Assembly: GCA_026988015.1 (NCBI GenBank)
Contig: JALSMA010000049.1
Span: 1 to 44,013, forward strand
Length of the DNA stretch: 44,013 nt
Source of the DNA: Desulfobulbaceae bacterium
GTDB taxonomy: Bacteria; Desulfobacterota; Desulfobulbia; Desulfobulbales; Desulfocapsaceae
Reading direction: 5' to 3'
A program made the position numbers and the translations under genes. The notes beneath the pieces are model-generated. The model saw only the letters and a list, made by a program, of their open reading frames with translations. It made no database searches and was not told the origin of the DNA. Positions 1-44,013 of this stretch are shown one piece after another (positions within the stretch are counted from its first letter, which is position 1; each line of letters starts with the position of its first letter).

Positions 1-194
1 CATGAAAGCATCTATTTCACCCTGTTATAAAGTGCTCTTTCCCAATTCATTATCCTGCATTGGGGTTCATCAATCAAAAACATACAAAAAATTCTATTTC
101 CGTTGTAATTTAATAAAAAAGTGGCTCCTCTCCATTCAGTGTCTGCGTGGCCAGACCAGCAGGACATACTGGTACATTCTACCGCAGGAACAGC

Positions 195-719
195 ATGAAA
201 ACCAGAGCAACCCTCGTCACTGGATCGTTTTTTTTACTCCTTATTATTCTTCTCGTAACAAGTGGCTGCTCCTCCAGAAACGGCAGCAGGGTTGCAGGGA
301 CTTCATCAGTGGCCAAGACAGCAAGCGCTGTTAGACTCAGTGACAGTTCAGCAGTCAGAGATGCCCTGCTGGAGCAGTATGGCGAATGGCACGGTACGCC
401 TTACAGAATGGGAGGACTTGATAAACGCGGCATAGACTGTTCCGGGTTTGCCTATATAACGTTCCGCTCAAAACTTGGCTACTCTATTCCCCGAACCACG
501 AAGTCACAGGCCCAAAGTGGCCGGTACATTTCATTACAGGATCTGCGCGCCGGAGATTTAATATTCTTTAAAACCAGCATCCGCTATAACCACGTGGGAA
601 TATACCTCGGAGACAAACAGTTTCTTCATGCCTCTTCAAGCAAGGGGGTTATGATCTCGGGGCTGAACGAGCGCTACTGGAAAAAGCACTACTGGACAGC
701 AAGACGAATCAGTAATTGA
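195..719 (+). CDS. NlpC/P60-family lipoprotein (cell-wall endopeptidase)
   Basis: Probable peptidoglycan DL-endopeptidase acting in the periplasm. The protein is 174 aa from the ATG at 195, which has AGGA eight bases upstream; the frame is open further upstream, but the added residues would spoil the signal peptide. Residues 1-24 form a lipoprotein signal ending in the lipobox VTSGC, so the mature protein should be lipid-anchored. The C-terminal ~115 residues are an NlpC/P60 domain: the catalytic Cys lies in GIDCSGF, the His in NHVGIYLG, and a third polar residue in the FLHASS segment. Length matches small Spr/NlpC-type hydrolases. It converges on the CsgG-like gene across a shared terminator. 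The family call is firm; the exact bond cleaved is inferred. Confidence 0.88.
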   Translation: MKTRATLVTGSFFLLLIILLVTSGCSSRNGSRVAGTSSVAKTASAVRLSDSSAVRDALLEQYGEWHGTPYRMGGLDKRGIDCSGFAYITFRSKLGYSIPRTTKSQAQSGRYISLQDLRAGDLIFFKTSIRYNHVGIYLGDKQFLHASSSKGVMISGLNERYWKKHYWTARRISN

Positions 720-722
720 AAT

Positions 723-758
723 AAAAAAAGGGTGCTGGAGAACCCCCAGCACCCTTTT
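723..758. terminator. Bidirectional intrinsic terminator
   Basis: A perfect 9-bp inverted repeat, GGGTGCTGG at 730-738 and CCAGCACCC at 746-754, encloses a 7-nt loop. An A-run precedes it and TTTT follows it, so on either strand the hairpin is followed by U residues. It lies between two converging genes (stops at 719 and 778) and can end transcripts from both. Confidence 0.85.
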
Positions 759-777
759 CCTAAACAATTCAGATCTG

Positions 778-1725
778 CTATCGATCCATCGGAAAAACTG
801 ACATCCCCTTCGCCATCCCACTCCCTGAAACTGGGACACAATATGATATTTTTTCTTTGGTTTTGGTCACCTTAATTTTGCCCACTTCAGTCATCTCAGA
901 ATCAAGTACCTCACCAGTATCAGGATCAACGAGTTCTTCCACAGCACCAACCCTGAATTCACGCCCCACGGTCACGCCCTCACGACTGCCGCGATTGATT
1001 ATCACCTTATCACCTTTGACAAGGATAACAGATCCTTCCCATGGAATAGACTCCAACTGCTTAATCAGGAAAAGCACAGCCTGCCCCACTGCATCCTCCA
1101 GTGCCTTCCCCACGTTATCCTTCTCGTCACCACCGAAGTTCCCCCCTAGACCACCAAGTGCACCACCATGGTATCCAACGGTGAAACCACGCTTACCTGA
1201 AACACCCACAACATCTGTGGAAGCCTTAACCTGCCCGGTCTCGGAATCAACAAGGTAGATGGTCACGTTCATCTCTGCCTTTCCGGCAGAACCACCGATA
1301 CTAAATCCCTGAAAACTCAGTCCACCACCACCGGAACCGGTATCATCCTGTACATGAGTAATCGAACCACGAACCAGAAGCTGGGCAGGAGTCATCCTGC
1401 CTATCTTTGCAGTCTTCTTTCCTTGAGCGGTACGACCTGAAGCAGCAAAATCCTGTTCGTCCATGGCCGCTTTTCGCATTTCACCATCACCAAGGACAAT
1501 AAACCATCCAGACTCATGAAGAAGATTGGTCATAACTGTTTTCATGCCATCGCCCACACTCCACCTGCCACCCCAGCCCGCTTCATTCTTAAACTTGGTG
1601 ACGGTGATAGAATACCTGAGATTTCCGGCCGGCGGCGCCGGAATTTTATTTTCAGCAGCCACCCAGCTTGCAGGCAGGACAAGCACAAAGAAAAAACACA
1701 ACCCGGTCAGTATATATCGTTTCAT
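778..1725 (-). CDS. CsgG-like outer-membrane/periplasmic assembly protein
   Basis: A 315-aa exported protein related to CsgG, the pore family that exports curli subunits, and to its many relatives outside curli operons. It begins with a Sec signal (hydrophobic core, then a likely cut after WVAA) and is preceded by AAGGAG seven bases from the ATG. The CsgG-type region runs over about residues 30-220: the VTKFKNEAG strand, the MKTVMTNLLHESGWFIVLG segment, and an EMNVTIYLVDSETGQV strand before a glycine-rich loop (about 180-195). Residues ~235-315 form a further beta-rich domain. Unlike CsgG, the signal region has no lipobox Cys. No csgA, csgB, csgE or csgF lies nearby, so a curli role is not supported. 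The aroA gene lies 130 bp upstream on the same strand. Confidence 0.72.
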   Translation of the reverse strand: MKRYILTGLCFFFVLVLPASWVAAENKIPAPPAGNLRYSITVTKFKNEAGWGGRWSVGDGMKTVMTNLLHESGWFIVLGDGEMRKAAMDEQDFAASGRTAQGKKTAKIGRMTPAQLLVRGSITHVQDDTGSGGGGLSFQGFSIGGSAGKAEMNVTIYLVDSETGQVKASTDVVGVSGKRGFTVGYHGGALGGLGGNFGGDEKDNVGKALEDAVGQAVLFLIKQLESIPWEGSVILVKGDKVIINRGSREGVTVGREFRVGAVEELVDPDTGEVLDSEMTEVGKIKVTKTKEKISYCVPVSGSGMAKGMSVFPMDR

Positions 1726-1855
1726 ACCACACTCCTTTTGCTCTTTTGAGATGTACCAAAACCGTTACGACATTGCATAGAACCACTCTTCACGATGCTG
1801 CAAGTTTATCGCAGTAATAACAATAAATCAAACAATCTATAGTCCTTTTGTACTA

Positions 1856-3124
1856 TCATTGAAGTTTTCCAAAACGTACCCAGAAGTCCGGGAATGATTT
1901 AGCGACACAACTTTCACCTGTTATTTTAACTCCCGGAACCACTAGACCTGCCACGGCAAAACTCATGGCCATACGATGATCATTATATGTTTCGATTTCC
2001 GCACCATGCAATCGATCCCCGCCATCACCATGAATAACCATGTAATCATCTCCTTCTTCAACCTCGGCTCCCATTTTCACCAGTTCTGCCAGAGTGGCTG
2101 TCAGGCGATCACATTCCTTGATACGCAAGTGGGCAATATTATTTATGACTGTCTTTCCATGGGCAAATGCCGCAACAACTGCCAGGGTTGGCACAACGTC
2201 AGGCATATCACCCATATCCACAGTAATGCCTTCGAGGTGGTCATTGCCTCTAAGTGTTATTCCGCCACCATCCATTGACACCTCACAACCCATTCGGGCC
2301 AGAAGCGGTACAAGTCCGGCATCCCCCTGCAATGATGGTACAGGTACGTTGGAGACAGTAACCCGGCCACCTGTGACCGCTGCTGCCGCCCAAAAATAAG
2401 AGGCATTGGAGGCATCGCCCTCAATTTCATACTCCATGGCCTGATAACTTCCCCTAGGAATGCTGAAAGAGGTAAACTCTTCATTACATTCAACACTCAC
2501 CCCAAAATCGGACATTACAGAGAGTGTCATGGCCACATAAGGCTTCGACAATACCTCGCCGCGTACCTGCAGGGCGGCCGGTTCTGATGCATAAGGGGCA
2601 ACCAGAAGCAGTGAGGACACATACTGGCTCGATTTCCCTTCGGGGAGTACTGTTGCTCCGCCACGTATTCCCTTACTCTGTAGCTCCAGGGGCGGGCAAC
2701 CAGTGCCATTCACACAACTGATTTCAACCCCCCATCCCTGCAATGCTTCCATGAGCGGCCCAATGGGCCTCTCACGCATCCGTTTCTCCCCGTCTATTCG
2801 GAAATTTCCATTGCCAAGAGCCATCACAGAGGTGAGAAAACGGGTTGCGGTGCCATTGTTCCCGAGAAAAATCTCTTCTTCAGGAGTTGCCAGCTTTCCA
2901 CCACAACCATGTACAACCCAGGATTTCTCACCGTGTTCCACTGTTACGCCCATCTGCTCAAGGGCCTTTGAAGTGTAACTTGTGTCTTCACTGGAAAGAG
3001 GGCCAATGAGCGTACTGTTTCCATCAGCCAGCGCAGCCGCAATGAGAGCCCGCTGGGTAAGACTTTTCGATCCCGGCACGACAACTTTGGCATCAACTCC
3101 TAGTACTGGTATAATTTCTATCAT
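1856..3124 (-). CDS. aroA: 3-phosphoshikimate 1-carboxyvinyltransferase (EPSP synthase)
   Basis: Joins shikimate-3-phosphate and phosphoenolpyruvate to give EPSP, the sixth step of chorismate synthesis, in the cytoplasm. The 422-aa length is normal. Visible signatures are the N-terminal substrate loop PGSKSLTQR (Lys20, Ser21, Arg25), the PEP-binding NNGTATRF (~residues 88-95), an acidic MPDVVPTLAV segment and the RIKECDRL motif with its Lys and Glu. It is the last gene of a pyr-aro run and starts 49 bp after aroE. The ribosome site before the ATG is weak, but no alternative start fits the conserved N-terminus better. Confidence 0.96.
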   Translation of the reverse strand: MIEIIPVLGVDAKVVVPGSKSLTQRALIAAALADGNSTLIGPLSSEDTSYTSKALEQMGVTVEHGEKSWVVHGCGGKLATPEEEIFLGNNGTATRFLTSVMALGNGNFRIDGEKRMRERPIGPLMEALQGWGVEISCVNGTGCPPLELQSKGIRGGATVLPEGKSSQYVSSLLLVAPYASEPAALQVRGEVLSKPYVAMTLSVMSDFGVSVECNEEFTSFSIPRGSYQAMEYEIEGDASNASYFWAAAAVTGGRVTVSNVPVPSLQGDAGLVPLLARMGCEVSMDGGGITLRGNDHLEGITVDMGDMPDVVPTLAVVAAFAHGKTVINNIAHLRIKECDRLTATLAELVKMGAEVEEGDDYMVIHGDGGDRLHGAEIETYNDHRMAMSFAVAGLVVPGVKITGESCVAKSFPDFWVRFGKLQ

Positions 3125-3173
3125 TTTGGTATTTTTGTATGGATTTTCTGATTTGTTTTTTTTGGCTCTGTTA

Positions 3174-3998
3174 CTACTGCTCTGCTATTCCCAGTGCCTC
3201 CCCCAGTGCACTGCGCATAACTGATACCGGTGCAGTCTCTCCGGTCCATATTTCAAACTGAGCTACACCCTGGTAGAGCAGCATTTCCAAACCGTTGATG
3301 ACCTCACACCCTTTTATTTCTGCTTCCTGCAGCAGACGGGTTTTCAAGGGGGCATAAACGATATCCATAATCACCTTGAAACGTGATGCCAGGTAAGCAG
3401 GTACAGGAATTTTTTCTGCATGGGGATGCATACCGACCGAGGTAGCATTAATCAGGATTTCTCCTGTTAAGAACTCGCTTTCTGCAAGAGATACCCAGGG
3501 ACAGCCAAGTTCTTCAGCAAGAGACCGCCCCCTGGATTCTGTCCGGCTTGAAAGCAGCACCTGCGCACCTTTTTCCAGTAGACCGAACCCTATGGCCCTG
3601 GCCGAACCACCAGCACCAAGCAGCACAGTTGTGGCTCCGGAGAGGACAATCTTATCTTCAAGGGCACGCATGGCCCCTACCCAGTCGGTATTAAGCCCGG
3701 TGAGCACACCCTCTCTATTTACCAGGGTATTAACCGCACCGATCTTTGCGGCCACCGGGTCAATCTCATCGAGCAGCGCCATAACCTGCTCTTTATGGGG
3801 AATGGTAACACTTGCACCCTGCACTCCAAGGCCTCGAATACCAGTAACTGCAGCACTGATATCCGGGGCAGGAAAGGGCAGGTAAACCCCATTTATCCCA
3901 CAGGAAGACAATGCAGCATTATGCATGGCAGGACTTAAGGAATGACTCACCGGATTTCCCACTATTCCATACAGAACCGTGTTTCCATTTATGATCAT
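3174..3998 (-). CDS. aroE: Shikimate dehydrogenase (NADP+)
   Basis: Reduces 3-dehydroshikimate to shikimate with NADPH. The 274-aa protein shows the substrate-binding SHSLSPAMHN near the N-terminus, the catalytic Lys69 in VTIPHKE, the catalytic Asp105 in GLNTDW, and the nucleotide-binding loop LLGAGGSARAI (~residues 126-136). The C-terminal segment ENLQYL-like LLYQGVAQFEIWTG is also typical. Its start lies 3 bp after the aroD stop, so the two are almost certainly cotranscribed. All residues expected for activity appear present. Confidence 0.96.
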   Translation of the reverse strand: MIINGNTVLYGIVGNPVSHSLSPAMHNAALSSCGINGVYLPFPAPDISAAVTGIRGLGVQGASVTIPHKEQVMALLDEIDPVAAKIGAVNTLVNREGVLTGLNTDWVGAMRALEDKIVLSGATTVLLGAGGSARAIGFGLLEKGAQVLLSSRTESRGRSLAEELGCPWVSLAESEFLTGEILINATSVGMHPHAEKIPVPAYLASRFKVIMDIVYAPLKTRLLQEAEIKGCEVINGLEMLLYQGVAQFEIWTGETAPVSVMRSALGEALGIAEQ

Positions 3999-4001
3999 AT
4001 T

Positions 4002-4691
4002 CTACGCCCCCATCAAGGAATAAATCTGCCGCATCCGGCCGGCGGTCAATTGCCCTGGAGCAGTCAGTTCCACCTCGCTCACAGCACAATAAGTCATATA
4101 ACCGCCAAACTCGCAGGTTGCCACCCGGCTGACAACCCCGGCTTTCCCCATACAGAATGTAATGAGTGGAAAATCCAGCTGTTCTGCTACTTCAAGAAGT
4201 TGCAGAACCCGTAAAACATCATGGTGATCATGGGCGGTTGTAATAATCTTCCCGATATCAGCCCCCTTGTCCTGCATCAGTGCCATACGTCCAACCATCT
4301 CCTCCCGTGAAGGAGTATCTTTAAAATTATGCCAGGAGAGAAGGAGTTTTGTACTGCTCCGCTGCAGCGCTGTGTACATCTTCCTGTGAGAATCATCAGG
4401 GGCAAGGAGTTCAAGATCTACATAGGCGGCATTTTCAGCCACGGCCTCAAGCAGAGTGCCAAGGCGCAGCTCCTCATCACCTGTAAACTCTCCTCCCTCC
4501 CAGGCAGCTCTGTTAGTAAACAGCAGCGGGGTGTTAAGAGTATTGAGAAACGGAGAAACAGCCGGAACCTTGAGATAATCAAGCCTGATTTCCAAAACAT
4601 CAGCATCGGCAGCGACAGAATCTGCCACAGCCAGTGCGTCATCAATACTTGTCCGGCCAATGGAAATACAGGTGCGCAAATGAGAGTTCAT
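4002..4691 (-). CDS. aroD: 3-dehydroquinate dehydratase, type I
   Basis: Dehydrates 3-dehydroquinate to 3-dehydroshikimate through a Schiff base. The 229-aa protein is a type I aldolase-class enzyme: EIRLDYL (~34-40) on the first barrel strands, His121 in SWHNF, the Schiff-base Lys148 in GKIITT, and ITFCMGKAGVVSRV near the C-terminus. It is followed 3 bp later by aroE and preceded 6 bp upstream by the small DUF1232 gene. Type I enzymes with separate aroE are common; here the two are not fused. Confidence 0.95.
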   Translation of the reverse strand: MNSHLRTCISIGRTSIDDALAVADSVAADADVLEIRLDYLKVPAVSPFLNTLNTPLLFTNRAAWEGGEFTGDEELRLGTLLEAVAENAAYVDLELLAPDDSHRKMYTALQRSSTKLLLSWHNFKDTPSREEMVGRMALMQDKGADIGKIITTAHDHHDVLRVLQLLEVAEQLDFPLITFCMGKAGVVSRVATCEFGGYMTYCAVSEVELTAPGQLTAGRMRQIYSLMGA

Positions 4692-4697
4692 CGAAAT

Positions 4698-4958
4698 TTA
4701 CTTTTTTTGTTGTGCTGTGCCAGCAACTTTTATGGCCCAAGCCACCAGCAGCGTCACAACGGTGAAATCATCGAGCAGGCCAAATCCTGCAATCCAGTCC
4801 GGGACGAAATCAAAGGGAGAAAGAAGATAGATAATTGCAGAAGCAAGAATCAGCCTCACTTTCCATGGCGTATCACGTCTAAAAAGAAGACGGGCCCATG
4901 CCCGTATCCTACCCCACAGGAACAGCTGTGAAGGATCATTTTGAGGAGGATTAGCCAT
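4698..4958 (-). CDS. YkvA/DUF1232-family small membrane protein
   Basis: An 86-aa protein of the DUF1232 (YkvA-like) family, whose function is unknown. The hallmark is the segment around residues 35-55, a hydrophobic stretch followed by YLLSPFDFVPDWI, and a second hydrophobic stretch near residues 60-78, giving a probable two-pass inner-membrane protein. It sits 2 bp after pyrD and 6 bp before aroD, inside the pyr-aro run, so it is probably translated from the same message. A direct role in either pathway is not indicated. Confidence 0.8.
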   Translation of the reverse strand: MANPPQNDPSQLFLWGRIRAWARLLFRRDTPWKVRLILASAIIYLLSPFDFVPDWIAGFGLLDDFTVVTLLVAWAIKVAGTAQQKK

Positions 4959-4960
4959 AA

Positions 4961-5893
4961 TCAGGGAAGCACAAGGCCGCCAATCATTTCTCTGATTGAG
5001 CCCAACCTCTCAGTGGCAACATAATGCGCCAGCCCCTCCACTGCCTCTTCACTGGCCCTCGGATTCACGAAGTTTGCAGTACCTATCTGTACAGCCGTGG
5101 CTCCGGCAAGCATAAATTCCAGGACATCTTCGGTCGTCTCAATTCCACCTACTCCTATCACAGGAAGCGACACAGCCTGCGCCACTTGATATACCATCCT
5201 CAAGGCGACGGGTTTAATGGCTGGACCTGACAGGCCCCCGATAACATTGGCAAGGGCAGGTTTACGACTTCGATGATCTATGGCCAGGCCAATAAGGGTA
5301 TTAATGAGAGAGACGGCATCAGCCCCTGCATCTTCTACTGCCCTGGCAATCACTGTTATATCAGTTACATTTGGTGAGAGTTTCACCATAATCGGTACTG
5401 TAGAATTTTCCTTCACAGCCTTTGTTACCACTGCAGCCATTTCAGGATCCGTTCCGAAAGCCACCCCACCCTTTTTCACATTGGGGCAGGATATATTCAC
5501 TTCAATCCCGGCAATCCCTTCGACACCAGCAAGGCGGGAGGCAATTTCACGATACTCGTCCAGAGTATCACCTAATATATTTACAAATACCGGCACATTA
5601 ACCTGCCGCAAAGTTTCCATTTTTTCCGAAATAAAACGCTCCACTCCCACATTCTCAAGCCCGATGGCATTGAGCATACCGCAGGAGGTCTCAACAATTC
5701 GTGGTGGCGGATTACCAAAACGCGGTTCGAGAGAAATACCCTTTACGACCACAGCACCAAGTCGATGCAGGTTCACATAGGGTTCAAACTCACGGGCGTA
5801 ACCAAACGTCCCCGATGCTGTCATCACAGGATTCTTCAACTTCAATGAACCGATAGAGACCCTGAGGTCAACACCGTTTACCTCACTTGCCAT
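4961..5893 (-). CDS. pyrD: Dihydroorotate dehydrogenase B, catalytic subunit
   Basis: Oxidises dihydroorotate to orotate in pyrimidine synthesis, using FMN. The 310-aa protein is class 1: it has the catalytic Cys in EVNISCPNVKKGG, where class 2 enzymes have Ser. It also has the early signature TASGTFGYA (~residues 26-34), a VKLSPNVTD strand, and the C-terminal phosphate-binding PVIGVGGIETTEDVLEF. The overlapping pyrK gene identifies it as the NAD-linked 1B form, which passes electrons through PyrK rather than to quinone. The first ~16 bases overlap the end of pyrK. Confidence 0.96.
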   Translation of the reverse strand: MASEVNGVDLRVSIGSLKLKNPVMTASGTFGYAREFEPYVNLHRLGAVVVKGISLEPRFGNPPPRIVETSCGMLNAIGLENVGVERFISEKMETLRQVNVPVFVNILGDTLDEYREIASRLAGVEGIAGIEVNISCPNVKKGGVAFGTDPEMAAVVTKAVKENSTVPIMVKLSPNVTDITVIARAVEDAGADAVSLINTLIGLAIDHRSRKPALANVIGGLSGPAIKPVALRMVYQVAQAVSLPVIGVGGIETTEDVLEFMLAGATAVQIGTANFVNPRASEEAVEGLAHYVATERLGSIREMIGGLVLP

Positions 5894-6666
5894 AACAGCT
5901 CCTTTGAGTCAAATACCGGACCATCTGAACAGGCATGTGCGTAGGCACCATTTTTAACAGGAACAATACAGCCAAGACAAGCGCCCATCCCACATGCCAT
6001 ACTCGTTTCCATAGAGACCTGGCAGGCATAACCTCGCTCCTCACAAAAGAAATGTACCGCAGCCATCATCGGGTGTGGGCCGCAGACAAATATCTCACTG
6101 TCCCCTCTCAGATCCAGCTTTTTCAATACATCGGTTACAAGCCCATGATGGCCTAGGCTGCCATCATCGGTTGCCGGATGGACAGTGAGACCGATTTCGT
6201 TAAAATCATTCACCAATGGTTCCAATTCCTCTTTAGTGCGAGATCCGACAACCACAAGGGGCGAATTTTCCGGACAGGTACGAGACAGTGTCTTACCAAG
6301 AAAAAGGAGAGGAGCAATTCCCATACCGCCTCCGACCAGGCAGTTCATCCGTTGACAGTCAACAGTGAACCCACTGCCAAGAGGGCCCAGAACTGAAAGA
6401 AATTCTCCTTCTCTACAGTGGGACAGCAATAATGTTCCTCTGCCAACCACTTTAAAAAGGATCTGAAAATGTTTCTGGTTACTGGTCTGGGAGATGGAAA
6501 ATGGCCTGCGAAGCAGTGGATCTTTACCATTTCCAGTTCGGATCATGACAAACTGACCAGGTCTTGCAACAGAGGCAATATCAGGAGAGTCCAGTGTCAG
6601 ACGGACAATGTCAGACGCGAATCGCTCGATTCGGATTATCTGTGTTTTTTTCTGGAATTGAGGCAT
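5878..6666 (-). CDS. pyrK: Dihydroorotate dehydrogenase B, FAD/[2Fe-2S] electron-transfer subunit
   Basis: Carries electrons from the FMN of PyrD to NAD+. The 262-aa protein has a ferredoxin-reductase fold: an FAD-binding segment with DPLLRRPFSI (~residues 50-59), an NAD-binding GGGMGIAPLLFL (~112-123), and a C-terminal [2Fe-2S] cluster held by four Cys in MACGMGACLGC plus a Cys in YAHACSDG. It is the first gene of the pyr-aro run and overlaps pyrD by 16 bases. The ribosome site is not strong. The 72-bp gap to the divergent prepilin peptidase must hold promoters for both directions. Confidence 0.95.
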   Translation of the reverse strand: MPQFQKKTQIIRIERFASDIVRLTLDSPDIASVARPGQFVMIRTGNGKDPLLRRPFSISQTSNQKHFQILFKVVGRGTLLLSHCREGEFLSVLGPLGSGFTVDCQRMNCLVGGGMGIAPLLFLGKTLSRTCPENSPLVVVGSRTKEELEPLVNDFNEIGLTVHPATDDGSLGHHGLVTDVLKKLDLRGDSEIFVCGPHPMMAAVHFFCEERGYACQVSMETSMACGMGACLGCIVPVKNGAYAHACSDGPVFDSKELLWQVR

Positions 6667-6738
6667 GGTTGCGACTACTATCTAAGGAGATCTGAAGGTT
6701 TCTCTTATTCTTTACAATTCAATACCACGTAATTATTA

Positions 6739-7533
6739 ATGGATATTTCACTCCTGCTTTACATCAGCGCCGGATGCTTCGGGGCAATCATCGGAAGCTT
6801 TCTGAATGTGGTCATTCTACGCCTTCCCGGAAAAAAAGAGTCCATTGTATTTCCTGCTTCCCACTGCACCAGCTGCATGGCACAACTGCACTGGTATGAA
6901 AACATACCGGTTCTCAGCTTCCTGATTCTCAGAGGCAGGTGCGGCCACTGCAGAGAAAAAATTTCCATTCAATACCCGCTGATCGAAACCAGTATGATCC
7001 TACTCTCACTGGCACTTGTACAGCGCTTCGACCTCAGTCTTGCAACCGCTTTCTATTTTCTGTTCAGCGCTGCTCTTCTGGTGATTATCGTAATTGACAT
7101 CCACCATCAGATTATTCCTGATGTTATCTCTTTGCCGGGAATAGTAATTGGCCTGTTCTTTGCCTTTGTCAGCCCGGCCCTCAATTGGCAGGACTCACTT
7201 ATCGGAATCCTGGTCGGAGGCGGTATTCTTTATTCCATTGCCTTGCTCTACTATCTCTGGCGCAAAGTTGATGGCATGGGAGTCGGTGACATCAAACTGC
7301 TGGCCATGATCGGTGCCTTTCTAGGGTGGCAGTCACTGCCCTTTGTTATCTTCACAAGCTCAGTGAGCGGTCTCATTGTCGGTCTGTTTGCAATGATTAA
7401 GCAAAAGAAAGGTGGCCAGACCCGGATTCCTTTTGGCCCGTTTCTCTCAATAGCCGCCCTACTCTATCTTTTCTTTCAGGATAAGGTATTTCAGCTTTAC
7501 CAACTCTACCTCAATATGACCATACCTGGTTAG
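6739..7533 (+). CDS. Type IV prepilin peptidase / N-methyltransferase
   Basis: Inner-membrane aspartyl protease that cuts the leader of type IV prepilins or type II secretion pseudopilins and methylates the new N-terminus (PilD/GspO family, A24). The 264-aa protein has the N-terminal methyltransferase domain with GSFLNVVILRLP, a zinc site of two Cys pairs (CTSC and CGHC) around residues 43-76, and the two protease Asp motifs VIDIHHQIIPD (~130) and GVGDIKLL (~185), spread over about eight hydrophobic helices. No pilin genes lie in the window, so its substrates are elsewhere. Whether it is named pilD or gspO cannot be told from here. Confidence 0.93.
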   Translation: MDISLLLYISAGCFGAIIGSFLNVVILRLPGKKESIVFPASHCTSCMAQLHWYENIPVLSFLILRGRCGHCREKISIQYPLIETSMILLSLALVQRFDLSLATAFYFLFSAALLVIIVIDIHHQIIPDVISLPGIVIGLFFAFVSPALNWQDSLIGILVGGGILYSIALLYYLWRKVDGMGVGDIKLLAMIGAFLGWQSLPFVIFTSSVSGLIVGLFAMIKQKKGGQTRIPFGPFLSIAALLYLFFQDKVFQLYQLYLNMTIPG

Positions 7534-7581
7534 CTTGGCCATAAATGAACCTTTCCTCCTAATTCTTCCGACGATCAAGGT

Positions 7582-8271
7582 TCAAATACGCTCGGTCGGT
7601 ATCGGCGTTTCAAAGGAGAGTTCAGCGGCCTGCTTTCCTGCGTTAAGCTCTCTCCCCAAAATCCTTCCAACTTCACAGGCTGTCTCAATCTGTTTTCTAC
7701 TGTGACCATATTTGGGATAAAATTTCCTGAACCACCCCTTGCCGCGTTCGGGCATTTTTCCAGCAAGTTTCAGAAACACTCCTATGGTGTTCCAGGGTTC
7801 AGCCGTTGGATGCTTAAACACAATTGGATCAGCAACGGTCAAGGAGCCACATTTTTTCAAAAGAGATTTCAAACCCCAAAAATGCACACGCCAGTAGCCC
7901 CGGCAGGAAATAAGAGGCAGCACTTCCTGACCAGAAAACAGCCTTTCACCATCACGGTCAAGGAATGACAGAACAACACCGGAAGGGTTATAAGACCAGG
8001 TGGGGCCAGCTATGACAATAAGATCCCACTCGGTAAAAATTTTTTCATCCACAGGTTTTACAGGAAAACGCTTCCGTAAAAATGTCTGAAACATCATCAG
8101 AATCGTGGAAGGTATTGTGCCTATGGGAAAACGTAATTCCTGTTCACTGATAAGCCTTTCCCAAGTGACATCGGCACCACTCTCTTCAAGGCCAATTATC
8201 ATCTTCTTTAGAAGATTTCGGGTCTGATGGCTGTAAGAATATGAGACAACAAGTATTCGCTTTCCTGACAC
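7582..8271 (-). CDS. Flavodoxin-fold (FMN-binding) protein
   Basis: A 229-aa cytoplasmic protein with a flavodoxin-like N-terminal half. The first strand and phosphate loop read ILVVSYSYSHQTRNL (~5-19), and a second flavin-contact loop appears as LIVIAGPTWSYNPSG (~88-102). The C-terminal third is not typical of short flavodoxins and resembles the longer NAD(P)H-dependent flavoprotein/dialkylresorcinol-enzyme-like group. No partner is evident: it lies downstream of the dsr operon terminator on the same strand and converges with the prepilin peptidase. Its electron donor and acceptor are unknown. Confidence 0.65.
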   Translation of the reverse strand: MSGKRILVVSYSYSHQTRNLLKKMIIGLEESGADVTWERLISEQELRFPIGTIPSTILMMFQTFLRKRFPVKPVDEKIFTEWDLIVIAGPTWSYNPSGVVLSFLDRDGERLFSGQEVLPLISCRGYWRVHFWGLKSLLKKCGSLTVADPIVFKHPTAEPWNTIGVFLKLAGKMPERGKGWFRKFYPKYGHSRKQIETACEVGRILGRELNAGKQAAELSFETPIPTERI

Positions 8272-8341
8272 AGTAGCAACCTATAACTTCAATTTTCTGC
8301 ACAGCTCCATTACTAACCTGTACTATACCGTAGAAAAAGGC

Positions 8342-8371
8342 AAAAAAAAAGCCCCCGATTACTCGGAGGCT
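8342..8371 (-). terminator. Intrinsic terminator of the dsr operon
   Basis: On the minus strand the sequence forms a 9-bp stem (AGCCTCCGA / TCGGGGGCT, 8371-8363 with 8358-8350, one G-U pair) with a GTAA loop, directly followed by a run of nine T. It lies 32 bp after the dsrP stop and reads only in the minus direction: on the plus strand the same position is a C-A mismatch and there is no T-run. Confidence 0.85.
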
Positions 8372-8402
8372 CGAAAAACAGTAAATGCTTGTCTTTCCAC
8401 TG

Positions 8403-9572
8403 CTAACTTTCTACTTCATGTTCAACACCAATAGCGATTTTGTAAAGAAGGGTTACCACCATAAAACCTGTGGCCCATACACCAAGGGTGATTCCGATCT
8501 CGTTCATTGTTGGGATATACTCAACGATCTCACCAAGCGGATTGGGAACAAAACCTGCCAGAACAAATCCTACACCCTTATCGAGCCAGAAGGCGAAAAA
8601 GAGCATCAGGCAGGCAATGCCAAGAACGAAGTCATTCTTTCTTGCGGCTGGAGTAGCAAGAAGGGCAATCGCCCCAAATGCCAGTACAACAAAAGCCCAC
8701 ATAAATGGTACAAGGTTATTATACATCACCCCATGATGCTCCATACCAAAGAACATGTACTGAAGGGCCTCAATATGACCAGGCATATTGGAATAATATG
8801 CAACAAAGAACTCAAGACCAACAAAGAACATGTTGAGCAGTGCAGCATAAATGATAATGGTGATGAGTTTATTCATCGCTTTACGGCCGGCATCAAAGTT
8901 GGCAACACGTTTTAAAACCAGACATGCAATGAGGATAAGGGCCGGTCCCGCTGCAAAGGCTGACGCCAGAAAGCGAGGAGCAATGATCGCTGAGAGCCAG
9001 AAGTGGCGTCCGGGAAGTCCACAATAAAGCATGGCGGTAACGGTATGAATGGAAACGGCAAAAGGGATGGACAAATATACGAAGAAGTATATCCACTTTG
9101 GCGGTTTAACCTGTTTTTTCTCTGCAGTAAGAATAACCCAACCACAGAGAATATTTAAAAAGAGATAGCCGTTCAAAACGATGGCATCATAAAAAAGCAT
9201 GGAATTGGGACTGGGATGCAGCACCACGTTCAGGGCACGCATTGGCTGTCCAAGATCTGCCATAATAAAGAGCAGACACATGACGATGGCACCAATTGCC
9301 AGGAACTCACCCAGGATGGTAATTCTCCCGAACTCTTTATAGTTATGGACATAATAGGGGAGTACCAGCATAACACCTCCAGCTGCAACGCCGACCAGAA
9401 AGGTGAACTGAGAGATATAGAGTCCCCAAGAGACATCCCGACTCATACCGGTTAGCCCAAGGCCAATGTTGTACTGCCTGATATAACAGGCGGCACCTAC
9501 AGCCATGAACATTCCTAAAAATGCAAGCCAGATCCAATAGGCTGGTTTGCCTTTGAGTGTTTTTTCAATCAT
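8403..9572 (-). CDS. dsrP: DsrP, NrfD-type quinone-interacting membrane subunit of DsrMKJOP
   Basis: Integral membrane subunit of the sulfite-reduction-associated complex, expected to exchange electrons between the menaquinone pool and the iron-sulfur subunit DsrO. The 389-aa protein has about ten hydrophobic helices with few charged loops, typical of the NrfD/PsrC family; residues of the quinone-site region are recognisable in MADLGQPMRALNVVLHP. The start at 9572 has GAGGAAG just upstream, and the gene begins 7 bp after dsrO. It is the last gene of the operon and is followed by the terminator at 8342-8371. Confidence 0.95.
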   Translation of the reverse strand: MIEKTLKGKPAYWIWLAFLGMFMAVGAACYIRQYNIGLGLTGMSRDVSWGLYISQFTFLVGVAAGGVMLVLPYYVHNYKEFGRITILGEFLAIGAIVMCLLFIMADLGQPMRALNVVLHPSPNSMLFYDAIVLNGYLFLNILCGWVILTAEKKQVKPPKWIYFFVYLSIPFAVSIHTVTAMLYCGLPGRHFWLSAIIAPRFLASAFAAGPALILIACLVLKRVANFDAGRKAMNKLITIIIYAALLNMFFVGLEFFVAYYSNMPGHIEALQYMFFGMEHHGVMYNNLVPFMWAFVVLAFGAIALLATPAARKNDFVLGIACLMLFFAFWLDKGVGFVLAGFVPNPLGEIVEYIPTMNEIGITLGVWATGFMVVTLLYKIAIGVEHEVES

Positions 9573-9579
9573 GACTTCC

Positions 9580-10425
9580 TCACACTATGTAAAAGACTGA
9601 TGGTTTAGTACCAGCGGATGGCTTTCTCTGGATACTAAATTCTTTATCAAGTACCTGTCTCACCTCTGAGTTTGGATCATTAAGATCACCAAAGGTTATG
9701 GCACCTGTCCCCCTGCAGGACTCAACACAGGCAGGTTCCTGCCCAAGAGCCAAACGTTCACTACAGAAATTACATTTTTCAACAACACCCTTCATTCGTG
9801 ACGGGAAGTCTTTATTATATTTCTTGATGTAGGGACGGGGATCATACCAGTTAAATGACCTGGCACCATAGGGACAGGCTGCCATGCAGAAACGACAGCC
9901 AATACAGCGGTGGTAGTCCATTGCAACGACGCCATTTGCATTGTTGCGGAAGGTGGCCTGGGTCGGGCATGCCCGGACACAAGGTGGCTCATCGCAATGA
10001 TTACAAAGGGCAACCGCTGGGTTATCTGTGATTTTCTTTGCGGCATGTCTTGACGAGTGCTCCGGAAACACACCTGAGAACGGTGCTTTCCAAATCCATT
10101 TAATCTCATCCTTGCTGTTTGGAAACTCGGGAATATTATGGGCGGCAATACAGGATGCAATGGCTGCATCCAGTAATCCCGGTGTATCATTCATCTTTCG
10201 CAAGTCAATGACCATGCCAAGGCGAACACCCTGAGGTGCTGCCTCTCCATGCCCTCCCTGCTCACCATGTCCAGCCGCAGGAATTGCTTCATGTCCTGCT
10301 GCAGCGGCATCATGCCCGGAGGCAAGGGCAGGAGTAGCTGTCAGCTTAATAATGGCTGGCGCTCCAATTCCTGCAACCACTGACGCACCTGCAATTTTCA
10401 AGAATTTTCTTCTTTGCTTATCCAT
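9580..10425 (-). CDS. dsrO: DsrO, periplasmic multi-[4Fe-4S] ferredoxin subunit (Tat-exported)
   Basis: Periplasmic iron-sulfur subunit that wires the triheme cytochrome DsrJ to the membrane subunit DsrP. I chose the ATG at 10425 (281 aa): GGAGG stands ten bases upstream, it overlaps the dsrJ stop as TAATG, and it places a twin-arginine signal RRKFLKIAGA at residues 5-14. Ferredoxin motifs follow: CNHCDEPPCVRACP, CIGCRFCMAACP, and a split set CNFCSERLALGQEPACVESC, enough for three or more clusters in the usual DsrO pattern. A His/Gly/Ala-rich linker (about residues 36-60) after the signal is species-specific. Confidence 0.95.
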   Translation of the reverse strand: MDKQRRKFLKIAGASVVAGIGAPAIIKLTATPALASGHDAAAAGHEAIPAAGHGEQGGHGEAAPQGVRLGMVIDLRKMNDTPGLLDAAIASCIAAHNIPEFPNSKDEIKWIWKAPFSGVFPEHSSRHAAKKITDNPAVALCNHCDEPPCVRACPTQATFRNNANGVVAMDYHRCIGCRFCMAACPYGARSFNWYDPRPYIKKYNKDFPSRMKGVVEKCNFCSERLALGQEPACVESCRGTGAITFGDLNDPNSEVRQVLDKEFSIQRKPSAGTKPSVFYIV

Positions 10426-10826
10426 TAGTGAATCGCCTCCTTCGATGCTGTCTCTTTGGGCGTCAGGTGACAATCCCAGCAATACGGCTCTACTGCGGCA
10501 TAGGTATGACAGCTGTCACAGAATTTCTCTTTCTGGCTGTGGCAGGCCATACACGCCGTCTGCAGACCCTTGGGATATTTTTTGCCATCAATCTCAAGAA
10601 TCTCACGATTTCCATCACGTAGAACGTTATCGCGCCACTCATTGAGCAGTTGCATATGGTTGGCCCGCATATAGTCAGCGGACTCAACACACTGTTTTTC
10701 CCCACCTGGCGGTAACTCGGGCTTAGGCAGATCTCCTGCCGTGGTCAACCCGTTGAACCAGATTGGAAAAGTCACAAAAAGGACGAAAATAATCAGTCCC
10801 GGTATGATTGTTCCTTTGTTATACAT
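10425..10826 (-). CDS. dsrJ: DsrJ, periplasmic triheme cytochrome c
   Basis: A 133-aa membrane-anchored cytochrome of the DsrMKJOP complex. Residues ~7-25 are an uncut signal anchor. Three CxxCH heme sites are visible: CMACH, CDSCH and CWDCH. Upstream of them, a Cys in GEKQCVES and Met residues in the ADYMRANHM segment fit the unusual His/Cys and His/Met heme ligation described for DsrJ. GGAGGATATC lies just before the ATG. The stop overlaps the dsrO start by one base, which indicates coupled translation. Confidence 0.95.
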   Translation of the reverse strand: MYNKGTIIPGLIIFVLFVTFPIWFNGLTTAGDLPKPELPPGGEKQCVESADYMRANHMQLLNEWRDNVLRDGNREILEIDGKKYPKGLQTACMACHSQKEKFCDSCHTYAAVEPYCWDCHLTPKETASKEAIH

Positions 10827-10853
10827 TTAAGATATCCTCCGTTCCGGTTCCTG

Positions 10854-12515
10854 TTAAACCATGGTCCTGAGACCGTCAGGGAGTTCAGACTCATTCCCTT
10901 CAGCATCATAGCCCATAGCTCGTTTCTCATTATCCATCACCAGTGCATTTCCGACAAGCTCGGAGACACCGCAGACATCACAGCCGGGATTCCAGTATCC
11001 CATGAGCGATGAAAGGGTTGCACGATCGATGGCGCAGACACAGGAGAGCATATTAACATCATGTTTATCAATGACATGCTTCACCGCATTGGCCCGTGGT
11101 AAACCGGCACGCATACGAAGCTCCATGATCTCGTCAGTGTTCAGTCCTGTTCCGGAACCACAGCAGAAAGTCTGCTCGCGGATGGTGTTCTCAGGCATCT
11201 CGACCCAGTCCGGCACAACATGGTCAAGGATGTAACGTGGCTCATCCATAAGTCCCATGGCCCGTGCCGTATTGCAGGAATCATGGAAGGTTGCCTTCAC
11301 ATGCTTATTACGGCTCGGATCAAGTTTGATCTTGCCATGCTTGATAAGATCCGCAGTAAACTCACTGATGTGAATCATCTTTGTAGACCTGGCATTCTCA
11401 AAAACAGTCCCCGTTATTGGAGATCGTGGAACCTCCATAAAATCTGCAGGCCCATTCATGGTATCCATATACTGATGTACAACACGCCACATATGGCCAC
11501 ACTCACCACCAATGATATATTTGACACCTAGGCGCTTAGCCTCAGCAAACATCTTGGCATTGAGTTTCTTCATCAATTCATTGTTGGTGAAGAGGCCAAA
11601 GTTCCCCCCCTCAGAAGCATAAGTAGACCAAGTGTAGTCCAGGCCGATCTGCTCAAACAGAGCCAGATAGCCCATGGCAGTATAAAGACCAGGCTCTGCA
11701 AAAACATCAGCAGAGGGGGTAATAAAAAGTACTTCAGCCCCCTTACGGTTAAAGCTGTGATTGATTTTCACTCCTGTCAGAGTTTCCACATCTTCGGCTA
11801 GGAAATCAACATTATCCTTGAAAGTGTGAGGCTGCAGTCCCATGTGGTTACCGGTACGATTGGAGTTGGAGGCAGGCTCCAAAATCCAGTTGATACCGAT
11901 ACCAACGAGATGAAGAAGTTCACGAAGCATCATGGTAACTTCTGCTGTGTCTATACCGTAGGGGCAGAATACTGAACAGCGACGGCATTCCGTACACTGA
12001 TAGGAGTACATGAACCACTCCTTGAGAACACCAACTGTCATTTCACGTCCGCCTGCCATCTTTCCAAACAGCTTACCTGCCAGGGTGAAATCGTTACGAT
12101 AGACTGAGCGAAGCAGCTCTGCTCTCAATACCGGCATGTTTTTCGGATCACCGGTACCGAGAAAGAAGTGACATTTGTCTGCACAGGCGCCGCAACGAAC
12201 GCAGCAGTCCATAAAGATTTTAAGAGATCTGAATTTATCAAGACGTTCCTGGAGACCTTTGAGAATCGTCTCTTGCCAGTTTTCAGGTAGTTTCCAATCA
12301 TCCTCATCTGGTGACCAGATACGGGCATTGGGAAAACTCAGTCCGTCCTGGCTGTCGAGATATTCAACCTTTTCCTGTTTCGCAGGGTAGGCAAAGTTCC
12401 CCTCTTTAAATATAGCCGGGGTTTCCATCCAGTCTTTGGTTGGTACTGCTCCTGTTGCCAAAGACGGACCCTGCACTACGCTTTTTGATAGTTGTTCTAA
12501 TTTTGCAAGTGCCAT
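10854..12515 (-). CDS. dsrK: DsrK, HdrD-like catalytic iron-sulfur subunit
   Basis: Cytoplasmic-side subunit thought to reduce the DsrC trisulfide using electrons from DsrM. The 553-aa protein resembles the heterodisulfide reductase subunit HdrD. Two [4Fe-4S] motifs, CCVRCGACADKCH (~105-117) and CTECRRCSVFCPYG (~175), are followed by a C-terminal CCG-domain pair: a Cys in FHDSCNTARAMG and FCCGSGTGL, which carry the special catalytic [4Fe-4S] centre, plus later Cys in CDVCGVSE. It starts 38 bp after dsrM with AAGGAT upstream. Confidence 0.96.
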   Translation of the reverse strand: MALAKLEQLSKSVVQGPSLATGAVPTKDWMETPAIFKEGNFAYPAKQEKVEYLDSQDGLSFPNARIWSPDEDDWKLPENWQETILKGLQERLDKFRSLKIFMDCCVRCGACADKCHFFLGTGDPKNMPVLRAELLRSVYRNDFTLAGKLFGKMAGGREMTVGVLKEWFMYSYQCTECRRCSVFCPYGIDTAEVTMMLRELLHLVGIGINWILEPASNSNRTGNHMGLQPHTFKDNVDFLAEDVETLTGVKINHSFNRKGAEVLFITPSADVFAEPGLYTAMGYLALFEQIGLDYTWSTYASEGGNFGLFTNNELMKKLNAKMFAEAKRLGVKYIIGGECGHMWRVVHQYMDTMNGPADFMEVPRSPITGTVFENARSTKMIHISEFTADLIKHGKIKLDPSRNKHVKATFHDSCNTARAMGLMDEPRYILDHVVPDWVEMPENTIREQTFCCGSGTGLNTDEIMELRMRAGLPRANAVKHVIDKHDVNMLSCVCAIDRATLSSLMGYWNPGCDVCGVSELVGNALVMDNEKRAMGYDAEGNESELPDGLRTMV

Positions 12516-12553
12516 TATTCTTTATCCTTATATAATTTGGATCAACAATCCTG

Positions 12554-13585
12554 TTATTCCTCGTCTTTTTTAGGAGGCAACTCTTTCTCAACAGGGATGC
12601 CGGCATCAACCATAAACTCTCTGAACTCATCCTCATATCCAGCATAGGAGTGAGGCTTGATGGAAGGATCGTTCCATGGATTGATATGACGTTTGGCACG
12701 ACTGTCGTTTGCCATATTTCTGGTGGGGCTCATGAAGACTCCACCCATGTGCATCAGCTTACTGAACGGGAAATAAATAAGCAGGGCAGAAACCAGGAAG
12801 ACATGGATATAGAAAATAGAACCAATTTCAGCATTGATGACCGGTGAGAGGGTTACCAGACCAACCAGCAGCTCCTTGATGTTAATGATATCAATGTCAG
12901 TACGCAGAAAGTAGCGCATCAGGATGCCTGTTGCGGCGATGGCAAAGATAAGAAAGAGCGGGAAGTAATCATTTGCAAGTGAGATGTAACGCACATTGCG
13001 ATTCACCAGACGACGGCCGAAGAGAAAAAGTATACCGGCAAGGATTGCAAGATCTGATGCGTAAAGCAGTGGAGCCCCCACCTGAAGCATGGCCCCCGCA
13101 TCCAGAAAGTCCAGAAATTGCAGCCACTGCGGCACTGGATTCAAAAAAAGGCGCATATGCCGGATGATAATCACCAAGAAGGAATAGTGGAACAGCAAAG
13201 CTGCCAGCCACAACCATCTCGATGACTCGTAGGTGATCTTAGGTCCCTCGTGAAGTTCGGATTTAGTATTCCGAAACAGGGACCTGAACGCGAAAATTTC
13301 CAGGAACATCCTGGCCACAACTTCCGATGTCTTAGTTGGACAGTCAAGCTTATCCTGTTTGATGAAATCCAGAGATTTCCCCTGACCACAAGTGGTCGGA
13401 ATGGAAAATGGAACAGGCGATTTAGCCCATTGCACAACTCTGTAGACAAAGCCACCCAGGAAGATCAGGATCGCAAGATATGGAATCGCAACACCAAACA
13501 GGTACTGCATACCCGGTATCATGGATCCCAGCCACGCAATCAGAACAAGCGCTAAGACTGCCAGGAATGAGAAGGCATACTTCAT
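12554..13585 (-). CDS. dsrM: DsrM, NarI-like membrane diheme cytochrome b subunit
   Basis: Membrane subunit that takes electrons from menaquinol and hands them to DsrK. The 343-aa protein has about six hydrophobic helices with His residues placed for two b hemes, for example LLFHYSFLVIIIRHMRL and the later IHVFLVSALLIYF helix. The N-terminal two-helix extension before the NarI-type core is the usual DsrM form. GAGG lies about 11 bases before the ATG. It is the first dsr gene, 122 bp after the RsbRD-type gene on the same strand. Confidence 0.95.
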   Translation of the reverse strand: MKYAFSFLAVLALVLIAWLGSMIPGMQYLFGVAIPYLAILIFLGGFVYRVVQWAKSPVPFSIPTTCGQGKSLDFIKQDKLDCPTKTSEVVARMFLEIFAFRSLFRNTKSELHEGPKITYESSRWLWLAALLFHYSFLVIIIRHMRLFLNPVPQWLQFLDFLDAGAMLQVGAPLLYASDLAILAGILFLFGRRLVNRNVRYISLANDYFPLFLIFAIAATGILMRYFLRTDIDIINIKELLVGLVTLSPVINAEIGSIFYIHVFLVSALLIYFPFSKLMHMGGVFMSPTRNMANDSRAKRHINPWNDPSIKPHSYAGYEDEFREFMVDAGIPVEKELPPKKDEE

Positions 13586-13694
13586 TTCTTCTAACCTCGC
13601 TTCAAATTGAACTGTGTAGAGTTCCGCCCGGTAATTTCCCCTGTCCCGAAGCAGAACCCTGTTAATAATTCTCTGATGCCTTGTTACTCACCAC

Positions 13695-13714
13695 TGTGTA
13701 GAGATTGCTACACA
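13695..13714. repeat. Inverted repeat overlapping the stop codon before dsrM
   Basis: TGTGTAG (13695-13701) and CTACACA (13708-13714) form a perfect 7-bp inverted repeat with a 6-nt spacer. The right arm contains the stop codon of the RsbRD-type gene. There is no T-run, so it is unlikely to be a strong terminator. It may be an mRNA hairpin or an operator between the regulator-like gene and dsrM. The left arm is part of an 11-bp sequence, ACTGTGTAGAG, that recurs at 13611-13621. Confidence 0.4.
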
Positions 13715-14244
13715 TGAAGAGTGACGAGATCATCTTTATCTTTATTCAACAAGTTAGAAGGACACTTGCTGTCTGTAAGAATAACAGTACCAGTTTTTAT
13801 TTCTTTTACTCTGACTTTATATAGCCGCTCACGACACTGCATGTACAGGTCAAAGGCAGCAAGAACGGCCATGTCAACAGCAAACTCAAAATCGTACAAA
13901 TCAGCGACAAACTGTTTGCGTTCTGAATCTTCGGCCAATAGTTCACGGGTAATGTGCTTGACGGCATGAATGGGGGACACTGCCTCTGAGGCAGAGAACT
14001 CCTGAATGGAGCGAATACGCATGATCTGATCAAGTGGCTCCACAAAATCTTTAGGATCGGCACCCTTAGTCAGCAGCTTAAAGAGTCTCCCCAGTGCTTC
14101 ACGGGTATTCCCACCCACCGGATTGGAAAATTTATCTGGTCCTTTTTTGAAAAATGTGGACGACTTATAGCTGGATAAGGTGTGGTCAACCCACCGATCC
14201 ACTATTTTATCCTCGTAATTACGGAATGCTTCTGCAAGATCCAT
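13708..14244 (-). CDS. RsbRD N-terminal-domain protein linked to dsrM
   Basis: A 178-aa soluble protein matching the RsbT co-antagonist RsbRD N-terminal (globin-like) domain: LAEAFRNYEDKIVDRWVD near the start, then NPVGGNTREALGRLF (~42-56) and a helical remainder with FVEPLDQIMRIRSIQEF. A gene of this kind commonly precedes dsrMKJOP in sulfate reducers, so it is probably part of the operon, but its role (sensor, assembly aid or regulator) is not known. There is no STAS or kinase domain attached. The start at 14244 has GGGGAT upstream; prc ends 131 bp before it. Confidence 0.82.
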   Translation of the reverse strand: MDLAEAFRNYEDKIVDRWVDHTLSSYKSSTFFKKGPDKFSNPVGGNTREALGRLFKLLTKGADPKDFVEPLDQIMRIRSIQEFSASEAVSPIHAVKHITRELLAEDSERKQFVADLYDFEFAVDMAVLAAFDLYMQCRERLYKVRVKEIKTGTVILTDSKCPSNLLNKDKDDLVTLHV

Positions 14245-14375
14245 CGAATCCCCATTTTTATTTTACAAATCCATTGGTTGAATGAGCAGCCATTCATAAG
14301 GTTCGAGATCTAGCATTTTTTGGCCTGTTAATCAAGATTTTTTTAAATTCACCCCCCGCCAGAAAACCGATATTC

Positions 14376-16502
14376 TTACATGTCATCCATAATATGGAGA
14401 GACTCGTTAATATACGGATCTTCTTTTATTTCCTCTTTCCATTTATTACTGTCCTTCTCTTCCTCCACCCCAGGTCCGGGATCTTCTCCATTTTCCGCAC
14501 TCTGTTCTTCACGGTACTTCAGGTAGTGAGCACCAATCTTATCCCGGGCGACCCTGGCCTCGTCACGTTTGGCTTTCATATCTGCCAGACTGAGCGACAT
14601 GGTAGTCTTCTCGGCACGCTCTGCAGCCTTTCTGGCCTCATCCGCAATTACCTGCAGCCCTTCATCATGCTGAACCCTCCTGGCAGAACGCTCCTTCAGC
14701 ACCTCCAGGTCTACCGCGGCCGGAACATAGTGTTTGTAAGGCACCGACTCCACCTTATCCCAGGGAAGTGAATTATCAAGATACTGCTCTCCGGATTTCA
14801 GATGCTGAAAGAGGCTTGGCAGGACAATATCCGGTTCCACGCCTTTATATTGGGTGGAGCCGCCATTTACACGATAGAATTTCTGGATGGTCACTTTCAA
14901 GGCCCCAAGGTCCTCGTATTTTTTCAAATGCAGCAGAGGAAGATTATCATTCATATCCAGAAGTGTCTGCACCGTGCCCTTGCCATGGGTATGAGCACCC
15001 CCAACAATGACCGCACGGCCATAATCCTGCAGAGCTGCCGCAAGAATCTCAGACGCTGAGGCTGAAAACTGATTCACCAGAACCAGCAGGGGGCCATCCC
15101 AGGTAACAGAAGAATCATCATCACTTAAGACCCGCTTGTTACCATAACTATCTTTCACCTGAACCACAGGGCCATCCGGAATAAACAGGCCGGTGGTATC
15201 AACTGCATCCATCAGAGACCCACCACCGTTATTACGAAGATCTATAATCAAGCCCTTTATCCCCTGCTTTTTCAACTCTTCAATCGCGATCCTGGTATCA
15301 TCTGTGGAGTTTCTTGCATTTCTTCCAGCACGGGTTTTCTCAAAATCTCGATAGAAACTCGGTATCATCACATATCCGACCTTCTCTCCCCCCGGACTCT
15401 CCAGTAGGGTGGATTTAACAAAAGTCTCCTCAATCTGAACAACATCTCGCTGTATGGATATAGTCTCCTTGGTACCATCAGGCTTACGTACCGTAAGACG
15501 AACTTCAGATCCTTTGGGACCACGGATGAGGCGTACCGCATCCCGAAGACGCATATCGGTAATCTCAACCGGCTCCTTTGCCCCCTGTCCTACTTCAAGG
15601 ATAATATCCTCAGCCTGCAAACGCCCCTGACGAGCAGAGGCTGACCCTGGAATGATGTTCACCACTTTTATATACCCATCCTCTTCCCTGAGCAGGGCAC
15701 CTATTCCTTCCAGACTTCCCCGCATATGGATATCAAAATTTTCCTTTCCAGCAGGAGCCATATAATTGGTGTGAGGATCAAAGGCCCGGGCAACCGCATT
15801 AAAAAACCGATCATAATGATCCTGCCTGGTCTCCTGATGCATACGTATAAAAAAATTCTTGTTGCGCTTAGCCACCTTCTTTTCAGCCTCAGCCCACAAC
15901 TCATCATCACTCTTCAGTTTCTTTTTTGCTCCAGGATCCTTTTCAAGACTCTTTTGCTGTTCCTCCTGCAAATCAAGGTAACGGGAGATTATCTGCCCCT
16001 TCAGGGTCTTTCTCCAGCGTGAACGAAGATCATCAAGGCTTGTGGCATACTTTAGTTTCTCCGGATCTGTCTCATAACTCTCATCACGATTATAATCAAA
16101 ACCGGCGGCCAGCAGTTCCGCTGTCATTTCCTCAACCTGCTTCATACGTCTGGCCAGAATCTGATAACCAACGTCAGGGAGAACAATTTCACCTCTCAAC
16201 AAGTTATTGTCTATAGCAGGAGCGTATACAGAAAGTTTATCAACATCTTCCTGAAGCAGAAAACGTTTTTGAAAATCAAGCTGTTTAAGATAGAGATCAA
16301 AAGCTGCAAAGGCCAGTTCATCATTTATGACCTTGTCACTGAAATGCATCACCGGCAGCTGCTTGCTGAGCATGTAGCCAATCAGCATATTCCGGGTTTC
16401 ATCTGTTTCTTTTACGGCAGGGGCCTGCACTGCAATACCGGAGGAGGCGTACAGCGTAACAGCCACAACACCAGCCATTATTATACGATATATATTTTTC
16501 AT
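14376..16502 (-). CDS. prc: Tail-specific protease Prc (S41A, with DUF3340 C-terminus)
   Basis: Periplasmic processing protease that recognises C-termini of its substrates. The ATG at 16502 (708 aa) is preferred over an in-frame one 33 bases upstream because AGGAAACAG precedes it and it opens a signal peptide (hydrophobic core, likely cut near GIAVQA). An N-terminal domain (~30-230) leads to a PDZ domain (~235-325, with GIGALLREEDGYIKVVNI). The S41 protease core has its catalytic Ser in SASASE (about residue 482), the Asp in LQDYG and the Lys in THGKGTVQT (about 508). The C-terminal ~150 residues are charged and helical, as in DUF3340 of E. coli Prc. It lies upstream of the dsr operon on the same strand. 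Confidence 0.93.
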   Translation of the reverse strand: MKNIYRIIMAGVVAVTLYASSGIAVQAPAVKETDETRNMLIGYMLSKQLPVMHFSDKVINDELAFAAFDLYLKQLDFQKRFLLQEDVDKLSVYAPAIDNNLLRGEIVLPDVGYQILARRMKQVEEMTAELLAAGFDYNRDESYETDPEKLKYATSLDDLRSRWRKTLKGQIISRYLDLQEEQQKSLEKDPGAKKKLKSDDELWAEAEKKVAKRNKNFFIRMHQETRQDHYDRFFNAVARAFDPHTNYMAPAGKENFDIHMRGSLEGIGALLREEDGYIKVVNIIPGSASARQGRLQAEDIILEVGQGAKEPVEITDMRLRDAVRLIRGPKGSEVRLTVRKPDGTKETISIQRDVVQIEETFVKSTLLESPGGEKVGYVMIPSFYRDFEKTRAGRNARNSTDDTRIAIEELKKQGIKGLIIDLRNNGGGSLMDAVDTTGLFIPDGPVVQVKDSYGNKRVLSDDDSSVTWDGPLLVLVNQFSASASEILAAALQDYGRAVIVGGAHTHGKGTVQTLLDMNDNLPLLHLKKYEDLGALKVTIQKFYRVNGGSTQYKGVEPDIVLPSLFQHLKSGEQYLDNSLPWDKVESVPYKHYVPAAVDLEVLKERSARRVQHDEGLQVIADEARKAAERAEKTTMSLSLADMKAKRDEARVARDKIGAHYLKYREEQSAENGEDPGPGVEEEKDSNKWKEEIKEDPYINESLHIMDDM

Positions 16503-16631
16503 CTGTTTCCTAACGGGGTAAGAGGAAAAGTCCATTGCGCTTTAGCGCAGCAATGGTACATTATGTCACACAAAACAAGAAAAATAACTACCAGAGTCTG
16601 GCAAGAAATACCAACAGAAACACCAAATTCC

Positions 16632-16937
16632 ATGGAAAATTTAAAAAGAAGCCTGCAGAACTTCGCGGCGGCCCGAGACTGGGAATCCTCCCACAACCCT
16701 AAAAACCTTGTTATGGCCCTCAGCGTTGAAGTGGCGGAACTCACTGAAATTTTCCAATGGAAAACCCAGCAGGAGAGTATGGAAGTAGATGCTGCCACCA
16801 GAGAGCATATCGCCCAGGAAATTGGGGATGCGATGCTCTATCTCACTATGCTTGCGGATAAATTTGACCTGGATCCTTTGGTCTGTGCCACAGAAAAGAT
16901 GAAGCTCAACGCAGTAAAATACCCTGCGCATAGTTAA
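16632..16937 (+). CDS. MazG-like nucleotide pyrophosphohydrolase
   Basis: A 101-aa all-helical phosphohydrolase of the MazG-like group (dCTP pyrophosphatase/RS21-C6 relatives), which splits non-standard or excess dNTPs to the monophosphate. Signatures are FAAARDWESSHNPKNL at the N-terminus, the metal-binding helix SVEVAELTEIFQW, and the second acidic motif EIGDAMLYL. I start at the ATG at 16632, which matches the family N-terminus, although its ribosome site is weak; an in-frame ATG at 16563 would add 23 residues. The gene diverges from prc; the frame upstream of that is antisense to prc and is not coding. Confidence 0.85.
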   Translation: MENLKRSLQNFAAARDWESSHNPKNLVMALSVEVAELTEIFQWKTQQESMEVDAATREHIAQEIGDAMLYLTMLADKFDLDPLVCATEKMKLNAVKYPAHS

Positions 16938-17054
16938 AGAGTTCTTCTCAATATCCCCCCTGACCCCTGCAGCCGCTTGTACTTTCCCACCCTGCTGTGA
17001 TACCCTCTACCTGTAAAGGTCACTATTCAATTGTACTCAACAGAAAGGAAACCC

Positions 17055-17390
17055 ATGTCAGAAGAAAAAAGAAAGCATTCGAGAAAGGCAGCCTGCGGCG
17101 ACCTGCAGATAACAACAGAGAAGTCTGGCTCTAAACACAAAGTCTTTGTCAAAGATGTGAGTAAAGGTGGAGCTTTTGTGTTCAGCCTCAATGTTCCAGC
17201 CGTCGGGGACAAAATCAGCTATGAACTTCTAGATGAGCATGGTCTGATGCTGACTGTAGGAACGGGTCGGGTGATCCGGGCCATCGATGTCAACTCCGAA
17301 GCACTTTCCGGCTTTGCCATTCAATTTGACCAGGAGTTGGATCAAACAATGCTGGATTACCTCTGCGAAGTGCGCACAGAAAAGAAGTAA
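17055..17390 (+). CDS. PilZ-domain protein (c-di-GMP receptor)
   Basis: A 111-aa single-domain PilZ protein. The c-di-GMP-binding RxxxR motif is at the N-terminus (RKHSRKAAC) and the D/NxSxxG motif is DVSKGGAF (~residues 36-43), so ligand binding is expected. The start at 17055 has AAAGGAA six bases upstream; the frame extends eight codons further but without a better site. It converges, 25 bp apart, with an EAL-CBS-GGDEF protein that could make or break its ligand. Its downstream target (motility, pili or adhesion) cannot be told. Confidence 0.87.
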   Translation: MSEEKRKHSRKAACGDLQITTEKSGSKHKVFVKDVSKGGAFVFSLNVPAVGDKISYELLDEHGLMLTVGTGRVIRAIDVNSEALSGFAIQFDQELDQTMLDYLCEVRTEKK

Positions 17391-17415
17391 ACAACAACTA
17401 TTCCGAACTCAGACA

Positions 17416-19173
17416 TCACACTGCTATCCGTTTTTCAGCGAGTGGCTGATGGGTATACAGAAAGCTGCCCTGCCTGCATTTGGCATGATGTTTGGCTATG
17501 GCCGCCTCCTCAGAAAGATCTATGTGTTCCAGACCTTCAGGCTCCTTGATGACAACGGCCCCCACCGACAATCCCATCCGACCATAGCTGCAGAAATTTC
17601 CCTGCCGATCAGTGGTTATAAGTTTATCATCCACCATTCGACCATTATAATAATCGCTTATCCTGTCATCAAACTGCTGCAGGATATCATGTACCTTCTC
17701 CTGCCACCTATCCTCTTTGAAGATCACCACAAAATCATCACCACCAATGTGTCCCACAAAGTTTTTCTTCACATCAATGGTGCTTTTCAGGAGATCCGCA
17801 ACTAGGACAAGCACCTCATCCCCCCTGCTAAACCCGAAAAGATCGTTAAAGGGTTTGAAATTATCAAGGTCAAAATAACAAATTGTTAAAGGATTTCGCT
17901 GTTTGAAAAGTTTTTGGAGCTGTTTGTGGATGGGGACATTTCCTGGCAGCAGAGTCAAGGGGTTTGCATATCTTGCTCTATTGACCTTCAGCTTGGTAAT
18001 GGCGTGCAGAAGGTCTACCAGTCGCGCCTTGCCTGCCAGTACGCAGCCATCGAGCAAAATAAATTCCCCAGTGTACAGATCAAGAGATGTGGTGAGGCGA
18101 TAACTCACCTCTTCAAGAGAGAGGCTTCTGTCGACCTGTAGCACATTTCGATTCATAAATTTCAAGACAGGCTCTTTTCCGTACAGCTCTTTCCCGTATA
18201 GGCTGGCATACATATTCATGAATTCCTTTTTCAATACCATGCCGAGAACTTCACCATCATGGACAACAACCATGGATTCCACATCCGGAGTTTCGGTGAA
18301 CATCTCTCCAACGGTGAGCACCTTTGTTACAGCATCAATGGAAATAGTGGGACGCAACAGGCTGTTCACAGTTGGAGAATCTGATTCTTCAACGGTCCGC
18401 TCACCGTTTCTGAAAAGAGTCGCTGGTATTTCACTGGGAGGAACCAGCTTTGGACGACTGAAATAGTATCCCTGGACAATCCCTACACCCAGTTTCCTCA
18501 GGGTAGCATACTCTCCCTCTGTCTCAATACCCTCAGTTATGATCTTACAGCCCATGGCAGTCGCAGTGGCAATGATATTCCTAAGAAACTGCTGTTTGGT
18601 TCTGTTTTCATCAACTCCCTGAATAAAATGACGATCCACCTTCACAAAATCAGGTTTGATCTCAGACCAGAGCTTGAGGCCAGAGTACCCTGTACCGAGA
18701 TCATCAAGGGCCACCCGAAATCCCATATTTCGATAGTGAGACAGTGCTTTTTTCATCAAAGGCATATCATCAACAGGATGCGTTTCGGTCAGCTCAATAA
18801 CTACCCGACTGGCATCAATACCGCACTTCTCAACCCACTCCATGGTTTTCCCCTCACGGAAATTTTCATGGAGAAGACTTACCGGGACCACATTTACAAA
18901 GAGGCGTCCTGACAGGTTAAGCCGTGCAAACTGGGCAACAACCAGTTCCCTGCACAGAAAATCCAGTTGCGCCAGACAACCGAACCTGGCTGCGGCGTCA
19001 AACAGCATTGCCGGCGAATGAAGTATGGTGTCAGCTGGCCCGCGAATCAAGCCCTCATACCCATAAACAGATTGATTTTTAATGCAGACAATGGGTTGGA
19101 AATGTACCACCAGGTCCCTGTTGCGAATAATAGAATCAAGCAGAGAATGAAGCAGAGAATCCGAAGAACTCAT
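17416..19173 (-). CDS. EAL-CBS pair-GGDEF c-di-GMP turnover protein
   Basis: A 585-aa cytoplasmic protein with three parts: an N-terminal EAL domain (~15-255), a CBS-pair-like middle (~275-395) and a C-terminal GGDEF domain (~415-570). The EAL signature is EGL (YEGLIRG). The catalytic acidic set looks intact: Asn in NVVP, ELTET, LDDLGTGYSGL, VKVDR and EGIE, so phosphodiesterase activity is likely. The GGDEF signature is GGDDF after FDLDNFKPFND, a conservative change in the active loop, so cyclase activity is uncertain and the domain may instead bind GTP. There are no membrane helices; the CBS pair probably senses a nucleotide. Confidence 0.9.
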   Translation of the reverse strand: MSSSDSLLHSLLDSIIRNRDLVVHFQPIVCIKNQSVYGYEGLIRGPADTILHSPAMLFDAAARFGCLAQLDFLCRELVVAQFARLNLSGRLFVNVVPVSLLHENFREGKTMEWVEKCGIDASRVVIELTETHPVDDMPLMKKALSHYRNMGFRVALDDLGTGYSGLKLWSEIKPDFVKVDRHFIQGVDENRTKQQFLRNIIATATAMGCKIITEGIETEGEYATLRKLGVGIVQGYYFSRPKLVPPSEIPATLFRNGERTVEESDSPTVNSLLRPTISIDAVTKVLTVGEMFTETPDVESMVVVHDGEVLGMVLKKEFMNMYASLYGKELYGKEPVLKFMNRNVLQVDRSLSLEEVSYRLTTSLDLYTGEFILLDGCVLAGKARLVDLLHAITKLKVNRARYANPLTLLPGNVPIHKQLQKLFKQRNPLTICYFDLDNFKPFNDLFGFSRGDEVLVLVADLLKSTIDVKKNFVGHIGGDDFVVIFKEDRWQEKVHDILQQFDDRISDYYNGRMVDDKLITTDRQGNFCSYGRMGLSVGAVVIKEPEGLEHIDLSEEAAIAKHHAKCRQGSFLYTHQPLAEKRIAV

Positions 19174-19449
19174 ACATACACCCTCCCACTCATTCCGTGA
19201 GTATCTGATTGTACTCTGTACACCATTATATCCTCCATGGATTTATCCTCTGCAGGGGCCGAAATCACTAGCTCTGGCTCTTTTTACCCACCATTTATTA
19301 GGGTTTGATTTGGTTTATGTTAGAAACTCATCGATCAGAAAAAATCATTCACTCAAACAGGCAGCAGCCCCCATTATCTTGCACCAAAACCTAACCACTC
19401 AGGAGCAATCGGAAAAATGGTTTTCCCTGCTCTTTTTTTGAATTTGAAA

Positions 19450-20200
19450 ATGTAATATGGCAGGCTTACCCAGGTCAACTCAAGAAGATAGGGATTCCGC
19501 CCCTACCCATTTGCCACAGGAGAACCATAAAATGAAACTCGCTGGTGTCCAGGCAAAGCAGAAAAAGAAATTCAAATCCACAACCGATAGCAAGCATAGT
19601 ATTCCTGGTTCTCCGAATCTATTGAGACGAATTTTTCATGTTTTACAACAAGACAGGGTTTGGGCTGGGGATATAACTTACATATGGACAACAGAAGACT
19701 GTCTTCACCTTACTGTTGTTATAGATTTGTATTCTCGTCGTGTTGTGGGCTGGTCCATCAATAAACGAATGACTAAGCAATTGGTCATTGATGCCATTCT
19801 CATGGCAATTTGGAGGAAAAAACCTACCCCAGGGCTGATATTTCATTCAGACAGAAGGAGTCAGTACTGCAGTAAAGATTTTCAACGATTGCTGAAAACT
19901 CATGGGATCAAATCCAGCATGAGTCGAGGTAAGCGAACGTGTGAGACTCTGAAGGATGATTGTTGGGACAATACAGTGGCTGAGAGATTTTCCGGAACGC
20001 TCAAATTAGAGTTGGTCTTCTGGGAAAAATACAAACCGCGCACGCAAGCAAAAGGAAGCATCAGCGAGTATATTGAAATGTTTTACAACAGCCAAAGACG
20101 TCATTCTTATCTGGGACATTTAACCCTTATGGAATTCGAGGTAGTCTTGGTTTTACAAAAAGTCGCTTAATAAAATGTCCACTTTTACTTGACCAGCTCA
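19450..20200 (+). mobile_element. Decayed, 5'-truncated IS3-family insertion sequence
   Basis: The right part of an IS3-type element: the transposase C-terminal two thirds (below) followed at 20176-20200 by a probable right end that starts TGTCCACTTTTACTTGACC and ends CA. Read from the other strand this end begins TG, as IS3 inverted repeats do. No matching left end, and no OrfA, is found in the 280 bp upstream, so the left half is missing. Target-site duplication could not be seen. Confidence 0.7.
19457..20170 (+). CDS. IS3-family transposase OrfB remnant (DDE integrase core), probably inactive
   Basis: A 237-aa open frame. From MKLAGVQAKQKKKFKS (~residue 26) it follows IS3-group OrfB, with the integrase core DRVWAGDITYI (first Asp), FHSDRRSQYC (second Asp) and NTVAERFSGTLKLE (Glu), ending at RRHSYLGHLTLMEFE. 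Signs of decay: HSDRGSQ has become HSDRRSQ; the usual SMSRKGNCWDN is split by about eight extra residues (SMSRGKRTCETLKDDCWDN); and the first ~25 codons are out of frame with the expected HTH segment, whose YG...GFR start can be traced in another frame around 19455-19505. No OrfA precedes it. It probably cannot transpose. Confidence 0.75.
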   Translation: MAGLPRSTQEDRDSAPTHLPQENHKMKLAGVQAKQKKKFKSTTDSKHSIPGSPNLLRRIFHVLQQDRVWAGDITYIWTTEDCLHLTVVIDLYSRRVVGWSINKRMTKQLVIDAILMAIWRKKPTPGLIFHSDRRSQYCSKDFQRLLKTHGIKSSMSRGKRTCETLKDDCWDNTVAERFSGTLKLELVFWEKYKPRTQAKGSISEYIEMFYNSQRRHSYLGHLTLMEFEVVLVLQKVA

Positions 20201-20323
20201 TCCAGTATCAGCATTGTGTGAAATGAACGTAGGCTATAATGCCTAAACGAAACAGGAATCGTGTACAGGGAGAAACAACCGAAAAGGACAAGCCGACAGC
20301 TCGGACAAATAATTATCTCCCTT

Positions 20324-20734
20324 TTATTCCATGGAAAAATCACCGGGGCCAAAATCTGGCGGGTCCATAAAAAGCACTGCCTCCACAATCCCGGCCGGAA
20401 ACAGGGCATGCGAACTTTTCTGAAGTTCGCTACTCCCATGACCGCCAACGTGAACAAACTCAAACCCCTTATGCTCGATCTTACGTATCCGCGTTTGAAG
20501 AGCTTTTTCAAATGTTGCGACTGTGGCACTGATGGAAAAGCTCGTCCCAACCGTATTCTCCACCGTAAACCCCATATCTCTGAAAAAACCTTGAGCCTTC
20601 CTGACTGCCGCAGGAGTCGGAATAAAATCAGAAATATTTTGTGATGTCACAAGGGTATCGCTATCATTTTTTTTTCCGCCTTGTGAAGGGAGAATAACTT
20701 GGGCAGAAATGATTTCATTCTTTTCATCAACCAT
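20324..20734 (-). CDS. Free-standing protease-prodomain-like protein
   Basis: A 136-aa protein from the ATG at 20734, which has GAGAGGAAA upstream; an in-frame ATG 39 bases earlier lacks such a site. Residues ~40-90 look like the activation prodomain of subtilisin/kumamolisin proteases: AAVRKAQGFFRDMGF, then SFSISATVATFEKALQTRI. The same pattern occurs in the N-terminus of the S8 protease encoded two genes upstream (INSAVNKLELAGF, then SINICGSIDLFKKAFSTNI). There is no catalytic domain and no signal peptide. It ends with an acidic, Pro/Gly-rich tail (DPPDFGPGDF). It could be a protease inhibitor or chaperone acting in trans, or a substrate of the radical SAM enzyme. The function is inferred only. 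Confidence 0.68.
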   Translation of the reverse strand: MVDEKNEIISAQVILPSQGGKKNDSDTLVTSQNISDFIPTPAAVRKAQGFFRDMGFTVENTVGTSFSISATVATFEKALQTRIRKIEHKGFEFVHVGGHGSSELQKSSHALFPAGIVEAVLFMDPPDFGPGDFSME

Positions 20735-20915
20735 AACGTTTCCTCTCTCCTGAGAGCTGTGAGCAAAATGCACAGAAGGCCTCTAGGGGAATACCACAGC
20801 AAAGGCCAAAAACCACATCCAAAGAAACTGCTTTAGAAGAATGTCCACTATTTTCGCTGTCTCCTGTTCACCCCTCCATGTCTTCTAGACAGACGTTACG
20901 ACTGCAATAGTCGAA

Positions 20916-22772
20916 TCATGCACGTATGGGTTCTACCGGTATTGCCAGACTCAAAAAACGCTCGCCATCGGACACCATCAATCGATTTGCAACAAGGGAA
21001 TCCAGAAAACCAAGAACCTCCTTCTCACCAAACTGGACTTCCGGAAACTTTTCCCTGAGATGTTCTGTTAACGTTGTCCCTAAGTGCAATGAGCTGCAAT
21101 ATTCATATGCCTCCTTTTCCATACCTGAAAAAACGAATTCTCCCGCCCTTGCATCTGTTCGGCTATCAATGAGAATCAGAGAGTCATTCTCTTCTCTGAC
21201 AACGGAGGTAAGCGTCCCGAGCTCCGGTGTTTCCTGACAGGAATTCACGTAATCAACCACCTCGGCAGCTGCATCTCTCGGGTTTACTTCAGGTCTGTAA
21301 TCAAAATTAAAGCAGGAGGCAATCTTCGACAAACTTCTCTCATCAAAGGGATAGATGTATTTGTAGGCTTCAATCGGTCGTATATTTATCAGACCAAAGT
21401 GCACAGGATCATTAAAAAATGGACTAAAACGATCCATCCTGACAGGACCACAGATCGGCATGGGCCCTAGAAAACGAATGGCAGGAAGAAGGTCTCGGAT
21501 AAAATCGTAATCCTCTCTTGTTTCGCCGGGAAAGCCATATAAAAGATTCCAGTCCACAGCGACATCAAACTCTTTACACCATTTAAGTAATTGTACATTG
21601 ACAAGAGCAGAAGTGCCCTTTCGCATCAATTTCAACACATGATTGCTCAGACTTTCTATACCGGGCTGGATGCGATCAACACCAGCCTCATGCAGAAGCT
21701 TCACCTGATTACGAGTCAGGTTGGCCTTTACCTCATAAAAAAGGCTCACCTTCTTTTCCGCATCCGCAAGCTCAGGCAGTACGGTATGAAAATATTTCAT
21801 ATCGAGCATGTTATCAACAACCTCTACAAGATCGATCCCCCATCTCTCAACCAGGAAGGCCAGTTCTTCAAGGACCCGGTCCGCACTCTTACTCCGATAG
21901 GACAAGTTTTCACCATTGAGGCCACAGAAAGTACAATGGGATTTGGCTCCCCACCAACATCCGCGAGACGTTTCCAGGAGCAGGACCGGGATCACTGAGG
22001 CCATGACTGTGCTTTTCCTGAGGTCATGGAAGTAATCGCTATAATCAGGCACAGGAAGCGTATCCATCTGCTCTATGGGTTCAGGAGATCCAGTATAAAC
22101 GGATTCACCATTATCCCTGTAGACAATACCTTTGATCTGCTTCCTTGAGTTTTCTCCTTTACTCCCTGCCAGTACTTGTTCGGCAAGAAGTGTGAAACTC
22201 TTTTCAGATTGCCCGGAGCAGACATAATCAACAAAATGGAATTTCCGGTGGAGCTCCTGCCCCATTTCAGCCTCCCAGTTTGCACCACCAAACACAATAT
22301 AAAGATGAGGATACTTTTCTGTTATGCGTCTAGCCAAAGCAAGAGATGCAATATTCTGCTCAAAGGTGGAGGTAAAACCAACAAGAGAGTAGTCGTTCCA
22401 ATCAACCGCTTCAAGGCAGTGCTCAAGGAAATATGGAACCATGGATCGTATTTCCAAGATACGCCTTATTGAAGAGGAATCAAGACGCCAGGTGTCCTGT
22501 AAAACGTGCCGGATATAGTTTCTATCCGATTCAATCTGTTCTCCGTACAAACTTGGAGAAAATGTCCAGTCCCCTGCAAAAGCAGTGTAAGCCAACTCCG
22601 ATGCTATCCAGCAATATTCCTCCCAGCCTATAAATTCTGCCAGAGAGAAAGTGAAGTAGCGCACATCACAAACAATATTCTGTTCTGCCAGGCATGCCTT
22701 TAAAATACTGATGCCCAGAGCCGGGCGATCCAACGCTCCATAGGGCATGCTCAACAACAGTACTTTTCCCAT
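20916..22772 (-). CDS. B12-binding radical SAM enzyme, RiPP C-methyltransferase type
   Basis: A 618-aa cytoplasmic enzyme of the 'ribosomal peptide maturation radical SAM protein 1' group, which methylates unactivated carbons of peptides. I start at the ATG at 22772 because AAGGTGG precedes it and MGKVLLLSMPYG is the normal N-terminus. Residues ~1-250 include a cobalamin-binding-type Rossmann region (VGFTSTFEQN, IVFGGANWE). The radical SAM core follows, with the cluster Cys spaced CX7CX2C in GCWWGAKSHCTFCGLNG (C272, C280, C283), the pattern of this family rather than the usual CX3CX2C. The downstream YRSKSADRVLEEL, VDNMLDMKYF, QPGIESLS and YGFPGE are typical. It lies between the S8 protease (115 bp upstream) and the prodomain gene on one strand. 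Confidence 0.88.
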   Translation of the reverse strand: MGKVLLLSMPYGALDRPALGISILKACLAEQNIVCDVRYFTFSLAEFIGWEEYCWIASELAYTAFAGDWTFSPSLYGEQIESDRNYIRHVLQDTWRLDSSSIRRILEIRSMVPYFLEHCLEAVDWNDYSLVGFTSTFEQNIASLALARRITEKYPHLYIVFGGANWEAEMGQELHRKFHFVDYVCSGQSEKSFTLLAEQVLAGSKGENSRKQIKGIVYRDNGESVYTGSPEPIEQMDTLPVPDYSDYFHDLRKSTVMASVIPVLLLETSRGCWWGAKSHCTFCGLNGENLSYRSKSADRVLEELAFLVERWGIDLVEVVDNMLDMKYFHTVLPELADAEKKVSLFYEVKANLTRNQVKLLHEAGVDRIQPGIESLSNHVLKLMRKGTSALVNVQLLKWCKEFDVAVDWNLLYGFPGETREDYDFIRDLLPAIRFLGPMPICGPVRMDRFSPFFNDPVHFGLINIRPIEAYKYIYPFDERSLSKIASCFNFDYRPEVNPRDAAAEVVDYVNSCQETPELGTLTSVVREENDSLILIDSRTDARAGEFVFSGMEKEAYEYCSSLHLGTTLTEHLREKFPEVQFGEKEVLGFLDSLVANRLMVSDGERFLSLAIPVEPIRA

Positions 22773-22887
22773 TGTAGCCACCTTAACATCAAAGAACGTC
22801 CATGGGGAATACATCCGTATGCAGCAATGCGACATACGGATGTATTTCTTGAGCGGAAAGTCTATTTATTACTAGGAAATCTACGAT

Positions 22888-24609
22888 CTACGTATCCAAA
22901 TCCCCCAGGTCTAATTCAGAGCCAAGCACCATATCTTCCAAAGTTTCAATATCCTCCTGCGTCAACATCGAACTTTGGGAATCCTGTTCTTCCTGAGCCG
23001 TTACATCCTCACTGGCCTGATCTCTTGGAACAATCGGCCGTATAGGCTCAATAGGGGTGGGACGACGAATAGGTTGTATCGGCCGCCGAATGGGCTCTAT
23101 GGGGCGGCGTATCGGCCCTATGGGCCTGATTGGGTCAATTGGACGACGAATAACCTGTAGACACCTGATCTTGGCAACCAATACAGCCTTATGGGCATCC
23201 ACCAATCCATTACCGGTGGCTGTGTCCGGCCCGACAACAGCAGCATTACCTCCGGTACTGGGACTGCAGTTTCCAGCCGTGACATCACGGGCACTCTTCA
23301 TAAGCACATCTCGAACCTGCCTGGGATTGAGACGGCTACAGGCCTGTTTTACCAATGCTGCCGCACCGGCGAGCTGTGGTGCCGCTGCAGATGTTCCGCT
23401 GAAGGCTGCCCAGCCATCGTCAGGGGCAGTTTCATCACCAGGTGGATGCGCCCCTCCTGCCTTACCCGTATCAATCTGATCTCCAGGCTCCAGAGGCAGC
23501 ATGATATACGAGGCACCGGGGCTCATACCGACAAGTCCGGACAAATCTGGAACACGGCGGTTACTATAAATATTGCTCATAAAACCTGACGAATAGTCTG
23601 AAGCCTGCAGAGAGCCGTCATTTTCCATGTAAACGCCGCCTGCGGAAATAACATCAGGATGCTGTCCTGGAAATCCCCAGTGACCATTTCCTGCTGAGAA
23701 AATGACAACAATACCTGAACTCACGGCAGCGGCAATTGCTGCAGCCAAAGCCTGATTTGCTGCACTGAGTGGTCCGTTTGCGATACTACTTCCCCAACTA
23801 CAGGTGATGATATCAGGTTCCAACCCCACTGCGGTATTAAAGGCACCCAGTGAGTTTACAAAACTCATCTTCACCGGAAGAAATTGTACATCCGGTGCAA
23901 CAGCAAAAATATTTGCAGATTCTCCGGTTCCATGGCCGGATTCGTCTCTGTTCGCATTTGCTGCGCTTGGACCAAGTACCACCGGTGATGCCCGATATCC
24001 ACGACCTACAAAGTAAGGATGCCGATACCAACCGCTGTCAACCATTGCGACCTTGACCCCTTTTCCTGTGATGCCTGACCGGTGCGCCCTGTCAGCGTTA
24101 CATCCCAACGATACATCACCCGGCATGCACAGGTGCCAATATGCTTTGGTGGGCGCAAACATGCTCGGCCCCATAAAATAACGTGGCTCTTCAATGGCAA
24201 CCCCTTCAAGTACATCTTCAAAAGGAGTACCTTTGGTATCAATGAGACCTGGAATGTCGGTTTCAGGAACTTCCCAGAATGTCGCCTTGCCCTCCTGAGC
24301 CCCAGGCTTTATGACGGGACGTTCCTCTGGAACGATATTCGTGCTGAAGGCCTTCTTAAACAAATCAATGCTGCCGCAGATATTTATTGACACTTGAGAA
24401 ACTTGCAGTATTTCAAAACCAGCCAGCTCCAATTTATTCACAGCAGAATTGATAACCTGATCATCTGAGAAAAAATTTGCCACAGTATCAGCATTAATTG
24501 CTTCCCCGGCATCAAACATTGATACTCCACCAAGGGATAGTGGTGAGGCGTTAGCAAAAAGCTTATCAGGGATTTTCACATCTTTCTTTTTCTTTTTAGC
24601 AGTAGCCAT
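22888..24609 (-). CDS. Subtilisin-like (S8) protease with prodomain and Pro/Arg/Ile repeat tail
   Basis: A 573-aa serine protease without a signal peptide; it begins with a lysine-rich stretch, so it is probably cytoplasmic. GGAGG lies seven bases before the ATG. Residues ~40-95 are a prodomain (FEILQVSQVSINICGS, FKKAFSTNI). The catalytic domain (~165-470) has Asp191 in VAMVDSG, His226 in DESGHGTGE, the oxyanion Asn308 in FSAGNGH and Ser407 in SGTSAAAP, so it should be active. Residues 488-528 are about six copies of a heptad-like unit (R)RPIxPI. The last ~45 residues are acidic. The tail is not part of the S8 fold. It heads a likely operon with the B12 radical SAM enzyme and the free prodomain, which suggests peptide processing; the tail may be the modified or released product. 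Confidence 0.88.
   Translation of the reverse strand: MATAKKKKKDVKIPDKLFANASPLSLGGVSMFDAGEAINADTVANFFSDDQVINSAVNKLELAGFEILQVSQVSINICGSIDLFKKAFSTNIVPEERPVIKPGAQEGKATFWEVPETDIPGLIDTKGTPFEDVLEGVAIEEPRYFMGPSMFAPTKAYWHLCMPGDVSLGCNADRAHRSGITGKGVKVAMVDSGWYRHPYFVGRGYRASPVVLGPSAANANRDESGHGTGESANIFAVAPDVQFLPVKMSFVNSLGAFNTAVGLEPDIITCSWGSSIANGPLSAANQALAAAIAAAVSSGIVVIFSAGNGHWGFPGQHPDVISAGGVYMENDGSLQASDYSSGFMSNIYSNRRVPDLSGLVGMSPGASYIMLPLEPGDQIDTGKAGGAHPPGDETAPDDGWAAFSGTSAAAPQLAGAAALVKQACSRLNPRQVRDVLMKSARDVTAGNCSPSTGGNAAVVGPDTATGNGLVDAHKAVLVAKIRCLQVIRRPIDPIRPIGPIRRPIEPIRRPIQPIRRPTPIEPIRPIVPRDQASEDVTAQEEQDSQSSMLTQEDIETLEDMVLGSELDLGDLDT
23026..23148 (-). repeat. Coding tandem repeat for the (R)RPIxPI units
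   Basis: The stretch encodes residues 488-528 of the S8 protease as RRPIDPI, RPIGPI, RRPIEPI, RRPIQPI, RRPTPIEPI and RPIVP. Units are 18-27 bases and imperfect at DNA level (varied Pro, Arg and Ile codons), so the amino-acid pattern is kept rather than being a recent DNA slip. Confidence 0.8.
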
Positions 24610-24849
24610 TGTATTTCCTCCTCATTTGTTATTATACGGCGCCATATGTTTCCGTGGATGCAGCTTGTGCATAGGCACTTGAAGCATAAGCACGCCAGCC
24701 TCGACAGCACTCTCAAATGTCATGTAATCTTACAATCTTACAGAGCAAATACAGTTTAAAATAAATTTCTGGATTCTGAATTTCTTTGTGCTTCCTGATG
24801 AACTTATTTGCTCCCCATTTTGTTGTTCTCCTGAAAAGAATAAGGGCGC

Positions 24850-24951
24850 TCAACGATTTGACCCGACAATATCCCTTTCGGTGTTAGATTTAACTCTGAG
24901 TGAAGTCTCTCTTAAAGACGACGACTGATCCTGCAACTCAGCTTCAGCCAT
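24850..24951 (-). CDS. Possible 33-aa peptide gene (candidate RiPP precursor)
   Basis: A 33-codon ORF that begins MAEAELQDQSSSLRETSL and ends in VGSNR. The ATG at 24951 is preceded by AGGAGAACAACT, one of the best ribosome sites in this part of the window, and a hairpin at 24967-24984 sits just upstream. It lies 240 bp before the S8 protease on the same strand, where a precursor peptide would be expected for the radical SAM enzyme. The peptide is polar with many Ser, Arg and Glu and has no Cys or leader motif that I recognise. Against it: the reading frame is open upstream and overlaps the tail of a decayed amidase-like frame, so the ORF could be chance. Confidence 0.35.
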   Translation of the reverse strand: MAEAELQDQSSSLRETSLRVKSNTERDIVGSNR

Positions 24952-24997
24952 AGTTGTTCTCCTGTACCTGCATGCAGATGCAGGTCTCCTCATACTA

Positions 24998-25202
24998 TTC
25001 GTCAGAACCTTTGTTGCCTGTACAATCCTCTGTTGATTTTTATCTGCTGACAAGAATACAGCTGGTCCGGATGGGTGAGATACTCCGTCTCCACAAGCAG
25101 TGCCGGCATAGCCGGATTCCCGCAGAAAATGTTTCTGGAATACATATTATAGATATTTCGAGAACAAAATCCCCAACAACAACGTGTTAGAAAAAAAGCC
25201 AT
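24998..25202 (-). pseudogene. Probable relic of an N-acetylmuramoyl-L-alanine amidase C-terminus
   Basis: One minus frame encodes RNIFCGNPAMPALLVETEYL then THPDQ, which resembles the end of amidase_3 enzymes (a MPALLVE...FLTNP-type segment). Just after it the similarity moves to another frame, LSADKNQQRIVQATKVL, as the following helix of such enzymes would read. The two pieces together suggest a frameshifted fragment; the rest of the domain, including its zinc ligands, is absent. The call rests on motif memory only and the fragment is short. Confidence 0.35.
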
Positions 25203-25367
25203 CTACGACTAAGAACAGATTAGAGTAATCTCAACATTTTTTACCTGAAGACAATCAGTCATGGGATCAAGAAATACCCATTCCCTATTAAGGAATGTAC
25301 CACTTGCAAGGTAACAATATGGTAACCAAGCCTCTTTTTTTCCGAAATGACAAATGAAGTATATCTG

Positions 25368-26870
25368 TCAGTGAAAAAGGTCGAACTTCCTGGCCCGATT
25401 GGCGAGAGACTGGAGGACAGCACCGGGAGAGATGCCGACCCGACGAGAAATAATTTTTTCAGCTTTATGAAAAATATCCAGGGCAGTTGCCGGGAACCCT
25501 GCCTCTATGTAATGCGCCATAAGGCAGGCATAAACACCTTCATGCAGAGGGTCAGAATAACGTGCCTGCTCAAGGAAAGAAAGCACAACATCATCCCCTG
25601 CATCTTTGAGAGAGGCAAGTCGAAGCACCCCTTCGATAAAAAGGGCACGAAGATAATCCCGAAAGGGGTCAATCCATGCTGTCTCATCTTGAGGGAGAAA
25701 GTCGTTAACATACAAGCTCAGTATAAGTTGCAATGATTGTACACTCTCCATATTACGATTCTTCTCCATCATTCGAGCAAACTCCAGAGCATCTACCCTG
25801 CAGACAGACCGGATCAGTGAAACCCGCTGATATTTCACCGCCAGCCAATTTGAAGGAAGTGAGCAGTAGTCACCACCTATCCTCCGCAATCTTGACAGGG
25901 CCATCTTGAGATTATTCAGGGCCCGGTCTCCATCACTGTCTGGCCAAAGGAGCATGGAGAGTTTTTCCATCGACACTTTGGTCCCGCCAAGGGCAATAAT
26001 CGCCTTGAGCAGCTCTTTTGAACGGCGCCCTTTCCATAATCTGTCATATATTGGCTGGCCGTTCATTCTCAAGCAAAAATTGCCAAAAGTCTGAATATCA
26101 ACAACAGGGGACCTGATCTGAGACAAGGGAACAACGGATCCCAGCCCCCTTTTTCTCTCTTGAACACCCGACACACGACAAAAAACCTGTACACCCCCGG
26201 TAATTTCGCCATCGATTCCCATAAGAGGGGTCGTGTTAATTTTCACTAATATCTGCTTCTCCTGGGCAGTGGTCATAAAGAGAAAGCGATTAGCAATCGG
26301 TATCCCCTGTTCGATACTCTTGGCAAGGATACACTCATGATCCCTGCCACCATTAAACACTCTCTGACAGTCCCGGCCAATAACCTCTTCCCTCTGCCAG
26401 CCGGTAAGCTTTTCCGCAGCATGATTAAATGAGATTATCCGCCTCTTCTTATTTACACTAAACACCCCATCGTTGATGGAGTTCAAAACACACTCGGCAA
26501 CAGCACTACTCTGCTCATTTTTCAAGGCTGGTAGAGTTTCTTTGGTAAGGGTGAAAAGCCAACAAAAATCTTCAGTAAAGGAAATCCCATAACTATACTG
26601 ACCCTGATTATTACTGGCCCACCGAACTTTACCTGATGTAGCCACAGTACTCCGGCCAGTCAAGGCCTGCGGCAATCTCATGCGAACAGAAGTTCCCCTG
26701 GAAATATTCGCCTCTGTTGTTATTTCGGCACCACGATAATGCAAATTAACACTCATGGCCTTATATTCCCGACCGGAGTCATTGGGCATAAATAAATAAA
26801 TTGGCAGTTGCAGTGGTATCCGACAAATAGAGCGACGATTATGTCCCGCTTTGGAGAAAAGGCTTCTCAT
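25368..26870 (-). CDS. PilZ-PAS-winged-helix/BTAD (SARP-like) transcriptional regulator
   Basis: A 500-aa soluble regulator. A PilZ-like domain (~10-115) starts with RRSICRIPL; its second motif is degenerate (VNLHYRGAEI, lacking the Ser of DxSxxG), so c-di-GMP binding is doubtful. A PAS domain (~125-235) contains SINDGVFSVNKKRRIISFNH and TGWQREEVIG. An OmpR-type winged helix (~258-345) has LWKGRRSKELLKAII and LSMLLWPDSDGDRALNNLK, followed by a BTAD helical-repeat domain to the end. Such proteins activate transcription, often of accessory or secondary-metabolite clusters. It lies upstream of the protease/radical SAM cluster on the same strand and faces away from the glycyl-radical operon, so it could control either. 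The start has only a weak AGAAG site. Confidence 0.82.
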   Translation of the reverse strand: MRSLFSKAGHNRRSICRIPLQLPIYLFMPNDSGREYKAMSVNLHYRGAEITTEANISRGTSVRMRLPQALTGRSTVATSGKVRWASNNQGQYSYGISFTEDFCWLFTLTKETLPALKNEQSSAVAECVLNSINDGVFSVNKKRRIISFNHAAEKLTGWQREEVIGRDCQRVFNGGRDHECILAKSIEQGIPIANRFLFMTTAQEKQILVKINTTPLMGIDGEITGGVQVFCRVSGVQERKRGLGSVVPLSQIRSPVVDIQTFGNFCLRMNGQPIYDRLWKGRRSKELLKAIIALGGTKVSMEKLSMLLWPDSDGDRALNNLKMALSRLRRIGGDYCSLPSNWLAVKYQRVSLIRSVCRVDALEFARMMEKNRNMESVQSLQLILSLYVNDFLPQDETAWIDPFRDYLRALFIEGVLRLASLKDAGDDVVLSFLEQARYSDPLHEGVYACLMAHYIEAGFPATALDIFHKAEKIISRRVGISPGAVLQSLANRARKFDLFH

Positions 26871-27590
26871 AGATTGTCTTCTTTGAATTTTACTAAGCAG
26901 GCGTCATCAGGCGCATGCATCCCGATATCGCAGGATACAATCAGACTAACCTGTACAACCGTGTCCTTCTCGAATTGTAAACAAGATATCACGATCATTC
27001 ATATACTTATGTATAGTTTACTCAAATGATAAGTTCAATGTGTAGCAAACATTTTCTGACTACAACTGAAAGTAAAGCTGCTCTTTCCCCCTTCTGCAGT
27101 CAAGAGCTCATCCACTCGTAGGCCGCGGAATAACTATGCCATTTGAATTAAATTTTCACCGTTTTCCCTTCATGATGCATAAAGTCTATTTTGGAAAATG
27201 TTACCAATTTGTTACTCTTCCTGAGGTATAATGAAAAAATAAAGGATATTTTGACACCATTATGGACTGACATCTATTGATGCACCATCAATTAGACGCC
27301 GAACATACTGGTCATAAAAAAGGGCGATATTTATGGCACTCTTAAAACACCTGATGCCTAAAAAGTGCGGTAGACACAAAAAAAACTTTAGAGGCCCAAG
27401 AGTTCTTTCTGCAAGCGCGTAACAAAGTAGGTAAAGAGTTTTTACGATGTCATCAATGATAACACTTTAACCATGGGTTCGCTGATGGCGAAAGCACTGC
27501 TTTTTCCTCCCCCTTCCGGTGTTTTTGCTGTCAGTGAGTCCTGGCACTTGGTGATCAAATGCAGTCTCGAAAACTTAACGGAACACGACC
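26871..27590. other. 720-bp divergent intergenic region
   Basis: Separates the BTAD regulator from the glycyl-radical operon and must hold promoters for both. A plausible plus-strand -35 TTGACA is at 27251-27256, but the -10 at the right distance (TATTGA) is weak. A 29-codon ORF at 27333-27422 (MALLKHLMPKKCGRHKKNF...) has AGGGCG before it but no support otherwise. No palindrome, tRNA or terminator was recognised. Confidence 0.4.
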
Positions 27591-30002
27591 GTGACTGAAT
27601 ATCTCAGCAGTACCAATTTCCCCTGTTTGACAACAGCCGAAGCTGACAACCTTGCAGCCAATCTGACACATATTCTTGAAAACGATTGTGGTAATGGCAT
27701 GTACGCTTTATTGGCAGGATACCAAAGAATTCTTGCTGACAATAAACGTCGTAGCCTATGGCCGGATGTTCATAAAAAGCTGGAGCTTCTGTTCAAGTGC
27801 GGCAGCTATCAAGTTGTTGATGGGCCGATGATCGGGATCCCTGTTTCAATAAAAGATAGTGACTATTTTAGGGATGCTGTCAGCAAGGTAGGTCGTGAGC
27901 GATCCCTGGTCGCAGGAATCGAATGGATGGCCACTGCCTGGAACATGACCTTTGCAGACACCGGTCTTTGGATGGGAAAGACGTTTGAACCGGTTTCCAT
28001 AGAGATCGTGGCAGAAAAAACAGGACATAATGCTTTGATAATAAAGCAATATAGTGAAGCAAGCACCCGGATAGGACGTAATTTTTTCCGTGAACCTGCC
28101 GACCCTGATATCATCCAGAGCCTCGGTCTCCCTGTACTTACTTCTTTATGGAACCTGCAGCCTCGTCCTGCGCCGGGCCAGACGAAAATATTTGATGCTG
28201 AGCTGCTGGAGAAAAATCTGAGACGAGAAAAGAATATCCCTTACAGCATGACTGGTGGGATATTCCTGGCAAACCATGGAAAATCTGTTGTTTCGGAAAT
28301 GAACTCCAAGGAAGTATATCAGCTGAATTATCGCTGGCCACTCTTAAATCCCGTCTTCCCCATGACTCGACTTGTCGATGAATTGGTTCAGATTGAAGAA
28401 GGTACCTATCTTGGGCAACTGGTATTTGCCACCAGGCATTACTGCATTGGAGACCTGTCTCTGCCTTTTGTGAAAAAGAGCTCCATTTCACTTGGGGAAG
28501 CGTACACTGCAGACAGTAATATGGATTTTGGGTACCAGAACAACGGATATTTTTTAATGATGTCTCCTGAGAGAGCAGAACAGATCTTCGCAGATACGGC
28601 TTTTCCTCAATTACGCCCCCGAGTCGGTGAAAATGGTTATGTGGAGTTAGGCTACGACAAACTTTTTACCGGAGATACTCACACGCCACCAGCCAGAGCC
28701 ACATGGCAGCAGCACGATGTAGAGGACTGGGTGGATGGCTGGCAGGAAAACAGTGAACTGCGGGAAAAGTTTACGACCTTTATTTTAGAAGATTCACCCA
28801 GGAGTTCAGATACCGAAGATGTCCGAGAAATGCGCCGGAGTAATGAGTCTATTTTACAGATGCTCAAACGAATAAGTCACAACATTTCAGAGCAGACCAG
28901 GAAAGATGACCATCTGTATCATTTTGAGAATTTGCATCGTCTATTCAGGTGCGGCATTGCCCCTGAGGTGAAGAACGGCCTCTTTCAGGGACATGGTAGC
29001 AGGGGCTATAACTGCAGAATTGACGGTTCCGAAAAGCGGGACTGGTACGGTCAGGCAGATGTAGCCCGTGGCTGGGATTATTATCACGGGGCGAATCTGA
29101 ATCTGCATCTTGGATTTGGTGATTCTCTTCATTCAGACAGCGCTGAAAAACCTGATGGCAGTCACCTGTTTCCAGCTGTGCTTGCTGAAGGATTAGTGGA
29201 TGATGAGGAAAAAGGACCCAATATCCTGAACATGATCTGGCACACTATCGGCAAGTACATTTTCCCTTGGGCTGGTAAGTCCTATGAAACAATAAACGGG
29301 AGAAAACTCAGTATGTTGCTGGACGAGAGCTGTGATCTTGCCGCACGGTATTCAGAACGGGTGAAGGAGTTAAAGCTCCACATGGCATCCCGACCACATT
29401 ACGATCTGGTGAAAAAGGCTGCAAAGGGATATTGGCAGCATCCTGGTCTCTATGCCGATCACCTCCGGAATGGTTCCTGGGACAATGGAATGTCAGAAGA
29501 AGACAAGGCCTACTGGGAAAAAGAGGCGCGAGAACATTGGCTTGACGGATCTAATATCCAGGATAGCCGTATCCTCATGGCAGATCCTTTGTTTCGGGTA
29601 ATTGATATTAACTACCGCACCCCGGATCCTGCGTTGCAGGATATTTCCGAGGCTGGCCCTTCACCCTTTGCCAGGCAGGGTTATACCTTCTTGGGAGTTT
29701 CCGGGCGCGATTCTATCCTGCCAATAAACAACGGTCTGGAGAAGAAGAAAGTGGTTTTTCAGTTTCATTACCGTTACCCTATGATTGGGGGTCCTGCACC
29801 CATTGGTTTGTGTCTTGATGAACTGGTGGAGATTGCGGATGGTCTTTTTCTTGGGCAGCTTATCTATTCTACAGCTTTAGGTGTTGCCTATCACTCGTCT
29901 GTTGATCCGGCTCAGTATAAATACCAGCTTTTTGGGTATTTTCTGCTCCTTGACGATGCCTGGGAGCATCATCGTAAGGCCATTGATATTGATACCGTAT
30001 AG
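27591..30002 (+). CDS. Unrecognised 803-aa protein with internal duplication, first gene of glycyl-radical operon
   Basis: I do not recognise a family. The GTG start at 27591 has GGAACAC upstream; the first in-frame ATG is 36 codons later. No signal peptide or clear membrane helix is visible, so it is probably cytoplasmic. A unit of ~40 residues occurs twice: at ~241-281 (YQLNYRWPLLNPVFPMTRLV then DELVQIEEGTYLGQLVFATR) and at ~719-760 (FQFHYRYPMIGGPAPIGLCL then DELVEIADGLFLGQLIYST), each followed by a similar GYFLMM/GYFLLL strand. The protein may thus be two related halves with an aromatic-rich middle (NGLFQGHGSRGYN, WYGQADVARGWDYYHG). It lies 52 bp before the glycyl-radical enzyme and is probably cotranscribed, so it may act on the same substrate. 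Confidence 0.75.
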   Translation: MTEYLSSTNFPCLTTAEADNLAANLTHILENDCGNGMYALLAGYQRILADNKRRSLWPDVHKKLELLFKCGSYQVVDGPMIGIPVSIKDSDYFRDAVSKVGRERSLVAGIEWMATAWNMTFADTGLWMGKTFEPVSIEIVAEKTGHNALIIKQYSEASTRIGRNFFREPADPDIIQSLGLPVLTSLWNLQPRPAPGQTKIFDAELLEKNLRREKNIPYSMTGGIFLANHGKSVVSEMNSKEVYQLNYRWPLLNPVFPMTRLVDELVQIEEGTYLGQLVFATRHYCIGDLSLPFVKKSSISLGEAYTADSNMDFGYQNNGYFLMMSPERAEQIFADTAFPQLRPRVGENGYVELGYDKLFTGDTHTPPARATWQQHDVEDWVDGWQENSELREKFTTFILEDSPRSSDTEDVREMRRSNESILQMLKRISHNISEQTRKDDHLYHFENLHRLFRCGIAPEVKNGLFQGHGSRGYNCRIDGSEKRDWYGQADVARGWDYYHGANLNLHLGFGDSLHSDSAEKPDGSHLFPAVLAEGLVDDEEKGPNILNMIWHTIGKYIFPWAGKSYETINGRKLSMLLDESCDLAARYSERVKELKLHMASRPHYDLVKKAAKGYWQHPGLYADHLRNGSWDNGMSEEDKAYWEKEAREHWLDGSNIQDSRILMADPLFRVIDINYRTPDPALQDISEAGPSPFARQGYTFLGVSGRDSILPINNGLEKKKVVFQFHYRYPMIGGPAPIGLCLDELVEIADGLFLGQLIYSTALGVAYHSSVDPAQYKYQLFGYFLLLDDAWEHHRKAIDIDTV

Positions 30003-30054
30003 TATGAAAGAACCGGAAAAGAAATTGTGTATTGATTGAGGTATAAAGTATACC

Positions 30055-32529
30055 ATGACAGCTGTAACACTTGATGAAATCGGCCTGAAAGAGTTCACGC
30101 TGGAGAGTTTACCACGTCTTAAAGAACTTCGTACCCAGTATTTTTCCCGCCAACCTGAGATCTGTATTGAACGGGCTCGCTATGTAACACAATATCTTCG
30201 CGAGCACGATGATTCCGCGCATTCTCCGGAGCTCAGGCAGGCGAAAAAGGTCGAATATTTTCTTCGTCACAAGAGTGCCCGGTTTCATGACCGCAATCTT
30301 ATTGCTGGCAATACCACAAGTAAGGCTCTGGGAGCACCGCTGTTCCCAGAGTTTTTTGCCCTGACTCTGTGGCCTGAGCTTGAAACCGTAAGTGACAGAA
30401 AAAAAAACCCGCAGAAACTCACAGCCAGCGAAGCAAGTGAGCTCAATCTGGAAATTTTCCCCTTCTGGATGGATAAAAATGTCCTTGAAGTCACCAGAAG
30501 TCAGTTTGATAACCCTGAATGCTTACAACTTTTTGAAAAGCTGGTTTTTTTTATTGCAGCAAAGGCAGGTTGCATCTCTCATGCTGTTCCAACCTATACC
30601 TCTATGCTTCAGTATGGGTTAAGCGGCCTGATCAAAAAAGCAGCAGAGTACGAAGAAGAATTGGCCGGAGTAACAGATGCAGATGCAGAGCAAAAAGCAG
30701 ATTTTTTTCGGGCTGTTCAGATATCCCTTCAAGGAATCATAGTCCATGCCGAGCATCTCGCCGAAGAGGCGAAAGAGCTTGCCACGGTCGCTGATGATCC
30801 GAAAGATGCAGCAGAATTTACAGCAATGGCTGCTGTCTGCCGCAGCGTACCGGTGGGACCGGCCACCACTTTCCGAGAAGCAGTGAATGCGATCTGGATA
30901 TGTCAGGTGGGTATTCACGCCGAAAATATCAATATGGCCATGAGTCCCGGCAGGCTGGATCAGATTCTTTACCCCTACTATAAACAAGATATCGCAGAAG
31001 GACGTCTGGACATAGGCAGAGCCATGGAGCTTGTGGGATGTCTGTGGCTGAAAATTGCTGATAATGTCACCATGGTTCCCGAGGCTTCTGAAGAGCTGTT
31101 TGGCGGTGCTGGAACAGTACCTGCCATAACTCTGGGAGGAGTGGGTAAAGACGGCGAGGACGCAGTAAATGACCTCACCTATATCATGTTGCGTGCCACA
31201 GAGTTACTTGGCATTCGAGATCCCAATGTGAACGCCAGGTATGATTACGAAAAAAATTCACAAGACTATTGTCGCCGGGTCTCTGAAGTTATTCTTAATA
31301 CAAAGTCTGTACCAGCTTTTTTCAATGATAAAGCAAACATCACAGCTCTTTGCGGTCAGGGAGAGCGTCTTGAGCATGCTCGAGACTATGCAGTCATCGG
31401 GTGTGTGGAACTGGCAAGCAGCGGCCGTGATTACCCAGCTTCAAGTTCCATTATGATGAATCTTGCCGCAGCTCTTGAAATGGCTCTTTTCGGCGGAAAA
31501 CGACCGATAACTGGCGAGGAACAGATCGGACCAGCTACGCCGGATCCATCAGAATTAAGAAGCTTCGAGGAATTCTGGAAGATTTTCAAGATCCAGTTAG
31601 ACTGGCTCATTGAACAGGCCATCACCCTCAATGAATACATGGGTGCTGTGCATCAGGAAATGATGCCATCACCACTGTTGTCAGCTCTTTTCATTGGCCC
31701 GATGGACAAGGGAGTAGATCTGATTCGGGGAGGGGCACTCTACAATTCTTCAGGAGCTACGCATATTGCTTTTGCTGATGTCGTTGATTCCCTGAGCGCC
31801 ATTGAACAGACTGTTTTTATAGAAAAAAAGTATACTTTCAATGATGTGCTGGAGCAGGTTCGAGGTAACTTCAGTGGCCAGAAGGGCGTGAAAATGCGAC
31901 TTTATCTGAAGAACCATACCCCTAAGTATGGAACCGAGGCCGTGATCGCCCGTAAAAATGCCCACAATATGATACAACACCTCTTTGAGAAGTACCAATC
32001 CCACACCAATTATCGGGGCGGCCCATACCACCCTTCGTACTGGACCATGACTAATCATGCCGGTCTTGGTGGTATCAGCGGTGCCTTACCTCATGGGCGC
32101 AAAGCTGGCGAAGTCTTTTCCAGCGGCATTACCCCTGTTTCAGGAGCAGCTCCGGAACTAACCGCATGCCTGAATGCAGTGGCGGAACTTGGTGGTGAGT
32201 GCGTGCCCGGTTGCTGGGCCTTGAATATAAAATACACCCCTGAGAGTGATGTAGCAATTATGGCTGAACGTTTTGCCCAGACCATAGAAGCCTATTTCCG
32301 GGCAGGGGGGCAGCAGGTGCAGTTTAATATCATGACCTATGAAATGCTCCTTGATGCCAAAAAACATCCGGAAAAGTACCCGGAACTAATGGTTCGCGTA
32401 TCTGGCTATTCAGCATATTTCAAAGATCTTAATGAAATGATGAAGGACGAGCTTATTACCCGTACCCAGTATGGGTTGGATGATGGGCGGGTCGTTCCCC
32501 TTCCACCTGAAGCAAAAAGGAGACACTGA
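30055..32529 (+). CDS. Glycyl-radical enzyme (PFL-like, Cys-Val-Glu type), substrate unknown
   Basis: An 824-aa cytoplasmic, oxygen-sensitive enzyme of the pyruvate formate-lyase-like superfamily. The active-site thiyl Cys450 is in AVIGCVELAS; the single Cys with Glu452 two residues on is the pattern of dehydratases, lyases and decarboxylases (CutC, glycerol dehydratase, HPAD types), not of true PFL, which has two adjacent Cys. The glycyl-radical loop is RVSGYSAYF with Gly784, 40 residues from the end. The N-terminal LIAGNTTSKALGAPLFPEFF and LNLEIFPFWMDKNV fit an uncharacterised branch. The downstream gene overlaps its stop as TGATG, and the matching activase follows, so the operon is self-contained. 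I cannot assign the substrate. Confidence 0.9.
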   Translation: MTAVTLDEIGLKEFTLESLPRLKELRTQYFSRQPEICIERARYVTQYLREHDDSAHSPELRQAKKVEYFLRHKSARFHDRNLIAGNTTSKALGAPLFPEFFALTLWPELETVSDRKKNPQKLTASEASELNLEIFPFWMDKNVLEVTRSQFDNPECLQLFEKLVFFIAAKAGCISHAVPTYTSMLQYGLSGLIKKAAEYEEELAGVTDADAEQKADFFRAVQISLQGIIVHAEHLAEEAKELATVADDPKDAAEFTAMAAVCRSVPVGPATTFREAVNAIWICQVGIHAENINMAMSPGRLDQILYPYYKQDIAEGRLDIGRAMELVGCLWLKIADNVTMVPEASEELFGGAGTVPAITLGGVGKDGEDAVNDLTYIMLRATELLGIRDPNVNARYDYEKNSQDYCRRVSEVILNTKSVPAFFNDKANITALCGQGERLEHARDYAVIGCVELASSGRDYPASSSIMMNLAAALEMALFGGKRPITGEEQIGPATPDPSELRSFEEFWKIFKIQLDWLIEQAITLNEYMGAVHQEMMPSPLLSALFIGPMDKGVDLIRGGALYNSSGATHIAFADVVDSLSAIEQTVFIEKKYTFNDVLEQVRGNFSGQKGVKMRLYLKNHTPKYGTEAVIARKNAHNMIQHLFEKYQSHTNYRGGPYHPSYWTMTNHAGLGGISGALPHGRKAGEVFSSGITPVSGAAPELTACLNAVAELGGECVPGCWALNIKYTPESDVAIMAERFAQTIEAYFRAGGQQVQFNIMTYEMLLDAKKHPEKYPELMVRVSGYSAYFKDLNEMMKDELITRTQYGLDDGRVVPLPPEAKRRH

Positions 32530-32972
32530 TGTTTGAAGGTATTGGTCAAGAGCTTACTGAGAAGCTCCTGGCAGATTTCAGAAAGTGTTTTGACTCTGAA
32601 CTGGCAGAGGAATTTTTACAGACCTTGCTGACATTAATGAAGGTCGCTTTTATAGTGAACCATGACTATCGACGCAATATAGATACCTTCAATGGGCGGT
32701 ATCAATTCTGCAGCGAGGATGGTGAAGTAACCATTGGAGTTATTTTTGGGAACGGTCGTATGAAGGTGGTGGAGGATAGCATTGATGCTCCGCATATCAC
32801 CGTAACTTTTCGTGACGGGCGAACCTTGCTGAATTTTATTATTTCACCACGCCAAGATATTCTTGGTTCCATGCTCAAACATGATGTCAGAACCGAAGGC
32901 AATCTGAATTATCTGTATAAATTCGGTTTTATGGCAAAACAACTGCAGTTGATGATGCCGCAAGTCGGATGA
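32529..32972 (+). CDS. SCP2-like small protein of the glycyl-radical operon
   Basis: A 147-aa protein whose start overlaps the stop of the glycyl-radical enzyme and whose stop overlaps the activase start (ATGA), so translation is coupled on both sides. The pattern HITVTFRDGRTLLNFI followed by SPRQDILGSML and NLNYLYKFGFMAKQLQL resembles the SCP2 sterol-carrier fold, where a beta sheet and a C-terminal helix form a hydrophobic pocket. The N-terminal ~45 residues are helical. No signal peptide or catalytic motif is visible. It may hold or deliver a hydrophobic substrate to the enzyme; this is inference from fold and position. Confidence 0.65.
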   Translation: MFEGIGQELTEKLLADFRKCFDSELAEEFLQTLLTLMKVAFIVNHDYRRNIDTFNGRYQFCSEDGEVTIGVIFGNGRMKVVEDSIDAPHITVTFRDGRTLLNFIISPRQDILGSMLKHDVRTEGNLNYLYKFGFMAKQLQLMMPQVG

Positions 32973-33865
32973 GAGGGCTGATCGGTAATATCAGCCGCTA
33001 TGCTCTCCATGACGGACCTGGAATCAGAACAACGGTTTTTTTGAAAGGATGTCCCCTGCACTGTCCATGGTGCCATAACCCTGAGCTCATCTCTCATGAA
33101 CCGGAGGTTGCCTTTTATGCAGAACGCTGTATCTCCTGTGGTGATTGCCAGGCAGTGTGTCCGGAGGATGCCATATTGATGCATGGTGAAAAACGTATCG
33201 ATCACACCCGCTGCACCGGATGTGGCTTGTGCACAAAGAGTTGTCCGGCCATAGCCCTTGTCATGATCGGCAGGGAGTATGAACTTGAAGAACTTGTCGA
33301 GGTACTACTGCGTGATCGCCACTTTTTTGAGGTGTCAGGGGGCGGGGTGACTCTGTCAGGTGGTGAACCGACTCAGCAGCTTGAATTTACAGCTTCTTTA
33401 CTGGAGAGATTGCACAATGAAGGAATCCATACCACCATTGAAAGCAACGGCATTTTCCCCCGCGAGACGTTTGCCTCCACTTGTCTTGATCATTTGGACC
33501 TGATTCTTTTTGATCTGAAATGTATTGACTCCGCCTGGCACCAGGAGGTGGTCGGGAGGGGCAATGAACGTATTCTTGAGAACCTGTCCTGTCTACTGAA
33601 AACGAGGGCGCGGGATGTCATTGTCAGGATACCAGTTATCCCTGGCCATACAGCAACACCAGAGAATATTGGTCAGATTGCTGATCATCTTCGTAAGCTT
33701 AACGTGTGTCGTTATTCCCTGTTACCTTATCATCCTTTTGGATGTTCAAAGGCGGCAGCCCTTGGCAAGATTCAGAAGAATTCACTTCCGGAACAGGCAA
33801 TGGAGCAGGATAAACTGGGGCAATGGCAGGAATTCTTCCACGGCATTGAAAGAGTGCTCCCATAG
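32969..33865 (+). CDS. Glycyl-radical enzyme activase (radical SAM)
   Basis: Generates the glycyl radical on the upstream enzyme. The 298-aa protein has the radical SAM cluster Cys in GCPLHCPWC (C28, C32, C35), followed by an inserted two-cluster ferredoxin domain (CISCGDCQAVCPEDA and CTGCGLCTKSCPAIA), the hallmark of activases for non-PFL members. Next come the SAM-binding GGGVTLSGGEPTQQ and the later strand IPVIPGHTATPENI. The start overlaps the stop of the SCP2-like gene by four bases. All motifs needed for activity are present. Confidence 0.93.
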   Translation: MRGLIGNISRYALHDGPGIRTTVFLKGCPLHCPWCHNPELISHEPEVAFYAERCISCGDCQAVCPEDAILMHGEKRIDHTRCTGCGLCTKSCPAIALVMIGREYELEELVEVLLRDRHFFEVSGGGVTLSGGEPTQQLEFTASLLERLHNEGIHTTIESNGIFPRETFASTCLDHLDLILFDLKCIDSAWHQEVVGRGNERILENLSCLLKTRARDVIVRIPVIPGHTATPENIGQIADHLRKLNVCRYSLLPYHPFGCSKAAALGKIQKNSLPEQAMEQDKLGQWQEFFHGIERVLP

Positions 33866-33901
33866 ACTCAACCTGAGGAACCAAAACAAGGAGAAGAGAT
33901 A

Positions 33902-34984
33902 ATGCAGATTGATTTTCATCACGCGACAACCTACGTTGCTGCACGGCTTGCAGGGTTTGATGCCAATCGGGCAGATACAATTGCCTATGCAGCCCAGTAT
34001 GTTGATGATGCAACCAGTGACGGCACAGTGAGATTCAGTAATAAGTTTATGTATCAGCGTATCTCTCCAGCCCACAAAATGATTGATATCAGGAATACTA
34101 GAGATATTGACAATCATCAGGTCTGGATACCATTTCATTTCCTGCCCGGTAATGACGGGTTAGATGCTGGCAGAAATCCGCCCGGAAAGATGGCAAACAG
34201 GATGATCTGCAAACCAGACTCACCCATCGCAAGAGATATGGTGAGGCAGGCTATAATTGAACGGGACAAACCATATGGACTGCATCGTCTCGGGGTAACT
34301 ATGCATGTTTACGCTGACACTTGGGCCCATCAGGGGTTTGCCGGTATACTGGATTCAGTAAACGATGTGGATAAAGTCAAAGAAACCGGTGGTTCCGGGG
34401 TATTTAAAGCCGGATTGGGACAGTATCTGAGGGATTTTCTGGATAATGCAATTCCACCCCTTGGCCATGGTCGTGCCACCATATTTCCGGATATGCCTTT
34501 TTTACAATGGCAATATAAAACAAAGAGTAAAAAGCTTGTTAACCGGGACAATACTGAAGACTTCTGTACAGCAGCAAATGAGATGTGTAAGGCCATGCAG
34601 CGATTCCTTCTCGGTGACCCCTTTGCAAAGGTTGGTGGAATCAATGATAACGATATGGCAACAATACGGCAGCTGTTTGAAAACACCAAAGAAAAGGATG
34701 GCAAGCCAAGGCATGAGAAATGGCTCAATGCTATTGGTGAAGGTGTTTTCAGTTTTGGCTCGGAAGAGGTCTGCTATATGGGGAAATCGAGAAAATCCTG
34801 TGGTGACACTAAGAAAAAATCATGGAAGGAACAGGCCCTTGGAACAACTGCTGATTTATACAAATATAAATATAAGGCATCGTTTCTTAAGAGTAACTGG
34901 AAAATGTTCCACGATGCAACGCAGGCACACCGATTTTATGTGGTGAATGAGCTGTTGCCTGCCTATGGAATTTGCGCGGCATAA
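33902..34984 (+). CDS. DUF6765-family protein (zinc phospholipase C/S1-P1-like)
   Basis: A 360-aa protein of the DUF6765 family, function unknown. The N-terminus MQIDFHHATTYVAARLAGF, the SPAHKMIDIR stretch, the WIPFHFLPG strand and the LGVTMHVYADTWAHQGFAG helix (~residues 127-145) place His and Asp residues as in zinc-dependent phospholipase C/P1-nuclease folds, so a metal-dependent hydrolase is possible. No signal peptide is visible. AAGGAGAAGAG precedes the ATG and the gene follows the activase by 36 bp, making it the last gene of the glycyl-radical operon. A weak hairpin with a T-run at about 34995-35028 may end the transcript. Confidence 0.72.
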   Translation: MQIDFHHATTYVAARLAGFDANRADTIAYAAQYVDDATSDGTVRFSNKFMYQRISPAHKMIDIRNTRDIDNHQVWIPFHFLPGNDGLDAGRNPPGKMANRMICKPDSPIARDMVRQAIIERDKPYGLHRLGVTMHVYADTWAHQGFAGILDSVNDVDKVKETGGSGVFKAGLGQYLRDFLDNAIPPLGHGRATIFPDMPFLQWQYKTKSKKLVNRDNTEDFCTAANEMCKAMQRFLLGDPFAKVGGINDNDMATIRQLFENTKEKDGKPRHEKWLNAIGEGVFSFGSEEVCYMGKSRKSCGDTKKKSWKEQALGTTADLYKYKYKASFLKSNWKMFHDATQAHRFYVVNELLPAYGICAA

Positions 34985-35309
34985 AGGGAGCCGAAACAAC
35001 AGTAGGAAAATCACTAAGTGGCTGTTTTTTTTGCGTATGTGGAGATAAATTCTCTTCCGTACATTCTCCCGAGTGGTGATATGGTGTCCTGCCCCCAGGG
35101 TATTCAATTGAAAGTTGGCTGGCCATCAACAGATGGCAACACAAGAGGTGTTGCTTTTCACGACTTGCCCCTTGGTTTTGCCACCTTGCTTTCTTGAAGG
35201 TTTTATTGCACAGTCGTTGAAGCAAGAAGATTGAGAAACGTGTTGTTGGTAAACATCATTACAAACAATGAAACTGCTATAATAACAGGTAGGTTCTAAT
35301 CACCACAGG
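34985..35309. other. 325-bp gap between convergent genes
   Basis: Begins with a weak terminator-like element (short ACAG/CTGT stem before eight T at about 35021-35028) that may serve the upstream plus-strand operon. The rest shows no gene, RNA or repeat that I can support; short frames on both strands lack ribosome sites. Confidence 0.4.
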
Positions 35310-36746
35310 CTACTTCCTGATCTTCTCAAGGGAAATTTTCCGCAATGTGCGTTGAATCAGATCTGCAACTCCTGCACGAGCCTCCGACAGGGACTCCGAG
35401 CTCCTCTCGCTTTGCAGCACCTCGAAGAAACGACTGCAAATCCGGCGATCCTGGCTGTTCCAATCTGCAGAGTAGCCAAATTTTGCCGGGAGGGTCTCGT
35501 CGCTGCCAGTCAGAGTTTCGTGGTCCCTTCGTCCATGGGCCCAGTTAACAACATGGCTGTAGAACAGAAACTGCCGATCAAGTAAAACAAACAGGAGCTG
35601 GATATTTTTAACCGGCCCCACAGTTACCTGTTGAGTATCAAGACGCATCCCCAGCAGACGCGTATCAGACAAAAACGTTCTTCCTTTCAACGCAGTCCCA
35701 GCCGCTCCCACAAGGCCACCAATGGTTGAAAAAACGCCAAAAGACAAGCCGGCGGCAGCCACATCAATACCTGCACCGATAGCAGCACCGCTCAATGCTC
35801 CTGCCATTATCAACTGGGAAGAGTTCAACCCCAGAAATTCCCATGTTTTTTCTGAAAACAGATCTTCCTGAAGGATGGGGTGAGCCGGAAGTTCCAGGTT
35901 GAAAATATTATGTTTATAGAGGGCTCGTATCTCCTTTTGACACCCCTCCTCACGCCTACGAAGAAAATTCTCATACTCTTTATGAAGCTTTTTCTTCAGC
36001 GGCTCTTCATCTTCTCCAGTTTTAAGCGGCAATGAACGGCTATAACCGATCCCTTCTTCAATGAGGTCAAGGAGTAACTCCACAACTTGGGTGTTGCGCT
36101 GTTCCCAGTCTTCCTTAAAGGATCTAACCACCTTATCAAGGACAGGATGCAACGCCTGATCGATACCCTTGAGGCTTTCCAGCAGTTCAATACGCTCGCC
36201 ATACGTTGCCTGGCAGGAATTAAAAAGCCTTATGGAATTGAAATGTTTTCTGAATTCCGACTGCCACTTGCCAAGCCAGGTAGTATCGGCGTCTTTACAG
36301 TTGATAATTGCCATCCGCGGGCATCCGGTGAGACGTAAAATTTCCATCTCAGCTTTATCCATATTTCGCAGAGGCCTTGAGCCATCAACGACAAAGATAA
36401 TTCCAGCCCCCCGTAACAGAGGAGTCAACAGCTTGCAGTCATCCTGGAAATCTGGATCATCCCTGTGGGCGGCAATGAAATCTGCTATCAGGTTGCCATC
36501 ATCTCCCTGATAGCCCTGCATCCATTGGAGACTCTTCTGCGGATTCTGAAATCCAGGAGTATCCGTAAAGCGGATAATTTCTCTGCCATCTATACATACC
36601 GGAAAGGCCTGACACTCTCTGGTTTCACCGGGCATGGGACTGATACGTACCGAATCGTCTTCAGCTAAAGTGGAGAGCACCGAGGACTTCCCTTCATTAG
36701 GATGGCCAATGACAGCAAATTCAGGAACAGGCTCAGCCATTTTCAT
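35310..36746 (-). CDS. Era-like GTPase with DUF3482 domain
   Basis: A 478-aa GTP-binding protein. G1 is GHPNEGKSS (~14-22), the switch region contains PGETRE, G3 is DTPG and G4 is NCKD, giving an N-terminal GTPase domain of about 200 residues. The remainder is the DUF3482 region: charged helices, then a glycine/alanine-rich hydrophobic hairpin (~325-365) that could insert in the membrane. The start overlaps the stop of the upstream DUF2868 gene by four bases, and the two genes are a known neighbour pair of unknown role. Likely a membrane-associated GTPase working with that protein. Confidence 0.85.
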   Translation of the reverse strand: MKMAEPVPEFAVIGHPNEGKSSVLSTLAEDDSVRISPMPGETRECQAFPVCIDGREIIRFTDTPGFQNPQKSLQWMQGYQGDDGNLIADFIAAHRDDPDFQDDCKLLTPLLRGAGIIFVVDGSRPLRNMDKAEMEILRLTGCPRMAIINCKDADTTWLGKWQSEFRKHFNSIRLFNSCQATYGERIELLESLKGIDQALHPVLDKVVRSFKEDWEQRNTQVVELLLDLIEEGIGYSRSLPLKTGEDEEPLKKKLHKEYENFLRRREEGCQKEIRALYKHNIFNLELPAHPILQEDLFSEKTWEFLGLNSSQLIMAGALSGAAIGAGIDVAAAGLSFGVFSTIGGLVGAAGTALKGRTFLSDTRLLGMRLDTQQVTVGPVKNIQLLFVLLDRQFLFYSHVVNWAHGRRDHETLTGSDETLPAKFGYSADWNSQDRRICSRFFEVLQSERSSESLSEARAGVADLIQRTLRKISLEKIRK

Positions 36747-38365
36747 ACCTCCACCAGAGGAAGCACCTGCAGACAGGGATCCTCCAGCATTACAGTCTTC
36801 TGGCGCCAGATAGACAAATCTGTATCAGTGACTCGGGTGAACAATGTCTCGGAGGTCGGCTTGCCTACCAAACCTACGAGGATGGACATATCCTTGTCAC
36901 AGCAGTGACGGAGGATCTTAAGGAAACGCAACAGTTCATGGATTGGCGGCTGCCACGCCTCTTGCAGAAGAAGCAGTGCTGTGCAGTTATGCTTCAACAG
37001 CGCCTCCCGGAGGAGGGTAGTAAATTCCTCATCCTCGGCAAATTCCACTCTCATAATATCACTGACCAGATACCCGCAAGTCCTCTGGCAATACCGTTCA
37101 AGTTCAACAGGATCACATTCTGTAAAGAGTTCGTCGGGAACAAGTACCAGCAGTGCTCCGTTCACCCCATCCCTCGGCTGAGATGGCCTTTTAGGAACAT
37201 CCAGTCCCCCTCGTCTTTCTTCCTGCTTCCATCTGGCAGGCTCGGCACCAGAGCTGATTGCCTCATCTTCCCCTTCCTCTTTTGTTACTGTTTCTAAACG
37301 AGGCGAGAGCAATCGATGTAAAAGCTGGTTGTGATCAGGTCTGCGGAAGGTGATCCGCGCAAGGGATCTCCTACGCCCAACACTTCCTGCAATAAAAAGG
37401 AGTATCCGAGGCAGAAGACCATAACTGCAGATGGCCAGGCAGAGAAACGGCCACCAGGAGACAAGATCAGAGTTCACCAGGTGATAGAAGCCATCTTTCA
37501 GGATCATCCTGCTTCCATCCACTTGACTCGGGTCAGGGTAAGATCCGGAGCCAAGAAGCCAGGACCAGGGCAGTGCTATCCAACGCACAAGATCTGCAAC
37601 AAAAGTAGAAGAGAGCTGGATGGTTGACTGCCAGCCAAAAGCCAGATCCGAGCTCGCCACTTTTACAAGCAGCACCCCCAGCACTCCAAAATTAAACGCG
37701 ACCCCGAAGAGTTGAAAGAGTAGAAACAGTGGCCAGTAGAAAAGATCTCCATACCCTTTACCACGGGTACGCACAGCAGCAAGAGCCGCCGCAAACCGAG
37801 CACGCTTTGTGCTGGCCATACTGTTCATACCATACTTCCGTACCTTAAAAAGCAATCCACTCAGCCCTCTGTTCACAAGTGAGAGCAGAAAAGATGAACG
37901 CAGATCAAAGCCACGTATCCTGCGATAGATCCAGAGCAGCAGCAGGGCTATGAGAAAACAGAGTTGCAAGCCCACAAAAACAAGAAAAAACAGTGACACA
38001 TTGACTGGTTGCTTTCCGGAATAGCTTAAAAAAGACCAGGCAAGCCCGGCCCCTGAGGCCATGGCCAAAAAAGAGAACAAAGACCAGAAGAGGCCGTAAA
38101 GCTCATACCACATTCTCCCAGGAAGTAACGCCTGGCCGCCACTGCTTTCATTTTCCATACTTCGGCGTTCCTGCAGCCAGCGATAGATGAGCCATTCGCG
38201 ATCAGGATCTGCAGTTTCATCAAGAGTAGGGGCAATCGCATCGAGATACAATTTTCGATCTCGCTCCTTCAGCACAGCGACACCTTCTTCTTCTGTCAGA
38301 ATGTTATCCTGGATAAAGAAGTATTCGAGATCAAGAAAATCGGGAATACGCCACAAATCTTTCAT
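36743..38365 (-). CDS. DUF2868-family inner-membrane protein
   Basis: A 540-aa membrane protein of the DUF2868 family, function unknown. The N-terminal ~85 residues are charged and cytoplasmic-like. Several hydrophobic helices follow between ~90 and ~345 (for example LFWSLFSFLAMASGAGLAW, VSLFFLVFVGLQLCFLIALL, LFQLFGVAFNFGVLGVLLV). The C-terminal ~160 residues form a soluble domain with alpha/beta character (GALLVLVPDELF, MSILVGLVGKP). The gene overlaps the downstream DUF3482 GTPase by four bases, which implies a stoichiometric partner. It diverges from the EamA transporter gene. Confidence 0.82.
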   Translation of the reverse strand: MKDLWRIPDFLDLEYFFIQDNILTEEEGVAVLKERDRKLYLDAIAPTLDETADPDREWLIYRWLQERRSMENESSGGQALLPGRMWYELYGLFWSLFSFLAMASGAGLAWSFLSYSGKQPVNVSLFFLVFVGLQLCFLIALLLLWIYRRIRGFDLRSSFLLSLVNRGLSGLLFKVRKYGMNSMASTKRARFAAALAAVRTRGKGYGDLFYWPLFLLFQLFGVAFNFGVLGVLLVKVASSDLAFGWQSTIQLSSTFVADLVRWIALPWSWLLGSGSYPDPSQVDGSRMILKDGFYHLVNSDLVSWWPFLCLAICSYGLLPRILLFIAGSVGRRRSLARITFRRPDHNQLLHRLLSPRLETVTKEEGEDEAISSGAEPARWKQEERRGGLDVPKRPSQPRDGVNGALLVLVPDELFTECDPVELERYCQRTCGYLVSDIMRVEFAEDEEFTTLLREALLKHNCTALLLLQEAWQPPIHELLRFLKILRHCCDKDMSILVGLVGKPTSETLFTRVTDTDLSIWRQKTVMLEDPCLQVLPLVEV

Positions 38366-38753
38366 ATGGTTTTATATATTCATGAATCAGTGAGCGTCTG
38401 GATTATAGAGAAGCGAGTGATTTTTTCAAGCATACCCGATTGCAAATTTTATATCTGTATCCCAATGTACTCCCCGACAAACAATCACGAAGCAATCACA
38501 AAGTGAGGATAGTAGCCAGACAATGAATAAGTAAAGTAAGTAAAACCAAGTGGACATTACCAGTTTTCAGACGCCATGCAAAGGGGGATTCCGCTGTCAA
38601 TCACCATTTCCACCTTATATTTTCATCGCTAATACCGGTGGAAATGTGTATAGATTGGAACCGTCAGAACCATTTACGACAAGCGGAACATCATCATTCA
38701 ACAACACAGTACGTCACAGCTAAAAATACCTGATATATTTGCCCCCGATACAG
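38366..38753. other. 388-bp divergent gap with possible IS-end traces
   Basis: Lies between the DUF2868 gene and the EamA transporter and should contain promoters for both. The word AAGTGGACATT near 38550 is the complement of the IS3 right-end word AATGTCCACT at 20174-20183, and a third copy is at 20838-20847, but the flanks differ. No gene or RNA was recognised. Confidence 0.35.
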
Positions 38754-39647
38754 ATGCATTCGACAAATAACTGGCAGGCCAACCTGCTACTTCTTATCAC
38801 AGCCATGATCTGGGGATTTGCATTCGTTGCCCAGCGCCAGGGGATGGAGCACATCTCCCCATTCACTTTCAACGGCATTCGTTTTGCCATCGGCAGCCTG
38901 TCACTACTTCCAGTCATCCTCTTCCAGAGGCGGCGCCGGAAAGCCACCCCTTCCCCTAAAATGCTGCCAATGCTTTCCGGGGCACTCTGCCTGGGCATTG
39001 CCCTCTTTCTCGGTTCATCCTTCCAGCAGTTTGGAATAGTATCAACCACCGCTGGTAAAGCAGGGTTCATCACAGGACTCTATGTTATCCTGGTACCAAT
39101 TATCTGCCTTTTCTGGAAACAAAAGACCATACTCCCGACCTGGGTTGGAGCCCTGTTGGCAGTTATGGGCATGTATCTGCTCAGTGTTACAGCAGAATTC
39201 TCAATCTCAAGAGGTGATCTCCTAGTACTTGTCAGCGCGTTTTTCTGGGCCATCCACGTACTGCTGATATCGTGGTTGAGCAGAAAATTTGATGCCCTGC
39301 TGCTCTCCCTGTATCAATTCATTTTTTGTGCAATATTCAGCCTGCTGGCAGCAGTTGAGACAGAAGTAATCACTGTTGCCGGTATCCAGGCAGCCACGCA
39401 ACCCATACTTTATACTGGAATATTTTCGGTGGGTATTGCCTATACTTTACAAATCATAGCCCAGCAAAAAGCACACCCTGCCCACGCCTCAATAATTCTC
39501 AGCCTTGAATCCGTCTTTGCAGTCATTGGTGGTTACCTCTTCCTGGGTGAACTTATCCCGACACGGGGCCTCATCGGCTGTAGCCTGATGCTGGCCGGGA
39601 TGCTCTTATCCCAGCTATTCAGTTCAAAACAGGCGCAACCACTATAG
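38754..39647 (+). CDS. EamA/DMT-superfamily transporter
   Basis: A 297-aa inner-membrane protein with ten predicted helices formed by two EamA repeats (WGFAFVAQRQGMEHISPFTF in the first; VESVFAVIGGYLFLGE-like LESVFAVIGGYLFLGELI in the second). The family exports metabolites such as amino acids or nucleotides, but the substrate cannot be told. I use the ATG at 38754; a TTG five codons upstream is in frame, and neither has a good ribosome site. It is a single-gene unit. Confidence 0.9.
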   Translation: MHSTNNWQANLLLLITAMIWGFAFVAQRQGMEHISPFTFNGIRFAIGSLSLLPVILFQRRRRKATPSPKMLPMLSGALCLGIALFLGSSFQQFGIVSTTAGKAGFITGLYVILVPIICLFWKQKTILPTWVGALLAVMGMYLLSVTAEFSISRGDLLVLVSAFFWAIHVLLISWLSRKFDALLLSLYQFIFCAIFSLLAAVETEVITVAGIQAATQPILYTGIFSVGIAYTLQIIAQQKAHPAHASIILSLESVFAVIGGYLFLGELIPTRGLIGCSLMLAGMLLSQLFSSKQAQPL

Positions 39648-39719
39648 GGACAGGGTTTTAGGGAAGGTAGCAATTGCAGGGGCTGAGACTATCAAATGCG
39701 TATGGAGGATTCAGGATCC

Positions 39720-40697
39720 TTATCGATCAACATTAATACCGCGATCTTCAAGAGCTGTTTTATAGTCCCAGTTTTTTATGGCCGTCCTGAAACTTTTCTC
39801 CAGTCTCCTGTCCTCTATAACTTTCCAGACACAGTCAACAATTCCTGACGCAATTTCTTCTTTAGGGACATTGTCTGCAAACGTTATTGCCCCATCATGC
39901 TTGATCTCATAGAGACTCCTGAATGGATCCAGTACGGAATATTCATCAATGTGGTCAAGGAACTTCTGTTTCAACTCAACCAGAGGATCTGCCTTGCTCT
40001 TCCTGCGAGCAATCCGAATGTAGATCTCAATAAATTCTTTAGTGGCAAGAGTGAGACTGGATAAATAGAGTCGCTCATTACTGGTGCTGGCAGAAACGCT
40101 GCTCATGGATTCAGGAATAAATTGCCCTACGGCAAAGGTAGCAACATTGCTCTGCAGCACATCGAGAAGACGATTGTAATCATCCAGAAAAGGGCTTCCA
40201 CCCCCGTTGCCCCAAGAATAGGATCCTACTTTACGTTCCCCCTGATGAAAAAAAAGAATTGCACCGGCACCATGATCCTGGACAGTTATATCAATAAACC
40301 CGGAGAATTTCTTTTTTTCGAGACGACGACTAAGGTTCTGGAGTCTGATATCAGTTGAACTGAATGTGGATTTAGCACGTTTGAAAGGTGGCATCTGTCC
40401 CCAGAAAAAGATTGCGCTAGCTTCAAGATAATAGATCGTGACTGTGAAATTTTTTTGGGACAGGCGTTGTATAACAGGATCAAGACTCTGGGAAACCTTG
40501 GCATGTTCACCATTCTTCTGTATTACACCGCGTACTATTTCCCGTTCATCAAAATAAACTAGCAACTCCTGGTCTGACGCCTGACAATAAAGACATCCCG
40601 ATCCAATTTCCCCCTGAAGATGCTCAATGCACTTATCAACATGCAGATAATAACTATTCAGCCCGGTCAGGTATGGTTTCTCTTTTGGAATAAGCAT
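39720..40697 (-). CDS. Unrecognised 325-aa cytoplasmic protein
   Basis: I do not recognise a family. The protein has no signal peptide or membrane helix. The N-terminal ~220 residues alternate short strands and turns, with two similar segments (SGCLYCQASDQELLVYFDE and SGFIDITVQDHGAGAILFFH) that could be a repeated fold of the kind used in bacterial signalling scaffolds (DUF4388/roadblock-like). The C-terminal ~90 residues are helical and charged. A single CLYC pair is present near residue 35. It is separated by ~190 bp from the PhnD-like pair on the same strand. A role in signalling or motility is only a guess. Confidence 0.7.
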   Translation of the reverse strand: MLIPKEKPYLTGLNSYYLHVDKCIEHLQGEIGSGCLYCQASDQELLVYFDEREIVRGVIQKNGEHAKVSQSLDPVIQRLSQKNFTVTIYYLEASAIFFWGQMPPFKRAKSTFSSTDIRLQNLSRRLEKKKFSGFIDITVQDHGAGAILFFHQGERKVGSYSWGNGGGSPFLDDYNRLLDVLQSNVATFAVGQFIPESMSSVSASTSNERLYLSSLTLATKEFIEIYIRIARRKSKADPLVELKQKFLDHIDEYSVLDPFRSLYEIKHDGAITFADNVPKEEIASGIVDCVWKVIEDRRLEKSFRTAIKNWDYKTALEDRGINVDR

Positions 40698-40890
40698 TAT
40701 TATTGGACTCGTAAAAGGGAAAATTGAGATCCTTAAAAAATCATGTGATGTGCCGAGTCAAAACTCTACTATAATGCAGGATACCACAGAGACCGTGTGA
40801 TATTATAGGATTTTTTTATTCTCAGGGAAGGACAAAACCTGCTCTTTCTCAATATACTGCCTCTACCTGAACAACCAGACTAACTGGCGT

Positions 40891-41703
40891 TTACTCTACA
40901 AACCCGCGCATAATCTCATAATCCGCATCAGTGGCAGCTACAAAAGCCGTAAGCTCCATAGCCTGCAACACGCTGGAGTCTCGATTCAATTTCAAAACAG
41001 CAGTCTGAATTTTCTCTTGCTGTTTTAGTGGCATATCTCTGCTCACAGATAGAGCCCAGTTCGGAAGCCAATCTGTTTCGACAACAGTTTTTACCGTCCC
41101 CGGCATTATATACTCGTCTGCCTTGTGCAAAGCAGATTCACGGATAAACCCTGCATCAACATCACCAATGCTCACTGAAATAATCACATTTTCCTGCCTG
41201 TTCTCCGCTGCCTCCACAAGTTCACAGTCCTGATACACATCAAGTCCGTTTTTCTTAAGAGACAGGCTCTGGGAAAGAAAACCACCGGCAGAGGATTTAC
41301 TAACGATCATTATTTTCTTCCCTTTCAGGTGTGCCAGTTTTGTTATACCTGAATCTGGCCTGGTAATTACAATACCTCTGAATTTGTCTCCCCCTTCACC
41401 CTTAACAGCAATGGCAAGAACTTTGTGGCTCCCGGCAACCTTGGCATAGACCAGTGGATTTTCATACCCAATAGCTATTTTACCCTTCAAAACCTCTGCC
41501 TCATAAATGGCAAAATCAGCAGTTAGCACCGACTCAATTTTGAGTCCGGTTTCACTGCTGAGGTAGGCAGCCAGTGGTTGTATCATCCTGTTGAGTTTCT
41601 CAGGAAAATAGCGGGGCAACATGGACAGTTTGTACTCTTCAGCCCGGATCAACCCACTATTAAAACTGAGTAGGATCAGGGTAAGCAGTAATACATTTTT
41701 CAT
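40891..41703 (-). CDS. PhnD-like periplasmic substrate-binding protein, copy 1
   Basis: A 270-aa secreted protein of the phosphate/phosphite/phosphonate-binding (PhnD-like, type 2) group. A Sec signal ends near IRAEE. The mature start YKLSMLPRYFPEKLNRMIQP, then IGYENPLVYAK, FRGIVITR, LKGKKIMIV and SAGGFLSQ match the fold. There is no lipobox and no ABC permease or ATPase nearby. It is a close tandem duplicate of the next gene upstream: the same VDAGFIRESAL, WLPNWALS and QENVI segments occur in both. It may serve as a ligand-binding sensor for the adjacent receptor rather than for transport. Confidence 0.86.
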   Translation of the reverse strand: MKNVLLLTLILLSFNSGLIRAEEYKLSMLPRYFPEKLNRMIQPLAAYLSSETGLKIESVLTADFAIYEAEVLKGKIAIGYENPLVYAKVAGSHKVLAIAVKGEGGDKFRGIVITRPDSGITKLAHLKGKKIMIVSKSSAGGFLSQSLSLKKNGLDVYQDCELVEAAENRQENVIISVSIGDVDAGFIRESALHKADEYIMPGTVKTVVETDWLPNWALSVSRDMPLKQQEKIQTAVLKLNRDSSVLQAMELTAFVAATDADYEIMRGFVE

Positions 41704-41763
41704 AGTCTGATAGATTGTTTCATTGGTTATTCTTACTTATTCAGCAACGGTGACATTTTAGGT

Positions 41764-42600
41764 TCAGGATTGATCAAGCCCTGCGGCTTTCCGAACCGAA
41801 TTGTAATCTTCATCCTGTGCCGGTCTGAGCGCTTTGATCTTCAACGCTTTTAACACCTTGTCCTCAGGTCTCAACTCCTGTAAGGCCCTGATTATTTTTT
41901 CCCGGTCAGCAGGGGGCATCTTGCGGTTTAAGGAGAGTGCCCAATTTGGAAGCCAGGCACAACTTTCCAGAACGCGTATTGCTGCCCGGGGCACAAATTC
42001 ATCCGCTTTATTGAGTGCTGATTCACGAATAAAACCAGCATCCACATCACCGGTATAAACAGAAAAAATCACATTTTCCTGTTTGTTTTCAGGTGCCTCT
42101 TCAATAGTGCAGTCTTTCTGTACATCTATACCCTTTTCCAGCAGGGTGAGTTTCTGAGACAGATACCCTCCCGCACTGGTATAGCCGACAATAGCAATTG
42201 TTTTTCCTTTTAAATCTTTGGCTTCGGACAGAGAATTATCCGAACGGGTGATGATGACTCCCCGAAATTTATCCGCATCCTTTCCCTTAATTGCCATGGC
42301 AACAACTTCATGGGTCTTGGAGGCCAGTACATAAATATATGGATTTTCAAAACCAATATCAATTCCACCATTTGCCAGCTGCTTTGAATACTGATCAAAG
42401 GTCGAAGTCAGTGTTGGCACTATCTTCAGACCGGTCTTTCTACTCAGATATTCAGCCAGGGGAGTAATCCTTCTATTGATTTCTTCAGTGGAATACCTTG
42501 GCAGCATGGAAAGCTTATAATTTGCTGCAAGAGAACACTGGGCGGTAAGCAAGGCCCAAACACCTACTATGGTTAAAATCCGAGTTGCTGAATGTATCAT
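41764..42600 (-). CDS. PhnD-like periplasmic substrate-binding protein, copy 2
   Basis: A 278-aa paralogue of the downstream gene with the same order of motifs: KLSMLPRYSTEEINRRITPL, IGFENPYIYVLA, FRGVIITR, LKGKTIAIV, SAGGYLSQ, VDAGFIRESALNKADE and WLPNWALSLNRKMP. A Sec signal ends near SLAAN; the Cys inside it is not in a good lipobox. Of the residues that differ most between copies, many lie around the pocket segments, so their ligands may differ. It stands between the receptor-like gene (51 bp upstream) and copy 1 (60 bp downstream), consistent with one operon. Confidence 0.86.
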   Translation of the reverse strand: MIHSATRILTIVGVWALLTAQCSLAANYKLSMLPRYSTEEINRRITPLAEYLSRKTGLKIVPTLTSTFDQYSKQLANGGIDIGFENPYIYVLASKTHEVVAMAIKGKDADKFRGVIITRSDNSLSEAKDLKGKTIAIVGYTSAGGYLSQKLTLLEKGIDVQKDCTIEEAPENKQENVIFSVYTGDVDAGFIRESALNKADEFVPRAAIRVLESCAWLPNWALSLNRKMPPADREKIIRALQELRPEDKVLKALKIKALRPAQDEDYNSVRKAAGLDQS

Positions 42601-42651
42601 GAATTCCCCTACTCTTGATAAAAGGCTTTAATCATACCAAAGTCATACATT

Positions 42652-43680
42652 TTATTGGCTCAATCTTTCCATGGCAGCTTTGATAGAGCGTCGCATACGC
42701 TCAAAAGCGATGGCAAGGTTCCGCATCTCTCGTGGCCCTCTGCTTCTGACAGTAAGGTTCATATCACCGAGACTGATCCTGTTGGCCACATCTGTCAATT
42801 CCTGCATTGGCCTTGTAATACTCTTGGTTAGAAGAAGAAAAACAATAAAACCAATCAACAGAATTCCCCCGAGAACCGAGAATGTCAGCGGTGAAACAAG
42901 AACGTCACGAATGGCCCTGTCAACATCAGAGAGATAAATGCCCACGTGTACTTCACCACCACTATCCGGAATGGAGCTAACCTCATCATAAATAACCTGG
43001 CCACCCACCACAATCCTTGCTGTTGAGCGATCTGCACTAGGAGGAAGTTTATTCTGGAGGAAGACATCAACCGGAACTCCTTTTTCTTTCACCCGGGTTT
43101 CAAACGACTTATTAAAGCGACTGAGGTCACTGAAAAACCCGGCAACAACGATACCCCTTTCATTGACAACAGCAGCATAGGCCACGCCAGGAAGTTTGCT
43201 GACTCTCTTCGCCTCTTTGTTCACCTGCAGATAATTTCGGAGCAAGAGAGGCTTGTTAATAACACCGCTAAACGATCCGGTAATAGCTGCAGTACGCAAC
43301 TCTATTTGATTATTGACAATTTCAGGGATATATTTGAAATACAGGAAACCAAAAGCCCCACAAACCATCAGGAAACCGGTAACCAGTGTTAACAAAATAT
43401 AGATACCAATGGGCCACCCCTTACCTTTTGAAGGTGCAGATTCTCCCTTTGATGTTACTGTAGTTGAATCTGGTATGGATGTTTGCTGCTGTCCTTCTGT
43501 AAACTCCACATCCTTCTTTACCGGCAGTGGTTTATTATCCGGCGCAGGGATTGCCGCCTCAGGTTTTTCAACAACAACAATATGCCCACACTCATTGCAG
43601 GTAAACTTGGCCTTCTTTTTCTTGATACGAGTCTCATCAATGTTGAATTTTTTTCCACAATCTTCACAGATAACCAGCAT
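42652..43680 (-). CDS. Zinc-ribbon/HAMP membrane receptor without output domain
   Basis: A 342-aa protein from the ATG at 43680, preceded by GAGAGGAG. It has an MJ0042-type zinc ribbon at the cytoplasmic N-terminus (C5, C8, C28, C31), a polar linker, a first membrane helix (~91-117), a periplasmic domain of ~145 residues with Cache/PAS-like strands (VAYAAVVNERGIVVAGFF, HVGIYLSDVDRAI), a second helix (~264-286) and a HAMP domain (~287-337) with SITRPMQELTDVANRI. It stops right after HAMP, so there is no kinase, cyclase or methyl-accepting domain. It probably senses ligand with the two PhnD-like proteins and signals through a partner outside the window, or via the zinc ribbon. Confidence 0.8.
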   Translation of the reverse strand: MLVICEDCGKKFNIDETRIKKKKAKFTCNECGHIVVVEKPEAAIPAPDNKPLPVKKDVEFTEGQQQTSIPDSTTVTSKGESAPSKGKGWPIGIYILLTLVTGFLMVCGAFGFLYFKYIPEIVNNQIELRTAAITGSFSGVINKPLLLRNYLQVNKEAKRVSKLPGVAYAAVVNERGIVVAGFFSDLSRFNKSFETRVKEKGVPVDVFLQNKLPPSADRSTARIVVGGQVIYDEVSSIPDSGGEVHVGIYLSDVDRAIRDVLVSPLTFSVLGGILLIGFIVFLLLTKSITRPMQELTDVANRISLGDMNLTVRSRGPREMRNLAIAFERMRRSIKAAMERLSQ

Positions 43681-44013
43681 TTTGTATACTCCTCTCTCCG
43701 GATGACCCGGCAATGGTATCAGACCAAAAACATATTATTAAAGACCTCAGCAAGAAGGTCACTATGGAAAACAAGAGTCATCTTATTTTCCCCAAAGCCT
43801 TTGAAACTTGCCTCAGAATGGGCATTTCGTCCAAAATCGAGGCATTTCTGCAAAACATGCTCAGGCATATAATTAATATTCCAAACCACTGCTGTCCCAA
43901 CGTTCTTTATAGTAGACAGCGTAACTTGTTAATTTATTAAACTATTGACGACAAAATGCCTGTTTTCGACTTGAAATTAGACTATCCTCAAAATTTACCA
44001 AATTTTGAGCGAG
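43681..44013. other. 333-bp end of window
   Basis: The region upstream of the receptor gene, up to the window edge. A short plus-strand frame is open here, but it lacks a ribosome site and resembles nothing. The last ~80 bases are AT-rich (TTGTTAATTTATTAAACTAT around 43925) and could hold a promoter. Confidence 0.4.

Follow-up and report, generated by a model that had tools for sequence, protein, structure and literature searches.

A Pro-Ile-x repeat tail on an S8 protease as candidate substrate of a B12-type radical SAM enzyme in a Desulfobulbaceae bacterium

A tandem-repeat domain, not a free protease prodomain, accompanies the clade of radical SAM (rSAM) enzymes to which one enzyme of the window (the whole analysed stretch of 44,013 nt) belongs, and in the window this domain is the tail of a neighbouring S8 (subtilisin-like) protease. 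With a probability of roughly 0.55, the locus is read as a repeat-modifying system of RiPP type whose precursor would be fused to the protease. The protease tail is the candidate core of such a pathway, of which modification and release are putative.

Three genes lie in line on the minus strand and encode the S8 protease (573 aa, 22888..24609), an rSAM enzyme of TIGR03975 with a CX7CX2C pattern (20916..22772) and a free prodomain (136 aa, 20324..20734). ORFs, domain and motif matches confirm this arrangement as given in the original prediction, whose span (to 24951) covers the trio but ends beyond the protease start at 24609. Since the intergenic gaps are 115 and 181 nt, one operon is likely. 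The same trio was found in the same order in Kribbella, with identities of 63% for the protease (L033:8160-9977), 47% for the rSAM enzyme and 35% for the free prodomain (L033:11851-12186); because the order is kept, the trio is considered a real unit. The original prediction of a peptide-modification cluster is supported, and the type appears to be unusual; the trio recurs in Kribbella, and no NHLP or Nif11 leader matched among the window proteins scanned. PADLOC returned nothing for the window except a weak subtilase match, and relatives were not found in the viral contigs searched.

The protease matched PF00082 (5.8e-24) over residues 182-445, which gives the catalytic domain (23275..24066). 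The motifs VDSG (D191), GHGT (H226), SGTSAAAP (S407) and SAGN are present, which we take to be the catalytic triad and the oxyanion hole. With a subtilase domain and an Asp-His-Ser triad, intact as predicted, the protein belongs to Peptidase S8. Its N-terminal prodomain (about aa 1-145, 24175..24609) was recognised by an HMM match, the boundary being set by alignment with free prodomains. Window-type S8 proteases were detected in 1 of 41 genomes of relatives at E ≤ 1e-20, namely the window's own genome, and in 1 of 245 genomes of Kribbella's order at E ≤ 1e-60, namely Kribbella itself. AlphaFold gave poor models for protease and free prodomain (two sequences each), with mean pLDDT values of 30.5 and 47.5.

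Residues 485-530 of the protease (23020..23157) form a tandem Pro-Ile-x repeat, which is the proposed core and substrate of the rSAM enzyme. The original prediction did not mention this tail. Its Pro-Ile score was 11 in 42 residues, a value reached by 0 of 10000 shuffles (best, 10), and scores of at least 6 occurred in 7 of 577 ORFs, all in loci of the rSAM clade. As this score is post hoc, having been devised after the tail was noticed, a separate unbiased tandem score was devised; the window tail scored 19, and the measure is noisy in GC-rich loci, whose frames score 14-22. In the window tail, synonymous codons are randomised, with a codon in common for 4 of the 16 repeated residues (5.0 expected). 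Codon agreement in the repeats of Bacteroidales and Niallia was above chance (20/21 and 21/34), which indicates recent duplication. An acidic C-terminal segment (LTQEDIETLEDM...LDLGD, 22891..23019) follows the repeats and aligns with the Kribbella protease, which likewise carries a repeat tail and a similar acidic end (LTDDDVAALEQI...DDLDL). Judged from this alignment, the segment is a possible recognition element and may dock the rSAM enzyme.

The rSAM ORF comprises 20916-22835, the likelier start being 22772 (Shine-Dalgarno judged by eye). The protein exceeded the cut-off of TIGR03975 (rSAM_ocin_1 C-methyltransferases), which is 281.85, with 644.3 bits, covered model positions 1-606 of 606 and matched PF04055 (2e-16). 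By sequence inspection, CWWGAKSHCTFC (21924..21959) fits the predicted CX7CX2C pattern; some TIGR03975 relatives passing the cut-off lack this cluster motif. A match to the B12-binding Pfam (E=0.0025, 18.1 bits) stayed below the cut-off, and CobS was found in the host genome. The enzyme is a predicted cobalamin-dependent C-methyltransferase of TIGR03975. According to the available part of PMC11285071, the methylated residues are Ile and Val for PoyC, which shares the CX7CX2C motif, Val and Met for PoyB, and Pro for a bottromycin enzyme. The window enzyme resembles PoyB/PoyC of polytheonamide, a proteusin, in the motif (as in PoyC) and in an Ile/Val/Met-rich candidate target (PMC11285071, same part). 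Unlike that proteusin system, the window has its candidate target in a tandem repeat at a protease C-terminus, and an NHLP or Nif11 leader was not detected. Leaders of these two kinds, whose absence had been predicted, were matched by none of nine window proteins and six small minus-strand ORFs scanned with profiles, the remaining small ORFs of the window being checked by eye only.

Proline-rich tails can act as linkers, and the protease could be an ordinary processing enzyme with such a linker, the rSAM substrate being an unseen small peptide or encoded elsewhere. More distant TIGR03975 enzymes do adjoin NHLP or Nif11 precursors, and the Rhizobium and Mesorhizobium relatives of the S8 protease have a separate repeat peptide in their neighbourhood. 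We consider this explanation unlikely, because the six small minus-strand ORFs scanned gave no leader-type match and the repeats follow the rSAM clade regardless of the carrier protein. The condition set for refuting the original prediction is answered both ways: the trio recurs (Kribbella), but more distant rSAM relatives have NHLP or Nif11 precursors next to them.

In a tree of 35 proteins, the window rSAM falls inside a clade of eight (98/98), consisting of seven repeat-labelled enzymes and that of Niallia. A tandem-repeat protein is encoded within 4.5 kb of all eight, in a small set of non-randomly chosen loci. Among the loci inspected for the analysis, the surroundings of the L090 and L091 rSAM genes were viewed roughly, and the G1008 contig stops after 5.7 kb. 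The repeat label requires one change on the tree relative to the NHLP/Nif11 group, a number as low in 0 of 500 shuffles, and two changes once all other rows, Niallia included, count as non-repeat. Niallia was unlabelled in the shuffle test; its repeat protein lies 3.6 kb upstream of the rSAM gene, and an S8 protease is not annotated in this stretch. The repeat sequences vary by locus (PIx, PRI, PPVR, RPPAYF, PREPMM, GMSPGMG). In G746, G836, G920 and G974 the repeats reside on a separate protein of 295-348 aa, with a different S8 protease encoded nearby, and the three of these repeat proteins that were scanned had no Pfam match to a peptidase domain. These four loci allow an association of the repeat with the rSAM enzyme to be told apart from one with the protease. 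Of the six S8 proteases encoded next to clade enzymes, four are tail-less. Outside the clade, a serine hydrolase of Streptomyces globosus, 2.6 kb from an rSAM gene, has a Pro/Ala-rich repeat (tandem score 21).

The size of these separate repeat proteins, closer to structural proteins than to small peptides, also bears on whether a product is released. The rSAM enzyme could stiffen or protect a polyproline-like stalk that the protease keeps permanently, the methylated tail never being freed as a peptide, and it would suit such a stalk that the tail is internal to the protein, with an acidic end behind it that resembles the one in Kribbella. Release is favoured by the separate S8 protease encoded beside the stand-alone repeat protein in the same four loci, which suggests cleavage, and a permanent stalk appears rather unlikely.

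The free prodomain (ORF 20324-20773; likelier start 20734, giving 136 aa, by eye) is, by profile comparison, a homologue of S8 prodomains. It did not reach the cut-off of Pro-kuma_activ (PF09286; E=1.9e-4, 22.1 bits; cut-off 23.5) and was found with a custom HMM built from nine other prodomains, that of the window protease included (50.1 bits, E=1.7e-14; best of 999 shuffles, 14.3 bits). Near its C-terminus, PPDFGPG (20342..20362) aligns with EEPRYFMGP of the protease, which sits between prodomain and catalytic domain. The 26 best Foldseek matches of its model include pro-TPP1, pro-kumamolisin, ProN-Tk-SP, pro-subtilisin E and the subtilisin BPN' prosegment, a suggestive likeness with all E-values at or above 0.048. 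Stand-alone propeptide-like subtilisin inhibitors (I9 type) are free homologues of protease prodomains; the window likewise has such a homologue beside a protease, although its sequence is Pro-kumamolisin-like. Position and homology make it a putative stand-alone protease inhibitor, or chaperone, which would act in trans.

At E ≤ 0.01, four of 257 genomes in the class had the free prodomain, the window's own genome being one of them. The original prediction had a prodomain, free or attached, replace the leader or recognition element; alternatively, the free prodomain might itself serve as precursor, and its core would then lie at the conserved PPDFGPG. It does directly follow the rSAM gene in both trio loci. 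However, Nonomuraea, Calothrix and G023 have an S8 protease paired with a free prodomain and no adjoining TIGR03975 gene, the ends of such prodomains being similar (EPPDFHAL, EPSEFLP), and six of the eight clade loci were negative with the prodomain HMM apart from two chance-level matches in L034. The free prodomain therefore goes with the protease type, and a role as leader or precursor is quite improbable.

Under the preferred reading of a protease-fused precursor, the rSAM enzyme would use SAM and methylcobalamin in the cytoplasm to C-methylate many tail residues, the likeliest targets being Ile (in relatives, Val or Met) or Pro. Two prodomains, the protease's own and the free one in trans, would hold the protease in a latent state, the PPDF end of the free one sitting in the active-site cleft; on activation, the protease would cut off the methylated repeats. 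By crude hydropathy, none of eight repeat carriers checked has a strongly hydrophobic N-terminus.

Window-type S8 proteases had the tail in 2 of 2 cases with an adjacent rSAM gene and in 0 of 6 without one nearby; it was likewise absent from six further S8 genes in Kribbella and from one in the genome of the window. A Fisher test of tail versus modifier gave 0.036 for S8 alone and 0.00055 pooled, with the six S8 relatives counted as having no modifier and four tail-less S8 proteases of another subfamily omitted. For two of these six (Rhizobium and Mesorhizobium), a separate peptide of Ser-Glu-Ala repeats and an AMP-binding-like protein are encoded in the vicinity, so that modifiers may be present after all; hence the test is not relied on. 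These two loci suggest that a window-type S8 protease can serve a separate repeat peptide. Of the plasmid S8 records, 5 of 13 were examined.

In L034 and L100, two repeat-tailed peptidases, one trypsin-like and one M43, are encoded close to ATP-grasp maturases, either a single gene away or immediately before them. Six of 60 ATP-grasp records were examined and one, L100, had a repeat-tailed peptidase; tandem scoring of L095-L100 showed a gene-level repeat in L100 only, and by eye a separate precursor-like peptide was noted in Croceicoccus L095. In L105 and L106 (two of 92 records; L106 has 74% GC), neither an M43 homologue nor a tandem repeat above frame noise was found. Five more of 10 M43 records (3.5 kb fetched) had no repeat tail and no ATP-grasp, which leaves one example of the M43 case. 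The tailed peptidases beside ATP-grasps are a hint that peptidase-fused precursors form a wider architecture. By gene content, L034 and L100 resemble graspetide ATP-grasp branches 7 and 8, which, in the part of PMC8939145 at hand, have peptidases of unrelated families and a precursor not found. Graspetides use ATP-grasp chemistry, but an ATP-grasp maturase was absent from ten window proteins scanned, and among the relatives only L034 and L100 have one. Tentatively, and with considerable doubt, a general RiPP architecture may be envisaged in which a latent cytoplasmic S8, Nal1/trypsin-like or M43 peptidase with a C-terminal repeat core would be modified by a B12 rSAM or ATP-grasp enzyme and self-freed; the 'missing' precursors of branches 7 and 8 (PMC8939145, same part) would then be peptidase tails.

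Enzyme-fused cores have a parallel in the borosins, whose precursor forms a fusion with its modifying enzyme. The core is an enzyme tail there as proposed here, the partner being a methyltransferase in borosins and a protease in the window. Like the proposed system, TvgA/TvgB have an rSAM enzyme acting on short tandem-repeat units at a beta-branched residue, but TvgB forms cyclopropylglycine instead of methyl groups, and the repeat belongs to a precursor peptide rather than to a protease (PMC9062424, available part). ElxP is a cytoplasmic S8 protease of a RiPP pathway and, as in the window, belongs to a modified-peptide cluster; for such proteases, the available part of PMC10885120 gives no substrate carriage, which is proposed for the window protease.

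Genome mining for RiPPs mostly seeks small precursor genes, so that a core in a protease tail would escape it. If the proposed reading is true, the locus would represent a self-releasing precursor, the rSAM clade would comprise methyltransferases for repeated hydrophobic or proline units, and there would be a testable answer for peptide-maturase loci that have peptidases yet no precursor.

As the original prediction had stated, an S8 protease with its catalytic motifs (22888-24609), a radical SAM enzyme (likelier start, 20916-22772) and a free prodomain (20324-20734) follow each other in this order on the minus strand. The radical SAM enzyme scores 644 bits to TIGR03975, the family of RiPP maturation C-methyltransferases, and carries the CX7CX2C motif. 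This motif was absent in 11 of 11 common TIGR03975 matches of the window's class examined (L008-L012, L015, L016, L019, L022, L030 and L031; about 366-400 bits), which seem to be a different subfamily still scoring over the cut-off. The free prodomain was matched by an HMM built from nine other prodomains with 50.1 bits (best of 999 shuffles, 14.3) and, judged by this match, is a homologue of S8 prodomains. A transposase with an rve integrase core (19457-20170, plus strand) lies directly beside the three genes, and the window-type S8 protease was not found in the 40 other relatives' genomes searched; both fit a horizontal arrival of the set. Upstream of it, a regulator with PilZ, PAS and BTAD domains is encoded (25368-26870, minus strand), and 27591-33865 (plus strand) encodes a PFL-like glycyl radical enzyme together with its activating enzyme; the protein of 803 aa next to them matches no Pfam or NCBIfam family.

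C-terminal to the catalytic domain, the protease continues with QVIRRPIDPIRPIGPIRRPIEPIRRPIQPIRRPTPIEPIRPIVPRD and then an acidic segment, which the original prediction had overlooked. For this tail (residues 485-530, 23020-23157, minus strand), a score devised after the tail had been seen, the number of P-I/V/M in 42 residues, gave 11; in 10000 shuffles of its sequence, the highest value was 10. A score of at least 6 was obtained for 7 of 577 ORFs of at least 100 aa in the loci compared, all seven from loci of the radical SAM clade described below. At a lag of seven residues, 16 identical residue pairs were counted, four with the same codon, where 5.0 are expected by chance. Because codon sharing is no higher than chance, the repeat looks old and maintained at the peptide level, unlike the repeats of a Bacteroidales MAG (20 of 21 pairs with the same codon) and Niallia (21 of 34).

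A scan of genome contigs for the set returned two loci. Kribbella sp. VKM Ac-2527 (L033) has all three genes in the same order, with 4-nt overlaps between neighbours according to the listed ORFs. Its protease is 63% identical to that of the window and has its own P-I/V-x tail with a similar acidic end; the radical SAM enzymes share 47% and the free prodomains 35% identity, including PPDFGPG. A 228-aa gene (L033:12183-12869) overlaps the Kribbella prodomain gene and has no Pfam or NCBIfam match; by eye, an HxD...H pattern like that of Fe/2-oxoglutarate oxygenases is seen, and it is possibly a second modifying enzyme. In the Bacteroidales MAG locus, a radical SAM relative (39% identity) is accompanied by a trypsin-like protein, matched weakly by Nal1 and S7, whose tail carries PREPMM repeats. 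The N-terminal domain of this protein is also encoded there as a free copy of 81 aa (58% identity over 81 aa), and the locus has an ATP-grasp gene. The latter is preceded by a 245-aa gene without a family match, which is taken, by its position, as a partial ATP-grasp.

Searches with radical SAM profiles at E ≤ 1e-130 gave hits in 8 of 395 genomes from the phylum of the window's host and, for the phylum of Kribbella, in 4 of 396; with an earlier profile at E ≤ 1e-100, 4 of 395 genomes from the phylum of the Bacteroidales MAG gave a hit. Each count includes the query organism. The stretches around every newly found gene were fetched for inspection. In G746, G836, G920 and G974, a protein of 295-348 aa with a repeat end of the PRITV, PPVRPPI or RPPAYF type adjoins the radical SAM gene or is one gene off; the three of these four proteins scanned had no peptidase match. 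The same gene runs contain a different, tail-less S8 protease (26% identity to that of the window over about 290-330 aa). Close to this cluster, G920 encodes another protein (L082:14089-16314) with a short PIMPIKPIMPVKPI stretch. On a Niallia plasmid, a GMSPGMG-repeat protein lies 3.6 kb upstream of the radical SAM gene with one gene intervening. The original prediction would have failed if its three homologues never co-occurred, which Kribbella contradicts, or if the radical SAM enzyme were consistently next to another precursor type. Some more distant relatives do have such neighbours: NHLP precursors adjoin the enzyme in G109 (TIGR03793, 102 bits) and, judged by sequence likeness, in G098 and G099, a Nif11 precursor in G995 (44.5 bits), and a weak NHLP-like peptide under the cut-off in G1165. 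No nameable precursor was seen near the gene in G973, G1008, G1045, G1479, G1298, G1468, G821 and G128, several of which were viewed roughly. In same-genus relatives (L004, L065, L066), NHLP precursors with repetitive Ala/Val-rich cores adjoin the TIGR03975 enzyme.

In a tree of 35 radical SAM proteins, the seven that had been given the label 'repeat' in advance form a single clade with Niallia (support 98/98), within which the window and Kribbella enzymes are sisters (96/90). The repeat label versus the NHLP/Nif11 group required one change, as low as none of 500 shuffles, with 22 rows belonging to neither group; when all other rows, Niallia included, were treated as non-repeat, two changes were required. 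With a tandem-repeat score independent of Pro-Ile, each of the eight clade loci showed a repeat ORF, at 16 to 36 matches of 40. Of the 14 other loci scored, six had none at 14 or more, three yielded Ala/Val-rich NHLP precursors and five, all of 69-75% GC, yielded 15 to 22, mostly in non-gene frames; in Streptomyces globosus, one of the high-GC loci, a scoring Pro/Ala-rich stretch also lies in a serine hydrolase gene.

The proposal that the prodomain replaces a leader was not borne out. S8 relatives are paired with a free prodomain in Nonomuraea, Calothrix and G023, and no TIGR03975 gene was found in the stretches examined around these pairs. TIGR03975-like genes occur elsewhere in the Nonomuraea and G023 genomes, a radical SAM gene 1.1 kb from the G023 pair shares 26.6% identity over 177 aa with that of the window, and a Mesorhizobium plasmid has a TIGR03975-like gene 33 kb from its S8 gene. 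Over the eight clade loci, the prodomain HMM matched in the window and Kribbella only, besides two chance-level matches in the Bacteroidales locus. Therefore, the free prodomain goes with this type of S8 protease. The repeat tail is present in both window-type S8 proteases with the radical SAM gene nearby and in none of six relatives without it (L040-L044, L068). Among these six, however, the Paenibacillus gene is divided between two frames and the G023 protein is extended by a long stretch without repeats. The Rhizobium and Mesorhizobium S8 genes have in their vicinity a separate peptide with Ser-Glu-Ala repeats (88 and 83 aa) and a shared AMP-binding-like protein (50% mutual identity; PF00501 E = 7e-4 in one, under the cut-off). 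Thus, the S8 type apparently also serves other repeat-peptide loci, which weakens the count, yet ties the protease closer to repeat peptides. These plasmid loci (L043:4977-8275, L044:2873-8071), with annotated purine/deazapurine-type genes nearby, look like a peptide-scaffold pathway of a different kind.

In PMC11285071, Ile and Val are given as the methylation targets of PoyC, which is described with the same Cx7Cx2C motif; PoyB acts on Val and Met, and a bottromycin radical SAM enzyme on Pro. Since Ile, Val and Pro are abundant in the window and Kribbella tails, C-methylation of the repeats is proposed. The radical SAM enzyme would act on them in the cytoplasm; the repeat carriers checked have no strongly hydrophobic N-terminus (judged without a signal-peptide predictor), and CobS is present in the host. 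The protease would then free the repeats. PPDF of the free prodomain aligns with the prodomain-catalytic junction of the window protease, and this end may act as a product-like inhibitor tail. Literature searches, with most subscription papers outside their reach, did not yield any report of a radical SAM enzyme with a precursor fused to a protease, and the consulted passages of a review on proteases for RiPP leaders do not mention such a fusion.

Peptidase tails also occur beside ATP-grasp enzymes. In Burkholderia stagnalis, a relative of the Bacteroidales ATP-grasp peptide maturase directly follows an M43 metallopeptidase gene (L100:2942-4510; PF05572, 8.3e-16) with a tail of about 200 aa, at the start of which Thr/Asp/His repeats are found. 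Five M43 relatives (47-60% identity, 310-361 aa) have no such tail and no ATP-grasp gene in the fetched stretches, and the tail is absent in a Nal1-type relative (326 aa) of the Bacteroidales trypsin-like protein. PMC8939145 describes two branches of ATP-grasp enzymes, accompanied by peptidases from unrelated families, for which no precursor was found. On the thin basis of one M43 and one Nal1-type case, peptidase tails may be the missing precursors of these two branches.
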